DNA from: Phytoactinopolyspora alkaliphila
GTDB taxonomy: Bacteria > Actinomycetota > Actinomycetes > Jiangellales > Jiangellaceae
Direction of reading: 5' to 3'
Assembly (NCBI RefSeq): GCF_010550695.1
Contig: NZ_JAAGOB010000003.1
Location: forward strand, 62,001-126,000
DNA length: 64,000 nt
Shown: positions 1 to 64,000 of the stretch, one piece after another
How the letters are laid out: each line of letters begins with the position of its first letter
Numbering within the stretch: the stretch's first letter is position 1
Translations under genes and position numbers: made by a program
Notes under the pieces: generated by a model
Told to the model about the DNA's origin: nothing
What the model saw: only the letters and a program-made list of their open reading frames with translations
The model's database searches: none

Positions 1-520
1 GATGCAGGAACTCAAGCTCTGTGTCGGGTGGCACGACCAGCAGGCCGTCAGGCTTGGAAACGCCGCTGGCGACCTTGGCGAGGAACTTGGTCCGGGCCAC
101 GCCGACGCTGATAGGCAGGCCCACCTGCCCCCGGACCCTGCGGCGCAGCCGCTCGGCGATGTCCACCGGCGGGCCGTCGATGCGCCACAGGCCACCGACA
201 TCGAGGAACGCCTCGTCGATGGAGAGTCCCTCGACCACCGGGGTGGTCTCCCGGAAGATCTCGAACACCGCCCGGCTGGCCTCCGAGTAGGCGGACATGC
301 GGGGCTCGACGACGCGCGCCTGTGGACAGACCCGGCGGGCCTGAGCGCCGGTCATGGCGGTCCGTACGCCGCAGGCCTTCGCCTCGTAGCTGGCGGCGAG
401 GACCACGCCCCCGCCGACGATGACCGGCCGGCCACGCAGCCGTGGATCGTCGCGCTGCTCGACCGAGGCATAAAACGCGTCGAGATCAGCATGCAGGATA
501 TGGGCATCGGTCACGAACAT
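1..520 (-). CDS. dinB: DNA polymerase IV (Y-family), N-terminal part, cut by window edge
   Basis: Translation from the ATG at 520 begins MFVTDAHILHADLDAFYASV and carries the Y-family palm signature ILHADLDAFYASVEQ, then YEAKACGVRTAM and SIDEAFLDV with its catalytic Asp-Glu. Family members are error-prone translesion polymerases made during the SOS response. Only about 173 codons lie in the window; the remaining palm, finger and little-finger regions continue beyond position 1. An in-frame TGA (530-532) closes the frame just upstream, so the start is ATG 520 or GTG 514. Both lie inside a LexA-type box, so a leaderless or very short leader transcript is likely. Confidence 0.95.
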   Translation of the reverse strand, partial: MFVTDAHILHADLDAFYASVEQRDDPRLRGRPVIVGGGVVLAASYEAKACGVRTAMTGAQARRVCPQARVVEPRMSAYSEASRAVFEIFRETTPVVEGLSIDEAFLDVGGLWRIDGPPVDIAERLRRRVRGQVGLPISVGVARTKFLAKVASGVSKPDGLLVVPPDTELEFLH

Positions 521-527
521 ATGTTCG
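514..527. promoter_or_regulatory. LexA/SOS box overlapping the dinB start
   Basis: CGAACATATGTTCG is a perfect 14-bp palindrome that fits the Gram-positive SOS box CGAAC-N4-GTTCG. The ATG at its centre is the candidate start codon of dinB. LexA bound here would sit directly on the initiation region, which fits known SOS control of Y-family polymerases. Confidence 0.88.
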
Positions 528-551
528 CATCAATTCGCGCCCGCGTCGAGA

Positions 552-578
552 CTCCGGGCGGGTGTCCCCGGCCCGGAG
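552..578. terminator. Hairpin between the MFS gene and dinB
   Basis: CTCCGGGC (552-559) and GCCCGGAG (571-578) pair perfectly over 8 bp around an 11-nt loop. It lies just after the stop of the leftward MFS gene and before dinB, where a terminator would be expected. No T-run follows on the minus strand, so it is only a candidate. Confidence 0.45.
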
Positions 579-593
579 CCTCGACGTGAAGCT

Positions 594-2222
594 CTATGCC
601 GGGGCAGCGACGGGCTCCCCGGCGTCGCCGTCCACCGCTGTGAGGTCGCCGTCTACGGCGGTGAGGTCGTCGTCGGACGGTGTGGGGTGTTCCGCCTGCC
701 CGTCGACGCTGGAACCGTGCCGCCGGGCCAGGATCAGCGCTACGACCGCGAAGGCGGCGATCGCCGCTCCGCCCAGGCCGGCCACCAGGTTCAGTCCGTC
801 GGTGAACGCCTCACGTGCGGGGACGAGCAGCTGCTGAGCGAGCTCGCCTGGGAGCTGCTCCGCGACGGCAACGGCGCCGGCCAGGGTGTCCTCGGCCGCG
901 ATGGCCACGTCGGCCGGGGTGCCGGCGGGGATGTCCAGTCCACTGCGGTAGATCGCGGTGCCCAGGCTTCCCATGACCGCCACTCCCATGGCGATGCCGA
1001 ACTCGCCGCTGGTTTCGGAGGCCGACGCCGCGGAGCCGGCGCGTTCCGGCGGTACAGATCCGACGACGATGTCCGTCACCAGGGCCGCGCCCGGGCCTAG
1101 ACCCACCGTGGCGAACATCATGCCGATGACCACCAGCGCCGGTCCTCCGGTGGCGTCGACCTGGGTGATGACGGCGAAACCGACAGCCGTGATCAGCATG
1201 CCTCCGCCGATCACCTGCCACGTGCCCACCCGCTGCGCGACATGCGTCGCGGCCATGGTGCCGATGATCATGCCGACGGCCGGCGGGACGGACCACAACC
1301 CAGCTTCCAGCGGCGACAGTCCGTTCACCAGCTGCAGGTACTGAGCGATGAAGAGGAACATCCCACCCATGAAGAACGCGCCGACCAGCATGGTGCCGAG
1401 CGCTGCGGTGAAGGTGCGGTTGGTGAACAGCCGCAGGTCCAGCAGGGGAGCGGTCAGCCGCAACTGCCGCCGGACGAACACCACGCCGATCAGGACGCCG
1501 GCTGCGATCGTCCCGGCCGACGTGCCGTTCATCCCGTCCTTGGCCAGCTCCTTCAGACCGTAGATCACCGGGAGGATGGTGGCGAGGGACAAGGCGACAC
1601 TTCGAAGATCCAGCTTTCCAGCCGCACTGTCGCGGAACTCCGGGAGCAGCAGGGGGCCGGCGACGAGGAGCACCACCATGACGGGCACCCCGAGCAGGAA
1701 GGCGGAGCCCCACCAGAACGATTGGAGCATGACGCCCCCGACCACCGGGCCGATGGCCGTGCCGCCCATGAAGCAGCTGATCCACACCGCGATGGCGCTG
1801 CTGCGCTGCTTCGGGTCGGTGAACATGTTGCTGATCAGGGCCAGCGTGGAGGGCATCAGAGTGGCTCCGGCGATGCCGAGAGCCGTGCGGGCCAGGATCA
1901 GCATCTCCGCGCTGGTGGAATAGGCGGCGACGACGGATGCGACGCTGAACGCGGCCGCGCCGATCAGCAGCAGGCGCCGCCGGCCGATCCGGTCGCCCAG
2001 CGTGCCCATGGTGATGAGGAAACCGGCGATCATGAATCCGTAGATGTCCATGATCCACAGCAGTTGGCTGCTGCTCGGCTGCAGGTCCGCGGCCAGGTGC
2101 GGAACCGCCAGATAAAGCACGCTCATATCCAGTGACAGGAGGAGGGTCGGGAGGGCGAGAACCGCCAGGCCTATCCACTCCTTGCGCCCGGCTCGGGTGC
2201 CGGACTGATCCAGTGCGTTCAT
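594..2222 (-). CDS. MFS drug/H+ antiporter, DHA2 (EmrB/QacA) family
   Basis: A 542-residue multi-pass membrane protein of the size and layout of 14-TM DHA2 exporters. The N-terminal part has LDMSVLYLAVPHLAADL (motif D1-like), GTLGDRIGRRRLLLIG (the MFS loop 2-3 motif A) and GPVVGGVML (motif C, antiporter hallmark). Its likely role is proton-driven efflux of hydrophobic drugs or metabolites. The cytoplasmic tail ends in a short duplication (DLTAVDGDLTAVDGD) encoded by direct DNA repeats. ATG 2222 has a GAGGGA ribosome-binding site nine bases upstream. An operator-like palindrome lies at 2250-2266, but no regulator gene is adjacent. The substrate cannot be inferred. Confidence 0.93.
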   Translation of the reverse strand: MNALDQSGTRAGRKEWIGLAVLALPTLLLSLDMSVLYLAVPHLAADLQPSSSQLLWIMDIYGFMIAGFLITMGTLGDRIGRRRLLLIGAAAFSVASVVAAYSTSAEMLILARTALGIAGATLMPSTLALISNMFTDPKQRSSAIAVWISCFMGGTAIGPVVGGVMLQSFWWGSAFLLGVPVMVVLLVAGPLLLPEFRDSAAGKLDLRSVALSLATILPVIYGLKELAKDGMNGTSAGTIAAGVLIGVVFVRRQLRLTAPLLDLRLFTNRTFTAALGTMLVGAFFMGGMFLFIAQYLQLVNGLSPLEAGLWSVPPAVGMIIGTMAATHVAQRVGTWQVIGGGMLITAVGFAVITQVDATGGPALVVIGMMFATVGLGPGAALVTDIVVGSVPPERAGSAASASETSGEFGIAMGVAVMGSLGTAIYRSGLDIPAGTPADVAIAAEDTLAGAVAVAEQLPGELAQQLLVPAREAFTDGLNLVAGLGGAAIAAFAVVALILARRHGSSVDGQAEHPTPSDDDLTAVDGDLTAVDGDAGEPVAAPA

Positions 2223-2249
2223 CTTCTTCGTCCCTCGAGTCGTCAGCGG

Positions 2250-2266
2250 GTCTATCTCTCATAGAC
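2250..2266. promoter_or_regulatory. Operator-like palindrome upstream of the MFS exporter
   Basis: GTCTAT (2250-2255) and ATAGAC (2261-2266) form a perfect inverted repeat around CTCTC, 28 bp upstream of the exporter's ATG and in the region shared with the divergent macro-domain gene. Size and position fit a TetR- or MarR-type operator. No cognate repressor is encoded next to it. Confidence 0.5.
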
Positions 2267-2336
2267 ACGTCGAATACTCAGACCGCGGATCGACACGAAA
2301 GTCATCGTCGCTTCGAAAAAGTGCCACACTTGGCCC

Positions 2337-2867
2337 ATGCGCGATGACACGACGCCTGTTCCGCGCATCGTATTGATGCGCGGTGACATCACGGAGCAGC
2401 ACGTCGACGCCGTGGTCAACGCAGCGAACAGCGGTCTGACGGGCGGCGGCGGTGTCGACGGAGCGATCCTTCGGGCCGGTGGCCCGGCTCAGCGAGCAGC
2501 CCGCGAGGCGCTCGTCGATCGGATCGGCTCGCTGCCGACCGGAGAGGCTGCGGCCACCGACGCGGGCGACATGCCGGCGCGGTGGGTGATCCACGTCGTT
2601 GGTCCCGTGTGGTCCGGCAAAGAGGACCGGTCCGCGTTGCTGGCGTCGTGCTACAGCAAGGCGCTGGCCGTCGCCGACGAGCTGGGTGCCCGGACCGTGG
2701 CCTTCCCGGCGGTCTCGGCCGGGGTCTACGGCTGGCCCATGCGCTCCGCGGCCGAGATAGCTCTGACCACCGTGCTGGCCACGCCGACGGAGGTGTCCGA
2801 GGTGCGCTTCGTGCTCTTCGACGAGTCCGCCCACGCCGAGTTCACAGCTGTGCTCCAGGATCTGTGA
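2337..2867 (+). CDS. Macro-domain protein (O-acetyl-ADP-ribose deacetylase type)
   Basis: A 176-residue single-domain macro protein. GDIT (16-19), NAANSGLTGGGGVDGAI (28-44) and AFPAVSAGVYGWP (122-134) are the conserved loops that bind ADP-ribose in the MacroD/YmdB class. The Asn-rich loop and the VDGAI segment are typical of members that hydrolyse O-acetyl-ADP-ribose or mono-ADP-ribose. It is transcribed divergently from the MFS exporter and converges on the SIS-domain gene, so it is probably monocistronic. No ADP-ribosyltransferase or sirtuin partner lies nearby, and the physiological substrate is unknown. Confidence 0.92.
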   Translation: MRDDTTPVPRIVLMRGDITEQHVDAVVNAANSGLTGGGGVDGAILRAGGPAQRAAREALVDRIGSLPTGEAAATDAGDMPARWVIHVVGPVWSGKEDRSALLASCYSKALAVADELGARTVAFPAVSAGVYGWPMRSAAEIALTTVLATPTEVSEVRFVLFDESAHAEFTAVLQDL

Positions 2868-2933
2868 CCGGGGTTACCGAACGAGCCGTGGTGTGGAAGC
2901 GCTGATCGCCGAGCGCGAATGCGGCCGCGGCCG

Positions 2934-3686
2934 TCAGTTCATGTAGAAGATGCGCTCGCGATGCTCCTTGAGGAGTGCGGCGTTCCATTCTGAGCCGCCG
3001 TCGAGGTTCGCGGAGAGGAACACCGGAGGCGTCACGCCTCGGGCCAGCATGCCGTCGATGACAGCCGTCACGAGCGACTGGAGCACGGCACCCGTCGCGA
3101 TGCCGGACGCCGGGGCATAGGGCTGTGGCACGCCGTCCGTGGTCAGGATGGCGTCGCCCAGCGGCACGTTCGTGTCGAGCACGATGTCGCTGGCGTCCAC
3201 GAGCCGTTCGCCGACTTCATCACGCGCGGGCAGATCCTCGTAGGCCGACGACGTGACGGCGACCACCGTGGCACCGATCTGCCGAGCCCGTTGCGCAGCT
3301 TGCACCGGCATGGCGTTCCGGCCGGACAGCGAGACCACGATCAGCACGTCACCTCTGCGCAGCGGGCTCGAGTCCACGACGGTGGGGCCGTAGCCGGGCA
3401 TCTTCTCCAGGTCGGAGCTCAACGTCACGGGGCGCACGGTCACGCCGTCCGCGCCAGGTGCGAGGAGGGGGTTGACCAGCATCAGGCCGCCGGCCCGGTA
3501 GACGAGCTCCTGCACCGCGAGGGCCGAGTGTCCGCAGCCGAGGGCGAACAGCCGGGCCCCATCGGTGATCGATTCGGCGATCCGGTCACCGGCGGCGGTG
3601 ATCGCCTCCGATTCGTCGTCGGCGATCCGCCGCAGGATTTCGATCGCCCCATCAAGGTAACGGCGCGCCGCCGGCTCGTCGTTCAT
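2934..3686 (-). CDS. SIS-domain sugar-phosphate protein (UPF0309-like)
   Basis: A 250-residue protein with a SIS (sugar isomerase) fold. FALGCGHS (47-54) and the later VVSLSGRN are the two phosphate-binding Ser-rich loops. Homologues of this length bind phosphorylated amino-sugars and are annotated as phosphosheptose- or MurQ-like, without a settled reaction. The DasR-like operator at 3746-3761 lies 60 bp upstream of the ATG, which points to N-acetylglucosamine-responsive control and an amino-sugar substrate. That link is an inference from the operator. The gene is separated from the gudD operon by 115 bp containing the operator. Confidence 0.82.
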   Translation of the reverse strand: MNDEPAARRYLDGAIEILRRIADDESEAITAAGDRIAESITDGARLFALGCGHSALAVQELVYRAGGLMLVNPLLAPGADGVTVRPVTLSSDLEKMPGYGPTVVDSSPLRRGDVLIVVSLSGRNAMPVQAAQRARQIGATVVAVTSSAYEDLPARDEVGERLVDASDIVLDTNVPLGDAILTTDGVPQPYAPASGIATGAVLQSLVTAVIDGMLARGVTPPVFLSANLDGGSEWNAALLKEHRERIFYMN

Positions 3687-3745
3687 CGTCGCTGGTCCTC
3701 TCCATGCTCACGCTGCTGGCCGCGACGTGACGGCTGACGCGCCGT

Positions 3746-3761
3746 TCAGGTCTAGACCACT
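3746..3761. promoter_or_regulatory. DasR-like (GntR/HutC) operator, dre site
   Basis: TCAGGTCTAGACCACT matches 13 of 16 positions of the streptomycete dre consensus AGTGGTCTAGACCACT, including the whole GGTCTAGACC core at 3749-3758. It lies between the gudD stop and the SIS-gene start, in promoter position for the SIS gene. DasR is the GntR-family regulator of GlcNAc and chitin use. Confidence 0.65.
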
Positions 3762-3801
3762 AGTCTGCCAAGCATAGAGGGCCGCGGCGGCCACCGGGGA
3801 G

Positions 3802-5067
3802 CTACCAGCGCTCGGGGCGCGTCTCATACGTGGGATCGAGACTCTTCATGTAGGCGGTGTCGTCGCGCTCCGTGATCCCGCTTCGGACGTAGTCCTCGTG
3901 CATGCGAGCCAGCGCGTCCCGATCGAGCCTGACGCCGAGGCCAGGGGTGTCTGGCACCGTGACCGAGCCGGCCACGAACGACAACGGCCGCTCGACCACG
4001 TCGGCGCCGCTCTGCCAGGGGGTGTGCGTGTCCGCGGCGTAGCTGAGCTGAGGCGTCGCCGCGCCCAGGTGTGTCATGGCGGCCAGGCTGATTCCGAGGT
4101 GGCTGTTCGAGTGCATGGAGACCCCGACGCCCCACGTCTGGCAGATGGTCGCCAGCTGGGTGGACAAACGAAGTCCGCCCCAGTAATGGTGGTCGGCCAG
4201 CACTACGCCGACCGCGCCGGCGGCGAACGCCTCCGGCAGATGAGCGAACTCGACGACGCACATGTTCGTGGCGAGCGGCATCGGGGCGCGCGCGGCCAGC
4301 TCGGCCATGCCTGCAATCGAGGGCGTCGGGTCTTCCAGATACTCCAGCAGGCCATCGGTCTTCGCCGCGACGCCGGCCGAGGTGGCGACGGTCCACGCGC
4401 AGTTCGGATCCAGGCGGAGCGGATGGTCCGGGAAGGCGTCGCGCAGCGCGCGGATCGCCTCGATCTCCGTGTCGGGCTCGAACACGCCGCCCTTGAGCTT
4501 GATGGACCGGAAGCCGTAGCGCGTGATCATCATGCGTGCCTGCTCGACGACGCCGGCTGGGTCGAGTGCCTCGCCCCACTCGTCCGGTTCCGCGCCCGGG
4601 TGCGCGGCCCACTTGTAGAACAGGTACGCGGAGAACGGCACGGTGTCTCGTACCTTGCCGCCGAGCAGATCGTGCACGGGGCGGCCGATCGCCTGCCCCT
4701 GCAGGTCCAGGCAGGCCACCTCGAACGGCGAGAACACCCGGAGCAGCGTCTTCGCCTGGCTCGATGCGCCGGTCAGCCCGTGCTGGTCACCGGCATCCAA
4801 GGCTCCGATGGCGTGTGCCGCCCGGCGTCTGAGCCCGGCCAGGTCGAACGCATCCAGTCCGGCTATCTGCGCCGCGGCTCGGCGCAGGAGATCCAGGTGA
4901 CGGCGGTCTCCGTACGTCTCCCCGAGGCCCACCAGGCCGTCGCCCGTATGGACCTCCACGATGGCCCGAAGAGCCCACGGCTGGTGCACGCCCACCGCGT
5001 TGAGCAACGGCGGATCGGGGAACGCGATCGGAGTGACGACGACCTTGGTGACCTCGAGCCCGCTCAT
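3802..5067 (-). CDS. gudD: Glucarate dehydratase-like enolase-superfamily enzyme
   Basis: A 421-residue enolase-superfamily enzyme of the glucarate dehydratase subgroup. The barrel shows the base pair K190-x-K192 in KLKGG, metal ligands D220 (RLDPNCAW), E245 (LEDPTP) and N268, and the general acid/base H319 in SMHSNSHLGISLAAMTH, which is nearly diagnostic for this subgroup. The reaction dehydrates D-glucarate (or a related aldarate) to 5-keto-4-deoxyglucarate. The ATG at 5067 overlaps the TGA of kdgD, so the two are translationally coupled. udh, two genes away, would supply the aldarate. A galactarate preference cannot be excluded. Confidence 0.93.
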   Translation of the reverse strand: MSGLEVTKVVVTPIAFPDPPLLNAVGVHQPWALRAIVEVHTGDGLVGLGETYGDRRHLDLLRRAAAQIAGLDAFDLAGLRRRAAHAIGALDAGDQHGLTGASSQAKTLLRVFSPFEVACLDLQGQAIGRPVHDLLGGKVRDTVPFSAYLFYKWAAHPGAEPDEWGEALDPAGVVEQARMMITRYGFRSIKLKGGVFEPDTEIEAIRALRDAFPDHPLRLDPNCAWTVATSAGVAAKTDGLLEYLEDPTPSIAGMAELAARAPMPLATNMCVVEFAHLPEAFAAGAVGVVLADHHYWGGLRLSTQLATICQTWGVGVSMHSNSHLGISLAAMTHLGAATPQLSYAADTHTPWQSGADVVERPLSFVAGSVTVPDTPGLGVRLDRDALARMHEDYVRSGITERDDTAYMKSLDPTYETRPERW

Positions 5068-6044
5068 GCGACGGGTCCTCGCTCGGCTGCGGCGACGGGG
5101 GTGGTGTCTGCCAGCACGGCCCTGCCCTCCTCGATGATCCGCGCCAGGCGGTCGACGTGCTCCGCCGACGGCTCCACCAGTGGCGGCCGGACCGGGCCGA
5201 CGTCGAGCCCGGACAGCCGCGCTCCTGCCTTGACCAGCGCCACGGCATATCCGGGCACGGTGTTTCGCAGCTGTGCGAAAGGCAGGTAGAAGTGCTTGAG
5301 CAGCTTGTCGAGCATCTCTTGGTCGGCTCTGGCGAGGGCGCCGTAGAAGGCGACGGCGATGTCGGGTGCGAAGGCGAGCACCGCCGAGGAGTAGTTCTCG
5401 ACCCCGATGGCGCGGTACGCCGGAGCGGAAAGCTCCGCGGTAGGCAGTCCGTTGAGGAAGGCGAACTCCGCGGCGCGCGGGTGATCGCTGGTGCGCACGG
5501 TGGCCACCAGTTGTGACATGGCGTCGACGTCGCCGATGCCGTCCTTGACACCGACGACGTTCGGGATGTCGAGCAGGGCAAGGGCCGATGTCGGGTCGAG
5601 CACCGCGTTGGCGCGCTGGTAGACGACGAGGGGGAGCGGCGTGGCGGAGGCGACGTACCGGACATGGTCGACCAGGCCCGCCGGTGTCGAGGACACGAGA
5701 TAGGGCGGCAGTAGCAGGAGACCATCGGCCCCGGCATCGGCGGCGGCATCGGCGAAGTCCCGCGCCTGTCTGGGACCACCGCCGGTCCCGGCGAACACCG
5801 GAGCCCGGCCGGCGACGACGTCCACGGCTGTGCGGACAACGGTGCGGAACTCGCCGAGGGAGAGTGCGCTGAACTCGCCGGTTCCGCAGGCGATGAACCA
5901 TGCGGATGGCTGCCCCACGCCGTCGTCACCGAACTGGCGGGCGGAGAGCTGCCGGTCGAGATGTTCGGCGAGCACACCGGTATCGACGTTGTCGTCCGAG
6001 GTGAAGGGCGTGAGAGGAAAGGCGAGCAGGCCGCGTGGCTGCAT
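5064..6044 (-). CDS. kdgD: 5-dehydro-4-deoxyglucarate dehydratase (KDGDH), DapA family
   Basis: A DapA-type TIM barrel of 326 residues. FIACGTGEFSALSLGEF is the KDGDH version of the phosphate/carboxylate loop, Y142 lies in VVYQRANAV, and K167 in VVGVKDGIGD is the Schiff-base lysine. The enzyme converts 5-keto-4-deoxyglucarate to 2-oxoglutarate semialdehyde and CO2. The frame stays open past 6044, with ATGs at 6059 and 6071, but only 6044 has a good ribosome-binding site (GGAG, five bases away), so I chose it. Its stop overlaps the gudD start. The upstream palindromes at 6054 and 6098 suit control by the divergent IclR protein. Confidence 0.92.
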   Translation of the reverse strand: MQPRGLLAFPLTPFTSDDNVDTGVLAEHLDRQLSARQFGDDGVGQPSAWFIACGTGEFSALSLGEFRTVVRTAVDVVAGRAPVFAGTGGGPRQARDFADAAADAGADGLLLLPPYLVSSTPAGLVDHVRYVASATPLPLVVYQRANAVLDPTSALALLDIPNVVGVKDGIGDVDAMSQLVATVRTSDHPRAAEFAFLNGLPTAELSAPAYRAIGVENYSSAVLAFAPDIAVAFYGALARADQEMLDKLLKHFYLPFAQLRNTVPGYAVALVKAGARLSGLDVGPVRPPLVEPSAEHVDRLARIIEEGRAVLADTTPVAAAERGPVA

Positions 6045-6053
6045 CAAATCTCC

Positions 6054-6069
6054 GTCCATATATGTGGAC
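6054..6069. promoter_or_regulatory. Inverted repeat at the kdgD 5' end, candidate IclR operator
   Basis: GTCCA (6054-6058) and TGGAC (6065-6069) flank TATATG, just upstream of the chosen kdgD start and overlapping the two alternative ATGs. It lies in the region between kdgD and the divergent IclR gene, where autoregulatory IclR sites usually fall. Confidence 0.45.
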
Positions 6070-6097
6070 ATCGTCTTAGTACGTGTCCGACGCACAG

Positions 6098-6108
6098 GAT
6101 ACGGTATC
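6098..6108. promoter_or_regulatory. GATAC-G-GTATC palindrome in the kdgD/iclR divergent region
   Basis: A perfect 11-bp palindrome about 54 bp upstream of kdgD and 76-124 bp upstream of the IclR start candidates. It is a second candidate binding site for the divergent IclR-family protein. Confidence 0.45.
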
Positions 6109-6231
6109 GTGAGTGCGAGATCGTAGCAATGAGCCGGCTGCAGTGAACCGGATCGCCGGACGCTTGAGGAGACGGAGGATCCACTGACAACCACCAGCGC
6201 GCCGAGCACGGGTGCTCCGGAGACTGGGCGT

Positions 6232-6996
6232 GTGGTCTCCTCGTCGGTCAAATCGGCAGAGCGGACTGTACGGATCCTGGAGACACTTGCCGCCTCCCCG
6301 GCCAGGCTCACCATTCCCGAGCTGCAAGAACGCACCGGATACCCGCGCTCCAGCCTGCACGCGCTGATCCGCACGTTGCGGGATCTGGAGTGGCTCGAGA
6401 CCGACGAGACCGGCAGTGCCTTTGCCGTCGGCCCCAGGGCGTTGCTCGCCGGGACGTCCTACCTGGACCGGGATCCGGCGCTGCCCTACGCATATGAGGC
6501 GCTCGAGGATCTGCGAGCAGAGCTCGGTTACACCGTGCACTACGCCCGCCGGGATCACGCGCATGTGCTGTATCTCGCCAGCCGTGAGTCCCGCGACGCG
6601 GTGCGGACCGTGCCGCGGGTCGGGCGCAGGCTCCCCATCCACCTCACCGCGCTCGGGCAGGCGATCCTCGCCGAGCTCACCCAGGCGGAGACGACCAAGA
6701 TCCTCCCTCCTCAGCTCGTGGCATACACGCCGCACACCATCACCGATCACGAATCGCTGCATGACGAGCTCGACGCGGTGCGAGCGCGCGGCTGGGCGCT
6801 GGAGCGGGAGCAGGGCAGCGAGGGCATCGCATGTGTCGCCGCCGTCGTGGCCTACCGGATCCCCGCCACCGACGCCCTCAGCTGTTCGATGCCCGCCGCC
6901 TTGGCCGAAGCCACTGAACTGGAGCGGGTGGCTGCTGCCGTCGTCCGTTACGCCGACCGGCTCGCTGGCACGCTACGCCGGGCCGGGATCCGGTAG
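6232..6996 (+). CDS. IclR-family transcriptional regulator of the uronate/aldarate genes
   Basis: A 254-residue IclR protein: an N-terminal winged helix (SAERTVRILETLAASPARLTI, then the recognition segment YPRSSLHALIRTL) followed by the GAF-like effector domain with the typical VGRRLPIHLTALGQAILA stretch. It is divergent from kdgD-gudD and 8 bp upstream of udh, so it probably senses a uronate or aldarate intermediate. The start is uncertain. GTG 6232 has GGAG nine bases upstream, but the strongest ribosome-binding site (GGAGG, 6174-6178) points to an in-frame CTG at 6184, which would add 16 residues. Confidence 0.9.
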   Translation: MVSSSVKSAERTVRILETLAASPARLTIPELQERTGYPRSSLHALIRTLRDLEWLETDETGSAFAVGPRALLAGTSYLDRDPALPYAYEALEDLRAELGYTVHYARRDHAHVLYLASRESRDAVRTVPRVGRRLPIHLTALGQAILAELTQAETTKILPPQLVAYTPHTITDHESLHDELDAVRARGWALEREQGSEGIACVAAVVAYRIPATDALSCSMPAALAEATELERVAAAVVRYADRLAGTLRRAGIR

Positions 6997-7004
6997 GCGG
7001 GCCG

Positions 7005-7862
7005 ATGACGCGGACATCCGGGCACCGGGGCGGCGAGGCGGCCTCCGAGCGCATCCTGATCACCGGCGCCGCCGGGCGTGCGGGCGCACTGCTGGTGCCG
7101 CGCCTGGCTCGGCCCGGACGGCTGCTGACCTTGCTCGACCAGCGCCGGCCGGAACCCGCGGTGCTCGCGGACGGCGAGGATGTGCTGCTGGCCTCCATCA
7201 CCGACCTGGAGGCGATGACGCACGCCTGCCGGGGCGTCGATGCGGTGGTGCATCTGGCCGGCCAGGCGTGGGAAGCGTCGTTCGGCGACGTCCTGCGGCT
7301 GAATGTGGAGGGCACCAGGTGCGTCCTTGAGGCGGCACACCGCGCCGGCGTCTCCCGCGTCGTCCTCGCCTCTTCTCACCACGCGGCCGGCTTCTACCGG
7401 TATGGGCAGCATCCGCCCGGTGGACTGCCTGCCGGTGTGCCCGGCCGCCCGGACTCGTACTACGGATGGAGCAAGGTCGCCGGGGAGTCCCTGGGGCAGT
7501 TATATGCGGACGAGCACGGCATGGATGTGATCTGCGTGCGTATCGGCGGCTGGCGCGAGGCGCCGCACCGGCTCCGCGATCTCGCGTTGTGGCTGTCGCC
7601 CGATGACGGAGCCAGGCTCGTCGAAGCCTGTCTCGCAGCGCCGTCGCCGGGGTTTCGGATGGTGTGGGGGATCAGCCGGAACACCCGCCGCTGGTTCTCC
7701 CTCGCCGAGGGGGAGGCGCTCGGCTACTACCCGAAGGACGACGCCGAGGTGTGCGCGGCCGCGCTGATCGCCGAGCACGGCGAGCCCGATTTCGCCACCG
7801 ACCCGCACCTGAACCGGCTCGGCGGCCCGATGTGCGACGTTCCGCTCGGCACTCCGCGCTGA
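7005..7862 (+). CDS. udh: Uronate dehydrogenase-like NAD-dependent SDR
   Basis: A 285-residue extended SDR with Rossmann motif GAAGRAG (21-27), NAD-associated VVHLAGQ, and the catalytic pair Y153-K157 in YGWSK. The segment LASSHHAAGFY resembles the ASSNH-x-GFY stretch of bacterial uronate dehydrogenases, which oxidise D-glucuronate or D-galacturonate to the aldaric acid lactone. This supplies the substrate for GudD and KdgD encoded divergently, so the three enzymes form an oxidative uronate route to 2-oxoglutarate semialdehyde. It follows the IclR gene by 8 bp. Its stop codon lies inside the hairpin shared with the convergent permease gene. Confidence 0.85.
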   Translation: MTRTSGHRGGEAASERILITGAAGRAGALLVPRLARPGRLLTLLDQRRPEPAVLADGEDVLLASITDLEAMTHACRGVDAVVHLAGQAWEASFGDVLRLNVEGTRCVLEAAHRAGVSRVVLASSHHAAGFYRYGQHPPGGLPAGVPGRPDSYYGWSKVAGESLGQLYADEHGMDVICVRIGGWREAPHRLRDLALWLSPDDGARLVEACLAAPSPGFRMVWGISRNTRRWFSLAEGEALGYYPKDDAEVCAAALIAEHGEPDFATDPHLNRLGGPMCDVPLGTPR

Positions 7863-7893
7863 CCCTCACCCTCGCGGCCGGGGGGAGGGTCAG
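7859..7893. terminator. Bidirectional terminator spanning both stop codons of udh and the permease
   Basis: CTGACCCTC (7859-7867) pairs perfectly with GAGGGTCAG (7885-7893), with further CCC/GGG pairing possible inside. The left arm contains the udh stop and the right arm the stop of the convergent permease gene, so the whole intergenic space acts as one hairpin. Confidence 0.7.
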
Positions 7894-9476
7894 AAAGCGC
7901 GGATCACCACGCCGAGGATCACGCTGGCCAGTAGTGCCATCATCGGCAGCAGGCAACGGCGGGTGATCTCCCCGACCCGGTCCACGGCCCCGACCGCGGC
8001 CGCGCCGATCAGCACCACGACGGGCGCGATGCTGTTGCCGACGTTGCTCCCTGCCGCCTGCGCGGCGACCAGGAGTTCCGGATCGACGCCCACCAGGCCG
8101 GCCACCTCCCCCTGCAGGGCGGCGAACAGCGCGTTCGACGACGTACTCGAACCGGTCATGAACGATCCGACGGCGCCCACCACCGGCGCCAGTGCGGGAT
8201 ACGCCGAGCCGGCCGTGTCGGCGATGCCCGTGGCCAGCGTTGTGATCATGCCGCTGTCCACCAGGACCATGGCGAGCGTCCCGAGCAGCATTGTCGTGGG
8301 CGCTGAGCTGCGCACGGCGGTCAGCCATCCGTGCGTCACGGCCCGGCCCTCGACGCCCCGCCACAGCCCCGCCGCCCGGTACGTGAACCAGCCCAGGACA
8401 CACGCCAGCACGATGTAGAACCCGGGATGGCCGAGTACCGGTATGGGCAGGTACGCGTCGACCGATTCGTTGATCCAGCCCCTCCCGGTCGCGGTGCGGC
8501 CGAACGACGGGGCGAGCTGCCACACCTCCGTGACGAAGGCACGACTCGGTGGGATCAGGAACACCGGTAGCACCAGAAGCAGAAGGTAGCCGTACGGCGC
8601 CAGCACCATGGCTTGGCTCGCCGGTGACGGCGCAGTGGACAGCTCCGTGGGCTCAGGCGCGTCGTCGCCGATGGCCGGGGTTGGCTCGCCAGGCGCGCGC
8701 CGGGCCTCGACGAGGCGTTTGGCGGTGAGTACCAGGAGGCCGGCACTGCCCGCGGCCAGAGAGGCGATCGCCGGCACGGCCGTGGCACCGATCAGCAGTG
8801 TCGCGGCCATCGCCGGGCCGGCGGTGAGCAGGAGAACGGCGCCACGCCGCAGGCCCCCGAGCCCGCCGTCTAGCAGGAGGACCAACGCTCCGGCCAGGAT
8901 CGCGTTGACCGCGAGCAGGCCCGCGGTCTGCAGTGCCAGCGCGTTCTGCTCGGAGACGCCGAATCCGGCGGTCAAGGAGGCCATGTAGAACGACGAGCCC
9001 ATCGACCCGAAGGTGACCGACCAGTGATAACCGACCAGGGGAAGGACCACGGCGCGGACCTTGTCGTAGCCGAGCAGCAGCAGGAGCGGCGCGCACACGG
9101 CTACCGGCGTGCCGAAACCGGCGACGCCCTGGATGAAGCTCGGGAAGATCCAGGCCAGCAGCAGCACCCGGTCGGTGCGGCTAGGGAGATAGCGAGTGAA
9201 GGTGGTGCCCAGGCGCTCCATGCCGGCCGCGCTCGCCAGCCGGTACAGCAAGAGCGCGGGGACGATGACGCACAGGATCCAGCTGCCCAGCCACAGACCC
9301 TTCCCCGCGCCGGTGGCGAGAGTGCTCACCGGAGCCTCGAACAGCCAGTATGCGAGCACGACGGCCAGAGCCAAGGCGATCGCGGCCGACCACACCGTCT
9401 TCATCCGGCCCAGAAGGACCAGTAAGAACAGGGCGAGCACCGGTATCAGTGCGACCAGCCACAACCAGTCGGTCAT
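7890..9476 (-). CDS. LctP/LldP-family carboxylate (lactate-type) permease
   Basis: A 528-residue polytopic membrane protein of the L-lactate permease family. The conserved blocks are IQGVAGFGTPVAVCAPLL, GSSTSSNALFAALQ and AAQAAGSNVGNSIAPVVVL, and the length fits 12-14 membrane segments. Characterised members import L-lactate, D-lactate or glycolate with protons. The central loop around residues 250-290 is longer and Pro/Glu-rich. Its place beside the uronate genes raises the chance of another hydroxy-acid substrate, but nothing in the sequence proves this. ATG 9476 is the only good start. Confidence 0.9.
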   Translation of the reverse strand: MTDWLWLVALIPVLALFLLVLLGRMKTVWSAAIALALAVVLAYWLFEAPVSTLATGAGKGLWLGSWILCVIVPALLLYRLASAAGMERLGTTFTRYLPSRTDRVLLLAWIFPSFIQGVAGFGTPVAVCAPLLLLLGYDKVRAVVLPLVGYHWSVTFGSMGSSFYMASLTAGFGVSEQNALALQTAGLLAVNAILAGALVLLLDGGLGGLRRGAVLLLTAGPAMAATLLIGATAVPAIASLAAGSAGLLVLTAKRLVEARRAPGEPTPAIGDDAPEPTELSTAPSPASQAMVLAPYGYLLLLVLPVFLIPPSRAFVTEVWQLAPSFGRTATGRGWINESVDAYLPIPVLGHPGFYIVLACVLGWFTYRAAGLWRGVEGRAVTHGWLTAVRSSAPTTMLLGTLAMVLVDSGMITTLATGIADTAGSAYPALAPVVGAVGSFMTGSSTSSNALFAALQGEVAGLVGVDPELLVAAQAAGSNVGNSIAPVVVLIGAAAVGAVDRVGEITRRCLLPMMALLASVILGVVIRAF

Positions 9477-9640
9477 GTGCCCGTCCGGCCGGTGGCGTCG
9501 GGATCAGTCACACGGACACGGTACTGGTGCCCTGGGGCCGGAGGGGTGCCGGCCGCGCCGGGCGCGGTAGCCGTTGGACACACCGTGGGAGTGCGGAGCC
9601 GGCCGGTAGGGTCGTCGCAACCTCGAGAAGGGAACTCATC

Positions 9641-11419
9641 GTGGCGCACCGTCCACCCGTCTTCACCACACGGCCTGAGCTCACCGGAACATTCGGCATG
9701 GTCGCCTCGACGCACTACCTCGCGTCCCAGGCCGGTATGGCCGTGCTGGAGAAGGGCGGCAACGCTTTCGACGCCGCGGTCGCCGCGGGATTCGTGCTCC
9801 AGGTGGTGGAGCCGGAGATGAACGGCCCCGGCGGCGAGGTGCCGGTCATCGGCTGGCGCGCCGGGGACGACGAGCCGTTCGTCGTCTGCGGGCAGGGCAC
9901 CGCCCCCGCCGCAGCCGACATCGGCGCGTTCCGCTCGCTCGGACTCGATCTGATTCCGGGCACCGGCCTGCTGCCAGCATGCGTGCCCGGCGCGTTCGGC
10001 GGCTGGATGGCGCTGCTGCGGCACGGCACCATGAGCCTGGGCGACGTGCTGCGATACGCGATCGACTACGCGGGCGGCGGCTTTCCGCTCGGCCGGTCCG
10101 CTGTCGCCACCATCAACGGCGTGGCGTCGTGGTTCACCCAGCACTGGGCGAGTTCCGCGGCGCTCTGGCTGAACGACGGCGAGCCGCCCGCACCGGCCGC
10201 CCGAATGGTCAATCCCGCGCTGGCCGCTACCTACCAGCGCATCGTCGACGAGGCGGAGGCGTCGTCGACGGGTCGCGACGAGCAGATCGACCACGCTCTG
10301 CGCGCCTTCTATCAGGGATTCGTCGCCGAGGCGATCGCCGAGCATGTGCAGACCGAGGTGATGGACGCCAGCGGGCGTCCGCACCGCGGCCTGCTCGGCT
10401 ACGACGATCTCGCGGGCTGGCAAGCGAGCCTGGAACGTCCGGTGACGCTCGACTACCACGGCCACACCGTGTGCAAGGTGGGTCCGTGGAGCCAGGGGCC
10501 GGTGTTCCTGCAGCAGCTCGCATTGCTCCAGGGCTTCGACCTCGACGCGATGGCTCCCTCCGGCACCGAGATCATCCACACGGTCGTCGAATCCGCCAAG
10601 CTGGCCTTCGCCGACCGGGAGGCCCACTACGGCGACCCCGCGTTCGCGGACGTGCCGCTCGCCGCGTTGCTCTCGCCGGACTACGCCGCGCAGCGCCGGG
10701 AGCTGGTTTCCCACCACGCCGACACCGGAGCTCTGCGGCCCGGACAGCCGGGTGCGCGCGAGGCCAGGTTGCCGGTTGCCGGGTCGGTCGAACTGCCCGC
10801 AGCCAGCGGAGTCGGCGAACCGACGCTGGGACCGGTCGACGGAGACACCTGCCACCTCGACGTGGTGGACCGGTTCGGCAACGTCGTCTCCGCGACCCCG
10901 AGCGGCGGGTGGCTGCACAGCTCGCCCACTATCGCCGGCCTCGGGTTCTGCCTCGGCACCAGGGGTCAGATGTTCTGGCTCGAGGAGGGGCTGCCGAATT
11001 CACTGGCCCCCGGCAAACGGCCCCGGACCACGCTGACACCGTCGCTGGCGTATCGCGGCGACACCCGGATCGCATTCGGAACACCCGGTGGTGACCAGCA
11101 GGACCAGTGGTCCCTCCTGTGGTTCCTCAGATACGTCCACCACGGGATGAACCTGCAGGAAGCCATCGATGCTCCGGCCTGGCACACGTCGCATTTCACG
11201 TCGTCGTTCTATCCCCGTGCCGCGCACCCGGGCCGGCTGCACGTCGAGGCCCGCGTGGGGGAGGAGACCGTCCGGGAGCTCCGGCAGCGCGGCCATGAGG
11301 TGGTCGTCGAGGGCGAATGGTCGCTGGGCCGGATGTCGGCGGCGAGCGTGGGACGGGACGGCTTCCTTCGCGCCGCTGCCAATCCACGGGGGATGCAGGG
11401 CTACGCCGCCGGCCGCTGA
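9641..11419 (+). CDS. Gamma-glutamyltransferase (Ntn-hydrolase) family protein
   Basis: A 592-residue Ntn-type precursor. The N-terminal block MVASTHYLASQAGMAVLEKGGNAFDAAVAA is typical of GGT large subunits. Thr403 in GDTCHLDVVDRFGN aligns with the autoprocessing nucleophile, giving a roughly 400-residue large and 190-residue small subunit. NSLAPGKRPRTTLTPS and FGTPGGDQQDQW are the small-subunit substrate loops. There is no clear signal peptide, so it may be cytoplasmic, unlike classical periplasmic GGT. GTG 9641 is preceded by AAGGGA seven bases away. Substrate could be a gamma-glutamyl compound or a cephalosporin-acylase-like amide. Confidence 0.88.
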   Translation: MAHRPPVFTTRPELTGTFGMVASTHYLASQAGMAVLEKGGNAFDAAVAAGFVLQVVEPEMNGPGGEVPVIGWRAGDDEPFVVCGQGTAPAAADIGAFRSLGLDLIPGTGLLPACVPGAFGGWMALLRHGTMSLGDVLRYAIDYAGGGFPLGRSAVATINGVASWFTQHWASSAALWLNDGEPPAPAARMVNPALAATYQRIVDEAEASSTGRDEQIDHALRAFYQGFVAEAIAEHVQTEVMDASGRPHRGLLGYDDLAGWQASLERPVTLDYHGHTVCKVGPWSQGPVFLQQLALLQGFDLDAMAPSGTEIIHTVVESAKLAFADREAHYGDPAFADVPLAALLSPDYAAQRRELVSHHADTGALRPGQPGAREARLPVAGSVELPAASGVGEPTLGPVDGDTCHLDVVDRFGNVVSATPSGGWLHSSPTIAGLGFCLGTRGQMFWLEEGLPNSLAPGKRPRTTLTPSLAYRGDTRIAFGTPGGDQQDQWSLLWFLRYVHHGMNLQEAIDAPAWHTSHFTSSFYPRAAHPGRLHVEARVGEETVRELRQRGHEVVVEGEWSLGRMSAASVGRDGFLRAAANPRGMQGYAAGR

Positions 11420-11501
11420 CCTTCTGTACCTGTCCGGCTCGTGAGTTCGCGGCGAACGGGTAAACACGTCAATGTCCGGCCATATGAAGGAGGCAATGGG
11501 C

Positions 11502-11843
11502 ATGACGCACCACGAAGAGCTGCCACTCGAAGGCTACGACCAGATGACCGTCGGCACCATCCGCGACGCGATCCGTTCCCTGGACGAAGAGCAACTGCAG
11601 AAGCTCCTCGAGCATGAGCACAGTCACGCGGACCGTCCGCTGGTCAAGGAGATCATGACGAACCGGATGGTCGAGCTGTCCGCGGGTGCGGAGCCGACGG
11701 AGGGCGAGCCTCCGTCGGTGTCGCCGTCGGCACAGCCGCGGGGGAAGCAGAAGGTGGGACCGGAGACAACCGCGGAGCCGATCATTCCGCCTGCGCACGG
11801 AGTTCCCACCGGCCATCGTCCCCGCCAGGGGCCGCGTCGTTGA
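11502..11843 (+). CDS. Small actinobacterial protein with YDxxTVxxIRxxIRxLDxxQL domain
   Basis: A 113-residue protein in two parts. Residues about 5-55 form a compact helical domain (LPLEGYDQMTVGTIRD, then SLDEEQLQKLLEHEHSHADR) like the DUF8129-type unit of small actinobacterial proteins. The remainder is a Pro/Gly/Glu-rich, probably disordered tail ending in basic residues. ATG 11502 was chosen because AAGGAGG (11487-11493) lies eight bases upstream; an ATG at 11472 in the same frame has none. Function is unknown. It follows the GGT gene by about 80 bp and precedes a long inverted repeat. Confidence 0.72.
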   Translation: MTHHEELPLEGYDQMTVGTIRDAIRSLDEEQLQKLLEHEHSHADRPLVKEIMTNRMVELSAGAEPTEGEPPSVSPSAQPRGKQKVGPETTAEPIIPPAHGVPTGHRPRQGPRR

Positions 11844-11863
11844 CGGTCTCTTCTGCGCTCAAC

Positions 11864-11939
11864 GTTGACTTCCATGCCGTGAATCGCGCGAAGGCGGCCG
11901 GATAGGCACCAAAACGCGATTCACGGCGGTGAAGTCAAC
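11864..11939. repeat. Long imperfect inverted repeat (25-bp arms, 26-nt loop)
   Basis: The left arm 11864-11888 starts GTTGACTTC and continues GCCGTGAATCGCG. The right arm 11915-11939 mirrors both blocks (CGCGATTCACGGC and GAAGTCAAC), with only a 3-nt unmatched block between them. It lies between the convergent 113-residue gene and the lipoprotein gene. It could act as a bidirectional terminator or be a member of a dispersed palindrome family. Confidence 0.8.
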
Positions 11940-12004
11940 CTACGGCAGCGAAGTCCCCGAGCGCAGCCCGAACACACTCCGCCCAGCGCGGCGGTGCATA
12001 CAGA

Positions 12005-12622
12005 TCACGATCGTTCGCGGAGGTTCGGCGGCGGTTCCAGACCAGGCGTGGTGCACAGGCGGAAGGTGCCCTGCTCGTTGAGCCGGTAGTCGTACGTCTT
12101 TCCTTCCGCCTCCAGTTCCACCCAGTACCCGTCGACGATCGCTTGGGTGTACATCATCCCGGGCTCCGGGCAGCCGAGCGAGCCATCGGGCCACTGCACA
12201 GCCTGAGCGCGGACGACGACCACGTCACCTGGTGCGGTACCCGCCCGGTCGGCGGCGTCAGCGACGACGTCGTCCAGGATCCCGGCCGGGACTTCTCCGG
12301 TGAGCGGCGGTTGAGTGCCGGTCGGCTGTGGCGTGGGTGTAAGCCGATCGGACGGCGACCTGGTCGGCTGGGGCTGGTCGGTGGGCCCGGGCGAGGTCCG
12401 CTCCGGGTCGGGCTCGACTGGTGGCACGGTGTCCTCCGGTGTCGGAGCGATATCGGTCGGCGTGGACTCCGCCGGGGCGGGGTCCGCCGACGATGCGGCC
12501 GGCTCCGGCGTTGTGGTCGCGCTGGGGCCGGCGTCGTCGTCCGCGCCACATCCGGCCAACGCCAGGACGAGCGCGGCACCCAGCGAACCCAGGGCTGTCC
12601 TCATACCACTCAGACGCCCCAT
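12005..12622 (-). CDS. Secreted lipoprotein with Thr/Pro-rich linker
   Basis: A 205-residue predicted lipoprotein. An N-terminal hydrophobic signal ends in the lipobox LALAGC, followed by about 80 residues of Thr/Pro/Asp-rich linker and a C-terminal globular domain (QAVQWPDGSLGCPEPGMMYT and YWVELEAEGKTYDYRLN). That C-terminal unit recurs in envelope proteins of unknown role in several phyla. ATG 12622 has GGGAG five bases upstream; an in-frame GTG at 12628 is less well placed. It lies downstream of the subtilase gene on the same strand, with a strongly structured spacer between them. Confidence 0.82.
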   Translation of the reverse strand: MGRLSGMRTALGSLGAALVLALAGCGADDDAGPSATTTPEPAASSADPAPAESTPTDIAPTPEDTVPPVEPDPERTSPGPTDQPQPTRSPSDRLTPTPQPTGTQPPLTGEVPAGILDDVVADAADRAGTAPGDVVVVRAQAVQWPDGSLGCPEPGMMYTQAIVDGYWVELEAEGKTYDYRLNEQGTFRLCTTPGLEPPPNLRERS

Positions 12623-12667
12623 ACCCACTCCCGGTTCCCTGGTCCTCCCTGCTGAGCAGCGGAACGT

Positions 12668-12768
12668 GGAGGGGCGGCGGAACTCCGGCAGCCGGCCTCA
12701 AGGCGACGGTGTGGCACGCTTTTCCGCCACGCCGTCGACAGTCGGCAGAGGAGTTGCGCCGCCCCTCC
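12668..12768. repeat. Nested inverted repeat between subtilase and lipoprotein genes
   Basis: The outer arms (12668-12686, GGAGGGGCGGCGGAACTCC, and 12750-12768) pair at 18 of 19 positions. A second stem lies inside: CGACGGTGTGGC (12704-12715) with GCCACGCCGTCG (12726-12737), 11 of 12. The transcript would fold into a long two-tier hairpin directly after the subtilase stop, so a terminator or mRNA-stabilising role is plausible. Confidence 0.75.
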
Positions 12769-12787
12769 CCAAGAGGGCCCGCAGCCC

Positions 12788-15700
12788 TCAATCGGCGAGG
12801 ATCAGCGTCGATGCTTCGTCGAGACCGGGCGCGCCGCCGCGGTAGAGCAGCAGCAGACCGGTCTCGGTGGTGTTCACCGTCTCGCCGGTGTCGACATACC
12901 CCAGGGTTTCCCGCCCGCGGGCTGGTACGGTGCCGAAACCGACGGAGCCGTCGCCGAACACGCCGAGGAACCGCTCACCCATCGGGGCGATGGTGATGCC
13001 GCCCACCTCGTCGCCTGGGCCACCGAAGTAGATGTCGGTCGCTACAGCTGTGACGTCCATCGGGGTGCCGAAATCGGCGGCGGTCATCCCGATCTGCTCA
13101 CCGCAGATGGGCAGCACGGTGTTGGCACTGTTGGTGTCGTGATCGGTGAAGAACCAGGCATCGGCGGTTCCGGTGGCCAGGTCGACGACGAACGTGGCGT
13201 TGCGGCCGTCGTCGTACCCGGCAAAGGACAGATCCCGATTGACGACGACGTAGTCCGCCGCGCCGTCTTGGCCGGTGTCCAGCCAGAACTCGAAGGAGGA
13301 CGGGACATTGGCGTGGGTCTGCCGTTCCCAGGTGTTGACGGCGAACGTCATCACGAACGACTCGTCGTCGGAGCAGAACCCCGCGGGAACGGGTGCGGTT
13401 GCCACGCCCAGGTAGCGGAAGTCTGGCGTGGGCATGCCTTCACCCGCGTCTCCCCGCTCCTGCCGCTCGCTCTCGGCGATCAGCGAGTACGTCTCCACGG
13501 CGGCGTCTCCGACGCCCGTGTTCACGAGCCGGAGGGAGTCCCTGACCTTGGTCTCACGGACGTCGCCGGTCTGCCGCGGGAGAACGTGCCACGGCACTCG
13601 GATCGTGTTCTGGTCCTGGCCGGCCTCGGCGAAGGTGAGGTAGCCGTCGTACTCCATGGCGGTGAGGGCGTCGCCGTCGGCGCCGAGCGCTCCGGAGTCG
13701 AGGTTCCATTCCCGCAGTGCGGCGCCGTCGATCGTCATCGTCACCTTGACGTCACGCGAGGCGCCGGCCGGTATCTTCACGCTGCGTGGTGCGGTCACGG
13801 TGACCGCACCGTTCGCCTCGTCGTCGGCGAAACGGAACTCCGGGGTGACGTCGTAGGTGATCCGCCGGTCGGAGACGTTGGTGACGCGCACCGCCTCGGT
13901 CATGGTGAGTCTCTTCTGGTGCACCTCGTGGAACCCGAAGGACAGTGCCGCGCTTCGCTGCTCCGGCACCCAAGCCGTGGCTCCGGCCGCCAGCGCGCGG
14001 TCCACGCGGACCTCGCCACCGCCGATCCGGGTGATCGGTGCGAGGTCACCGCCGAGGAATTCCGGCTCGTTCATGATCTCGATCTCGCCGGTGTTCATCA
14101 GATTCGCCTTGACCTGCATGGGGTCCCGCTCCGGGAAGGCCTGCATGAGCAGGGCCGCGGAGCCGGCCACCATCGGGGTGGCGCCCGAGGTGCCTCCGAA
14201 CGCGCCCTCACCCGCACCGGTGCCGGCGATCGCCGAGATGGATGCCCCGGGGGCGCCGATCTCCGGCTTGATGATGTTCGATTCGACCGTGGGGCCGCGG
14301 GAGGAGGATCCGACCGTGTGCCCGATCAGCGGTATGCCGGCCTCCGGGTCGAAGCGCACCATGACGCCGTCCTCGACGTGGGCCTTGAGCGCCTGGTTCT
14401 CCGCCTGGCCGATCATGAAGCCCGGGATGTCGATGGGACGGTCGCCGCCGTCGGCGCCCGCGAAGGGTTCGTCCGGGGTGACCATGCCGATGATGCCCGC
14501 GATGCCGCCGGCCTGACTGATGTGACTGATCTTGAGGCTGAAGTTGCAGTCGCCCCGGTCGACGAGGACCACCAGCCCATCGAGACTGCCCGGCTCGAAC
14601 GGCTCACAGCCGAGGAGGTTGCCGCCCTGCCCGTCGGCGTACTGCAGCGGTCCCTCGATCAGCTCGGTCAACGGCACCGACCAGGGCTGGAACACGGCGG
14701 CGTACTCGCCGGCGATCGCCTCGGGTGAGACGACCTCCATGAGGGGTAGCACCGCGGACGGCACGTAGGTCTGTGCCACCGAGAGGGCCGACGGCGCGGC
14801 GCCCGGCGTGGAGGTGATGAACGGCTTGTCGGAGCTGTTGCCCGAGGCTGCGACGACGAGCACGCCCAGTTCCGAGACGTTCTCCACCGCCTGGGAGAGC
14901 TGGTTGTCGAAGTGCTGACCGTAGACGGCGCCCAAGGACATGTTCACGATGTCCACGGGATCGCTGGTGTCGCCGTTGCCGTACGGGTCGAGAACCCAGT
15001 CCATCGCCTGCATCAGGGCGACGCCCGAGCAGGCGGAATCCTGGGATGCGCACACTTTGGCGGCGTACAGGTCCACGGCCGGCGCCACGCCGTTGACACC
15101 GCCGATGATGTCGGCGACATGCGTGCCGTGACCGTCGTAGTCGATCGGGTCCGGGTTGGGATTGAGCGCCGACGCCGGGTCGCCGCCGACCCACTGCTCG
15201 CCGACGAAGTCGTAGCCTTCGACTACCTTGTCGGTGGGGAAGAGGCCGTCCCGGGTGGTGTTGGCGGGGTCGTCGAAGTCCGTGCCGTAGGCCTCTTCGT
15301 AGGCCTCGAGGGTGCCCGCACCGCCGAGCTTGGCGTGGGTGTAGTCGATTCCGGAGTCGAGCACCGCGACACGCACGCCGTCACCGTCGAAGCCGGCGTT
15401 GTGCACGGTCTCGCCGCCGATGTAGGGAACGGTCTCGTTGAGTGCCTCCTCGTAGTCGATCACCTTCGCGATCGACACGACGCGCTCGTCGTCGGCGAGG
15501 TCCTTCAGCGCGGCCGCGTCGACTTCGACGATCACGGCGTTCAGGGCGCCGGAGACGGCGGCGACCTGCTGGGCCGAGCCGTCTGCACGGGTGATCGATC
15601 CGAGGACGCTCGCCTGCTGCCGGTCGACTGCGGCCTTCTGCTGCCGTTGCCGCGCCGGCGACGCGTCGCCGGCAGCCACGACCGAGACGGGATCCTCGCT

Positions 15701-15925
15701 CAGCTGCACGCTCACCAGCTCGGTGCCGGTGGCTTCGAGCAGCTGGGGATCGATCTTCCCGTCGAGCTCAGCCCCTGAAGCGGTCACCGGGTCGTCGAGT
15801 CTGAGGTCCTCGACATGATCTGGGACCGGGCGTTCGGGCACACCCGCATCCTCGGCGGCGACGGTGCTGGCGCTGGCGGCCAGCAGGGCAAGGGACGTGA
15901 CAGCGACGGCGATGCGTCTGACCAT
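12788..15925 (-). CDS. Secreted subtilisin-family (S8) serine protease with PA domain
   Basis: A 1045-residue secreted protease. Residues 1-24 form a signal peptide ending in AAE; about 60-155 resemble an I9 propeptide. The catalytic triad is D190 (VAVLDSGIDYTH), H266 (YDGHGTHV) and S580 (GGTSGATPM). A protease-associated insert occupies about 395-530, as in lactocepin/C5a-peptidase-type subtilases. The C-terminal 400 residues contain Fn3-like beta segments and end without a membrane anchor or LPxTG. GGGAGG nine bases ahead supports ATG 15925. It probably degrades extracellular protein. Confidence 0.94.
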   Translation of the reverse strand: MVRRIAVAVTSLALLAASASTVAAEDAGVPERPVPDHVEDLRLDDPVTASGAELDGKIDPQLLEATGTELVSVQLSEDPVSVVAAGDASPARQRQQKAAVDRQQASVLGSITRADGSAQQVAAVSGALNAVIVEVDAAALKDLADDERVVSIAKVIDYEEALNETVPYIGGETVHNAGFDGDGVRVAVLDSGIDYTHAKLGGAGTLEAYEEAYGTDFDDPANTTRDGLFPTDKVVEGYDFVGEQWVGGDPASALNPNPDPIDYDGHGTHVADIIGGVNGVAPAVDLYAAKVCASQDSACSGVALMQAMDWVLDPYGNGDTSDPVDIVNMSLGAVYGQHFDNQLSQAVENVSELGVLVVAASGNSSDKPFITSTPGAAPSALSVAQTYVPSAVLPLMEVVSPEAIAGEYAAVFQPWSVPLTELIEGPLQYADGQGGNLLGCEPFEPGSLDGLVVLVDRGDCNFSLKISHISQAGGIAGIIGMVTPDEPFAGADGGDRPIDIPGFMIGQAENQALKAHVEDGVMVRFDPEAGIPLIGHTVGSSSRGPTVESNIIKPEIGAPGASISAIAGTGAGEGAFGGTSGATPMVAGSAALLMQAFPERDPMQVKANLMNTGEIEIMNEPEFLGGDLAPITRIGGGEVRVDRALAAGATAWVPEQRSAALSFGFHEVHQKRLTMTEAVRVTNVSDRRITYDVTPEFRFADDEANGAVTVTAPRSVKIPAGASRDVKVTMTIDGAALREWNLDSGALGADGDALTAMEYDGYLTFAEAGQDQNTIRVPWHVLPRQTGDVRETKVRDSLRLVNTGVGDAAVETYSLIAESERQERGDAGEGMPTPDFRYLGVATAPVPAGFCSDDESFVMTFAVNTWERQTHANVPSSFEFWLDTGQDGAADYVVVNRDLSFAGYDDGRNATFVVDLATGTADAWFFTDHDTNSANTVLPICGEQIGMTAADFGTPMDVTAVATDIYFGGPGDEVGGITIAPMGERFLGVFGDGSVGFGTVPARGRETLGYVDTGETVNTTETGLLLLYRGGAPGLDEASTLILAD

Positions 15926-15967
15926 GTCGGGGATCCTCCCGTGGCAGATATTCGGTTTTCCCCCGTA

Positions 15968-15994
15968 TGCGCTGGACTACTTATGGCCAGCGCA
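15968..15994. promoter_or_regulatory. Inverted repeat upstream of the subtilase gene
   Basis: TGCGCTGG (15968-15975) and CCAGCGCA (15987-15994) pair perfectly over 8 bp with an 11-nt spacer, 43 bp before the subtilase ATG. It could be an operator or a leader hairpin. Confidence 0.4.
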
Positions 15995-16078
15995 GGTGTC
16001 GAGAAAACTTAGCATCGCGGCACATATCTGCCTAGAGGCCGAACGGCCGGGCAGCGGATGGTCCACACGGCCGTTCTC

Positions 16079-16154
16079 AACCCCTGGCATGGGTTGAGGT
16101 CGCTGGAAACGGACATTTCGGGCCGATTAGCGACCTCAACCCATGCCAGGGGTT
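16079..16154. repeat. Perfect 26-bp inverted repeat; copy 1 of a dispersed element
   Basis: Arms 16079-16104 and 16129-16154 are exact reverse complements, beginning AACCCCTGGCATGGGTT, with a 24-nt loop. The loop read on the minus strand (GCCCGAAATGTCCGTTTC) matches the loop of the repeat at 33254-33340 at 16 of 18 positions, and the arms share CCCCTGGCATGGGTT. Homology through the loop shows common descent rather than two unrelated terminators. Confidence 0.9.
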
Positions 16155-16165
16155 GTGGTAGGGGG

Positions 16166-16882
16166 TCAGTCGTCGCCGGCGAGGGTGAGAACGCGCAGAC
16201 GTTCGCCCGCGTACCAGGTGGTGCCGCCGACGACCAGGACGAGCAGCACCAGCGCCGCACCGAGGCTGACGTCGGAGGAGATCACGCCCGGACCGGTGAT
16301 GGCCTCGGTCACCGACAACGCCCATTGCTGGATGCTCAGCGTCCGGGCGCCGGGCACGAAACTGCCCACCAGGCTCTCCCATGCCAGCGCGTACACCAGG
16401 CCGACGATGACGGCGTGCCGGGTGGCGATCGCCAGCAGCAGGAAGAGCGCGCTATAGGTCACGCCGGCGACGAGCGCGCCGACGCCGAACCCGAGCGCGA
16501 CGTTCGCCGACGTGCCCGCCATGATGGCTCCGGCGAGGAACGTCGGCGCCGCCGCGAAGGCGATCGCCGCGGTCACCGCCACCAGGAGCTTGCTGCGCAC
16601 GATCTCCGCCCGGGAGATCGGCTTGGCGAGGATGTAGACGATGGAGCCGTCGTCGATCTCCGGGCCGATGGCGCCGGTGCCCACGATCAGGCCGAACAGT
16701 GGCAGCAGGGTGCTCAGCGAGACGCCGTGCAGGAACTGGGCGGTGTCGTCGGGCGAGAGGTCCGCGAACAGGCGCAACAGCACGGCCAGGACCAAGAGCA
16801 GGACCGAGAGTGCGGCGAGCAGGTAGATGCGGCGCCCACCGAGCATCGCGCGGGCCGTCATCCGGATGATTGTCGAGTTCAC
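16166..16882 (-). CDS. ABC-2 type transporter permease (module A)
   Basis: A 238-residue membrane protein with about six hydrophobic segments. The cytoplasmic motif EIDDGSIVYILAKPISRAEIVRSK is typical of ABC-2 exporter permeases. It begins at GTG 16882, 13 bp after the ATP-binding gene of module A. It should form the channel of an exporter with the products of the upstream genes of the same operon. Substrate is unknown; related NatB/CcmB-like systems move ions, lipids or peptides. Confidence 0.85.
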   Translation of the reverse strand: MNSTIIRMTARAMLGGRRIYLLAALSVLLLVLAVLLRLFADLSPDDTAQFLHGVSLSTLLPLFGLIVGTGAIGPEIDDGSIVYILAKPISRAEIVRSKLLVAVTAAIAFAAAPTFLAGAIMAGTSANVALGFGVGALVAGVTYSALFLLLAIATRHAVIVGLVYALAWESLVGSFVPGARTLSIQQWALSVTEAITGPGVISSDVSLGAALVLLVLVVGGTTWYAGERLRVLTLAGDD

Positions 16883-16895
16883 GTGAATCCCTGCC

Positions 16896-17812
<917 letters not shown>

Positions 17813-17813
<1 letters not shown>

Positions 17814-18721
17814 CAGACGGTGACCTTCCGGTAGCGGTACATCAGGCACAGATAGCTGCCGACGACGACGGTGGCGGTCACCAGGCAGAAGACCAGCCCG
17901 GCGAGATCGCCCGGCGGTCCCGCGACCGCCGACGACTCCGCTCCCAGTGCCCACGTCTGCACGCCGTCGACGAGGGTCATCGGGGAGAGGAGGCCGAGCC
18001 AGCCGGCGGTGGCGAGATCACTCTGCCCGTGGCCGATGATCCCCTGGAGCCCACTGACCACGCTGTAGCTCATCACCAGAACCGTGATGATCGCGGCCAC
18101 TCCGAACCCGCGGCGCGCTGTCAGTGAGGCGATCAGCAGGCCGATTCCGGCCAGCACGAGTGAGAACAGTGCGGCGCCGATCAGCGCGAGCACGACGTCG
18201 CCCGTCTGCTCGCCGGCGGGCAGCTCGGCCAGGAGGGCTCCGATGTACATGGTGAGGATCGGAATGGCGAGCAGGATGAAGACCCCGGTCGCGAGAGCGG
18301 CGTACTTCGCGGTGACGTAGTCGACGCGCTCCAGCGGCCTGGACAGGTAGAGCGGGAGGGTGTTGTAGCGCAGGTCGAGGGAGACCGCCTGCGGTGCCTG
18401 GGTGCCGAGGAAGATCGCCACGGCCGGCTGCAACAGCATCGGGTAGCGAGCGAACTGCACCGGCACGTCGTTCAGGAGGCCCTGACTGGCCGTGACCACG
18501 GTGATCACCGCGATCACCAGCGCGGGTAGCCAGATGACCGCGAACAGCCCCATCGGCATCACCTTGGACCGCGCCGAGCGCCCGATGCCGAACACGCCGC
18601 GCAGGCTGTGGAAGAACAACGCCCGCGCGACGAGATTGCGGCCCAGCCGGGGACCGTCGTAGCCGCGGTAGCCGATGTCGTGGATGACACCGGACGGAGC
18701 TGCTTCAGGCTGCGGAGACAT
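17813..18721 (-). CDS. ABC-2 type transporter permease (module B)
   Basis: A 302-residue ABC-2 permease with a soluble N-terminus of about 40 residues (VIHDIGYRGYDGPRLGR) and about six membrane segments. LPLYLSRPLERVDYVTAKY is the cytoplasmic coupling region. ATG 18721 is preceded by GGAGG eight bases away and lies inside the 3' end of ATPase B (17-bp overlap). Its stop overlaps ATPase A, so the four genes of modules A and B form one translation-coupled unit. Confidence 0.87.
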
Positions 18722-19631
18722 CGGCGGCACCTCCTTCGAAGACTTCGGCGATCCGGTGTCGCCGTGGTTCCAGGCGCAGCAGCCCGTGTCCGAGATCCGC
18801 GACCGTGTCGCGGACCACGTCGTACGTGTCCTCACCGGTGATCTCGACCACGAGGATCTGGCCGGCGGCGCTGACGGTGAGCCCTGCTGCGGTCAGGGCC
18901 CGAGCGACCGCCTCGGTGCCCGCGGTGACCTCCACGGCCAGTTGCTCGCTCGCGCGGGTGAAGTCCGCCGTCGCGGACGAGCGCAGGAGTACACCCGCGT
19001 CGATGACCACCACGTGGTCGCAGATGCGCTCCAGTTCGCCGAGCAAGTGCGACGTCACGAGCACCGCGATGCCGAAGTCGGTGTGGATACGGCGGATCAG
19101 GGCCAGCATCTCGTCCCGGCCGACCGGGTCGAGGCCGTTGGTGGGCTCGTCGAGCATGACGAGCTGCGGGTCGTGGACCAGCGCTTGGGCGAGCTTCACC
19201 CGCTGCTTCATGCCGGTGGAGTAGCCGCCGATCGGGCGGTAGCGCTCCTCGTACAGACCGACGTGGCGCAGGATGTCGGCGGTGCGTTCACGGGCCGCGT
19301 CGGCGGGAAGACCGGACATCCGGGCCATGTGCACCACGAACTCGGTGGCGGAGACGTCCGCGGGCAGGCAGTCGTGCTCGGGCATATAGCCCACCTGCCC
19401 GCGGATCTGCGGTCCGTGGCTCACGGTGTCCAAGCCGAGGACGCTGGCGCGTCCTGAGGTGGCTTCGGACAGTCCGAGGAGTATCTTGATCAGCGTCGAC
19501 TTGCCGGCGCCGTTGGCGCCGACCAGGCCGACCACTCCGGGCTCGATCTCGACACTGAGGCGGTCCAGGGCCGTGATGCCCGGGTAGCGTTTCGTCAGGT
19601 CTTCGGTCGCGATGACAGGCACGTGGCTCAC
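18705..19631 (-). CDS. ABC transporter ATP-binding protein (module B)
   Basis: A 308-residue ABC ATPase: Walker A GANGAGKST, signature YSTGMKQRVKLAQ, Walker B LVMLDEP followed by TNGLDPVGRDE, and H-loop TSHLL. It resembles module A's ATPase in the GMKQRVK signature and may form a heterodimer with it. Its 3' end overlaps permease B by 17 bp. A 30-bp gap separates it from the module C permease, so a second ribosome entry or weak internal promoter could exist there. Confidence 0.92.
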   Translation of the reverse strand: MSHVPVIATEDLTKRYPGITALDRLSVEIEPGVVGLVGANGAGKSTLIKILLGLSEATSGRASVLGLDTVSHGPQIRGQVGYMPEHDCLPADVSATEFVVHMARMSGLPADAARERTADILRHVGLYEERYRPIGGYSTGMKQRVKLAQALVHDPQLVMLDEPTNGLDPVGRDEMLALIRRIHTDFGIAVLVTSHLLGELERICDHVVVIDAGVLLRSSATADFTRASEQLAVEVTAGTEAVARALTAAGLTVSAAGQILVVEITGEDTYDVVRDTVADLGHGLLRLEPRRHRIAEVFEGGAADVSAA

Positions 19632-19661
19632 GCTATCCCCGTTCGGCTGCGTTGGCGCGCA

Positions 19662-20495
19662 TCACGCGTCGCGGCGGCGGAAGATCAGGCCGGCGACGGC
19701 CAGCAGAAGCCCTGTCTCGGCACAGAACACGGCGAAGCCCACCCATGGGTCGAGCACGTTGGGATCGAAGGACTCCACGGTCGCTATGGCGCCGCCGGCG
19801 TTGCCCGGCATCAGCTTGTTCAGCCACTCGCCGAGCGCTCCCGGGACGAGTCCGACGAGCGAGCCGACGACGAAGATCAGCGCGATGCCGGCTGTGACAG
19901 CTCCGGCGGTGTGCCGCATCAGCACGCCGAGACCGAGCCCGAAGATTCCCAGGACCGCCAGGTAGAGGCCGCCGCCGACGATGGCGCGCAGCACTCCTGG
20001 ATCGCCGAGTGACAGTCCGATGCCCTCCTGGCTGAGGAAGAAGTTCCCTGCCAGGTAACTACCGAACGACGTGACGAGGCCCAGCACCAGGAGGACCGAA
20101 CCGAGCACGATGGCCTTGCCGGCGAGGACCGTTCCCCGGCGCGGTACGGCGGCGAGCGTGGTACGGATCATGCCGCTCGAATACTCGGCCGACGCCACCA
20201 GGACACCGAGGACGAGTGCGGCGATCTGGCCGAACATCAGCCCGATCATGACGAACGCGCCTATCGGATCGTCGGCGTTACCCGAGGCGAGGTCACCGGC
20301 CGCGGCGAATGCCATCAGCGCGGTCAGCCCGATGCTCGTGACCACCAGGGCAGCGAGGGTCCACGTGGTCGATCGGACCGTGCGGATCTTGGTCCACTCC
20401 GCGTCGAGGACGCGGCCGAACGTCAGACGCGGCACGTCACGGCGGGGTTCTGCTTCCTGCGTCGGGCGGGGTTGTGCGAGTAGTGTCGCGGTCAT
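19662..20495 (-). CDS. ABC-2 type transporter permease (module C)
   Basis: A 277-residue permease beginning with about 25 soluble residues, then TFGRVLDAEWTKIRTVRSTTW, the N-terminal motif of actinobacterial ABC-2 permeases of antibiotic-resistance exporters, and six hydrophobic segments. It follows ATPase C by 6 bp. SSGMIRTTLAAVPRRGTVLAGK is the intracellular coupling helix. This module differs from A and B and is closer to the SCO-type daunorubicin/bacteriocin exporter class; substrate is unknown. Confidence 0.87.
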   Translation of the reverse strand: MTATLLAQPRPTQEAEPRRDVPRLTFGRVLDAEWTKIRTVRSTTWTLAALVVTSIGLTALMAFAAAGDLASGNADDPIGAFVMIGLMFGQIAALVLGVLVASAEYSSGMIRTTLAAVPRRGTVLAGKAIVLGSVLLVLGLVTSFGSYLAGNFFLSQEGIGLSLGDPGVLRAIVGGGLYLAVLGIFGLGLGVLMRHTAGAVTAGIALIFVVGSLVGLVPGALGEWLNKLMPGNAGGAIATVESFDPNVLDPWVGFAVFCAETGLLLAVAGLIFRRRDA

Positions 20496-20501
20496 GAGTG
20501 G

Positions 20502-21470
20502 TCACACTCCGGCCGGTGTTCGGTTGGCGTGGAAGTCAGTAGTTATCGCGACGTCCGGAAGCTCCGGAACGCCGGCGTGGTAGTCGACGCTGTCCGCGGT
20601 AAGACGCATGAACGCCTCTTCCAGGGAGGCATGCACGCTGCGGAGCTCGTGGACGTGCAGGCCGTTCGATCCGGCTACGTCGCCGACCTGTTCGGCGGAT
20701 GTGCCGTAGACGGCCAGGGCGCCGTCCTCCGCCGGCTCCACCCGCCAGCCCCGCGTGGCGAGCTGGTGAGCCAGCTGGGTGCCGTGCGGCGACCGGACAT
20801 GGACGTAGGCGGACGAGTTCCGCGCGATGAAGTCGTTCATGTCGGTGTCGGCCAAGATCTGCCCCCGGCCGATGACGAGCAGATGGTCGGCGGTCAAGGC
20901 CATCTCCGACATCAGGTGGCTGGAGACGAAGACCGTGCGGCCTTCCGCGGCCAGGCTCCGGATCAGCGTACGTATCCAGCGGATGCCCTCGGGATCCAGG
21001 CCGTTCACCGGCTCGTCGAACAGGAGCACACCCGGGTCGCCGAGCAGGGCGGCGGCGATCCCGAGCCGCTGGCCCATACCCAGCGAGAATCCGCCGGATC
21101 GCTTCCGGGCGACGTTGTCCAGGCCGACCATGCCGATGACCTCGTCCACCCGGCGCCGGGGAATGCCGTTGCTCTTCGCCAGCCACAGCAGGTGGTTGTA
21201 TGCCGTGCGTCCGCCGTGGATGGCTTTGGCCTCGAGCAGCGCGCCGACCTCGTGCAGTGGCGCCGGATGATCCTGGTACGCACGCCCGTTCACGGTCACC
21301 GTTCCGGCCGTTGGACGGTCCAGGCCCAGGATCATCCGCATGGTGGTGGATTTCCCGGCACCGTTCGGCCCGAGGAAGCCCGTGACAGAGCCCGGCCGGA
21401 CGGCGAAGTCGACGGCGGCGACAGCGGTGGTATCACCGTAACGCTTGGTGAGTCCTCTCGCAGTGATCAT
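20502..21470 (-). CDS. ABC transporter ATP-binding protein (module C)
   Basis: A 322-residue ATPase: Walker A GPNGAGKST, GGFSLGMGQRLGIAAAL signature, Walker B VLLFDEP and SSHLM. The SLGMGQRLGIA form is typical of antibiotic-export ATPases of the DrrA-like group. The last 25 residues after the helical domain form an unusual tail. ATG 21470 follows GAGGGTTTC; longer frames upstream have no ribosome-binding site. As first gene of the six-gene run it is probably the promoter-proximal member. Confidence 0.92.
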   Translation of the reverse strand: MITARGLTKRYGDTTAVAAVDFAVRPGSVTGFLGPNGAGKSTTMRMILGLDRPTAGTVTVNGRAYQDHPAPLHEVGALLEAKAIHGGRTAYNHLLWLAKSNGIPRRRVDEVIGMVGLDNVARKRSGGFSLGMGQRLGIAAALLGDPGVLLFDEPVNGLDPEGIRWIRTLIRSLAAEGRTVFVSSHLMSEMALTADHLLVIGRGQILADTDMNDFIARNSSAYVHVRSPHGTQLAHQLATRGWRVEPAEDGALAVYGTSAEQVGDVAGSNGLHVHELRSVHASLEEAFMRLTADSVDYHAGVPELPDVAITTDFHANRTPAGV

Positions 21471-21773
21471 GAAACCCTCGGTCTCGGTTGTCGTTGGTGT
21501 GCACCGCCGTGTCGCGGTGCCGTGCTCCACACGTTAGGCGTGGTCAACGCGGTAGAACACCGTCTCGAGGGACACTCCAGGGTCTGTTCAGGGTCTTCTC
21601 CGGGTGACCCCGGAGTGCGGGCCGCCCGCGGAGGTGGAGAAGCTTCCGGTCAGCTCGTGCTCGATTCGCCACAAAGCCGGGTACGCTGGGCGCGAGGGAA
21701 TGTGGATCCGTCCTGCACGCGGGGCCGCTCAGCGCGCGACGGGTAGCCAATATCATCGGCGGGGAGACATCGC
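21471..21773. other. Non-coding divergent region, ABC operon / GAF-ANTAR
   Basis: About 300 bp without a credible gene. It must hold the promoter of the six-gene ABC operon (leftward) and that of the GAF-ANTAR gene (rightward). A short stem, CTCCGGG (21598-21604) with CCCGGAG (21609-21615), is the only clear secondary structure. No operator repeat stood out. Confidence 0.6.
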
Positions 21774-22457
21774 GTGGACGAGCCGGACGCAGACCAGTTC
21801 GCTGAAATGGCGTTGGAGTTGCACCAGCAGCCAGACATGGACGCCACCCTGGAGCGGATCGTCGAGTACGCCCAGGAGGCAACGGGGTGTGACGACGCCG
21901 GAGTCATGCTCCTCGGTGGCCGGAACCGCATCGAGACCATTGTCACGACCCATCCGCGGATCGCCGAGGCGGACCGCCTCCAGCTGGACTGCGGAGAGGG
22001 CCCGTGTTTGCAGTCCATGTGGGACCGCGACGTCTACGTCGTCAAGGACACCGGCCTGGACGATCGCTGGCCGGTGTGGGGGCCCAAGGCCGCCGAGCTG
22101 GGATTGCGCAGCCTGCTGGCGGTGCGCTTGTTCACTCCGAATCGTACGCTGGGCGCGCTGAATCTTTACGGCGAGCGCGCGGGCATGTTCGACGACGACG
22201 ACGCCGACATCGCCGATGTCTTCGGGCGGCATGCGTCGGTCGCGCTGGCCACGGCGCACGAGGAAGAGGGATTGCGCCAGGCCATCGGTGCCCGGCATCT
22301 CATCGGCCAGGCACAGGGCATCCTGATGGAGCGCTACAGCCTGAACGCGGACCGGGCCTTCGCTCTGCTGCGTCGCTACTCACAGCACCACAACGTCAAG
22401 CTCAGGGACGTCGCCCAGATGGTCATCTCGTCGGGGAAGCTGCCCGACCAAGACTGA
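21774..22457 (+). CDS. GAF-ANTAR antiterminator-type regulator 1
   Basis: A 227-residue protein with a GAF sensor (about 20-155, LDCGEGPCLQSMW and LFTPNRTLGALNLYG) followed by an ANTAR RNA-binding helix bundle (about 165-222, ARHLIGQAQGILMERYSLNADRAFALL). ANTAR proteins bind paired hexaloop RNA hairpins and prevent termination. GTG 21774 has GGGGAGA upstream. A paralogue at 25018-25704 shares the same architecture. No obvious tandem ANTAR hairpins were seen next to either gene. Confidence 0.92.
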   Translation: MDEPDADQFAEMALELHQQPDMDATLERIVEYAQEATGCDDAGVMLLGGRNRIETIVTTHPRIAEADRLQLDCGEGPCLQSMWDRDVYVVKDTGLDDRWPVWGPKAAELGLRSLLAVRLFTPNRTLGALNLYGERAGMFDDDDADIADVFGRHASVALATAHEEEGLRQAIGARHLIGQAQGILMERYSLNADRAFALLRRYSQHHNVKLRDVAQMVISSGKLPDQD

Positions 22458-22550
22458 TCGCGCCGAACCGCTCCGCGCGGTGAAGCAGGGAGCTTCTTGG
22501 GGCCTGCGCCGAGCAGGCATGTGGGGCGTGCCCGGGGGTATCCCACGGGC

Positions 22551-23171
22551 ATGACTGACAGTGCCGAAACACACGACGCGGACATCCCGGCCGGCCGGCA
22601 GGAAACGCCAAGCGCCGTCGACCGACCCCGCGTCGTACGCTGGACACAACGGCTGGAAGCCGCCACGGCGCTGGACACATGGCAAAGACCTGTGCATGCC
22701 GCGGCGCAGGCGCTGCTGGGCGACCAGGGCCGGGCGGACGTCCTCCGGGGCCGATGGCTTGGGCACGCGGTACATCCGTTGCTCACCGACATACCGGTGG
22801 GGGCGTGGACGTCGAGCATGATGCTGGACGCGGTGGGTGGCCGCACGTCGCGAACCGCCAGCCGCCGGCTGATCGCGCTCGGGATCGTGGCGGCCGTTCC
22901 CACCGCTGTGACCGGCTTGGCCGAATGGGCTCACACCACCGCCGGCGAACGGCGGGTGGGTTTCGTGCACGCTCTGGGCAACACGGCGGCGCTCGGTCTC
23001 TACACCGCATCGTGGGCGGCACGCCACCGTGGGCGGTATGGGCGAGGAGTCGTCCTCGGCCTGGCCGGTGCCGCGGCCGCTTCGGCCGCCGGGTATCTCG
23101 GGGGGCACCTCACCTCTGCCCGGAAGGTGTCCTCTCGCCATCCGGCGTTCGAGCGACCCAGCCCGAGATGA
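22551..23171 (+). CDS. DUF2231 membrane protein
   Basis: A 206-residue protein whose core GHAVHPLLTDIPVGAWTSS is the DUF2231 signature; four hydrophobic segments follow. Homologues are small membrane proteins, sometimes linked to heme or cytochrome-type functions, without a proven activity. ATG 22551 is used; an in-frame TTG at 22497 would add 18 residues. Its 3' end overlaps the 3' end of the convergent surE by 62 bp, which is unusually long. Confidence 0.82.
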   Translation: MTDSAETHDADIPAGRQETPSAVDRPRVVRWTQRLEAATALDTWQRPVHAAAQALLGDQGRADVLRGRWLGHAVHPLLTDIPVGAWTSSMMLDAVGGRTSRTASRRLIALGIVAAVPTAVTGLAEWAHTTAGERRVGFVHALGNTAALGLYTASWAARHRGRYGRGVVLGLAGAAAASAAGYLGGHLTSARKVSSRHPAFERPSPR

Positions 23172-23934
23172 CCTCGTCCAGCGCGGGCACGGGTGTCTCG
23201 CACACGGACTGCACCGCGGTGATCACCGCGTAGCCGTTCGCGAGCACCGCAGCGTCTGTGCCGGGCGGAGGCGGGTCGGAGACGTCGGTGATCCCGAGCC
23301 GGATCATCCCTTCACCCTCTTCGGTGAGAACAGTCTGGACTGCGCCGAACGGCGCCAAGGGGGCGACGTGAAGCTCTGCCACGTGCTCGGCTTTCGCGTC
23401 CGGCACGTTCAGGTTCAGCACGGTGCCGACGGGTTGCACATGCAGGAAAGGCATGATGCCGGCGGCGATGTCCGCGGCGGTCTCCCAGTGCGGCGTCTCG
23501 GTGGGGTCCAGGCCGACGTCGAGGGAGACGGCCAATCCGCGCGCTCCGTTGAGTCCGGCCGTCAGCGCCGCGCCGACCGTTCCGGAGTGCAGGATGGCAC
23601 GGCCCACGTTCGCGCCGTAGTTGACACCTGAGAGCACGAGCTCCGGAGGCGGGCCGAAGGCTCCGTTCATCGCGATCAACGAGATCAGTGCCGGCGCGGC
23701 CGGCACCGCATACACGGGCATGTCTCCGAGGCTGTCGACCCGGTGTCGTTCGTGGACGATATGGCCGTGCCGCTCCACAGCGGTGATCGCGGCACTACTG
23801 CCGCTGGCCTCGGTGGCGGGAGCGGCCACGACCACATCGGCCCCTGCCGCTGCCGCCGCCTCAGCCAGGCAGTGCAACCCGGCCGAGCGCACACCGTCGT
23901 CGTTGGTGATGAGGACTCTGGGAACGGACGTCAT
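23110..23934 (-). CDS. surE: 5'/3'-nucleotidase SurE
   Basis: A 274-residue SurE phosphatase. The metal site is in LITNDDGVRSAGL (Asp-Asp pair), with SGSSAAIT and SGVNYGANVGRAILHSGTVGAA supplying the Ser, Asn and phosphate-binding residues. Family members dephosphorylate nucleoside monophosphates and short polyphosphate in the cytoplasm. The ATG at 23934 overlaps the stop of the PfkB-type kinase gene (ATGA), so the pair is translationally coupled. The 3' end overlaps the convergent DUF2231 gene by 62 bp. Confidence 0.94.
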   Translation of the reverse strand: MTSVPRVLITNDDGVRSAGLHCLAEAAAAAGADVVVAAPATEASGSSAAITAVERHGHIVHERHRVDSLGDMPVYAVPAAPALISLIAMNGAFGPPPELVLSGVNYGANVGRAILHSGTVGAALTAGLNGARGLAVSLDVGLDPTETPHWETAADIAAGIMPFLHVQPVGTVLNLNVPDAKAEHVAELHVAPLAPFGAVQTVLTEEGEGMIRLGITDVSDPPPPGTDAAVLANGYAVITAVQSVCETPVPALDEVISGWVARTPDGERTPSGQR

Positions 23935-24908
23935 TCGCCTTGCGCCCTCCGGGCGAGTTCTTGCGGGCTCAGCCGTGTTCCAGTGTGTTCGCGGGGCCAC
24001 GGCGCTATCTCCACCAGGTCGCGGACCTTGAGAATGGACTCTACGTCGCCTGACCCCAGGCCGTGCCGCGTGACGTTCACCGCACCGGCCGCCGCGCCGA
24101 GGCGCAACGCGTCGTGGAAGGATGCGCCGCGAGTCAGCGCCACCGTGACGCCGGCCGTGAACGAGTCGCCGGCGCCGTGCGTGTCGGCCGCCTGGAGCCG
24201 GGGAACCGTGATCTCCACCACCTCACCGCGGTCCAATGCCAGGGCGGGCTCGGCGGCACGGCTGACGACCACACGGCTGGCGCCCTCCTCGTGCAGGTGG
24301 TACATCGCCTCGATGATGGCCCCGGTATCGGAACGGGTCAGGCGGCCGTCCGCCATCAGCTCGTCGTCGCTCACTTTCAGCACGTCCACGCCTGCCTGGA
24401 GAGCGGCGGCGAGCCGCTCTCCGCTCAGGTCCACGACCACCATTCTGCCGGTGGCACGCAGGTCGGCAGCCAGGCGGCGGTAGATGCCCGCCGGGATAGT
24501 GTCATCGCCCGCGGGACCACTGAGAATCACCGCCGAGGCATCGAGGGATGCACTGAGCGTCATGTCGTACAGCTGATCCAGCTCATGCCGGGCCAGCGGC
24601 ATGGCGAGGGCCTCCGCGACGACCTCCCGGGTGTCGCGTCGGCGGTCGTGCACGTACGAACCGTTGCGCCCGGAGCCTTCGACGTAGCGGACCGTGAGCC
24701 CTTCCGCCTCGAGGAGCGGGCGCAGCACGTGGCCCGTCTCCCCGCCCAGCACCGCGCACATCGTGACTTGGCTTCCCAGCGTCACCAGCATGCGTGATTG
24801 CCACACACCCTGGCCACCTGCGTGCAGGTGGATGTCCGGCTGGGTGCCGTGATTCTCGATGGTGATGGTGAGCAGAGGAGAGGGTACGAAAACGACGACG
24901 CCGTTCAT
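23931..24908 (-). CDS. PfkB-family sugar kinase (1-phosphofructokinase/LacC-like)
   Basis: A 325-residue ribokinase-fold kinase. HLHAGGQGVWQSRMLVTLG is the N-terminal substrate loop of the LacC/FruK subgroup (GGKGxN-like, here altered to GGQGVWQ). ADTHGAGDSFTAGV provides the anion hole and catalytic Asp. The likely reaction is ATP phosphorylation of a sugar phosphate. The changed substrate loop suggests a substrate other than fructose 1-phosphate. It is coupled to surE by a 4-bp overlap and has no PTS neighbour. Confidence 0.88.
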   Translation of the reverse strand: MNGVVVFVPSPLLTITIENHGTQPDIHLHAGGQGVWQSRMLVTLGSQVTMCAVLGGETGHVLRPLLEAEGLTVRYVEGSGRNGSYVHDRRRDTREVVAEALAMPLARHELDQLYDMTLSASLDASAVILSGPAGDDTIPAGIYRRLAADLRATGRMVVVDLSGERLAAALQAGVDVLKVSDDELMADGRLTRSDTGAIIEAMYHLHEEGASRVVVSRAAEPALALDRGEVVEITVPRLQAADTHGAGDSFTAGVTVALTRGASFHDALRLGAAAGAVNVTRHGLGSGDVESILKVRDLVEIAPWPREHTGTRLSPQELARRAQGE

Positions 24909-25017
24909 CGACTGGGCCTACGCCGGTGCGAAGGGGACCGCTGAAGCTGAGCAAGGCGCATTGACACTCCTTCCTGCGCTATTCCATACCCCCACCGAGA
25001 GCCGTCATGCGGCTGGC

Positions 25018-25704
25018 TCAGCGTTGCGCCGGCAGGCGTCCCGCGATGACCTCCTCAGCACCGTCCCGCAGCCCGACGTGCTCGTCCTTGGCGTAACGCT
25101 CGAGCATGGCGTAGGCGCGAGTGGCGTCGAGCCCGTGCCGCTGACTGAGGATGCCGAGGGCCTGGCCGATGATCGTCCGGTCGTCGACCGCCCGGCGCAG
25201 TGTCGAGATCCGGTGAGCGGAATCGACGGCGAGTGCGGCGTGCCGGGCGAAGACCTCAGCCGCGCGGATGTCGTCGTCGTCGAACTCGGCCGGCCGTGTG
25301 ACATAGAGGTTGAGCGCGCCGATCGTGGCCACCTTGGTGCTCAGGCGGACCGAGATCACACCGGTGAAGCCGAGCTCCGCCGCCTGTGAGGTCCACCGCT
25401 GCCATCGGTCACCGGCGGAGATGTCATCGACCACGACGGCTTGCCCACTGGCCATCGCGGCGGCCCCCGGGCCTTCCTCCAGCTCCACTTGCAGCTGGTC
25501 CGCGTGCCGAGCCTGGCTGTTGGTAGCCGAGGCGACCTTGACCGGGCGGTGCTCGCCGACGACGACGCTGGCCTGATCACAGTTGGTGTATGCCGAGGCG
25601 TGCTCCGGGATGCTGCGCACGGTGTTCGCGAGATCGAAATCGCCACGAAGGTCTACGGCCAACTCTGCGAACTCGACGGGTCTCAGGTCACCCAAGTACA
25701 ACAC
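25018..25704 (-). CDS. GAF-ANTAR antiterminator-type regulator 2
   Basis: A 228-residue paralogue of the protein at 21774: GAF domain (about 25-150, LEEGPGAAAMASGQAVVVDDI and VATIGALNLYV) and ANTAR domain (about 165-220, RTIIGQALGILSQRHGLDATRAYAML). It starts at GTG 25704, nine bases from the palindrome at 25714-25731, so the divergent TetR protein probably controls it. The TAGTTT hexamer in front would suit a leaderless transcript. Confidence 0.9.
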   Translation of the reverse strand: MLYLGDLRPVEFAELAVDLRGDFDLANTVRSIPEHASAYTNCDQASVVVGEHRPVKVASATNSQARHADQLQVELEEGPGAAAMASGQAVVVDDISAGDRWQRWTSQAAELGFTGVISVRLSTKVATIGALNLYVTRPAEFDDDDIRAAEVFARHAALAVDSAHRISTLRRAVDDRTIIGQALGILSQRHGLDATRAYAMLERYAKDEHVGLRDGAEEVIAGRLPAQR

Positions 25705-25713
25705 CTCGAAACT

Positions 25714-25731
25714 AGACAGAACGTTCTGTCT
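25714..25731. promoter_or_regulatory. TetR operator between GAF-ANTAR 2 and TetR genes
   Basis: AGACAGAACGTTCTGTCT is a perfect 18-bp palindrome, flanked by CTAG-like extensions. It lies between two divergent starts, 9 bp from the GAF-ANTAR GTG and 48 bp from the TetR ATG. Position and symmetry fit an autoregulatory TetR site that also represses the GAF-ANTAR gene. Confidence 0.85.
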
Positions 25732-25779
25732 GTCTAGCGTGGACGGATCTCCGCGTCAAGGATTACATTGGAATCCGAG

Positions 25780-26364
25780 ATGAATTCTATAGCCGCCATG
25801 CCATCGCGCGGCGCACGGGAGCGAATCCTTGCGGCGGCGTACGACCTCTTCTCGCGCAAGGGGGTGCGTGCCGTCGGAGTGGATGAGGTGATCGCCCGTG
25901 CGTCCGTGGCGAAGGCTACCTTTTACCGATACTTCCCGGCCAAGGACGATCTGGCGCTGGCCTTCCTCCAGCAGCGCGAGCAGGTGTGGACCCTTGACCT
26001 GGTGATGGCCGAGTCCGAGCGGCTCGGGAACACCCCCGAAGAACGCCTGCTCGCCATCTTCGACGTCTTCGACACGTGGTTCCAGCAACGGGACTTCGAG
26101 GGCTGCTCGTTCATCAACGTGTTGCTCGAGATGGGGCCGGAGCACCCATCGGGCCAAGCTTGCATCGCGTACCTGGAGAACATCCGTGCCGCCGTCCGAG
26201 AGCGTGCGCAACGGGCCGGGCTGACCGAAGTGGACGAATTCGCCAGGTCATGGCACATCCTGATGAAGGGCTCCATCATCTCGGCCGCGGAAGGCGACAC
26301 CTATGCCGCTCGCCGGGCCAAGGAGATGGCTCGCCAGTTGATCGACCGGCACCGGCCGCGTTGA
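25780..26364 (+). CDS. TetR-family transcriptional regulator
   Basis: A 194-residue TetR repressor. The HTH lies at about 8-55 (RERILAAAYDLFSRKGVRAVGVDEVIARASVAKATFYRYFPAKDDL), and a helical ligand domain follows with a typical TetR C-terminal FINVLLEMG segment. ATG 25780 was preferred over an upstream TTG and a downstream ATG; the ribosome-binding sites are all weak. The operator at 25714-25731 implies autoregulation and control of the divergent GAF-ANTAR gene. Confidence 0.93.
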   Translation: MNSIAAMPSRGARERILAAAYDLFSRKGVRAVGVDEVIARASVAKATFYRYFPAKDDLALAFLQQREQVWTLDLVMAESERLGNTPEERLLAIFDVFDTWFQQRDFEGCSFINVLLEMGPEHPSGQACIAYLENIRAAVRERAQRAGLTEVDEFARSWHILMKGSIISAAEGDTYAARRAKEMARQLIDRHRPR

Positions 26365-26436
26365 CGCCTCCGGCGTTATGGCCGGGCCCTGCGGGGTAAC
26401 CGCACTGCTGTCGGTAAGCAACCGAGAGGAGTGGTG

Positions 26437-26895
26437 ATGACCACCGCGGAGAAATCTGTTGATGTGGCTGTTCCGATCAGCACGGCCTACAACCAGTGGA
26501 CTCAGTTCGAGGACTTTCCGGAGTTCATGGCTGATGTGGAGTCGGTCACGCAGATTGACGACCGTCACCTCCATTGGGAGGTGGAAGTCGCCGGTGTCCG
26601 GCGCAGTTTCGACGCCGAGATCACCGAGCAGCACCCTGAAGAGCGGATCGCCTGGCGTTCCACGGGCGGCACCGACCAAGCCGGCGTGGTGACTTTCCAC
26701 AAGCTCACCGATGATCAGACTCGGGTCACGCTCCAGATGGAGATGGAGCCCGAAGGCGCCGCCGAGACCATCGGGGACAAGGCCGGAATCGTCAGCCGGG
26801 CAGTCGAGCGGGACATGAAGAACTTCAAGGAGTTCATCGAGTCCCGCCCGACCGAGACCGGTGCCTGGCGGGGCGAGGTTCCCCGCGAAGGGTAG
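26437..26895 (+). CDS. SRPBCC (polyketide cyclase/START-like) protein
   Basis: A 152-residue START-like protein: VDVAVPISTAYNQWTQFEDFPEFMADVESV is the first strand and helix pair of the coenzyme Q-binding COQ10/cyclase group, followed by the WEVEVAG and RIAWRST strands and a long C-terminal helix. Such proteins bind a hydrophobic ligand in a deep cavity; the ligand is unknown. ATG 26437 is preceded by AGGAG five bases away. It lies 72 bp after the TetR gene on the same strand. Confidence 0.9.
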   Translation: MTTAEKSVDVAVPISTAYNQWTQFEDFPEFMADVESVTQIDDRHLHWEVEVAGVRRSFDAEITEQHPEERIAWRSTGGTDQAGVVTFHKLTDDQTRVTLQMEMEPEGAAETIGDKAGIVSRAVERDMKNFKEFIESRPTETGAWRGEVPREG

Positions 26896-26934
26896 TGGCT
26901 CGGCCCACGTTCGGACCCGGTCGCCGTCCACCTG

Positions 26935-27672
26935 CTACAGGTGGGCGGCGACCGTCAGGTCCGAGACCAAGCCGTCGTAGGCGGCCGCGCCTTGGTCGCC
27001 ACCCATGCCCCGGGCACGCAGCACCGACGAGGGATGGACGGTCGCCACCACCATGGCGTCGTCACCGATGCCTACGTCATCGTGTTCATCGGAGGTCAGC
27101 GGTGAGGCAGCAGCCAGCTCGGACCACGAGTGCGGCTGGCCGCGTTGATGGCTTACCCGGAACGCACGTCCGAGGAGGGTTGCTGCCGCGGTGGCACCGA
27201 GTACGACGACCACCTCGGGCTGTACAGCGGCCAACTCTGCCCGCAGCCACGGCCGGCACGCTGCGAGTTCGCCCGCGTCAGGCTTCTGGTGGATACGGCG
27301 TTTCCCGCGCTCCGCACGGCGAAACTTGAAATGCTTCACGGCGTTGGTCACGTAGACCCCGGACCTGGTGATCCTGGCGTCGACGAGCGCACGGTCCAGG
27401 AGCTTGCCGGCCGGTCCGACGAAGGGATCTCCTTCCCGGTCTTCGACATCACCGGGCTGCTCGCCTACGAGGAGTAGGCGCGCGTCGCGTGAGCCGGCGC
27501 CGAAGACGGTCTGCGTCGCATCGGCGTAGAGTCCGCATGCCTGACAGCCGGCGGCGGCTTTGCGCAATCGGTCTAGAGACCGGCTCCGCGGTACAGGTGC
27601 CGGAGGCTCCGGCTCGGCGTCGTCCCTCGTGTCCGCGCCCACATCAGTCACCCGGGTCGCGGAGCGGGTCAT
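26935..27672 (-). CDS. udgX: UdgX-type uracil-DNA glycosylase
   Basis: A 245-residue family-4-like glycosylase with the UdgX hallmark loop KRRIHQKP (124-131). In the characterised mycobacterial enzyme the His (here H128) forms a covalent bond to the abasic sugar after uracil removal. Other motifs are GEQPGDVEDREGDPFVGPAGKLL (active-site water loop), CQAC (43-46) and AACRPW (C139) for the Fe-S cluster, KHFKF where ordinary family-4 enzymes have Cys, and HPSSVLR (213). It overlaps the DUF3140 gene by 29 bp, so they are coupled. GTG 27651 is a shorter alternative start. Confidence 0.92.
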   Translation of the reverse strand: MTRSATRVTDVGADTRDDAEPEPPAPVPRSRSLDRLRKAAAGCQACGLYADATQTVFGAGSRDARLLLVGEQPGDVEDREGDPFVGPAGKLLDRALVDARITRSGVYVTNAVKHFKFRRAERGKRRIHQKPDAGELAACRPWLRAELAAVQPEVVVVLGATAAATLLGRAFRVSHQRGQPHSWSELAAASPLTSDEHDDVGIGDDAMVVATVHPSSVLRARGMGGDQGAAAYDGLVSDLTVAAHL

Positions 27673-27988
27673 GGCCCACGCTCATCAGCCGATGGCGCTT
27701 GCGCTCGTCGTTGGCCGCCTCGGAAGCCGTGGTGCCGGCCGTCTCGTCGGCGACGATGTCGACGATCTTCCGCATCGCTTCGAGATCACCGGCGGTGAGG
27801 TCTACCTTGCGCTTGCCGAGGATCCCGACGGCGGCCATCCCCAGGGGCGCAGGTCCGTCCGGGCCCGGCGTCGGCGCCACATCGGGCTGAACGCCGAGCC
27901 AGTCGACGAGCTCTCGCGAGGACATGTTCACGGCTTTGTGGAACCGGGTCCAGAGTTCGTCCACCTCAGGGGTGTCATGAGTGTTCAT
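27644..27988 (-). CDS. DUF3140 protein
   Basis: A 114-residue protein whose N-terminal half (ELWTRFHKAVNMSSRELVDWLG) is the DUF3140 signature, followed by a basic, probably flexible region and a helix (LEAMRKIVDIVADETA). Function is unknown. It runs into the UdgX gene with a 29-bp overlap. Its start (ATG 27988) faces the divergent sigma-factor gene across 116 bp. Confidence 0.88.
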   Translation of the reverse strand: MNTHDTPEVDELWTRFHKAVNMSSRELVDWLGVQPDVAPTPGPDGPAPLGMAAVGILGKRKVDLTAGDLEAMRKIVDIVADETAGTTASEAANDERKRHRLMSVGHDPLRDPGD

Positions 27989-28104
27989 CTGTACAGCTCA
28001 CCTGCCTATCGTCGAGATGGCGGACGCCTGATGCCGTACCCGTGGCGGAGACATGTCATGCACCCGGCATGGGTAGGAAGGAAGTGAAGGAGGGAAGCGA
28101 TTTG

Positions 28105-29085
28105 ATGGTGATGGTCAACGGACACGGCACGGACATCCGGCGGGCTCGAACTGAGCCCCGCGAGCCCGAGGCGGACTATGACCTGGTTGGGCAGTATCTG
28201 AAGCAGATCGGCGGGACGCCGCTGCTGTCCGCCTCCGAGGAGGTCGATCTGGCGAAGCGGATCGAAGCGGGCCTCTATGCCCAGCATCTCCTGGCTGAGG
28301 CTTCCGGCGACGGTGCACCGCACCGCCGGGAAGAGCTCCAGGCCATTGCGGATGACGGTATGGCGGCCAAGGACCATATGATCCGCGCCAACCTGCGGCT
28401 GGTCGTGTCCGCAGCGAGAAAGTACTACCGCAACTCGGGCCTGTCCTTCCTCGACGTAGTGCAGGACGGGAATCTCGGCCTGATCCGCGCCGTGGAGAAG
28501 TTCGACTATGCCAAGGGCTACAAGTTCTCGACCTATGCGATGTGGTGGATCAGGCAGGCCTTCGAACGCGCGCGTACCGAGAAGGCCCGGACCATCCGGT
28601 TGCCGGCATACCAGGTGGAGAACATCTCGAAGCTCGGCCGCGCGGAGCGGAAGCTGCAGGTGGATCTCGGGCGTTCACCTACCACGGCCGAGCTCGCCGA
28701 GGAGACGGACCTCTCGGAGGAACGTGTGGAGGAGTTGCGGGAGATCGCCCGCGACGTCATCAGCCTGGACGCGCCTGTGGGGGACGAAGGCACCGCCAGT
28801 GTCGGCGACCTGATCGAGGACGCCGAGGTGCTGCAGGCCGCCGAGGTCGCCGAGTTCCGGGCGCTGGGCGAGGAGCTGCGCGCACTCGTCGGTACGCTGC
28901 CGCCGCGGGAGGCGATGATCATCACGCTCCGGTACGGCCTGCACGACGGGCGACAGCACTCCCTGCAGGAGGTCGGCGAACGCGTCGGCTTGACCAAGGA
29001 GCGGATCCGTCAGCTGGAGAAACAGGCCCTCGCCGAGCTGCGGGACCCGGCGCGGCACGAATCGCTGCTGGATTGGGCCAGCTGA
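28105..29085 (+). CDS. Group 2 sigma-70 factor (HrdD/SigB-like)
   Basis: A 326-residue primary-like sigma factor. Region 1.2 (DYDLVGQYLKQIGGTPLLSASEEVDLAKRIE), 2.3-2.4 (FSTYAMWWIRQAFERA, the -10 recognition helix), 3 and 4.2 (SLQEVGERVGLTKERIRQLEKQALAELR, the -35 helix) are present; the large non-conserved region and N-terminal acidic domain of group 1 are absent. ATG 28105 has GGAGG about 11 bases upstream; a TTG at 28102 is equally possible. Group 2 factors of this size often serve stress or stationary phase. Confidence 0.93.
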   Translation: MVMVNGHGTDIRRARTEPREPEADYDLVGQYLKQIGGTPLLSASEEVDLAKRIEAGLYAQHLLAEASGDGAPHRREELQAIADDGMAAKDHMIRANLRLVVSAARKYYRNSGLSFLDVVQDGNLGLIRAVEKFDYAKGYKFSTYAMWWIRQAFERARTEKARTIRLPAYQVENISKLGRAERKLQVDLGRSPTTAELAEETDLSEERVEELREIARDVISLDAPVGDEGTASVGDLIEDAEVLQAAEVAEFRALGEELRALVGTLPPREAMIITLRYGLHDGRQHSLQEVGERVGLTKERIRQLEKQALAELRDPARHESLLDWAS

Positions 29086-29101
29086 CCCGGTGGCCGCCCA
29101 C

Positions 29102-29117
29102 CCCCATGATCATGGGG
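29102..29117. terminator. Palindrome between convergent sigma and YjbQ genes
   Basis: CCCCATGATCATGGGG is a perfect 16-bp palindrome covering the YjbQ stop (29110-29112) and lying 17 bp after the sigma-factor stop. It is probably a shared bidirectional terminator stem, though without a loop it could also be a protein-binding site. Confidence 0.5.
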
Positions 29118-29523
29118 AGGCTAGGAACGACAGACGGAGCGTGCGCTGCTGATTGTCCGTGTTGGAATCGACGACGACGACGCTCTGCCACGTGCCGAGG
29201 GCAGGCTCACCGTCCAGCACGGGGATGGAGATGGACGGAGCGACGAACGCCGGCAGGACGTGGTCGCGGCCGTGGCCGACGCTACCGTGCTGGTGGCGGT
29301 AGATGTCTTCCCTGGGCAGGAACCGGTCGATCGCGTCGGCAAGGTCCGGCTCGGAGCCGGCGCCGGTCTCCATGATCGCCAGGCCCGCCGTCGCGTGTGG
29401 AACGAACAGGTGGCACAACCCGTCCCCGAGGCCGCCGCAGAACCGGCGGAGCTCGGACGTGACATCGGTGACCAGATCGGTGCCGGTGTTCAGCTGAAGT
29501 ACCTCACTGTGCATGCTCACCAT
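29110..29523 (-). CDS. YjbQ/UPF0047 family protein
   Basis: A 137-residue YjbQ-like protein: GDGLCHLFVPHATAGLAIMETGAGSEPDL and the HGRDH and GEPALGTWQSVVVVDSN segments are the conserved metal and phosphate loops. Some members show weak thiamine-phosphate synthase activity in vitro; the physiological role is unsettled. The start is uncertain: ATG 29523 is used, with an in-frame ATG at 29514 three codons on. It is convergent with the sigma gene. Confidence 0.88.
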   Translation of the reverse strand: MVSMHSEVLQLNTGTDLVTDVTSELRRFCGGLGDGLCHLFVPHATAGLAIMETGAGSEPDLADAIDRFLPREDIYRHQHGSVGHGRDHVLPAFVAPSISIPVLDGEPALGTWQSVVVVDSNTDNQQRTLRLSFLASP

Positions 29524-29551
29524 TGTCCCGCACACCCACGCCTCTTTTTCA

Positions 29552-29601
29552 TGATCGTTGGCGCATACATGCCTAACTAGGTGCGCGATCGCCAATGATC
29601 A
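29552..29601. repeat. Imperfect inverted repeat upstream of YjbQ
   Basis: TGATCGTTGGCG (29552-29563) pairs with CGCCAATGATCA (29590-29601) at 11 of 12 positions, and GCGCA/TGCGC pair inside. It lies just upstream of the YjbQ start. It may be an operator, a leader hairpin or a short member of the intergenic palindrome set. Confidence 0.55.
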
Positions 29602-29778
29602 GTGGGGAAGAGCGGGACAGTCAGGGACAGATCAGGGCCTTCCCTGAGGCATCTCGGGTGCTTGTGGACGCACAATCGGTAGTGGCGAGTGCTCCGGCCG
29701 GACCCCCGGCGATCGCGGGCACGCCGACGACGACCCGAGCGTGAACCCGCCCGGCGAAGAGAGAAAGAGGTAGATCCA

Positions 29779-29958
29779 ATGTCCACAGGCACGAAGCTCC
29801 TGATCGGGGCCGGCGGCGTTCTGGTGGCATGGTGGCTCCTGCCGGGTTGGCTGGTGCTGCTGGTGCTCATCGGTGTTCCAGTGGCGGCGTACCTGATGCT
29901 CGACGATTCCCAGCGGCGGCGGCTCACCGGCCGCTCGGGCCGCCGCTCCCTGCCCTGA
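29779..29958 (+). CDS. Small single-pass membrane protein (59 aa)
   Basis: A 59-residue protein with one long hydrophobic segment (about 6-44, GAGGVLVAWWLLPGWLVLL) and a basic Arg-rich C-terminus. GAGG lies six to eight bases before ATG 29779. It is not recognised as any named family. It lies 51 bp upstream of the DUF368 transporter and may share its transcript. Confidence 0.65.
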   Translation: MSTGTKLLIGAGGVLVAWWLLPGWLVLLVLIGVPVAAYLMLDDSQRRRLTGRSGRRSLP

Positions 29959-30009
29959 CGCGTTGGTAGCGCTCGAGGCGGCGCGACGGTCACGAGATAC
30001 AGTTCCGCC

Positions 30010-31089
30010 GTGCCCAACGATGTGAGACCTCCAGGTTTTCGAGCACGCCATCGACGCCCGGCTACTGAGCCCGCATGGCGGGACCACGGGCTGAACGCGC
30101 TGCGTGGAGCCCTGATCGGTACGGTGGAGACGGTCCCCGGCGTCAGCGGGGGCACCGTTGCACTGGTGGTCGGCGTCTACGAGACGGTGATCACCTCTGC
30201 GGGCCACTTCCTGTCCGGGCTGCGCCGGGCTGTCGTCGACATTCCGCGCGGCCGGGGCGCCGCGTCCGCCGCAGGGGAGTTCAGGAAGGTCAGCTGGCGG
30301 CTCATCCTTCCTCTGCTGGCCGGCATGGTGATCGCGCTGGTGGTGATGGCGCGACTGCTCGAGGGCTGGGTCGAGGAGAACCCGGTACACAGCCGGGCGC
30401 TGTTCTTCGGTTTGGTGCTCGCATCGTTGTGGGTGCCGTTCTCGCTGGCCGGCCGGGCTGGCCGAGCCGACCGGCCCGAGAGGGCCCACCGGGCCGAGAG
30501 GGCCGGTCGTGAGCCGGGCCCGCCGAAGCCGGATCAGGTTGGGCTGGCCGGCCTCACCGGTGCGGCCGGGGCGGGCCGCATCCACTGGGGATGGCGCGAC
30601 GCCGCGATCGCCTTGCTCGCGGCAGCGTTGACCTTCGTGGTAGTCAGTATCCCGCCGTCTGATGTCGAGGCGGAGCGGCCGGTGATCGTCCTGGCCGGGG
30701 CCGTGGCGGTGTCCGCCCTCGTGCTTCCCGGCCTTTCGGGCTCGTTTCTCCTGCTGACCTTCGGCCTGTACGACGACACCCTGGCGGCGGTGAACGACCG
30801 CGATGTCGGGTATCTCGCCTTCTTCATGCTTGGCGCCGCCGTCGGACTGGCGTCGTTCGTGAAGCTCCTGCAGTGGCTGCTCGAACACCACCGGCGGTTC
30901 GCCCTGGTCATCCTCACGGGGGTGATGGCCGGATGCCTGCGAGCGCTGTGGCCCTGGCAGGACGAGGACCGTGCCCTCCACGCGCCCGACGAATACATCG
31001 CGGCAGCGTCAGCGCTCGCCGCCATCGGATTCGCGGCGGTGCTCGCATTCCTCCTGGCCGAGCGCCGCTGGGCGGCACGCCGGCTCTGA
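30010..31089 (+). CDS. DUF368 polyprenyl-phosphate transporter (PopT-like)
   Basis: A 359-residue DUF368 membrane protein. The twin signatures VPGVSGGTVALVVGVYE and LVLPGLSGSFLLLTFGLYDD mark the two inverted repeats of the fold. DUF368 proteins are now known undecaprenyl-phosphate translocases that recycle the cell-wall lipid carrier. An unusual hydrophilic insert rich in Arg/Ala/Glu (about residues 150-175) interrupts the middle loop. It starts at GTG 30010. Confidence 0.9.
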   Translation: MPNDVRPPGFRARHRRPATEPAWRDHGLNALRGALIGTVETVPGVSGGTVALVVGVYETVITSAGHFLSGLRRAVVDIPRGRGAASAAGEFRKVSWRLILPLLAGMVIALVVMARLLEGWVEENPVHSRALFFGLVLASLWVPFSLAGRAGRADRPERAHRAERAGREPGPPKPDQVGLAGLTGAAGAGRIHWGWRDAAIALLAAALTFVVVSIPPSDVEAERPVIVLAGAVAVSALVLPGLSGSFLLLTFGLYDDTLAAVNDRDVGYLAFFMLGAAVGLASFVKLLQWLLEHHRRFALVILTGVMAGCLRALWPWQDEDRALHAPDEYIAAASALAAIGFAAVLAFLLAERRWAARRL

Positions 31090-31260
31090 ACTCGATCCAC
31101 GCCACCCCGATGAGCCCGCGCGTTCTCGCGGCCGCACTGGCGATACCCGCCGTCGCAGGTGTCCTCCAGCCTGACCGTGATGGGCACAGACTTGTCCGGC
31201 GGATCGTCGATCTGGTGCGACGGATCGACGCTCAGGTGGCGGAGCGGGCGGGCCGATAAG

Positions 31261-31521
31261 TCAGCGGGGTCCGCGGGAGCCCTCGGTGTATGGCAACAGC
31301 GCCATCTCGCGCGCGTTCTTGATGGCTCGCGCCACCGAACGTTGCTGCTGCGGAGTCAGGCCGGTGACTCGCCGCGAACGGATCTTGCCGCGATCAGAGA
31401 TGAACGTGCGCAGCAGGTTGACATCCTTGTAGTCGACATACGTGATGCCGGCCGCGTCGAGCGGGTTCTTCCGCTTGCGGGCAGACCGCTTCTCGGTCTT
31501 GATCGGTTTCCTGTTCGCCAT
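31261..31521 (-). CDS. rpsR: Ribosomal protein S18, cysteine-free (zinc-independent) form
   Basis: An 86-residue S18: [22 protein letters not shown] and [38 protein letters not shown] are diagnostic. No cysteine is present, so it is the C-minus form that replaces the zinc-binding S18 during zinc limitation in actinobacteria. The normal location of such genes is under Zur control, and a Zur-like box lies at 31615-31629. The start ATG 31521 is clear from the MANRKPIK N-terminus. Confidence 0.93.
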
Positions 31522-31614
31522 CGTGGTCCTTCGTTCGCCGTAGTGTTCTGGGGTGTGCCTCGATGGGTGAGAATCCACCGGCACGGTGCGTCTGGGGCAG
31601 GACACTAGTTCATA

Positions 31615-31629
31615 TGAGAATTGATCTCA
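31615..31629. promoter_or_regulatory. Zur-like box upstream of the C-minus rpsR
   Basis: TGAGAATTGATCTCA has perfect TGAGA/TCTCA arms around ATTGA and lies in an AT-rich island about 95 bp upstream of rpsR. It resembles the actinobacterial Zur consensus TGAAAATGATTTTCA at about 10 of 15 positions, so the call is moderate. Confidence 0.5.
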
Positions 31630-31722
31630 ATTTGTTAGGCCATGCCACGGTGATTATCCCACCGTCGACGGCCACTTTCCAAGCGGCTGCCGCATGGTGA
31701 TGACGGTGAGCGCCGCCTCTCT

Positions 31723-31808
31723 AACGCTGGACGATTCCTTCAGCGGTGGAAGCTTGTGTGGCCCCTGGCCGATGAACTCTTCCACCGCTGAAGGAATCGT
31801 CCAGCGTT
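31723..31808. repeat. Perfect 30-bp inverted repeat (26-nt loop)
   Basis: Arms 31723-31752 and 31779-31808 are exact reverse complements, the left beginning AACGCTGGACGATTCCTTC. The loop spans 31753-31778. It is the longest perfect stem in the window and lies between divergent genes, where a terminator is not expected. Confidence 0.92.
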
Positions 31809-31882
31809 GCGGCTCGGGGCTGGCGAACAACCGCGCTCTTCAGCGGATGTTCTAAGACCACGGCCTGGGGTACGGGAATGAC

Positions 31883-32080
31883 ATGACCGACAACAAGCGG
31901 GAACGTCCGCCGGACAGCCAGGACGACGAGCGCCGGCGCAGAGATGCGTACGAGAGCGGAGGCGACTTCGCTGACGAGCACACCAGCCCGACAGTAGCCG
32001 ACGAGATGGACGGCGGGCCCGAGGGCGAGCGCGAACCGGAGTCTCCCAAGGGACGCGGTGGTGACGGCGGCATGGACTGA
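31883..32080 (+). CDS. Small hydrophilic charged protein (65 aa)
   Basis: A 65-residue Asp/Glu/Arg/Gly-rich protein without hydrophobic segments, probably disordered. ACGGGA lies six to ten bases before ATG 31883. It is not a recognised family. It could be a real small stress-type protein or a spurious frame; its composition (DDERRRRDAYESGG) is similar to known small actinobacterial proteins. Confidence 0.45.
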   Translation: MTDNKRERPPDSQDDERRRRDAYESGGDFADEHTSPTVADEMDGGPEGEREPESPKGRGGDGGMD

Positions 32081-32236
32081 ACGCGTGGCCGTCGCGGGCA
32101 CCGAGTAGGCGCCGAGCGGGTCGCTCGTGTCGCTCTCTTCGTCGGCCGGCACCTCGGCGCGCTGCTGGACCTCATCGAGGATGACGAGGACGGCATCCTG
32201 GGTTTGACCAGCGCGCAGCGGGGTAGCGGTCTGGCC

Positions 32237-33238
32237 ATGCGAGTGGTGGTCACGGGTGCGACGGGGAACGTCGGAACCAGCGTCGTCGAAGCGCTGGCCG
32301 GCGACGGGCAGGTCGACGAGATCGTGGCTCTGGCGCGCCGGGTCCCGGATTGGCAGCCGCCGAAGACGACGTTCATCGGCGACGACGTCCGTTCACCGTC
32401 GATGGCGCGGCACTTCCAGGGCGCCGACGCTGTCATCCACCTGGCGTGGGCATTCCAGCCCACGCACGATCCCCTGAAGACGTGGGACGTCAACGTCATC
32501 GGGAGCATCGGGGTGTTCGAGGCTGCCGCTGAGGCCGGCGTCGGCGCCCTGGTGTATGCGTCGTCGGTAGGTGCCTACTCTCCCGGGCGGGGGAAGCACG
32601 TGGACGAGAGCTGGCCGACGCACAGCATTCCGACTGCCGCCTACGGGCGGGAGAAGGCGTATCTCGAGCGGTACCTCGACGCGTTTGAGCTCCGCAACCC
32701 TGCGATGCGTATCGTGCGGATGCGGCCGTGCTTCCTGTTCAGCCGGGAGTCCGCGAGCGAGCAACGGCGGATCTTTGCCGGGCCCATGGTGCCCCGGGCG
32801 CTGTTCCAGCCCGGCCGGTTGCCGATACTGCCATTGCCTGCCGCCTTGAGGTTCCAGGCCGCGCACACCTCGGATGTCGCCGAGGCTTACCGGCTCGCCG
32901 TCCTGAGCGAGGCGCGGGGCGCGTACAACGTGGCCGCCGAGCCGATAATCGACGCGGGAGAGCTGGGCGATCTCTTCAGGTCCAGGGTGGTGCCGGTACC
33001 GGAGCTGGCCGCACGGGTGGCCGTCGGCGGGGCCTGGCGCCTGCGGCTGGCGCGCGCCGACGACGCGCTGCTGAACCTGTTCCTCAACCTGCCCACACTC
33101 GACACGACGCGGATTCGGATGGAACTGGGCTGGGCACCGAAGCACACCGGTGTGGAGGCGCTGCGGGAGATGCTGTACGGCGCGGCCGAGGGCGCCGGTG
33201 CCCCCACCGATCCGCTGCACCCCGATAACCCTCAGTAA
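32237..33238 (+). CDS. NAD-dependent epimerase/dehydratase-type SDR
   Basis: A 333-residue extended SDR with an N-terminal GATGNVG dinucleotide motif (residues 7-13), VIHLAW, ASSVGAYSPG and a YGREK segment in place of the usual YxxxK, which still keeps Tyr and Lys. Related actinobacterial proteins are annotated as nucleoside-diphosphate-sugar epimerases without known substrates. ATG 32237 begins directly with MRVVVTGATG. It is followed by a dispersed palindromic element. Confidence 0.88.
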   Translation: MRVVVTGATGNVGTSVVEALAGDGQVDEIVALARRVPDWQPPKTTFIGDDVRSPSMARHFQGADAVIHLAWAFQPTHDPLKTWDVNVIGSIGVFEAAAEAGVGALVYASSVGAYSPGRGKHVDESWPTHSIPTAAYGREKAYLERYLDAFELRNPAMRIVRMRPCFLFSRESASEQRRIFAGPMVPRALFQPGRLPILPLPAALRFQAAHTSDVAEAYRLAVLSEARGAYNVAAEPIIDAGELGDLFRSRVVPVPELAARVAVGGAWRLRLARADDALLNLFLNLPTLDTTRIRMELGWAPKHTGVEALREMLYGAAEGAGAPTDPLHPDNPQ

Positions 33239-33253
33239 ATATCCCACCCCGCC

Positions 33254-33340
33254 GTCCCAGCCCCTGGCATGGGTTACGCATCGTAAATGCGCCCGAATTG
33301 TCCGATTCGAACGACCACAACCCATGCCAGGGGCTGGGAC
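33254..33340. repeat. Perfect 22-bp inverted repeat; copy 2 of the dispersed element
   Basis: Arms 33254-33275 and 33319-33340 are exact reverse complements (left arm GTCCCAGCCCCTGGCATGGG then TT) with a 43-nt loop. It shares CCCCTGGCATGGGTT in its arms and GCCCGAATTGTCCGATTC (33291-33308) in its loop with the repeat at 16079-16154. It sits between the convergent epimerase and GDPD genes. Confidence 0.9.
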
Positions 33341-33396
33341 TGAGCCTGGAGACGTCACGCTGAGTGTTGGTTGACCGGCACGGCGTGCGGGACGGG

Positions 33397-34110
33397 TTAG
33401 CTCGGGGCGTGGATCTGGGCTAGGAGCTCCAGGTTCTTGCTGGTGACACCGGTGACGCCGAGGCGGCGTGCGTCGGCTAGCTGAGCGTCCGTGTCTACCG
33501 GCCAGGTGAGCACATGCCCCACCCGGCGGCGGAGTTCGGCGACGACGGCCGGCGTGAGGAGCGTGCGGTGCACCGAGCAGCCGAAGAACGGCCGCTGAAT
33601 CGGCCACCCGCTCTGCCCCTTGCGCAAGAGTTCGCGTAGTCGTTCCAACATCGGCCAGCTGCCCGCCGACGGGATGATGCGTGCCTGCGGCGCGTCGGCG
33701 AACGCCTTGAACATCCACCAGTGCGGGGTGCAGATCGCCACAGGCGAGTCGGGGGCGTGTTCTCGCAACGTCCGGGCGACGGCGGGAGCCAGACCGGGCC
33801 AGATCCCCTTCAGGTCCAGCATCAGGCGATGCCTGGCCCCGGGAACCACCTCGAGGAGGTCGGCGAGCGTCAGCACGTCGATCTGTGCCCGGTGGGTGAG
33901 CTCACCTGGCTCCCACAGTAGACGCGAGCCCAGAGTCTTCGAATGCCGAACTTCGGGCACGCCCTTGAAATAGCGGACGTCGGCCTCGGCCAGATCCACG
34001 CCAAGGTCCAGAACCGCCCGCAAAGCTTCGGGATCATTGGCGGCGCGATGGGCGACAGTCAACAGAGGACGTTCGCCCCGGCCGCTGTTCACTTCGCCAC
34101 TAGTGGTCAT
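33397..34110 (-). CDS. Glycerophosphodiester phosphodiesterase-family protein
   Basis: A 237-residue GDPD-fold protein: VAHRAANDPEALRAVLDLGVDLAEADVRYFKGVPEVRHSK contains the HR and ExD metal-binding pairs and the second His of the catalytic site. It resembles the short bacterial class that acts on glycerophosphodiesters inside the cell. There is no signal peptide. MTTSG start at 34110. The convergent epimerase gene is 158 bp away, with the palindromic element between. Confidence 0.87.
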   Translation of the reverse strand: MTTSGEVNSGRGERPLLTVAHRAANDPEALRAVLDLGVDLAEADVRYFKGVPEVRHSKTLGSRLLWEPGELTHRAQIDVLTLADLLEVVPGARHRLMLDLKGIWPGLAPAVARTLREHAPDSPVAICTPHWWMFKAFADAPQARIIPSAGSWPMLERLRELLRKGQSGWPIQRPFFGCSVHRTLLTPAVVAELRRRVGHVLTWPVDTDAQLADARRLGVTGVTSKNLELLAQIHAPS

Positions 34111-34217
34111 GGAATGCGCCCGGCTCCCCGCTATTCATCGTCGTCACTCCATTATGACGCGCCGGAAGCCGAGAACAAGCGGGCGACGACGAGGTCAGGC
34201 TCGTGAACGCCGGCAAC

Positions 34218-34913
34218 TCACAGCCGCGCCGTCGACCAGACAGCTCCTGAATCGTCCACGAGCTCGACAGTCATGCTGTCCGCGTAGGGCGCGGGCATGA
34301 CCCAGGTGCTGCCGGTGTCCGGTACCGTCCACTCGCCGAGGACAGATGTCTGCCCGTCGGGCAGCCGCAGGCGGCATTCGTAGGTCCGGCCGTCCCCATT
34401 TGCGGCAGCGACGACGACGACGCGCTGGTCGCCGAGGTAGCTCAGCGTTGCCGTGCCGACCGCTTCACCCTCATCCGTGACGAGGGGAGTGCCGACGTCG
34501 ACCGTCGCCGCAGGCGGGCCGTCGTCGAGACTTCCGGCGACCATCGACCCGCCCACGCCGATCACCACACCGGCCACGCCTGCCGCGAGGGCGACCAGAG
34601 CGGATCGGCGGCGGGGAGCCCGCCCGGGCTCGGCCACTGTGCCACCTCCGGCCGCCTGCGGCGCGACGCGCCGCCTTGCGGTGGGGCCGGACATGCCCAT
34701 CGCTTCGAGGACCGCCTGATCGAAGCCCGGCGCGGGCTGGACTCGCGGCGCGGCGGGCAGGGTGAGCTCGATCGAGTCGTTGATCGCGTCGTAGCGCTTG
34801 CGGCACGCCGGGCACGTGGACAAGTGCTGAGTCAGAAGCTGGTTGCCGGGTTCCGGCACGTCACCCAGCGCCAAGTCGAGGAGCGCGTCCTCGGTGGGAT
34901 GCCGCTCACTCAT
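34218..34913 (-). CDS. rskA: Anti-sigma factor, RskA-like (ZAS domain)
   Basis: A 231-residue membrane anti-sigma factor: the N-terminal zinc-finger motif HLSTCPACRKRY (H-x3-C-x2-C), a linker, one transmembrane helix (ALVALAAGVAGVVIGVGGSMVAG) and an extracytoplasmic C-terminal domain with WVMP motif. It holds the coupled ECF sigma factor inactive. The ATG (34913) lies inside the sigma gene's end (8-bp overlap) with GAGGAA ahead of it. This is a standard ECF/RskA pair. Confidence 0.9.
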   Translation of the reverse strand: MSERHPTEDALLDLALGDVPEPGNQLLTQHLSTCPACRKRYDAINDSIELTLPAAPRVQPAPGFDQAVLEAMGMSGPTARRRVAPQAAGGGTVAEPGRAPRRRSALVALAAGVAGVVIGVGGSMVAGSLDDGPPAATVDVGTPLVTDEGEAVGTATLSYLGDQRVVVVAAANGDGRTYECRLRLPDGQTSVLGEWTVPDTGSTWVMPAPYADSMTVELVDDSGAVWSTARL

Positions 34914-35481
34914 GGTGTTCCTCCTCATCGATGAGGTCGCGCAGCCGCCGCAGGCCGGTCCGGATGCGGGTCTTCGCCGTGCCGAGCGGGATCTGCTCCA
35001 GCTGGCTGACCTGAGCGGCCGTGCATCCGCCCATGGTCGCGAGAACCACAGCCCGGGCCTGTTCTGGGGCCAGCGCGCGTAGGCGGCGCACTGCCCGCTC
35101 GGCTTCGATGCGATGGAGCACCGGCTCGGTGGGGTCCGGATCTCGTATGGAGTCGTGGATCAGCCGCTCCAGGGCTTCGGATTCCGCAGGGGTGTTCCGC
35201 CTGACCCGGACCGCGTCGATCGCGGCATTGCGGGCGATGGTCAGCAGCCACGTCAGAACCGACGCTCGCCTCGGGTCATAGGTCCCGGCCGCTCGCCAGG
35301 CGCGGAGGAATACCTCCTGGCTCACGTCCTCGGCCAAGCCGCGGTCACGCGTGACCGACAGCGCGATACCGAAGACCGCACCCTGGAACCGGCGCACGAA
35401 AGCGAGCGCCGCGGGCTGGTCTCCCAGTGCAAGGCCCTCGACGAGCGCTGTGTCCGACGCGCGTTCGGTGTGGGGGAACAT
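34906..35481 (-). CDS. ECF sigma-70 factor (SigK-like), cognate of the anti-sigma
   Basis: A 191-residue ECF sigma factor. Region 2 is FQGAVFGIALSVTRDRGLAEDVSQEVFLRAWRAAGTYDPRRASVLTWLLTIARN (2.2-2.4) and region 4 LAPEQARAVVLATMGGCTAAQVSQLEQIPLGTAKTRIRTGLRRLR. The start is uncertain. ATG 35481 gives a family-typical length; the frame stays open to 35559. It overlaps the anti-sigma gene by 8 bp, which fits the usual sigma/anti-sigma operon. Confidence 0.9.
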   Translation of the reverse strand: MFPHTERASDTALVEGLALGDQPAALAFVRRFQGAVFGIALSVTRDRGLAEDVSQEVFLRAWRAAGTYDPRRASVLTWLLTIARNAAIDAVRVRRNTPAESEALERLIHDSIRDPDPTEPVLHRIEAERAVRRLRALAPEQARAVVLATMGGCTAAQVSQLEQIPLGTAKTRIRTGLRRLRDLIDEEEHHE

Positions 35482-36001
35482 GTGCACATCCGAGGATACG
35501 GGCGCGAAGGGCAGATGGATTGTTCCGGGACGGATGGGGATACGACGTCGCGCGGGCACAGCAGCGACCCGGCCTCGTGATTGCGATGGCTATGCACCGG
35601 CGGAATACCGCGCTATGGGAGCGTGACCCATCAGAGAGATGATCTTTCCCGGGCATTGTTACCCCCTGGTATATGCCAGTGGTACGGATTTCCGGGTATG
35701 CCGGACCGTAAATGTTGCACAGGCAAGCCTGGCGTGCGGGAGCATTTGTATCAGAGAGGCCTATGAGCTCGTTTCTATAACAAGTCCATATCGCTTATGA
35801 AACGAAGGCTTAGAGAATGTCGAGGGGCACCATTGACGGAACGCAACTGGCGGCCCGGACTAAGCACGTAAGCGAAACGCCCCCCGCGCTGGGCGTGAGG
35901 GGCGTTTCGCCGCTAAGCCACAGCATCACCCATGGCTTTGCACGTCTGGCCGGAATGCGTGGGCGCGCAGACCGGCAGTTCTTGCGAAGTACGGACTAAG
36001 G
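35482..36001. other. Gene-poor region between the ECF sigma gene and cspA
   Basis: About 520 bp with no credible coding frame and a more AT-rich stretch (about 35640-35830), unusual here. It presumably carries the promoter of the sigma/anti-sigma operon and the cspA terminator. A short frame at 35817-35999 is probably spurious. Confidence 0.6.
35872..35910. terminator. Hairpin terminator downstream of cspA
   Basis: GCGAAACGCCCC (35872-35883) and GGGGCGTTTCGC (35899-35910) pair perfectly over 12 bp with a 15-nt loop, about 90 bp beyond the cspA stop on the minus strand. Confidence 0.75.
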
Positions 36002-36205
36002 TCAGATCGGGCGAACCTGGTCTGCCTGCGGTCCCTTCGGACCCTGCGTGATCTCGAACTCCACGCGCTGGTTCTCATCCAGGGTGCGGTAGCCCTCGGT
36101 CTGGATGGCCGAGTAGTGCACGAAGACGTCGGCTTCGCCGTTGTCCTGCGCGATGAAGCCGAAGCCCTTCTCGGCGTTGAACCACTTGACGGTTCCCTGT
36201 GCCAT
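36002..36205 (-). CDS. cspA: Cold-shock protein (CspA family)
   Basis: A 67-residue CspA protein with RNP1 KGFGFI and RNP2 VFVHYSAI on the single OB fold. It binds single-stranded nucleic acid and destabilises RNA structure. AGGAGG lies about nine bases before ATG 36205. The gap to the next gene is about 270 bp on the 5' side, suggesting a long leader as in other csp genes. A 12-bp hairpin follows the stop. Confidence 0.96.
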
Positions 36206-36477
36206 GTGCTGTGTCCTCCTAGGGGACGGTATGTGGAGCCGCACCGTGCGACTCCGGTTGCTGCTGCCGTCTCCCGCTACCGTGCTAGGCACAGAGAAGC
36301 GAAAAACGCCCGCCATAACAATCCACGGGCGGTCAAGGACGTACGAGGAACTGTTACTGCAACCCGCGGAAACAGTACCACCTTGAGCCCGCGACCCGCA
36401 GCATACGATGTTCGCTCTTTTTGTCAAAGGGGCATTCCGCACCGTGAGCAAAGGCTGATCCGTCAGAAGCCGGAGCC

Positions 36478-37158
36478 TTACGGAAGCTTCCAGTCGACAG
36501 GTGGCTCACCGAGCTGTGTCAAGAGCTCGTTGGCGCGGCTGAAAGGCCGTGAACCGAAGAACCCGTTGCGAGCCGACATCGGACTCGGGTGTGCGGACTC
36601 AATACACGGTGTATTGCCTAGTAGAGGGCGGAGATTCCGGGCGTCGCGGCCCCAGAGGATGGCAACCAGCGGCCGCCGCCGCGCGGCTAGGGCGCGGATC
36701 GCCTGGTCGGTCACGATCTCCCAGCCCTTGCCGCGGTGGGCCGCGGGCTGGCGTGGGGCGACGGTGAGCGCTCGGTTGAGTAAGAGCACTCCGTGGTCCG
36801 CCCACCTGGAGAGGTCGCCGGTGCTCGGCGGCGGATGCCCGAGGTCTTCGCAGTACTCGCGGAAGATGTTGATCAGGCTCGGTGGGAGCGGGCGCACGTC
36901 CGCCGCCACGGAGAAGCTCAGCCCCACGGCGTGACCCGGGGTGGGGTACGGATCCTGGCCGACGATGAGGACGCGGACGTCGTCAAACGGTTGGGTGAAC
37001 GCTCGAAGGACATGCGGACCCGCCGGCAGGTAGGAGCGGCCGGCCGCGATCTCCGCCCGCAAGAACTCGCCCATGGCCGTGACATGTTCGGATACCGGAG
37101 CCAGGGCCTGTGCCCACCCGGGTTCGACAAGCTCGCTCAAGGGTCGCGCGTCCGCCAT
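36478..37158 (-). CDS. ung: Uracil-DNA glycosylase, family 1
   Basis: A 226-residue Ung with the water-activating motif GQDPYP and the C-terminal loop [14 protein letters not shown] that supplies His and the minor-groove Leu/Ser contacts. It removes uracil from DNA. ATG 37158 fits [11 protein letters not shown]; earlier starts give an unlike extension. UdgX lies 9 kb to the left, so the genome has at least two uracil glycosylases in one region. Confidence 0.96.
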
Positions 37159-37562
37159 GGCGCACCACTGTAGTGTCCCGCGCGGGCCCACGGTGCGGGG
37201 CTCCGGCATCCGGGTTCTGAACTCCGCGCCGCCCCCGTCGGGTGGCTGGCCGAGCCGCGCCGGCCGGTCGTGCATGCCGGGCAGAGCGATCGGGATGACG
37301 ACGAGCCAGGCAGGCTCGCCCGCCTGCACCGATCCTGTGTCGCGGGGCGAGTGACCGGTTTCACGTCCGCCCGCATGGAAGACGAAAGCCGAGGTTAGTG
37401 GGATACTAGTAGGGTCGTGACCGCAACTCCGCAGGGTTCGGCGCTGAACCGCTGCGCTACTGTTCATCTCGACGTTCTAGCATTCGATCGTCCGATGATG
37501 AGGGGTGCGCCTCTCAGAACACGCCTAGAGGTCGCGACCTCTTAAGTGAGGGAGAAACTCTC
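37159..37562. other. Non-coding divergent region, ung / PhoU-like gene
   Basis: About 400 bp with no credible gene. It must carry both divergent promoters. The palindrome at 37527-37542 is the only clear structure. Confidence 0.6.
37527..37542. promoter_or_regulatory. 16-bp palindrome upstream of the PhoU-like gene
   Basis: AGAGGTCGCGACCTCT is a perfect palindrome 20 bp before GTG 37563, directly upstream of the GGGAG ribosome-binding site. It may be an operator or a hairpin near the 5' end of the mRNA. Confidence 0.45.
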
Positions 37563-38186
37563 GTGCGATTCCGCATGCGACTCTCGCCTGCAGATATCGT
37601 CTTCTACGACCTGTTCACCGCTTCGGCCCAGAATCTGCGGGACGGTGTCCGCGTGCTGTCGGAGGCGCTCGTCCCGGACGCGGACCGTGCGGCGCTGGTG
37701 CCCACTCTCAAGGACATCGAACATACGGGTGACGAGCACACGCACGACATCGTCCGGCGGGTGAACTCGGGCGTGAGGACGCCGTTTCATCGCGACGACA
37801 TCTACCGGCTCGCGGGCGCGCTCGACGACGTGCTCGACGACGTCGAGGCAGCGCTGGATCTGATGGTCCTGTACCGGATCAAGGATCTGCCCAACGGCGT
37901 GGCGTCCATGGTCGACGTCCTCGACCGTGCCGCGGAGCTCACGGCGGAGGCGATGCCGCGCCTGCGCACGGCAGGCGAGCTCACCAAGTACTGGATCGAG
38001 ATCAACCGCCTGGAGAACGAGGCGGACCAGACGTATCGGCGGCTGCTCGCGAGGATCTTCTCGGGCGAGTACGACGCGCTCACGGTGCACAAGCTCAAGG
38101 ACGTCATCGAGACGCTGGAGTCCGCGGTGGACGGATTCGAGACCGTGGCCAACATCGTCGAGCAGATCGCCCTCAAGCAGTCCTGA
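37563..38186 (+). CDS. DUF47/PhoU-like (Pit accessory) protein
   Basis: A 207-residue all-helical PhoU-like protein: FFYDLF-like start (DIVFYDLFTASAQNLRDGVRVL), then IEHTGDEHTHDIVRRVNS and INRLENEADQTYRRLLARIF, which hold the conserved Glu/Asp/His metal ligands of DUF47. These proteins usually lie next to a Pit phosphate transporter; here no pit gene follows. Instead, the 3' end converges on CYTH-CHAD and ppk. This fits a role in phosphate/polyphosphate control. GTG start with GGGAG upstream. Confidence 0.9.
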   Translation: MRFRMRLSPADIVFYDLFTASAQNLRDGVRVLSEALVPDADRAALVPTLKDIEHTGDEHTHDIVRRVNSGVRTPFHRDDIYRLAGALDDVLDDVEAALDLMVLYRIKDLPNGVASMVDVLDRAAELTAEAMPRLRTAGELTKYWIEINRLENEADQTYRRLLARIFSGEYDALTVHKLKDVIETLESAVDGFETVANIVEQIALKQS

Positions 38187-38198
38187 TCACCACCCGGA

Positions 38199-39755
38199 TC
38201 AGCCGCCCGTCCACGTCCGTGGAGCGCCCACTCGCCTGGTGCGTGACCAAGCGTCGGTGAACCGGACCCGCGCCCGCAGGGCGTGATCTTTCTCGACGGT
38301 GGCGAGCGCACCGAGGGCGAAGACGATCTCCGCATCGGCCGGCGGGCGACGCGCCAGCAGATGTAATGCGTCGATGGCCTGATGGGCATCCTCGTGCTCG
38401 CCGAGTATGTCGGTGAGTTTTCGCATCTCCCGCGCGAAGGCCGCGGCGTCGTCGCCGAGCGACATCGCCACCGCTTCGGCCGCGTAGCGAGCCCGCTTGG
38501 CATGCAGCCGCACGCGATGCCACTCCTGGGCAGGGGCATTCTCGCGTAGCGAGTCCGCCGATGCGCGAAGGCGCTTCCATACCTTGTGGGCGAGAGCCGG
38601 GAGCACATCTCGGGCCGACCCACCGGACTCGCCGCCGAACGAGGGGTCGTGGACGGCGGCGACCAACTCGTCGTGCAGGCGCAGATACCGACGGGAGTCG
38701 AGGATCGCGAGCGCGTAGGCGTGCGCCTCCGCGGCGTCGGCCGTGAGCGCGGCCTCGACGAAGGCGTTCACGGGCCCGCTCGGTACCTCCTCGGGGAGGT
38801 GCGCACTGTGGGCGATGAGCCGGGCGCGCAGGACGTCGTTGTTCCGCAGTTCGTTGAGACCACGGGCGAACCAGGCCAGTTCGGACGCCAAGTGGACGGT
38901 CCGGCCTGAGTCAAGGAGGGGCCGGAACGTGCGGAGAGCCCCGCGGAGGCGCCGCGCCGCGACGCGCATCCGGTGCACGGCGTCCTCACTCGACTCCGGC
39001 GCCCAGCGAAACGCCAGGTCGGCCTTGCGCAGTGCTCGGATCTGAACGGCGAGGTAGGCCGTCACGGTGTCGGCGGCCGGGTCGTCCGGACCGGGTTCGG
39101 CTGGATCCGGTACCTCTGGAGGGCTCGTGGCGGCGGGACCCAGTGCCCGGACGACCTTGGCGACGAACTCACCGCCGACGGCTCCCGCGCCGGTGAGTGC
39201 CGCCGCCACCCGGCCGGCGGCCTTGCCGCCCTTGCGCTCGTCGAGTTCCAGCTCGCGGAAGCGTGCCGTGACAGTGCCGTCACCGGTCAGGACGTGCACC
39301 GCGTCGTCGACCAGCTCCGCGACGGGTTTCCCGTTCGCGTTGCGCAGAAGGTACGTAGTTCGGTAGGTGCGTAGCGTCGAGATGTGTCGCACCGGAGACC
39401 CGCGGATGACCGCGCGGACGATCCGCAGCAGCTCGTCCGGTGGCCGGCCGGCCGATGCGGACAACGGCAAGCGGATCTCGTCCCTCACCCCCTGCCTCGG
39501 GTCCGCCGCGGATAGATTCAGGTGCCAGCCCGGATCGTCGCCGGTACGACGCCTGAGCGTGATGCCCTCGCGGATCAAGCGGAGATCTTCGGTGTCGAAG
39601 TAGGAGGATTCCAGCTCGGTCGAGCCGTGATCCTCGACCTCGTGCACGCCCGGCACGTCGTGGAGGTCTGGAAGTCGGAACAGCCCATGCACCCGGAACT
39701 TCTGCTCGGCCTCGCGGCGCGCTGGCGGCGCCGCAGCGGGCTCGGCACGTGTCAC
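38199..39755 (-). CDS. CYTH-CHAD domain protein
   Basis: A 518-residue fusion. The N-terminal CYTH (triphosphate tunnel) domain starts with EAEQK (the ExExK signature) and includes [13 protein letters not shown] and [12 protein letters not shown]; the C-terminal CHAD domain (about 260-510) has conserved His/Arg/Lys-rich helices ([22 protein letters not shown] and [18 protein letters not shown]). CHAD domains bind polyphosphate. GTG 39755 overlaps the ppk stop (GTGA), so the two genes are coupled. Confidence 0.9.
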
Positions 39756-41830
39756 GTGGTGGTCCGCCGGCGGCGCTTGCGCTCGATCAGCAGGTGCTGA
39801 AGATCCGCCAGCGGTTCTCCGCCGGGGCCGATGTGGACCCGTTCCCACTCCCCACCGGCGCGAAGGTGCCACGCCGACGTCGCCGGATCGAAGGCGAGGT
39901 CGAACATCGCCTCGAGTTCGCTCAGGTGCTCCGGGTGGATGAGCTGGACGAGCGCTTCGACACGCCGGTCCAGGTTGCGGTGCATCAGGTCGGCCGAGCC
40001 GATCCAGTATTCCGGCTGGCCGCCGTTCTCGAACGCGATGATGCGAGAGTGCTCCAGGAAACGGCCCAGAATGCTCAGGGCCCGGATGTTCTCCGACAGG
40101 CCTGGTACTCCGGCGCGGAGACTGCAGATGCCGCGGATCCAGACGTCCACGGGGACGCCGGCTTGGGAGGCGTCGTAGAGAGCGTCGATGACAGCCTCGT
40201 CGACGAGCGAGTTGAGCTTGAGCCGGATCCGTGCCGGCCTGCCCTGCTCGTGGTGCTCGACCTCGCGTTGTATCCGCTCGATAATGCCGGTGCGTAGCGC
40301 GTGCGGCGCCACCAGCAGGCGCTGGTACTCCGATTCGATGGAGTAGCCGGAGAGAGTGTTGAAGAGTAGGTTGACGTCTTCGGCGACCCCGGCGTCGGCG
40401 GTGAGCAGGCCGAGGTCCTCATACAGGCGGGCGGTCTTGGGGTGGTAGTTCCCGGTGCCGATGTGGCTGTAGCGCCGGATCCCGCCGGCTTCGTCGCGTA
40501 CCACCAGGCAGAGTTTGCAGTGGGTCTTCAGCCCCACAAGGCCGTAGACGACGTGGACGCCGGCCTGCTCCAGCTTACGGGCCCACGTGATGTTGGCCTG
40601 CTCGTCGAAGCGCGCCTTGATTTCGACGAGAGCGAGCACCTGCTTGCCGGCTTCGGCGGCGTCGACGAGGGCGTCGATGATAGGGGAGTCGCCGCTGGTC
40701 CGGTACAGGGTCTGTTTGATGGCCAGGACGCGCGGGTCCGCGGCCGCCTGCTCGATGAAGCGCTGCACGCTCGTGGAGAACGAGTCGTACGGATGGTGCA
40801 CCAGGATGTCGCCCTTGGAGATGGCGGCGAACATGTCGGCCGGGGCCGCCGACTCGACGTCCGGCAGGTCGCGGTGGGTTGCCGGGAGGAACGGCCGGTA
40901 CTTCAGCTCGGCGCGATCCAGATCGGCGATACCGCTGAGCCCGGTGAGGTCGAGCGGACCCGGGAGCGAGAACGTCTCGTTGTGGCTCACTCCGAGTTCC
41001 CGCTGGAGAAGATCGAGGACGTGTGGGTCTACGGTCTCCTCGACCTCCAGGCGCACCGCGGGCCCGAAGCGGCGGCGCATCAGCTCGCGCTCCATCGCGG
41101 TGAGCAGGTTCTCGGCGTCGTCCTCCTCGACCTCGACGTCCTCGTTGCGGGTGACCCGGAACGTGTGGTGCTGGAGGACGTCCATGCCGGGGAACAGCAG
41201 GGACAGGTGAGCGGCGATGACGTCCTCGAGAGGGACGAAGCGCTGCTCGGACACGGGCAGGAAACGAGCGAAGTTCGGCGGCACCTTCACCCGGGCGAAG
41301 TGCTCGGTGTCGGTCACCGGATTGCGGACCATCACCGCCAGATTCAGGGAGAGCCCGGAGATGTACGGGAACGGATGCGCGGGATCGACTGCCAGCGGCG
41401 TCAGCACCGGGAAGATCCGCTCCTGGAACAGCGTCCGCAGCCGGACGTGCTCGCTGTCGTCGAGATCGTCCCACCGGGACAGCTCGATGCCCTCCTTGAC
41501 CAGGGCGGGCAGGACGTCGTCGCGGAAACAATGGGTCTGCCGGGTCATCAGCTCCCGAGAGCCGTCGAGGGTCCGCTCCAGCACGTCTCGCGGGAGCAGC
41601 CCGCTAACGGCGGGCACCGCCACCCCGGCCGCGATGCGCCGTTTCAGGCCCGCCACCCGGACCATGTAGAACTCGTCGAGGTTGCTGGAGAAGATCGAGA
41701 GGAACCGGGCTCTCTCGAGCAGGGGCACCGCCGGGTCTTCGGCCAGTTCCAGGACGCGGGTGTTGAAGGCCAGCCAGGACAGCTCACGATCGAGGTACCG
41801 GGCCTGCGTCACCGTCTGTTCGGGAGCCAT
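39752..41830 (-). CDS. ppk: Polyphosphate kinase 1
   Basis: A 692-residue Ppk1: N-terminal [35 protein letters not shown], the phosphate-binding [25 protein letters not shown] and the catalytic His region [26 protein letters not shown] are all present. It makes long-chain polyphosphate from ATP, reversibly. Its length matches the family. It is the upstream partner of CYTH-CHAD (4-bp overlap), and a PhoU-like protein converges on the pair. Confidence 0.97.
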
Positions 41831-41904
41831 GCCGCCAATGGTGTCACGCCGACGTTAACGGAGGGTAGACGGTGCGTCACCGTCGATCACCGGCTGTGAT
41901 GGCC

Positions 41905-42882
41905 CTACTCGCCCGCACCCCGCCGGTACGCCACGTCCACGGCGTAGCGGGTGAAGCCGAGCCGCTCGTAGACACGCAGCGCGGCGGCGTTGTCCCCCTC
42001 GACGTAGAGCATGACCTCGCCGGCACCCTGGGCGGCGAGATGACGCAGGCCCACGGCCGTCAGGTGACCGCCGATGCCGGAGCCGTGAGCCTGCGGCGCC
42101 ACGCCAAGGACATACACCTCGCCCAGAGCGGGATCGCCGGGGCTGTCCGGAACGACCGGGTGGATCTTGGTCCAGTGAAAGCCGACCATCTCACCGCCGG
42201 ACTCGGCCACGAAGAAGGCATCGGGATCGAACCACGGCTCGCTCTGTGCGGCCCGGATGTCGTCGATGGTGCGGCTGCCCTGCTCCGGGTGCCAGGAGAA
42301 CGCGGCCGAGTTGACCGCCACCCATGCCTCCTCGTCCTGCCCCGGCTGGAAGGTGCGGACCGTCACCCCCGGGGGCGCCTGTGTGTCGGGGACCGGCCGG
42401 TCGGCCGGACGTCGTAGCTGGAACAGTTCCCTGGCTCGGTCCAGCCCGTGCCGAGCGGCAAGCGCCCGGGCGCCGGGGTGATCGCCGTGCGACCACACCC
42501 ACACCTCGCCCGGCACGGAGTCCAGGAGCTCGCTCAGCAGCGCACCGCCGAGTCCGTGCCGGCGTCGGTCCGGGTCGACCAGGAGTTCCGCCGCCCTCCT
42601 TTCGCCCTGCCGGGCAGCGAAGGCCGCACCGCTCAGAATCTGCCCAGCAGGCGGCACGTGCCCGGCGGGCGGCGTCCGGCCGGCCCGCGGCGTCGGTGCC
42701 GCGTCGTCCGAGGCGACGCCCGCCCATGTGGTCAGCGCCGCGTCGGTGAGTCCTTCCACCGCCGCTTGCCACAGCTCGTCGGAGAACGGCGCCTGACCGT
42801 CCGCCGACCTCGCCCGGTGGGCGAGCTCACCCAGCCGGCGGACGGACTCGGCGCTGAACGTCGTGTCTCGCGTGACTCTCAT
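41905..42882 (-). CDS. mshD: Mycothiol synthase (double GNAT acetyltransferase)
   Basis: A 325-residue protein with two GNAT domains. The C-terminal active one has EVYVLGVAPQAHGSGIGGHLTAVGLRHL (acetyl-CoA pyrophosphate loop) and VMLYVEGDNAAALRVYERLGF. It adds acetyl to Cys-GlcN-Ins, the last step of mycothiol synthesis. ATG 42882 follows an in-frame GTG at 42900. It is next to glnR on the same strand, as in M. tuberculosis (Rv0819-Rv0818). Confidence 0.93.
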   Translation of the reverse strand: MRVTRDTTFSAESVRRLGELAHRARSADGQAPFSDELWQAAVEGLTDAALTTWAGVASDDAAPTPRAGRTPPAGHVPPAGQILSGAAFAARQGERRAAELLVDPDRRRHGLGGALLSELLDSVPGEVWVWSHGDHPGARALAARHGLDRARELFQLRRPADRPVPDTQAPPGVTVRTFQPGQDEEAWVAVNSAAFSWHPEQGSRTIDDIRAAQSEPWFDPDAFFVAESGGEMVGFHWTKIHPVVPDSPGDPALGEVYVLGVAPQAHGSGIGGHLTAVGLRHLAAQGAGEVMLYVEGDNAAALRVYERLGFTRYAVDVAYRRGAGE

Positions 42883-42930
42883 CGGTGCATCATCGCGCAC
42901 CGGCGGCGGACCGACGAGTCGGGCTTTGCT

Positions 42931-43731
42931 CTAGCCGCCCATCCGGATCGCGTCGAGGGAAGCCGGCGACGCCGGACGGTCCGGTGCGTCGGCTGAGTGA
43001 TGATCGTCGGGCAGCTCCACCGGGGCGGGCTGGCGCGTGCCGGCCTGCCGGGAGCCGCGTTGCTGTGGCGGCACGAACCGGTAGCCGACGTTGCGGACCG
43101 TGCCGATCAGTGCCTCGTGTTCGGCCCCGAGTTTTGCCCGCAGGCGGCGGACGTGGACATCGACGGTGCGGGTGCCGCCGAAGTAGTCGTATCCCCAGAC
43201 CTCTTGCAGGAGTTGCGCCCGGGTGAACACCCGGCCTTGGTGCTGGGCGAGAAACTTGAGCAGCTCGAACTCCTTGTACGTCAGCTCGAGGGTGCGGCGG
43301 CCGACCTTCGCGGTATAGGTGGCCTCGTCGATCACCAGATCTCCGGACCGGATCTCATCCGGCTGATCGGATGTGGTGGCGGCCAGCTTGCCCTGCGCCA
43401 GCCGCAGTCTGGCCTCCACCTCGGCGGGGCCGGCGGTGTCGAGCAGCACATCGTCGACGCACCACTCAGCGGTGACCGCTGCGAGGCCTCCTTCGGTGAC
43501 GATGGCGAGCAGCGGGGCGTCCACGCCCGTGGTGCGCAGCAGCCTGGTCAGGCTGCGGGCGTGGGACAGCTCGCGCCGGGCGTCGACGATGACGACGTCC
43601 CCGGCCGGCGCGTCGACCAGTGCCGATCCCTCGGCAGGCATGACCCGGACGTCGTGAAGAAGCAGCCCCAGCGCTGGGAGAACCTCCTCGGGTGGTTGAG
43701 ACACCTGAGTGAGCAGGACGATGGTAGCCAT
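42931..43731 (-). CDS. glnR: GlnR-type winged-helix (OmpR-like) regulator
   Basis: A 266-residue orphan regulator. The degenerate receiver has [24 protein letters not shown] and [16 protein letters not shown], matching GlnR of actinobacteria. The C-terminal OmpR winged helix is [42 protein letters not shown] and [12 protein letters not shown]. It is predicted to control nitrogen assimilation. The start is ATG 43731; a hairpin precedes it at 43772-43800. Its tail is longer (about 40 residues) than in M. tuberculosis. Confidence 0.9.
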
Positions 43732-43771
43732 ATCGAGTTCTCCTTCGCCGTCGTCCCCGACAAACGCGAAA

Positions 43772-43800
43772 GGACCTGGGGAGCTCCGTCGCCCAGGTCC
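43772..43800 (-). promoter_or_regulatory. Terminator-like hairpin in the glnR leader
   Basis: On the minus strand a 9-bp stem (GGACCTGGG paired with CCCAGGTCC, 11-nt loop) is followed by TTTCGCGTTT, about 40 nt before the glnR start. No gene lies upstream on this strand, so a terminator here would attenuate glnR itself. Confidence 0.45.
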
Positions 43801-43973
43801 TGCTTGGCGCCAAATATAGCGGACCGATGTGATCCCGGTGAAACCGGGCACGCGGCCGGTGCCCGGCAGCGTGCGGCCGTTCGCAGCCCGTGCCCGAGCG
43901 ATCATCGCAGTCGGAAAGGCCGGACCTGGGCGACGGCGCCCGCATCGGCCGTGGAGTGTGATGAGATGGCAAC

Positions 43974-44234
43974 ATGGCAAAGGTGACGCTGCGCTATTGG
44001 GCGGCGCTCCGGGCAGCCGCTGGCACCCCGGAGGAGTCGTACGACGCCGCCACACTCGCCGAGGCGCTGGCCGCGGCGAAAGCCGCGCACGGCGCCGACT
44101 CCCGCTTCGCTGCCGTCCTGGCTATTTGCGCCGTCCTGGTCGACGAGACGCCGCTCGGCAAGCGGGACCCGGAGCGTGAAGAGCTGGGCGACGGCTCGGT
44201 CGTCGACCTGCTCCCGCCCTTCGCCGGCGGGTGA
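43974..44234 (+). CDS. MoaD/ThiS-family sulfur carrier protein
   Basis: An 86-residue ubiquitin-fold protein that begins [14 protein letters not shown] and ends in LLPPFAGG, the double-glycine tail that is adenylated and thiocarboxylated in MoaD and ThiS. It may serve molybdopterin or thiamine synthesis, or another thiocarboxylate pathway. It is divergent from glnR and precedes the sulfur-related block. Confidence 0.9.
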
Positions 44235-44376
44235 GCGCAACGCGCAGAGGTGGTCGCGCGGGCCGGCCTGACGCGGGCAGGCGCAAGGGAACCGCGACGC
44301 CGTCGTTGACCGTACTGTTGCCGACTTGTTGCCTAACCGGCGGAAGGCTGCGACGCCGGTCTGTCAGGATTGACGA

Positions 44377-45264
44377 GTGCCTTCCGCCCGACTTCCCCTA
44401 GCCGCCGCCGCCCTCGCGGCAGTTCTGGGCTTGGCATCTACTTCCGGGTCGGTGCTGCTGGCCGTGGGGATCGCGATCGTGCAGATCGTCTTTGCTCTGG
44501 GAGTTGTCGGCTCGTCCGATCTCAGCTCGGCCCGCGCCGCGGGATGGCTCGGGTTGACGGCTGGCATCGGCGCGCTGGTCTGGATCGAGCTGTCCGGCAC
44601 GGCGGACCTGACGCCGATGGCCGGCGTGCTCGGACCTACGGTGCTCGCCGCCTTCGTCATCCAGCTGCTCCGGAGGGACGGCCGGAGCGGGCTCAACACC
44701 GCCCTGAGCCTGGTGGTCACCGCCTGTGTACTGATCGTCATGCCCGTGCTCTGGCTGTCGCTTCACACCACTCCCGAGGGAACTCACACGGTGACGCTTG
44801 CCCTGCTGGGGGTGGGCACGGTGGCCCTGGCCGAGGCGCTGCCGATCTCGCGGGCGGTTCGGCGCGTCGTCGGAGTACTGGTCGCCAGTACCGGGGCAGC
44901 GGTCCTGGTTTCGTTGGTGAACACGCTCGGCGAGGCCGTTCCGGCGGTGAGCGCGGTGGTGATCGCCGCATTCGCCGGCGTCATGAGTGCCGTCGCCTTC
45001 GCGGTGGCGGATCGGCTTGCGGGGGAGAGCGGCCTCGGGCTTCCCGTCGCTTCACCGAATGATGATGACCTGTCCGGCGCGGCGGATGCTGAGCCCGGGT
45101 TGACCGCGAGCGGCGCAGGCGGTGTCGCCGCGCCGGCTACGAACGTACCGGTCACCGCAGCGGCCACGAATGCCCCGGCGTCGATCGCGCCGCTTCGCGT
45201 GGTGGGCCCGTTCGTCGCGGCCGCCCCGGCGGCGTATGTGCTCGGCCAGCTCCTGGTGGGCTGA
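44377..45264 (+). CDS. Multi-pass membrane protein of the sulfur block
   Basis: A 295-residue polytopic protein (about eight hydrophobic segments) with an Ala/Thr/Pro-rich segment near residues 230-275 before the last helix. It is not a named family. Position between MoaD and the thioredoxin-like gene matches the conserved exported protein in the homologous M. tuberculosis region. It starts at GTG 44377. Confidence 0.75.
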   Translation: MPSARLPLAAAALAAVLGLASTSGSVLLAVGIAIVQIVFALGVVGSSDLSSARAAGWLGLTAGIGALVWIELSGTADLTPMAGVLGPTVLAAFVIQLLRRDGRSGLNTALSLVVTACVLIVMPVLWLSLHTTPEGTHTVTLALLGVGTVALAEALPISRAVRRVVGVLVASTGAAVLVSLVNTLGEAVPAVSAVVIAAFAGVMSAVAFAVADRLAGESGLGLPVASPNDDDLSGAADAEPGLTASGAGGVAAPATNVPVTAAATNAPASIAPLRVVGPFVAAAPAAYVLGQLLVG

Positions 45265-45321
45265 TTCCCCTGGGTGAGCGGCAAGCGGAACAAACCTCGT
45301 GAAGGAGGCGTTGCGCCAACC

Positions 45322-45744
45322 ATGACCGGAGTTGCTGTCGTACTCGCCGTCCTGGCGCTGGCCACACTGTTCGGGGTCTGGCGGCAGCGGCGCGACGGGA
45401 TCGTGCGATCCGCGCAGGACTCCGAGCCGGCCGATCGGGCGGCTGTCCTGAGCTCTGGCGACCTCGGGGCGGAGTTGGGTTCCCGGGCCACGCTGGTGCA
45501 GTTCTCCACGGCGTTCTGCCAGCCATGCCGGGCCGCACGCGGCACCTTGTCCCACATCGCGGGGACGGAGTCCGGGGTAGCTCACATCGAGATCGACGCG
45601 GAGCGGAATCTGGAGCTGGTGCGGGTGCTGGGCATCGCGCGCACGCCGACCACACTCATCCTCGATGGAGAAGGCAGTGTGGTGGGGCGTGCCACGGGAG
45701 TGCCCCGGATCGGCGAGGTCCGCGCCGTGCTGAATGCCGTGTGA
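45322..45744 (+). CDS. Membrane-anchored thioredoxin-fold protein
   Basis: A 140-residue protein with an N-terminal membrane helix (MTGVAVVLAVLALATLFGVW) and a thioredoxin fold carrying FSTAFCQPCRAARG (CxxC as CQPC) and the cis-Pro segment ARTPTTLI. It resembles ThiX of mycobacteria. ATG 45322 has GAAGGAGG upstream; a GTG at 45274 gives a longer form. It precedes the leader region of the DUF4395 operon. Confidence 0.87.
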   Translation: MTGVAVVLAVLALATLFGVWRQRRDGIVRSAQDSEPADRAAVLSSGDLGAELGSRATLVQFSTAFCQPCRAARGTLSHIAGTESGVAHIEIDAERNLELVRVLGIARTPTTLILDGEGSVVGRATGVPRIGEVRAVLNAV

Positions 45745-45865
45745 GCGAGGGCCGCGCTGTGGTGAGCGCGGACCGGAAGCCTCCGCGCCCCCCGGTGAGG
45801 ACCCGTGGATGCGGCGGCGCATGACCATGTCGTGAGATTTGCTGTCTCATTATGTGATACTGAAC

Positions 45866-45894
45866 GTGACCTCAGCTCTGATCGGCCGTAATCT
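45866..45894 (+). promoter_or_regulatory. Promoter of the leader peptide (leaderless start)
   Basis: A GTGACC -35 (45866-45871, TTGACC-like) and a TAATCT -10 (45889-45894) are 17 bp apart, and the GTG of the leader ORF begins seven bases after the -10. Transcription should therefore begin at or very near the start codon, giving a leaderless mRNA. Confidence 0.6.
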
Positions 45895-45900
45895 AATGGC

Positions 45901-45978
45901 GTGTTCCGCACAGAGCTGACCCGCAGACGCGCCATTGACTACCGGCGCGTCTCCACCATGCTCTGTCTCATGTCCTGA
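45901..45978 (+). CDS. Leader peptide of the DUF4395-rhodanese-sseC operon
   Basis: A 25-codon frame from GTG 45901 to TGA 45978 encodes a basic peptide with RRRAIDYRRVSTMLCLMS at its C-terminus. The basic RRxxDxxR-type core and late Cys look like the actinobacterial attenuator leader-peptide family. A -10 box seven bases before the GTG implies leaderless translation. The hairpin at 45980-46027 follows immediately. Comparable leaders in mycobacteria sense cysteine. The single Cys codon here weakens but does not exclude that. Confidence 0.68.
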   Translation: MFRTELTRRRAIDYRRVSTMLCLMS

Positions 45979-45979
45979 C

Positions 45980-46027
45980 GGGAGCCGCTTCGGCCTGCCC
46001 AAGTGTGGTCCTTGAGGCCCGGCTCCC
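45980..46027 (+). promoter_or_regulatory. Attenuator-like hairpin after the leader peptide
   Basis: GGGAGCCG (45980-45987) pairs with CGGCTCCC (46020-46027) with a 32-nt loop, directly after the leader peptide stop and 47 bp before the DUF4395 ATG. A ribosome stalled at the end of the leader would change its folding. Confidence 0.55.
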
Positions 46028-46074
46028 CACGTGTGCGCACTTCACTGCCCGTCCACGTCAGGAGATTCCGCTCC

Positions 46075-46512
46075 ATGATCGATCCTCGCGGTCCCCGGTT
46101 CGCCGCTACGATCACCACCGTTGTGCTCGCCGTGGTGCTGGTCACCGGTAGTCCATGGCTCCTCGCCGTTCAGGGCGTGGTGTTCGGCCTGGCCGTGATC
46201 TTCGGTGTGGCAGCTTCGCCCTACGGCTTGCTGTTCCGTCGCCTGGTCCGGCCCCGTATCGGTCCGCCGGGCGAGCTCGAGAGTCCGGAGCCGCCGCGGT
46301 TTGCCCAGGCGGTGGGGCTGGTCTTCACGGTCGCCGGTCTCGTCGGGTACCTCTCTGACGTCACCCTCATCGCGTACATCGCAGTCGGCGCGGCGCTGGC
46401 TGCGGCGTTCCTCAACGCCGCTTTCGGCTACTGCCTCGGCTGCGAGATCTACCTGCTGTATCGCCGCTTCTTTCCTGCCCGCACCACCAACACACCGGAG
46501 GTCTCTCCATGA
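46075..46512 (+). CDS. DUF4395 membrane protein
   Basis: A 145-residue membrane protein of the DUF4395 family (MIDPRGPRFAATITTVVLAVVLVTG at the N-terminus, and FLNAAFGYCLGCEIYLL with the conserved Cys-x2-Cys at the C-terminus). Its function is unknown, but it is regularly linked to rhodaneses in actinobacteria and may move or relay sulfur. AGGAGA precedes ATG 46075. Its end overlaps the rhodanese start (ATGA). Confidence 0.88.
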   Translation: MIDPRGPRFAATITTVVLAVVLVTGSPWLLAVQGVVFGLAVIFGVAASPYGLLFRRLVRPRIGPPGELESPEPPRFAQAVGLVFTVAGLVGYLSDVTLIAYIAVGAALAAAFLNAAFGYCLGCEIYLLYRRFFPARTTNTPEVSP

Positions 46513-47357
46513 GCCGCGAGTCCGCTCTCGTCTCGGCCGATTGGGTCGAGCAGAATCTCGACAATCCCAAGGTCGTTCTCGTCGAGGTCGACGAGGACAC
46601 CACCGCCTATGACAAGAACCACATCAAGGGCGCGGTGAAGGTCAACTGGACCACCGACTTGAAGGACCCGGTCCGCCGCGACCTGGTCAACCAGGAGCAG
46701 TTCGAGGCGCTCCTGTCCCGTCTGGGCATCTCGCGGGACGACACCGTGATCCTGTACGGCGGCAACAACAACTGGTTCGCGGCCTACGCGTACTGGCAGT
46801 TCAAGCTCTTCAGCCACCCTGACGTCCGGCTCCTGGACGGCGGCCGCAAGAAGTGGGAGCTGGACGCCCGCGAGCTGGTCGAGGAGGTTCCCGCGCGTCC
46901 CGCGACGCAGTACGTCGCCGAGGGCACCGACAACTCGATCCGGGCCTTCCGCGACGAGGTCATCTCCGCGATCGGCGCGCAGAACCTGGTCGATGTCCGC
47001 TCGCCGGACGAGTACGCCGGCCGGCTGCTCGCCCCGGCGCACCTGCCGCAGGAGGTCTCGCAGGTGCCGGGCCACATCCCCACCGCGGCGAACATCCCGT
47101 GGAGCAAGGCGGCCAACGACGACGGCACCTTCCGCTCCGACGACGAGCTGCGCGAGCTCTACTCCGAGGCCGGCGTGGAGCTGGACAAGGACACCATCGC
47201 CTACTGCCGGATCGGGGAGCGCTCCTCGCACACCTGGTTCGTGCTGCGGGAGATCCTCGGCGTGCCGAACGTCAAGAACTACGACGGCTCGTGGACCGAG
47301 TACGGCTCCCTGGTGGGCGTTCCGGTCGCCGTCGGCGACGAGCCCGGGGAGGCCTGA
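46509..47357 (+). CDS. cysA2: Thiosulfate sulfurtransferase (tandem rhodanese)
   Basis: A 282-residue double-rhodanese protein. The C-terminal active domain has the loop YCRIGERSSHTWF with the catalytic Cys; the N-terminal one (ILYGGNNNWFAAYAYW) lacks it, as in the family. It transfers sulfur from thiosulfate to acceptors. The operon DUF4395-rhodanese-sseC matches that in mycobacteria (CysA2-SseC2). ATG overlaps the preceding stop. Confidence 0.95.
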   Translation: MSRESALVSADWVEQNLDNPKVVLVEVDEDTTAYDKNHIKGAVKVNWTTDLKDPVRRDLVNQEQFEALLSRLGISRDDTVILYGGNNNWFAAYAYWQFKLFSHPDVRLLDGGRKKWELDARELVEEVPARPATQYVAEGTDNSIRAFRDEVISAIGAQNLVDVRSPDEYAGRLLAPAHLPQEVSQVPGHIPTAANIPWSKAANDDGTFRSDDELRELYSEAGVELDKDTIAYCRIGERSSHTWFVLREILGVPNVKNYDGSWTEYGSLVGVPVAVGDEPGEA

Positions 47358-47361
47358 GCAC

Positions 47362-47661
47362 ATGTGCGGAGCCACCACAGGCGGTGTGGCGCTGGACGGC
47401 GTCGATGTCGCCAAGGAGACCGTGATCCAGGGCGTCGTGTCTCGCGACGACGCGCCCTTGGCCGGCGCCTACGTGCGGCTGCTCGACTCGACGGGTGAGT
47501 TCACCGCGGAGGTGCCCACCAGCACCACCGGGCAGTTCAGGTTCTTCGCCGCCCCCGGCGAGTGGACAGTCCGGACACTCGCCCCCGGTGCGGAGCCGGT
47601 CAACCGGTCCGTCGTCGCTTCACGCGGCGCCATCAACACAGTGGACGTCACCGTCGTCTGA
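47362..47661 (+). CDS. sseC: DUF1416 protein SseC
   Basis: A 99-residue protein, MCGATTGGVALDGVDVAKETVIQGVV at the N-terminus then a beta-sandwich with YVRLLDSTGEFTAEVPTSTTGQFRFFAAPG. DUF1416/SseC proteins always follow a rhodanese in actinobacteria and are thought to take part in sulfur metabolism. The near-N-terminal Cys is conserved. It starts four bases after the rhodanese stop. Confidence 0.93.
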   Translation: MCGATTGGVALDGVDVAKETVIQGVVSRDDAPLAGAYVRLLDSTGEFTAEVPTSTTGQFRFFAAPGEWTVRTLAPGAEPVNRSVVASRGAINTVDVTVV

Positions 47662-47666
47662 CACCT

Positions 47667-47833
47667 GTGTCACCTGATCGTCGTTTGTGCACCTGATCAT
47701 TTCCCCGGAGATGATCAGGTGCACAAACTGCATTCGGGCCGGCTGTCGTGCCACCTGATCATGTCCACAATGCGGACGCGAGATGATCAGGTGACACAAC
47801 GAGGCCGCGGAGCGTCGCATTGTCATCTGATCG
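47667..47833. repeat. Cluster of alternating CACCTGATCAT words and inverted repeats
   Basis: One perfect 18-bp inverted repeat (47683-47700 with 47711-47728, loop 10 nt; left arm GTTTGTGCACCTGATCAT) is followed by an 11-bp one (47752-47762 with 47783-47793). Degenerate copies lie near 47669 and 47822. The word recurs about six times in about 160 bp, in both orientations, between the convergent sseC and dsrE genes. Confidence 0.85.
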
Positions 47834-47904
47834 CGGCGCCGACGACGCACCGACGACCCACACCTACGAGCCACCGACGACGTGCGACGACGTCGCACAC
47901 CGGA

Positions 47905-48267
47905 TCAGTACACGAGGGCCTGCACGCCCTCCGCGAGCGTCTCCTCGACGAACGTCGCAGCTCCGGCGATGCGAATGCCGGGGATGACATCGTCCGGCCC
48001 GATCTCGCGCCGGGCCGCACATTGGGTGCACAGCGTCACCTGTCCCGCGGCAAGCAGACTGTCCAGAAGGTCGGGCAACGGCGCGGCGTGCGGGAGATCG
48101 AAATCCGCGGCACGTCCGGGGAGCGAGAACCAGGCCGACTCGCCGGTGAGCCACAGCGAGACCGTGGCTCCCATGCTGACGGCGGTGGACGCCACCGTGA
48201 ACGCCTGCGAGCAGCGCTCCGGTGCGTCGACGCCTGCGGTGACTTTGACGACGAGAGTGTGAGCCAT
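47905..48267 (-). CDS. DsrE-family sulfur protein
   Basis: A 120-residue DsrE/F-like protein; GQVTLCTQCAARREIGPDDVIPGIRIAGAATFVE carries the Cys pair that in DsrE-type proteins can accept persulfide sulfur. MAHTLVVKVTAG is the first beta strand. Sulfur relay with the nearby rhodanese is plausible but unproven. It converges on the sseC gene across the repeat cluster. Confidence 0.88.
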   Translation of the reverse strand: MAHTLVVKVTAGVDAPERCSQAFTVASTAVSMGATVSLWLTGESAWFSLPGRAADFDLPHAAPLPDLLDSLLAAGQVTLCTQCAARREIGPDDVIPGIRIAGAATFVEETLAEGVQALVY

Positions 48268-48333
48268 GGTGGACAAGCGTAGGAACCGGCGCCGCGTGCG
48301 ACACGCCCGCCCGGCACCGTTACACTCGTAGCC

Positions 48334-48435
48334 GTGCTGGAAATCGTCTTTACATCCTTGATGGTGCTGGTCGCGGTGGGAGCCGGCCTGATGGCCCTGC
48401 TCGTCGTGCTGAAGCTCTTCAAGGGCCAGGCCTGA
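48334..48435 (+). CDS. Small membrane peptide (33 aa)
   Basis: A 33-residue frame from GTG 48334: one hydrophobic helix (LMVLVAVGAGLMALLVVLKLF) and a basic end. TACACT lies seven bases before the GTG, a leaderless-type promoter. Small one-helix proteins in this position between DsrE and nitrobindin genes occur in other actinobacteria; function is unknown. Confidence 0.6.
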   Translation: MLEIVFTSLMVLVAVGAGLMALLVVLKLFKGQA

Positions 48436-48469
48436 TAAGCGCACCCGCCCTCGACCAAGGTTTCGCACT

Positions 48470-48988
48470 GTGATCGAGATCCCCAGTGATCTTCATACCG
48501 ACTGTGTGCCGCTCGCCTGGCTCCTCGGGCGATGGGAGGGCGCAGGCGTCGGTGACTACCCGACCATCGAGGCATACCGCTTCGGCCAGGAGGTGGAGTT
48601 CACCTACGTCCCCGGCAAGCCGTTCTTGTCCTACACCAGTCGCAGCTGGATTCTCGACGACGACGGCAATCTGGTCCGCCCGGCGGCCCGGGAGACGGGG
48701 TACTGGCGTCCTCAGCCCAATGATGAGGTCGAGGTCTTGCTCACCCACCCCACCGGGTATGTCGAGATCTATATCGGGCGGTCGGAGCCGGCCAGGATCG
48801 AGCTGGCCACGCGCGGTGTGCTGAAGACTGAAACCGCGAAAGACTACCGTGCCGGGCACCGGCTCTACGGGATGGTCAACGGCAGGCTGATGTATGTGTA
48901 CGAGATGGCAGCCATGGGCCACGACCTGCAGCCGCACCTGTCCGCCGAGTTGCAGCGGGTCGCGGGGGCGTCGGAGTCGGCGGGCTGA
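48470..48988 (+). CDS. Nitrobindin-like (DUF1794, FABP-fold) heme protein
   Basis: A 172-residue protein with the N-terminal GRWEGAGVGDYPTI, the GxWxGxG signature of nitrobindins, and the C-terminal H-containing segment AAMGHDLQPHLSAEL that supplies the heme ligand. These proteins bind ferric heme and react with peroxynitrite or NO. The equivalent gene in M. tuberculosis is Rv0813c. GTG 48470. Confidence 0.9.
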   Translation: MIEIPSDLHTDCVPLAWLLGRWEGAGVGDYPTIEAYRFGQEVEFTYVPGKPFLSYTSRSWILDDDGNLVRPAARETGYWRPQPNDEVEVLLTHPTGYVEIYIGRSEPARIELATRGVLKTETAKDYRAGHRLYGMVNGRLMYVYEMAAMGHDLQPHLSAELQRVAGASESAG

Positions 48989-49101
48989 CCGGTCCGGCGG
49001 GCTGACCGGCCGCGCGGCAGGCTCAGCCGCCTGGCACACTGGCCTGCCGGTCCTGACCGGGATGATCGCCGCATCGCCCGGTGTTGGGTACGGTCGTGAG
49101 C

Positions 49102-50085
49102 GTGAATACCTTGTACCGCAGCCCGCTGCTCCACACCGCCGGTGCCGTGGAGGCGACCGACCCGGATGCCGGGGTCGCGGCGCATTACGGTGACCCCCTG
49201 CGCGAGCAGCGGCGGCTCGCCGACGGCGCCGGCCTGGTCGACCTCTCGCACCGCAGCGTGGTGCGGGTGAGTGGCCCGGACCGGCTGACCTGGCTGCACC
49301 AGCTCACCTCGCAGCACCTGGAACAGCTGGCGGCGGGGGAGGCGACCGCCGCACTCATCCTGGACGCTCACGGCAGGGTTGAACACGCCCTGTACGGGGT
49401 GGACGACGGTACGGCCATCTGGTTCCATGTCGAGCCCGGCCGCGCCGCGGATCTGGTCGCCTACCTGGAACGGATGAAGTTCTGGTCCCAGGTCGAGATC
49501 AGTGACGTGACCGGCGACGTCGCGGTGGTCTGGGAGCCGCGCACCGAACCCGCGACGCACTTGAGCAGGGTGACCGAGCGGGGACGCGACGTCTTCGTGC
49601 CACGCGCTGAGCTCTCCGCCTACGCCGGCGACGCCGGTTCCCTCGCCGGGGTGTGGGCGTATGAGGCGCTGCGCATCGAGGCGCACGAGGCCAGACACGG
49701 CCTGGACACCGACGATCGCACCATTCCCCACGAGGTGGGCTGGATCGGCTCCGCGGTCCATCTCGACAAGGGCTGCTACCGGGGGCAGGAGACTGTCGCC
49801 CGGGTGCACACGTTGGGCAGGCCTCCGCGTCGCCTGGTGATGCTCCATCTGGACGGGTCAGTGGATCACCTGCCGGCGCACGGAGACGAGGTCGTCGCGG
49901 ACGGACGCACTGTGGGCCATGTCGGTTCCGCCGCCCGCCACCACGAGCTCGGGCCGATCGGCCTGGCCGTGATCAAGCGCAACGTCCCGGTGGACGTGGA
50001 GCTGGTCGCGGGTGGGGTAGCGGCCACCCAGGAGGTCGTGGTGGATCCAGAGGCAGGCCTGCACATCCGGCCGCAGCTGCGGTAG
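49102..50085 (+). CDS. ygfZ: Folate-binding YgfZ/GcvT-like protein
   Basis: A 327-residue GcvT-fold protein: LTWLHQLTSQHLEQLAAGE, the diagnostic KGCYRGQETVAR with the redox-active Cys, and LDAHGRVEHALYGV. Homologues need folate and help Fe-S enzyme assembly or repair. In M. tuberculosis this is Rv0811c, at the end of the same block. GTG 49102 has TACGGT seven bases ahead; GTGs at 49096 and 49081 are alternatives. Confidence 0.92.
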   Translation: MNTLYRSPLLHTAGAVEATDPDAGVAAHYGDPLREQRRLADGAGLVDLSHRSVVRVSGPDRLTWLHQLTSQHLEQLAAGEATAALILDAHGRVEHALYGVDDGTAIWFHVEPGRAADLVAYLERMKFWSQVEISDVTGDVAVVWEPRTEPATHLSRVTERGRDVFVPRAELSAYAGDAGSLAGVWAYEALRIEAHEARHGLDTDDRTIPHEVGWIGSAVHLDKGCYRGQETVARVHTLGRPPRRLVMLHLDGSVDHLPAHGDEVVADGRTVGHVGSAARHHELGPIGLAVIKRNVPVDVELVAGGVAATQEVVVDPEAGLHIRPQLR

Positions 50086-50100
50086 TCGGCGCGCCCGCTG

Positions 50101-50205
50101 TCCTGACGCCGATCTGTCGTCCTGACGCCGCCTAGTCGCGCAAAGGGCCCAGACGGCACGGGAGGCACGGCTTCTGGGCGTCAGGATGACAGATCGGCGT
50201 CAGGA
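50101..50205. repeat. 29-bp inverted repeat with internal word duplication
   Basis: Arms 50101-50129 and 50177-50205 pair at 28 of 29 positions, and each arm contains the word TCCTGACGCC (or its complement) twice. The loop is 47 nt. It lies between the convergent ygfZ and dtd genes. Confidence 0.9.
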
Positions 50206-50257
50206 CGATGTCTGAGAAGGGCCGCAGAGGTCTGGGCGCGCGCCGGACGTCATTCAG

Positions 50258-50730
50258 TCAGGCGTCCAGCACGAGGGTGACCGGCCCGTCGTTGACCAGG
50301 CTGACCTTCATGTCCGCGCCGAAGACGCCCGACTCCACCCGCGCGCCGAGTGCTCGTAGCGCGGCCGAGAACGCCTCGACGAGCGGCTCGGAGACCGGTC
50401 CCGGCGCGGCGGCGCTCCATGACGGCCGCCGCCCCTTGCGGGTGTCGGCGTACAGTGTGAACTGACTCACGACGAGGACCGGCGCGCCGACATCGGCAGC
50501 GGAGCGCTCACCGTCCAGGATGCGCAGCTCCCACACCTTCTTCGCCAGCTTTGCCGCCGTGCCCGGATCGTCGTCGTGCGTCACCCCGACCAGGACAAGC
50601 AGGCCCTGACCAGGCCCTCCGCCGGTCTCGACCGGGCCTGGACGAGACGCCGAGCCGGGGTCGATCTCGCCGACCACCTCGCGTCGACCGTGACCGCCGC
50701 CGATGTCACCCGCTGCACCACTGCTCGCAT
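50258..50730 (-). pseudogene. dtd: D-aminoacyl-tRNA deacylase, apparent frameshift
   Basis: The C-terminal part has [17 protein letters not shown] and NDGPVTL (the SQ and Gly-cisPro motifs) and [12 protein letters not shown], so it is Dtd. The conserved N-terminus [16 protein letters not shown] reads from ATG 50730, but the frame breaks near 50683: VVGEIDPG continues in another frame, as though one base is missing. A 16-residue insertion ([16 protein letters not shown]) follows. It may be a pseudogene, a sequencing error or a real start at GTG 50677 that lacks the first strand. Confidence 0.8.
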
Positions 50731-50820
50731 GGAACAGATCCTGCCAGCCCTGGTCCGGGGTTTCATGCCGCGTCCGATTCCCGCCAGAACTGGCCGCCGG
50801 GGACTGTCAGGATCGAACTC

Positions 50821-51576
50821 ATGAATACGCAACTGAACAACGAACTGACTGGCAAGCGGGCGTTCGTCACCGGCGGTGGCCGGGGAATCGGCGCCGCGGT
50901 GGCGCGGCGGCTCGCGACGGCCGGGGCCGACGTCGCACTGACCTACCGCAGCGATGACGAAAGCGCGGCGTCGGTGGTCAAGGAGATCGAGGCCGCCGGC
51001 CGGCTGGCCAAGGCTGTCAAGGTCGATAACGCGGACACCGATGCCCTGGTCGCTGCCGTGAACGGCGTCGCCGAGGAATTCGGCGGACTGGATGTGCTCG
51101 TCAACAACGCGGCCATGTTCCCGACGGGTCCGCTGGACCAGGTGGAGCTGGGCGAGTTCGACGCGGTCATGGCGGCGAACGTGCGTGCGCCTTTTGCCGC
51201 GTCCGTGGCGGCGTCGGCACACATGGGTGACGGCGGGCGCATCATCAGCATCGGCAGCAACGTGGCGGTGCGGGCACCCTTCGCCGGCCTGGGGCTGTAC
51301 ACGTTGAGCAAGACCGCACTCCTCGGGCTCACCGCGGGTCTCGCCCGGGATCTCGGTCCCAGGGGCATCACGGTGAACCTGGTCAATCCAGGACCGACGG
51401 ACACCGACCTGAACCCGGCCGACGGGCCGATGGGCGACGCCATCCGAGCGCACACCGCGCTGGGCCGTTTCGCCCAGCCGGAGGACATCGCGGGCATGGT
51501 CGCCTACCTGGCCGGACCGGCCGCCGCGTACGTCACCGGAGCCTCCATCCTGGTGGACGGAGGCTTCTCGATCTGA
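50821..51576 (+). CDS. Short-chain dehydrogenase (FabG-like)
   Basis: A 251-residue classical SDR with TGGGRGIG (NAD(P) motif), NNAA, the catalytic Ser in ISIGSN and YTLSK (Tyr-x3-Lys), and a C-terminal VDGGFSI. The substrate is unknown. ATG 50821 starts a frame in which the TGxxxGIG motif lies about 17 residues in, as is usual. It faces dtd across 90 bp. Confidence 0.92.
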   Translation: MNTQLNNELTGKRAFVTGGGRGIGAAVARRLATAGADVALTYRSDDESAASVVKEIEAAGRLAKAVKVDNADTDALVAAVNGVAEEFGGLDVLVNNAAMFPTGPLDQVELGEFDAVMAANVRAPFAASVAASAHMGDGGRIISIGSNVAVRAPFAGLGLYTLSKTALLGLTAGLARDLGPRGITVNLVNPGPTDTDLNPADGPMGDAIRAHTALGRFAQPEDIAGMVAYLAGPAAAYVTGASILVDGGFSI

Positions 51577-51657
51577 CCAGCGCAAGGCCGGAGGGCGATC
51601 GGAGGGGCTGCCGCCCGCCGTCCGCACTCCGGCCTACGCTGTGCGACGATCGAGGCC

Positions 51658-52650
51658 ATGGTCGAAGATGATGTGCTGGTCGCCGAGGTCGTGAGGTCGG
51701 GGCTGGTCGAGTCCAGGCACCGCGGTTCCGTCGTGGTCCTGAGCGCGGACGGCTCGGTCGCGGCGGAGGCGGGCCGCACTCAGCAACCGATGTATCCCAG
51801 GTCGGCCAACAAGCCGGCACAGGCGGCCGCGATGCTCAGGCTGGGCATCACTTTGGACGGCGAACTGCTTGCGCTGGCCGCGGCGAGTCATTCCGGCGAG
51901 GCGTTCCACGTGGCCGGCGTGAGGCGGATCCTGGAGACGGTGGGCCTGCCGGAGTCCGCCCTGCGTAATACGCCGGACTGGCCGCTGGACACCGAATCGC
52001 GTGACGCGCTGATCCGGCACGGTGGCAAGCCGGCCGCCATCACGGCCAACTGCTCCGGCAAGCATGCCGCCATGCTCGCGACGTGCGTGGTGAACGGCTG
52101 GCCGGTCGACGGCTACCTGCACCAGACGCATCCGGTACAGGAGGCGATCCGCGCGGCCGTGGGCGATCTTGCGGGCGAGCCGGTGGCGCACGGGGGCGTG
52201 GACGGTTGCGGTGCTCCGTTGTTCGCGCTGACCCTCACCGGTCTGGCTCGGATGTTCCGGGCGATGGCGCTGGCCGGGGCAGGAACCGCGGAGCGGCGCA
52301 CGGTCGAGGCGATTCAATCCCATCCCGAGTACACGAGCGGGACCACACGGGACGAAGCGAGGCTCATTCGGGCTGTTCCGGGTCTCTTCGGCAAGGGAGG
52401 CGCGGAGGCCGTGTACGCGGTGGCCTTCGACGACGGCCGGTCGGTAGCGCTGAAGATCGACGACGGTGGTTCGCGGGCGCGGCCGGTGGTGATGGCCGCT
52501 GTTCTGAGAGAACTCGGCGTCGACGGCCCGGCGCTGGATGAGCTGATCAGCGCGCCGGTGCTCGGTGCTGGACGGCCGGTCGGGGAGATCCGGCCGGCGG
52601 CCACGCTGGTGGACCAGGTCCGGGCGGGCGTGTCAGCGGCGCACGCGTAG
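51658..52650 (+). CDS. Asparaginase II (R. etli-type) family
   Basis: A 330-residue asparaginase of the class named after Rhizobium etli, structurally serine-beta-lactamase-like. RSANKPAQAAAML carries the SxxK-like pair, NCSGKHAAML the second Ser-Lys, and GGVDGCGAPLFAL the conserved Cys loop. It hydrolyses L-asparagine. Its 3' end overlaps the convergent APC permease gene by 18 bp. ATG 51658. Confidence 0.92.
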   Translation: MVEDDVLVAEVVRSGLVESRHRGSVVVLSADGSVAAEAGRTQQPMYPRSANKPAQAAAMLRLGITLDGELLALAAASHSGEAFHVAGVRRILETVGLPESALRNTPDWPLDTESRDALIRHGGKPAAITANCSGKHAAMLATCVVNGWPVDGYLHQTHPVQEAIRAAVGDLAGEPVAHGGVDGCGAPLFALTLTGLARMFRAMALAGAGTAERRTVEAIQSHPEYTSGTTRDEARLIRAVPGLFGKGGAEAVYAVAFDDGRSVALKIDDGGSRARPVVMAAVLRELGVDGPALDELISAPVLGAGRPVGEIRPAATLVDQVRAGVSAAHA

Positions 52651-53889
52651 CACGACGACACGCAGCAGCACGAGTACCACGAGGGTCGCCGTGCCCAGCA
52701 CCACCATCGGCCACGGCAGCGAAACCGCGAGTCCCACACAGAGGACCAGTCCCAGCACAGCCAGCCACCGCGGCCAGCGGCGTTCCTCCGGGCTGAGACG
52801 CAGCGTGGCGATGTGGGCGACGGCGTAGTAGACGAGAACGGCGAACGCGCTGATAGACAGCGTCTGCGCCAGGTCACCGGAGAGGACGGCGACGGCCGCG
52901 ACGGTTCCGGCGCCGAGCTCGGCGATGTGGGGAACCCGGCGGACGGGGTGCACCGCCGCGAAGACACGGGGCAGGTCGCCCTCGTCGGCCATGGCGAACG
53001 ACGTCCGGCCGACGCCGGCGAGCAGAGACAGCAACGCCCCCATGGCGGCGAGGCCTGCGCCGGCGGTGACCACTGGAACCAGCCAGGTGGCCCCAGCCGT
53101 CTCGGCGACCACACGCAGTGGCTGCCCGGTGGCGGCAGCTCCCTCCGGGCCGAGGACATACAGCACGGTGGCGCCCACCAGGGCGTAGACGACGAACACG
53201 CTCAGCAAGCCGATAGTGACCGCCCGGGGGATGGTCCGCGCCGGATCGCGGACCTCCTCGCCGAGCACGGTGATGCGCGCGTAGCCGGCGAACGCGTAGA
53301 AGAGCACGGCCGCCGAACCGAGGACGCCCAAGGGGCCCACGGCGTCGAGCGCCACGGTGGAGCCCGGTTCCGCGCCGGCGCCGGCCACTCCCGTGACGAC
53401 CACAGTGAGCAGGACGGCGATCACCGCCGCAAGGATCAGCCGGGCGCTGCGAGCGGTCTTCTGGACGCCAGCCAGGTTGACGGCGGTCAGGACGACGACC
53501 GCGCCGAGCGCCACTGCGGTGGCGTGTTCCGGCCAGAAGTATGTGCCGACGGCCAGGGCCGCCGTGGCGCACGAGGCGGTCTTGCCGACAACGAAGGCGT
53601 AGCCGGCCAGCGCTCCCCAGTGCGGTCCGAGCCGTTCGCGGCCGTAGTGGTAGACGCCACCGGCCCGCGGGTGCACCGCCGCCAGCTGCGCGGTGGAGGT
53701 GGCGTTGCAGAACGCCGCGACCGCCGCGATGCCGAGACCCAGCAGCAGCCACGAGCCGGCGAGCTCGGCCGCGGGCTGCCAGACGACGAATACCCCGGTC
53801 CCGATCATGGCGGCCAGCCCGATGGCGACCGCGTCGGGTGTGCCGAGCCGGCGAGAGAGGCGGGATTCGTGGATGTTCACGCAACCCAT
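52633..53889 (-). CDS. APC-superfamily amino acid permease
   Basis: A 418-residue permease, shorter than most, with about 11-12 membrane segments. IGLAAMIGTGVFVV is the helix-1 unwound substrate site motif (GxG), and FYAFAGYARITVLGEEVRDPARTIPRAV is the helix-6 to loop region. Substrate is an amino acid or amine; the convergent asparaginase suggests asparagine, but this is a guess. It overlaps the asparaginase by 18 bp. Confidence 0.88.
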   Translation of the reverse strand: MGCVNIHESRLSRRLGTPDAVAIGLAAMIGTGVFVVWQPAAELAGSWLLLGLGIAAVAAFCNATSTAQLAAVHPRAGGVYHYGRERLGPHWGALAGYAFVVGKTASCATAALAVGTYFWPEHATAVALGAVVVLTAVNLAGVQKTARSARLILAAVIAVLLTVVVTGVAGAGAEPGSTVALDAVGPLGVLGSAAVLFYAFAGYARITVLGEEVRDPARTIPRAVTIGLLSVFVVYALVGATVLYVLGPEGAAATGQPLRVVAETAGATWLVPVVTAGAGLAAMGALLSLLAGVGRTSFAMADEGDLPRVFAAVHPVRRVPHIAELGAGTVAAVAVLSGDLAQTLSISAFAVLVYYAVAHIATLRLSPEERRWPRWLAVLGLVLCVGLAVSLPWPMVVLGTATLVVLVLLRVVVLRVRR

Positions 53890-53969
53890 TCTGGACGGTA
53901 GCCGGTGGTGTGCCGTGCGCGGTCAGTGTCTCGTTCGCAGTGCTTGCAAAAGTTAGCTATGATGGTGCT

Positions 53970-54428
53970 GTGAGCAAATCCTCGAAGGCCAACGTGGGCG
54001 AGTTCCTCCGGGAGCAGCGCCGGGCGGCACAGTTGTCGCTGCGGCAGCTCGCGGACAAGACCGGGGTGAGCAATCCGTACCTCAGCCAGATCGAACGCGG
54101 CCTGCGCAAGCCGTCGGCCGAGGTGCTACAGCAGATCGCGAAGGCGCTGCGCCTCTCCTCCGAGGTGCTGTACATCCGCGCGGGCCTGCTGGACGAGCCG
54201 GCCGGGGACCGACGGGTGGAGGAAGCCATCCAGACGGACGCGGCGCTGACCGAGCAGCAGAAACGAGCCCTGCTCGAGATCTATCTGTCGTTCCGTTTCG
54301 CCAACGGCAACGGTGTGGCAGACGCGTCGCCGTCCGAGGAGGACAGCGTCGCCGTAGCCGCCGCGGCCATGGGTCAGGTACCGGCCGGCGACGACGCTCA
54401 GATCGAGACAACCACACACGAGAGGTGA
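53970..54428 (+). CDS. XRE-family regulator
   Basis: A 152-residue protein with an N-terminal HTH (LREQRRAAQLSLRQLADKTGVSNPYLSQIERGLRKPSAEVLQQIAKAL) and an acidic C-terminal region. TATGAT lies six bases before the GTG 53970, so it is probably leaderless. The next gene begins six bases after its stop, so they form an operon. It may regulate the helical surface-type protein that follows. Confidence 0.9.
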   Translation: MSKSSKANVGEFLREQRRAAQLSLRQLADKTGVSNPYLSQIERGLRKPSAEVLQQIAKALRLSSEVLYIRAGLLDEPAGDRRVEEAIQTDAALTEQQKRALLEIYLSFRFANGNGVADASPSEEDSVAVAAAAMGQVPAGDDAQIETTTHER

Positions 54429-54433
54429 TGACC

Positions 54434-55024
54434 ATGTCCACCAACACCACACTTGACGGCAAGCCCGTGCGCGCTGTCGCCGGCGCCGCCGATGCGACGG
54501 CCGCGGCCATCCGGGACCTGTCCAGCCGGGTGATCGGCGCCGTGTCGGACGAGAATTTCCGGCACGAGGTCCGGGAGCGCTTCAGCGAGCTCTCCGGCCG
54601 GGTCTCGGCCGCCGTCACCGACGAGAGGTTCCGTGAGGACATGCGCAAGCGCCTTGCAGATCTTCCCGCCGAGGCGCGGGCGCTCGGCGACGAGCTGCCC
54701 GAGTTCCTGAAGGACATCCCGGTCAAGGCGGCCGAGCTTCCCGAGCGCGCCCGGGAAGCATTCACCTGGGAGCGCCGGCACGAGCTCATGACGGACATCC
54801 CGGCTCGGGTCAGGGACGCCGCGGCACAGGCCGCGCAGCAGGCCGGTAAGACCTACGACCAGCTGGCGGACCGGGGCCAGGGCGCCATGGCCAAGTGGCG
54901 TGGTGACTATGAGGAGCTCCTCGGTGAGCGCGTGGCCGTGCTTCGGAGTCGGGTGGCCGACGCCGCCGACGACGTCGCCGACTCGGCGGACAAGCTCGCG
55001 GACGATCTGCACGAGCGCAAGTAG
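54434..55024 (+). CDS. HbhA-like helical protein
   Basis: A 196-residue almost entirely alpha-helical, highly charged protein (Ala/Glu/Arg/Asp) with no membrane segment, and long amphipathic helices such as RVSAAVTDERFREDMRKRLADLPAEAR. It resembles heparin-binding hemagglutinin-type proteins of actinobacteria, which bind lipids or adhere to surfaces. ATG 54434 follows GAGAGG by eight bases. It is coupled to the XRE gene. Confidence 0.75.
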   Translation: MSTNTTLDGKPVRAVAGAADATAAAIRDLSSRVIGAVSDENFRHEVRERFSELSGRVSAAVTDERFREDMRKRLADLPAEARALGDELPEFLKDIPVKAAELPERAREAFTWERRHELMTDIPARVRDAAAQAAQQAGKTYDQLADRGQGAMAKWRGDYEELLGERVAVLRSRVADAADDVADSADKLADDLHERK

Positions 55025-55102
55025 TCCTGTTCAGGCGCCCGGCGTCCATCCCCTCGCGGGTGGGCGCCGGGCGTGTGCGTCGTGACCGCGTAGAGTGGTG
55101 GC

Positions 55103-55435
55103 GTGGACATATTCGGCGACTTCCAGGAGCTTCTGATCGTCGCTCTGGCGATCGGGGCGCTTGGACTCAAGGGGTTCGCGCTCTTCGACGCGTTGCGGGT
55201 GCCCACGGACGCGTTTCCCGCCGCCGGCAAGCTCACCAAGCCGATCTGGCTGTCGATCCTGGCGGTGGCGTTCATCACCGAGCTCGCGTTCTTCCCCATG
55301 GCCGTGATGATCTTGACGTTGCTCGGTACGGTGGCTGCCGCCGTGTACGTCGTGGACGTCCGCCCGGCCGTGCGCGCGATGGGCGGCGGCCGCCGGGGAA
55401 ATCAACGCAACGACGGCCCTTACGGACCGTGGTAG
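55103..55435 (+). CDS. DUF2516 membrane protein
   Basis: A 110-residue protein with three hydrophobic segments (about 10-30, 45-75 and 70-90) and a basic Gly-rich tail. FGDFQELLIVALAIGALGLKGFALFDALRVP is the DUF2516 signature. TAGAGT lies six bases before GTG 55103, implying a leaderless transcript. Function is unknown; it lies next to an XRE/HbhA pair in several actinobacteria. Confidence 0.88.
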   Translation: MDIFGDFQELLIVALAIGALGLKGFALFDALRVPTDAFPAAGKLTKPIWLSILAVAFITELAFFPMAVMILTLLGTVAAAVYVVDVRPAVRAMGGGRRGNQRNDGPYGPW

Positions 55436-55756
55436 TCGCTTCGCCTGCAGCGAACGCACGCATCAGGCGGCCCTCGGAGTGGAACATATCCAGTCCGGCG
55501 TGGTGTTCTTGACGTATGTGGTCGCGCGGATGCGAGGCGACAAGCGAGAAGACATGGGCGGTGGGCTGATGAGGATCCACGAAACCACTCGTGTGGCCGG
55601 CGGCAATCCTGGCTCGGCCACTACGGAGACCAGAGCAGATATCCGAGCCCTCCGGGGTACAGGCCCTCAGGTTCGGTACGGACATAGAGATAACATCGAG
55701 TGGTTAGCTGGGGGCCTGCCCTCCACCGCCGACCACTCGGCAAGGGAGCGCCACTG
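55436..55756. other. Non-coding region upstream of clpC
   Basis: About 320 bp with no supported gene. It contains the ClgR-like box and should hold the clpC promoter; GATAACATCG near 55689 is a weak -10-like segment. Confidence 0.55.
55440..55454. promoter_or_regulatory. ClgR-like operator upstream of clpC
   Basis: TTCGCCTGCAGCGAA is a perfect TTCGC-N5-GCGAA palindrome, matching the CGC-N5-GCG core of actinobacterial ClgR boxes. ClgR activates clp genes. It lies about 300 bp upstream of clpC, just after DUF2516. Confidence 0.6.
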
Positions 55757-58315
<2,559 letters not shown>

Positions 58316-58355
58316 CCGGGTCTCCCGCTTCGAAGAAGTAGCTGCACAGCATCGC

Positions 58356-58390
58356 GGCCCCGGTTTCCCTCCGACAGGGAGACCGGGGCC
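58356..58390. terminator. Bidirectional terminator, clpC / lipoprotein
   Basis: GGCCCCGGTTTCCCT (58356-58370) pairs with AGGGAGACCGGGGCC (58376-58390) at 14 of 15 positions around a 5-nt loop, between two convergent stops. Confidence 0.85.
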
Positions 58391-58408
58391 GAGGTGTGCC
58401 CGGGGGCG

Positions 58409-58786
58409 TTAGCTGAGCTGGACGTCGCACTCCTGCATGGCGTGTTCGTCGAGCCGCTCGCGGGAACTCTCGAGCTCGGCGATCGCCGTGGCGGCGTCGG
58501 CGGCGTCGTCCTCCTCGGACATCGACACGAGCGAATCGAAGGTGTCGACGTAGTTCTCCCACTCGGAGCGGATGTCGTCGGGCGCGGACTCGGCGATGGA
58601 ACGCATGTCCGCGACCAGATTGTTCATCATCTCGGGGTTCTCGACCAACGCGTTCTGCGTACCCGAATACTTGGTGGACAGGTCGTCCAGCTGGTCGCAG
58701 AACTCGCTGTCTCCACCGCATGCGGTCAGGGGCAGGGCGAGAACAGCGGCCCCGGCGATCGTGCCGAGCCGTGTCAGCAAGGTCAT
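58409..58786 (-). CDS. Small lipoprotein 1
   Basis: A 125-residue lipoprotein: signal ending in the lipobox LTAC, then GGDSEFCDQLDDLSTKY and a helical Glu/Asp-rich body, ending near CDVQLS. Three Cys include the lipid-bearing one. AAGGA lies seven bases upstream of ATG 58786. It shares layout (CGGxxxFCD) with the lipoprotein at 59788, so they are paralogues. Function is unknown. Confidence 0.82.
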   Translation of the reverse strand: MTLLTRLGTIAGAAVLALPLTACGGDSEFCDQLDDLSTKYSGTQNALVENPEMMNNLVADMRSIAESAPDDIRSEWENYVDTFDSLVSMSEEDDAADAATAIAELESSRERLDEHAMQECDVQLS

Positions 58787-58895
58787 TCTGTTGTCCTTCG
58801 GCGCTGTGGGGGGATGGTGCAGACGCGAGAGCACCTTACCGGACGGTTGCCGGAGGCGCGTGCCGGTGTCACGAGGGCATCGTAGAGTTGTCGGG

Positions 58896-59672
58896 GTGAA
58901 CGACAACGAGATCGAATGCTGGCTGACCGACATGGACGGCGTCCTGGTCCACGAGGAGCGTGCGATCCCAGGGGCGGCGGAGTTTCTTCAGCGGCTGGTG
59001 GACCGGGAGCGCCGGTTCCTGGTGCTGACCAACAACTCGATCTTCACGCCGCGGGATCTGGCGGCCCGGCTCTCGGCGTCCGGTCTCGACGTGCCGGAGG
59101 AGTCCATCTGGACGTCGGCTCTGGCCACCGCTCAGTTCCTCAACGACCAGCATCCGAAGGGAAGCGCATACGTCATCGGGGAGGCCGGTCTGACCACGGC
59201 GCTGCACGAAGCCGGGTACGTGATGACCGACACCAACCCGGACTACGTGGTGCTGGGGGAGACGCGCACCTACTCGTTCGAGGCCATCACCAAGGCGATC
59301 CGGCTGGTGAGTTCCGGCGCCAGGTTCATCGCGACCAACCCCGACTCGACGGGGCCCTCGCCCGAGGGGCCATTGCCGGCTACTGGTTCGGTAGCCGCCC
59401 TGATCACCAGGGCCACCCGCCGCGAGCCCTACTACGTGGGCAAGCCCAACCCGATGATGTTCCGCAGCGCCATGAACCGGATCGAAGCGCACTCGGAGAC
59501 CACCGCGATGGTGGGCGACCGGATGGACACCGACATCGTCGCCGGCATCGAGGCCGGCCTGAGCACCTGGCTGGTGCTGACCGGCTCCACCAAGCAGGAG
59601 GAGATCAAGCGTTTCCCGTTCCAGCCCAAGCATGTGGTCGATTCGGTGGCGGACTTGGTGGAGCTGGTCTGA
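58896..59672 (+). CDS. HAD-IIA (NagD-like) phosphatase
   Basis: A 258-residue HAD phosphatase of subclass IIA: motif I ECWLTDMDGVLVHE, motif II VLTNNS, the Lys motif KPNP, and motif IV GDRMDTDIVAG. These act on small sugar phosphates or nucleotides (as NagD or AraL). GTG 58896 is preceded by TAGAGT. It lies between two paralogous lipoproteins but is on the other strand. Confidence 0.93.
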   Translation: MNDNEIECWLTDMDGVLVHEERAIPGAAEFLQRLVDRERRFLVLTNNSIFTPRDLAARLSASGLDVPEESIWTSALATAQFLNDQHPKGSAYVIGEAGLTTALHEAGYVMTDTNPDYVVLGETRTYSFEAITKAIRLVSSGARFIATNPDSTGPSPEGPLPATGSVAALITRATRREPYYVGKPNPMMFRSAMNRIEAHSETTAMVGDRMDTDIVAGIEAGLSTWLVLTGSTKQEEIKRFPFQPKHVVDSVADLVELV

Positions 59673-59722
59673 GCCCCACGCCACGGAGCGGTCTTGCACG
59701 GCGGAACAGCTGACAAGACGAA

Positions 59723-59755
59723 CTGGGCGGTCCATGTCTTTCATGAACCGCCCAG
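59723..59755. terminator. Bidirectional terminator, HAD / lipoprotein 2
   Basis: CTGGGCGGTCCATG (59723-59736) and CATGAACCGCCCAG (59742-59755) pair at 13 of 14 positions with a 5-nt loop, between convergent genes. Confidence 0.85.
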
Positions 59756-59787
59756 CCAGATGTCTCAGAGAACGCGATCGGGGCTGA

Positions 59788-60156
59788 TCAGGCGCACGCC
59801 TCGAGGCTCTCCTGGAGCGCGGCTTGATCGAGGTTCTCCAACGCGCTCATGTCCACGTCGGCCATGGACTCGGGGTCCGACATGTCCATCTCGCTCAGCG
59901 TCTCCATGGCATCGGCCAGGGTGTTCCAGGCTTCGGCGGCGTCGCCCGAGGCGGCGTCCGCCACGGTACGGGCCGAATCCGCGAACTCGCCTGCAGCGTC
60001 GGGGTCTCCCATGACGTTGCCCATGGCGTTGAGGTCGAGTGAGCCGAACTCCTGTTCGGCGGTGTCACAGAAGTCGTCGCCTCCGCCGCAGGCGGCGAGC
60101 GACATGGTGAGAGCGGCTGCTCCGAAAACCGACACGGCGGTCTTCATACGGTTCAT
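59788..60156 (-). CDS. Small lipoprotein 2
   Basis: A 122-residue lipoprotein with the lipobox SLAACGGGDDFCD and an acidic helical body (Asp/Glu/Ala/Met-rich), ending in ESLEACA. It is the likely paralogue of lipoprotein 1. GGAG is eight bases upstream of ATG 60156, so this longer start is favoured over ATG 60147. Confidence 0.82.
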   Translation of the reverse strand: MNRMKTAVSVFGAAALTMSLAACGGGDDFCDTAEQEFGSLDLNAMGNVMGDPDAAGEFADSARTVADAASGDAAEAWNTLADAMETLSEMDMSDPESMADVDMSALENLDQAALQESLEACA

Positions 60157-60294
60157 TCGTTGAACTCCTAGCACAATGATGTGTGATTGATCCGGGTCAC
60201 CAGGTGCGACCCGACGGCACACCTTACCGGAGCCGGCTGACAGCCGGGGAAACAGTGCATGATCGTGTGGTCCGCGATGGAGGCGCCCCACCGG

Positions 60295-60795
60295 TCAGGG
60301 GTTGCACCCGGCCATGACGGTGGGGAAATAGCCGACGTCGTCGCGCCACATCTCCAGGTTCCAGCTGGGTTTGTCCGGCTCAGCGATCCGGGCGAAATCG
60401 ACATGGCAACGGAACTGATCGCGCATGTGCGGGTGGTCGGCGTCGGGCTCCAGCGCGGTCACCTCCGCCCAGGCGGCCTCCCATTCGCCGGCGGGCGCCT
60501 GGTAGCGGCCGTGGTCGGTGGGGTAGACGGCCAGCCGGCGGCCGTGCGGATCGGGAACCCACTCCACGTTCTCGACGTAGCGACCGCCGGCCGCTGGGCG
60601 CTCCGCCTCCACTGGGCTGCCGCCCGGCCACGCGGTGACCCGGACGGCGATGACGTGTGCGTCCGGTACGGACGTGTCCGGCCGGCTGAACGGCCCCATC
60701 GCGGCTCCGGCCGCGGTGGCGCTCACGGCTACGACGAGCGCCGCACCTGCGGTGGCGATGCTCATGTGGATCGCGGTGGACCTCAGGGTTCTCAT
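60295..60795 (-). CDS. DUF2599 secreted protein
   Basis: A 166-residue protein with an N-terminal signal (VVAVSATAAGAAMG) and the DUF2599 core YVENVEWVPDPHGRRLAVYPT and PDKPSWNLEMWRDDVGYFPTVMAGCNP with Cys pairs that probably form a disulfide. Function is unknown. ATG 60795 overlaps the mutY stop (ATGA). A secreted protein coupled to a DNA-repair gene is odd. Confidence 0.85.
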   Translation of the reverse strand: MRTLRSTAIHMSIATAGAALVVAVSATAAGAAMGPFSRPDTSVPDAHVIAVRVTAWPGGSPVEAERPAAGGRYVENVEWVPDPHGRRLAVYPTDHGRYQAPAGEWEAAWAEVTALEPDADHPHMRDQFRCHVDFARIAEPDKPSWNLEMWRDDVGYFPTVMAGCNP

Positions 60796-61682
60796 GTGGC
60801 GCGCTCCGCGTGCTGGGGTGTGGTGACGGGTAACCGGTATCGGTGCCCTTCCACGGGCTCTACCAGGCCGTCGGCGACGAGCCCGTCGAGGGCCCGCTCT
60901 CGCTGCACGGCATCCGGCCAGGTCTCGTCCAGCCGTGCCTTGGGCACCGGGCCCTCGGCTTCCCGGAGGACGGCCATCAGCCGGCCGCGCACCTGCCGGT
61001 CCGTTCCGGCCCAGGCTTGAGCGCGCCGCGGTGGCCCGTCGTGCGGTGGCGAGCCGGCATGCCGCCATGCGCATGTGGCCCGGAGCGGGCATTCTTCGCA
61101 CCTGGGGGACCGGGCGGTGCACACCAGCGCGCCCAGTTCCATCACCGCCACCGACCAGGTGGGTGCGATGGCGGCCTCCGGCAGGAGGTCGAGCGCGGCC
61201 CGGCGCTCTGCGGCGGTGGTGGATGCGGGCGGGTACTGACGGCCGTCGACGACGCGGGCGAGAACCCGCCGCACATTGGTGTCCAGCACGGTATGGCGCT
61301 GGCCGAACGCGAACGACGCGACCGCCGCCGCGGTGTACTCGCCGATGCCCGGCAGCGCTATCAGCGCGTCGTACGAGGACGGTACGCGCCCGTCGTGGCG
61401 CTCGACGATGGCGCCGGCCGCGGCGTGCAGGCGCAGGGCACGCCGGGGGTAGCCCAGCCGGCCCCAGGCCCGGATCGCCTCGCCCGGCTCGTCGGCGGCG
61501 AGAGACGCGGGCTCCGGCCAGCGCTCGATCCATGCCCGCCAGACCGGTTCCACGCGGGCCACCGGGGTCTGCTGCAACATGATCTCGCTGACCAGGACGC
61601 CCCAGGGGGTCCGGTCAGCCGAGCGCCACGGCAGGTCGCGGGCGTGCGTCGAGTACCAGGTGAGAACTGCGTCGTGCATCAC
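60792..61682 (-). CDS. mutY: A/G-specific adenine glycosylase MutY
   Basis: A 296-residue MutY: HhH motif LPGIGEYTAAAVASFAFG, the catalytic Asp in VLDTNVRRVLAR and the Fe-S ligands CTARSPRCEECPLRATC (C-x6-C-x2-C-x5-C). The C-terminal MutT-like 8-oxoG reader is short, as in other actinobacteria. It removes A paired with 8-oxoG. Its start faces the D-aminoacylase gene. Confidence 0.95.
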   Translation of the reverse strand: MMHDAVLTWYSTHARDLPWRSADRTPWGVLVSEIMLQQTPVARVEPVWRAWIERWPEPASLAADEPGEAIRAWGRLGYPRRALRLHAAAGAIVERHDGRVPSSYDALIALPGIGEYTAAAVASFAFGQRHTVLDTNVRRVLARVVDGRQYPPASTTAAERRAALDLLPEAAIAPTWSVAVMELGALVCTARSPRCEECPLRATCAWRHAGSPPHDGPPRRAQAWAGTDRQVRGRLMAVLREAEGPVPKARLDETWPDAVQRERALDGLVADGLVEPVEGHRYRLPVTTPQHAERAT

Positions 61683-61766
61683 GTGGCAGCGTAACCCGTC
61701 TTGCGGGGTGATACCTTGGGGTGTCGTGCGTTGAACTTGAAGAGTCGTTCAATGAGACGGATGGCG

Positions 61767-63371
61767 ATGAAGGTCGATCTGGTGATCCGCGGAGGAACCG
61801 TCGTCGACGGCTCGGGCAGTTCTCCCGTGCAGGCGGATGTGCTCGTCGGCGCGGGACGTGTGGTCGCGATCGAACCGGCCGGCGGCGGCCCGGTTCCGGA
61901 TGCCCGAGTGCTCGACGCCACGAGCCTGGCCGTCGCACCCGGGTTCATCGACATCCACACCCACTCCGATGTGAGCGTGCTGCTCGACGGGAGAGCGCAG
62001 AGCAAGGTCGCTCAAGGCGTCACCACCGAGGTGGTTGGAAACTGCGGATTCTCCCCGTACCCGCTGGACCGGAGCCAGTTGGGGGCGCACCGTGACCTGC
62101 TGGCCGGCATCGGCGACGATCCGATGGAGCTGACCTGGTCCGACGTGGACGGGTACGCGGTCGAGGTCCGGTCCCGCGGGTCGTCGGTCAACATCGTTCC
62201 GCTCGTCGGGCACGGACAGTTGCGCATCGCCGCCAACGGGCTGGCGGAGAAGGCGTCAGCCGGGGTGATCGACACGATGCGGGCGCTGCTCGCGGACCTG
62301 CTCCAGCAGGGCGCATTCGGTATGTCGACCGGGCTGACCTATGTGCCGTCGAGGTACGCCTCCACCGGCGAACTGGAAGCGCTGTGCGCCGTGCTTGCGG
62401 ACGCGGACGCCCTGTACGCCACGCACGCCCGCGGTGGCGGGCCTTCGGCGATCCAGGAGGCCGTCGAACTGGGCCGGGCTTGCGGGGTGAGGGTCCAGTA
62501 CTCGCACATCGCGATCAACGAGCCGGACGACTGGGGGCGCGCCGGCGTGCTCCTGGGGCTGTTCGACGACGCCCGGCGAGGCGGCGTGGACATCGCCTGT
62601 GATGTCTATCCCTATGACGCCTCGGCGTCCGCGCTGACTCAGTACCTGCCGCCGTGGGTCTTGGAAGGCGGGGTGGAAGCGATGCGTGCCAGGCTCGCCG
62701 ACGCGTCCACCATGCGCCGAGCCGAGCGCGACCTGGCGGCCGGCTGGGGTGAGCATGCCCGCGTGCCCTGGTACTGGGACAGGGTGGTGATCTCCCGCAC
62801 CGCGGAAGGTCCGGTCGCATCCGGCCGTGCCCCGGCTGAGGGCGCGACCATCGAGAAGGCGGCCGCCGGCGCCGGCCTGACGCCGGAGCGCTACGTCCTG
62901 GAGCTTTGCCGAGCTGGTGGCAACCGGGTGCAGGTCGTCCTCTTCTACCGGACGGAGGCCGACATGCGGGAGTTCCTGCGTCACCCGTCCACGGTGATCG
63001 GGTCGGACGGTTCGGCGCTGCCGTTCGAACAGCACGGCCGGAAGCCGCACCCACGGGCATTCGGCGCACATGCCCGGGTTCTGGGGCGGTACTGCCGGCA
63101 GACCGGCGACCTCGATCTCGCCACCGCCGTGCACCGGATGTCTGGGGCCGTCGCCGACCGCCTCGGGCTCACTGACCGCGGACGGCTGTCCCGGGGTGCA
63201 GCCGCCGACATCGTGGTCTTCGATCCTCGCACGGTGGCCGACCAGGCCACCTTCACGGACCCGGGCCGGCCGCCGTCTGGCATTGTTCATGTCGTGGTGA
63301 ATGGTGAACTCGTCGTCCACGCCGGTGTGCAGACGCCGGCCCGTCCGGGAAGGGTGTTGCGGTCCAGATGA
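61767..63371 (+). CDS. N-acyl-D-amino-acid deacylase (amidohydrolase)
   Basis: A 534-residue amidohydrolase with the metal site IDIHTHSDVS and the N-acyl-D-amino acid deacylase features GNCGFSPYPL and YATHARGGG; HPSTVIGSDGSALPF holds the C-terminal Asp. It deacylates N-acyl-D-amino acids. ATG 61767 is chosen (MKVDLVIRGG); ATGs at 61752 and 61761 are alternatives. Its stop overlaps the next gene's ATG, so both are coupled. Confidence 0.9.
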   Translation: MKVDLVIRGGTVVDGSGSSPVQADVLVGAGRVVAIEPAGGGPVPDARVLDATSLAVAPGFIDIHTHSDVSVLLDGRAQSKVAQGVTTEVVGNCGFSPYPLDRSQLGAHRDLLAGIGDDPMELTWSDVDGYAVEVRSRGSSVNIVPLVGHGQLRIAANGLAEKASAGVIDTMRALLADLLQQGAFGMSTGLTYVPSRYASTGELEALCAVLADADALYATHARGGGPSAIQEAVELGRACGVRVQYSHIAINEPDDWGRAGVLLGLFDDARRGGVDIACDVYPYDASASALTQYLPPWVLEGGVEAMRARLADASTMRRAERDLAAGWGEHARVPWYWDRVVISRTAEGPVASGRAPAEGATIEKAAAGAGLTPERYVLELCRAGGNRVQVVLFYRTEADMREFLRHPSTVIGSDGSALPFEQHGRKPHPRAFGAHARVLGRYCRQTGDLDLATAVHRMSGAVADRLGLTDRGRLSRGAAADIVVFDPRTVADQATFTDPGRPPSGIVHVVVNGELVVHAGVQTPARPGRVLRSR

Positions 63372-64000
63372 CACGAGCCGAGCAGGAATGGAGCCTTGAC
63401 TGGCGGCACAAGGGCTTCCCACCGTCCGCGGCGGGAACGCCGTCGTCCCGGATCGGCGCCGCCGGGTGGCGACTGCTCACCGACTTCACCACGCCCGTTG
63501 CGGCGCTGAAGGAGAGCGCGCTGGAGCACAACCTCGACGTGATGCGCCGATACTGTTCACGCAACGGAGTCGAGCTGGCACCGCACGGCAAGACGACGAT
63601 GTCGCCCGACCTGATCCGCCGCCAGCTCGTGCACGGCGCCTGGGGCATGACCGCCGCCACCGCGTGGCAGGCCAGGGCGATGCTGGAGTTCGGTGCGCGC
63701 CGCGTCCTGATCGCCAACGAGTGCCTCGATCCGGTAGGGCTGCGCTGGCTCGCGGAGCGTGTCCGGGACGACCCGGGCGCCGAGGTCCTCGCCTTCGCCG
63801 ACTCGGTCGCGGCGGTCGAGTCGATGCGCGCCGTGCTGCATGGAATCCCGTCCGCGCCGCCCGTGCCCGTGCTGGTGGAGGTCGGTGTCGATGGCGGCCG
63901 CGCGGGCGCGCGTGGCGTGTCGGCGGCAGTCGACGTCGGCCGGGCGGTCGCGGCGGCACCGGAACTGAGCCTGGCAGGTGTGGCCGGATTCGAGGGCGTC
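63368..64000 (+). CDS. D-serine dehydratase-like PLP enzyme, truncated at window end
   Basis: The first 211 residues of a fold-III (alanine racemase-like) PLP enzyme. The PLP lysine lies in APHGKTTMSP, with TPVAALKESALEHNLDVMRRYC before it. Related proteins are D-serine deaminases or D-threonine aldolases. It overlaps the D-aminoacylase stop by 4 bp (ATGA). Together they suggest release and then breakdown of a D-amino acid. The rest of the protein lies beyond the window. Confidence 0.85.
   Translation, partial: MTRAEQEWSLDWRHKGFPPSAAGTPSSRIGAAGWRLLTDFTTPVAALKESALEHNLDVMRRYCSRNGVELAPHGKTTMSPDLIRRQLVHGAWGMTAATAWQARAMLEFGARRVLIANECLDPVGLRWLAERVRDDPGAEVLAFADSVAAVESMRAVLHGIPSAPPVPVLVEVGVDGGRAGARGVSAAVDVGRAVAAAPELSLAGVAGFEGV

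Follow-up and report, generated by a model that had tools for sequence, protein, structure and literature searches.

A dispersed REPIN-like hairpin family in Phytoactinopolyspora alkaliphila and AbiEi/DUF559 nuclease genes flanked by matched hairpins

Hairpin elements in the window

The window, that is, the whole stretch of 64,000 nucleotides of Phytoactinopolyspora alkaliphila DNA analysed here, carries two copies of a palindromic element, the parts of which are listed in Table 1. A previous inspection of the letters alone (the sequence-only reading) had regarded the two as copies of a single element, and both do match one covariance model, R1, with the scores given in the table. It had also taken the arms of copy 1 as a perfect 26-bp inverted repeat and had pointed out a loop piece common to both copies; the repeat is perfect, but its arms measure 27 nt, and the loop piece is real, but the copies lie in opposite orientations. 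The loop of copy 2 amounts to 43 nt when its diverged inner arms are included. With three mismatches at most, CCCCTGGCATGGGTT occurs eight times in the window, six of these within the two elements, where 1.98 occurrences are expected, and none of 100 shuffles reached eight. When folded as single-stranded DNA, copy 1 gave -39.7 kcal/mol (z -13.1) and copy 2 -36.0 kcal/mol (z -10.6). A search of the window against Rfam at the gathering score met no known structured RNA (0 matches).

Table 1. Parts of the two element copies in the window
Feature	Position	Strand	Description
Element copy 1	16078..16155	+	REPIN-like hairpin, 27-nt arms, 24-nt loop; 81.4 bits against model R1
Copy 1 left arm	16078..16104	.	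27 nt; CAACCCCTGGCATGGGTTGAGGTCGCT
Copy 1 loop	16105..16128	+	24 nt; contains the family motif CGGACATTTCGGGC
Copy 1 right arm	16129..16155	.	Perfect inverted repeat of the copy 1 left arm
Element copy 2	33254..33340	-	Family of copy 1, reverse orientation; 65.1 bits against model R1 on the minus strand
Copy 2 left arm	33254..33275	.	Perfect, 22 nt; GTCCCAGCCCCTGGCATGGGTT
Copy 2 right arm	33319..33340	.	Perfect, 22 nt

Other hairpins were also seen in the window. At 31723-31808 there is a perfect 30-nt inverted repeat with a 26-nt loop, and a stretch of 86% identity to it lies at G000:C32:119137-119226, G000 being our handle for this genome. Long inverted repeats at 50100-50206 (GTCCTGACGCCGATC...) and 47681-47802 (CACCTGATCAT...) may belong to other hairpin families.

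Copies in the genome

The sequence-only reading had proposed a dispersed REP- or MITE-like family, homologous through the loop, a proposal to be refuted if the genome held no further copies. Within the 5,506,198 bases of the genome, a 15-mer of the arm was found 41 times exactly and 81 times with two mismatches at most, as against 7 times for a reversed control pattern, and model R1 has at least 45 distinct places among the matches listed, so that the proposal is supported. The input of R1 was an alignment (A1) of 37 copies from this genome and three from a sister species (G004). Of 50 candidate sites, 40 had been kept, ten being dropped as places where the element was absent or one element had been read twice, and 37 copies of equal length entered the column table. 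Mean pairwise identity among these 37 is highest in the outer arms (0.82 and 0.87) and lowest in the loop (0.61).

The copies are mainly extragenic and near gene 3' ends. As judged with a simple codon-bias gene caller, 23 of the 45 lie between tandem genes, 15 between convergent genes and one between divergent genes; four overlap a predicted gene and two are unclear. No target-site duplication was found in 26 canonical copies, where 4-nt repeats occur at 2 of the 26 (1.6 expected) and repeats of 5 nt or more do not occur. Complementarity specific to the individual copy reaches up to 12 bp beyond the 72-bp core: at positions 1-4, 0 of 2000 re-pairings were as high, at positions 5-12 the number was 8 of 2000, and there is nothing at positions 13-22 (1124 of 2000). 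The copies therefore sit in, or extend into, somewhat larger palindromes. Compensatory change is weak, paired cells amounting to 86.0% as against 85.0% in shuffles (43 of 500 reach this) and pairs changed on both sides numbering 4 as against 4.6 (479 of 500), and the covariation score of 0.125, as against 0.104 (15 of 500), leans toward structure. Evidence for selection on RNA structure is weak and mixed.

Searches of plasmids, phages and IMG/VR contigs gave no match to the element. A collection-wide pattern scan, which possibly omits the window's own genome, picked out 12 contigs (11 of Bacteroidota and one of Phycisphaerales); these were rejected as carrying a different hairpin that merely contains the motif, a similarity that we judged to be due to chance. 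Eleven contigs from two assemblies, Saprospiraceae SJ208 and Bacteroidota USDV_maxbin.037 (L086-L096), carry an unrelated hairpin that is likewise dispersed, measures about 78 bp or more and has long near-perfect arms and flanks TTAGTGG/CCACTAA.

Relatives in sister species and other genera

The exact CATGGGTT...AACCCATG form occupies 23 places in this genome and none in four sister species. Sister species and other genera of the family have related elements, the arms of which are species-specific and the loop recognisable. In G004 the elements have an identical inner arm and a related loop, but their outer arm is GGTGATCGTCAGTGSGTTGTGGTCGC, and additional direct units often lie inside; another sister species (G002) has GAGCATGCGTTGTGGTCGC. 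In a further genus, arms of the CCTTGGCA or GTTGATCTTGGAGT type surround a loop of the CGGACATWTCGGGC type. Across the 22 genomes of the taxonomic family, the best R1 match reaches E <= 1e-3 in 12 and E <= 1 in 16.

Clear vertical inheritance at each site had been named as another refutation, and empty sites in relatives as a check, and these were followed at the two window sites only. Site 1 is variably occupied: in two sister species there are three single units belonging to a different sub-family, a third carries the hairpin of its own sub-family, and a fourth has no element. This site is re-used while its sequence changes. At site 2, the orthologous gene end is without the element in three sister genomes, one of which, G004, has a hairpin of the GTTGATCATGG type at the opposite end of the gap. 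No clean empty site was obtained, site 1 being occupied by other sub-families in three relatives and site 2 being confounded by a difference of about 3 kb in all three sister genomes.

Nuclease genes between matched hairpins

The sequence-only reading had found no transposase or RAYT gene in the window and had suggested searching for a partner transposase. No RAYT gene (PF01797, E <= 0.001) was found in any of the 22 genomes of the taxonomic family, the present one included and two of them incomplete (75% and 81%); the same search was positive in 5 of 14 control genomes. The gene that is flanked instead encodes an AbiEi/DUF559 nuclease, which is the likely partner and was invisible to that reading.

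Matched hairpin pairs flank genes with AbiEi-like winged-helix and DUF559 domains at 26 of 67 loci, as against 3 of 720 control positions, a pair being counted as matched when a hairpin with a score of at least 11 lay near each gene end and the two shared at least 9 nt. The control positions were taken from 400 kb of arbitrary DNA of six of the same genomes, and because they overlap, the Fisher p of 3e-27 is only nominal. At a stricter score of 13 the counts were 23 of 67 and 1 of 720, and at a looser score of 10 they were 32 of 67 and 5 of 720. Hairpins required on one side only are less telling (52 of the 67 loci and 163 of the 720 controls at score 11), and 41 of the 67 nuclease loci have no matched pair at the main threshold. 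The 67 were counted from 76 loci after removal of eight duplicates and of L180, which gave no tblastn match; they comprise the best 30 of 43 matches, 30 of a longer list, the loci of the phylum search described below and hand-picked places. Gene starts were set by rule, three by hand. We regard the pairing of hairpins and AbiEi/DUF559 genes as a result established computationally and with controls.

Neither relatives of known structure nor an NCBIfam match could be credibly assigned to the nuclease. Its protein groups are designated A to D, labels of our own, and tblastn detected no D-type protein on plasmids. In the open-access literature (most subscription journals lay outside the scope), we found no paper tying DUF559 to REPs or REPs to Actinobacteria.

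Two places in the genome have two copies of the window family within about 1 kb with a gene segment between them. In one (L063, positions 1457-2454, G000:C32), a gene of the metallo-beta-lactamase fold is enclosed, possibly a case of gene capture, and both copies have the inner end CATGCGAAG. The other (L049) holds the remnant of an AbiEi_4/DUF559 gene of the D type: the C-terminal part matches DUF559 barely above the cut-off, an N-terminal part, which lies in a different frame, has a match to AbiEi_4 that stays below the cut-off, and of the D-type model no more than positions 187-316 were found. The present population of elements is therefore probably no longer spreading by means of that enzyme. 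Four single copies in the genome (L037, L039, L046 and L047) have one end that is GCGAAG-like, as at the inner ends of these composites, and no second copy lies beside them within the approximately 1.5 kb retrieved.

Hairpin type and nuclease clade

At 12 of 13 A-type loci, hairpins of the GATCATGG type occur on at least one side of the gene, and 68 of the 78 pairs of A-type loci have no detectable homologous outer flank, the other 10 sharing one. Genes of the D type were found at 13 loci in 12 of the 22 genomes (E < 1e-100); their hairpins are of the CTTGGCA-, TGGCACG- or TGGTGCG-type, and such a hairpin or an R1 match is near 12 of the 13 loci, the exception being in G021. Other hairpins accompany B- and C-type genes, though GATCATGG arms are also present at L162, which is of the C type.

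Among the 52 loci with hairpins, 74 of 149 pairs with similar proteins in different genomes share at least 10 nt of hairpin, as do both of the two pairs with similar proteins in the same genome; with dissimilar proteins, 21 of 1140 pairs in different genomes and 0 of 35 in the same genome do so. The Mantel r is 0.66, and none of 5000 permutations was as high. Hairpin type tracks nuclease clade rather than genome. Orthologous loci account for part of this sharing; 19 of 91 pairs of D-type loci have a common outer flank. At a D-type locus common to G001, G003 and G004, the hairpins differ among the species.

Intact nuclease genes in sister genomes are flanked by recognisable relatives of the window family. 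Elements related to R1 adjoin D-type genes in G010, G017 and G018 (30.7-36.6 bits), in G014 (22.6 bits) and, more weakly, in G019 (17.6 bits), and a C-type gene of G004 (L309) has R1 matches on both sides (28.8 and 18.9 bits). In the 400 kb of control DNA, R1 matches with E < 0.01 fell only in stretches of G004, where the family is dispersed. The window family is thus tied to two clades, not to one (D-type in five genomes and C-type in G004), and, together with the GATCATGG arms present at both A-type genes and the C-type L162, this indicates that the specificity is not strict.

In two locus pairs (L164/L175 and L169/L176), the module of hairpin, gene and hairpin appears inverted relative to common neighbours in two species. 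The window itself has a hairpin at 11864-11939 with 25-nt arms (88% complementary; arm GTTGACTTCAC) and a 26-nt loop; the arm matches a hairpin at an AbiEi/DUF559-like gene elsewhere in the genome (L305, G000:C12; 92.6% over 27 nt), so that a second family of this kind touches the window.

Occurrence beyond the family and the phylum

In the phylum, a D-type-like match with E <= 1e-30 was found in 6 of 296 genomes, at most seven candidates per genome being scored. Of the eight new loci inspected, three (L276, L278 and L280) are flanked on each side by matched hairpins, and a fourth, L279, by look-alike ones; the loop at L276, CCGGGCATATCGGGC, is close to that of the window element.

Single-domain DUF559 genes were also examined in plasmid and replicon records, and matched flanking hairpins were present at 9 of 16 loci (six alphaproteobacterial and three deinococcal), as against 1 of 100 annotated control genes. 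The 16 records were selected by us from 35 matches to a query sequence; the gene bounds of 7 of the 16, which were unannotated, were set by us, and one unannotated control stretch was excluded. The seven misses include two other azospirilla, Shinella, a Sinorhizobium, Methylobacterium, Neisseria gonorrhoeae and a cyanobacterium, and one-sided hairpins of score 8 occurred near 61 of the 100 control genes. At most of the nine positive loci the hairpins are short, rich in G+C and of the CCCTCTCCC or CCCCTCCC kind. One kind was described by an 18-base pattern, of which Azospirillum lipoferum has 31 copies in 648 kb, Sinorhizobium meliloti 25 in 3.7 Mb, Deinococcus aetherius two in 716 kb, both adjoining the DUF559 gene, and Sphingomonas parapaucimobilis two in 880 kb; reversed, the pattern has none. 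In Sphingomonas and Deinococcus, the DUF559 gene sits among suf, hpa or paa genes, as is expected of a mobile piece. In NC_016623.1, the record behind L314, many CCCTCTCCC hairpins are paired about 120-135 bp apart (e.g. 61833/61957 and 402203/402330), a doublet arrangement like that of REPINs.

Interpretation and alternatives

REP-type repeats are common in bacteria, and we know of no enzyme that spreads them outside the GTAG/RAYT group. The account that we think rather probable is that the present element is a non-autonomous REPIN-like repeat with the DUF559 nuclease as its partner; its mobilisation by the nuclease is an inference, without biochemical or transposition evidence. Its two inverted REP-like units, which surround a loop of about 24 nt, can pair into a hairpin or cruciform of about 26 bp. 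By inference, the AbiEi-like domain would bind the inverted units, the DUF559 (PD-(D/E)XK-like) domain would nick either the element's hairpin, in extruded or single-stranded form, or one at the target, and repair would copy the element into new extragenic places without target-site duplication. The absence of such duplications is easier to reconcile with repair or single-strand routes than with DDE transposition, and the presence of relatives on either side of a DUF559 nuclease gene suggests that the nuclease, not a usual transposase, is the spreader.

The main rival holds that the hairpins are mobile and the nuclease gene is their cargo, an unidentified recombinase moving hairpin-flanked segments in trans. 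The metallo-beta-lactamase-fold gene enclosed at L063, the mostly unrelated places of the A-type genes (no homologous outer flank in 68 of 78 pairs) and the modules inverted in two locus pairs would all suit a mere passenger, but a passenger does not readily explain why hairpin type tracks nuclease clade; moreover, no second class of gene turned up repeatedly between hairpins of this kind, although no systematic search was made, and RAYT is absent from the family genomes. We consider this rival unlikely without setting it aside. A more improbable explanation is that the copies are selected transcription terminators or mRNA 3'-end stabilisers that insulate the nuclease genes. Their location close to the 3' ends of genes, in most cases with tandem or convergent neighbours, and their strong folding are in keeping with it; dispersed copies within a genome, however, are alike in the sequence of arm and loop, a likeness that selection acting only on structure would not produce, the window has no Rfam match, and compensatory change is weak, though the covariation score leans for structure (15 of 500).

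Two transposase-based explanations have very little to recommend them. One is classical spread by a Y1 (RAYT) transposase that has since been lost, for which the architecture speaks, being the same as that of REPINs (PMC3116915); PF01797 is nevertheless missing from all 22 genomes (two of them 75% and 81% complete), yet 12 of these carry R1 elements (E <= 1e-3). The other, to which we give just as slight a chance, is a MITE of a DDE transposon mobilised through its terminal inverted repeats. A short gene-less inverted-repeat element is what it predicts, but target-site duplications are absent (4-nt repeats at 2 of 26 copies, with 1.6 expected, and none of 5 nt or more), and arm length and outer sequence differ among the copies.

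Extending the reading in which the nuclease is the partner, we put forward a tentative generalisation, for which we claim somewhat less than an even chance: DUF559 nucleases may form a second, RAYT-independent class of REP partners in at least three phyla (Actinomycetota, Pseudomonadota and Deinococcota), which would bind and nick clade-specific hairpins and spread them by repair, without a transposase, into extragenic DNA, and may be the missing enzyme of many enzyme-less REP families. The occurrence of a nuclease gene between clade-specific hairpins in three phyla makes the question of the REP enzyme directly testable. If true, the generalisation would provide DUF559, so far a domain without a known function, with a role and would add a transposase-free way of spreading short DNA.

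Comparison with known systems

MITEs and mobile insertion cassettes are non-autonomous inverted-repeat elements, some with passenger genes inside. The present element differs from a DDE-transposon MITE in that its 26 canonical copies lack target-site duplications, and no link to a DDE transposase has been shown. Vsr-like and EDxHD homing endonucleases are of the PD-(D/E)XK type and are possible motors of selfish DNA. We take DUF559 to belong to the PD-(D/E)XK-type nuclease group, and in Pfam the nuclease has a sub-threshold match to REase_MTES_1575; here, however, the nuclease would act on a hairpin that is dispersed, whereas those enzymes act on a single homing site or a mismatch. The N-terminal AbiEi-like winged-helix region (Pfam; PADLOC models, best E 1e-15) is a likeness to the AbiEi antitoxins of type IV toxin-antitoxin systems, from which the nuclease differs in being fused to a DUF559 domain and flanked by hairpins.

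The CGTC-tagged REPs (Di Nocera 2013, PMC3733652) are described as short palindromes in inverted pairs near gene 3' ends, for which a dedicated transposase is reported to be lacking. A unit of theirs consists of a stem of 8-9 bp and a loop of 4-5 nt, with a CGTC tag and a CCA tail; the present element, with much longer arms of 22-27 nt and loops of 24-43 nt, does not fit these stem and loop sizes. Among the hosts named there, Azospirillum lipoferum, Sinorhizobium meliloti and neisseriae overlap with our DUF559 plasmid matches.

The closest comparison is with REPINs, or REP doublets, and their RAYT transposases (Bertels and Rainey 2011, PMC3116915; REPtrons, PMC6006769). The present element, like a REPIN, has two inverted units around a spacer and is hairpin-forming, and it is dispersed in tens of mostly extragenic copies (4 of 45 overlap a predicted gene). 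As in those systems, an enzyme gene is flanked by its own type of repeat and the type of repeat tracks the clade of the enzyme; the flanked gene, however, is not Y1/RAYT but the AbiEi/DUF559 nuclease. The element thus looks like a REPIN/RAYT system in architecture and is not a member of it.
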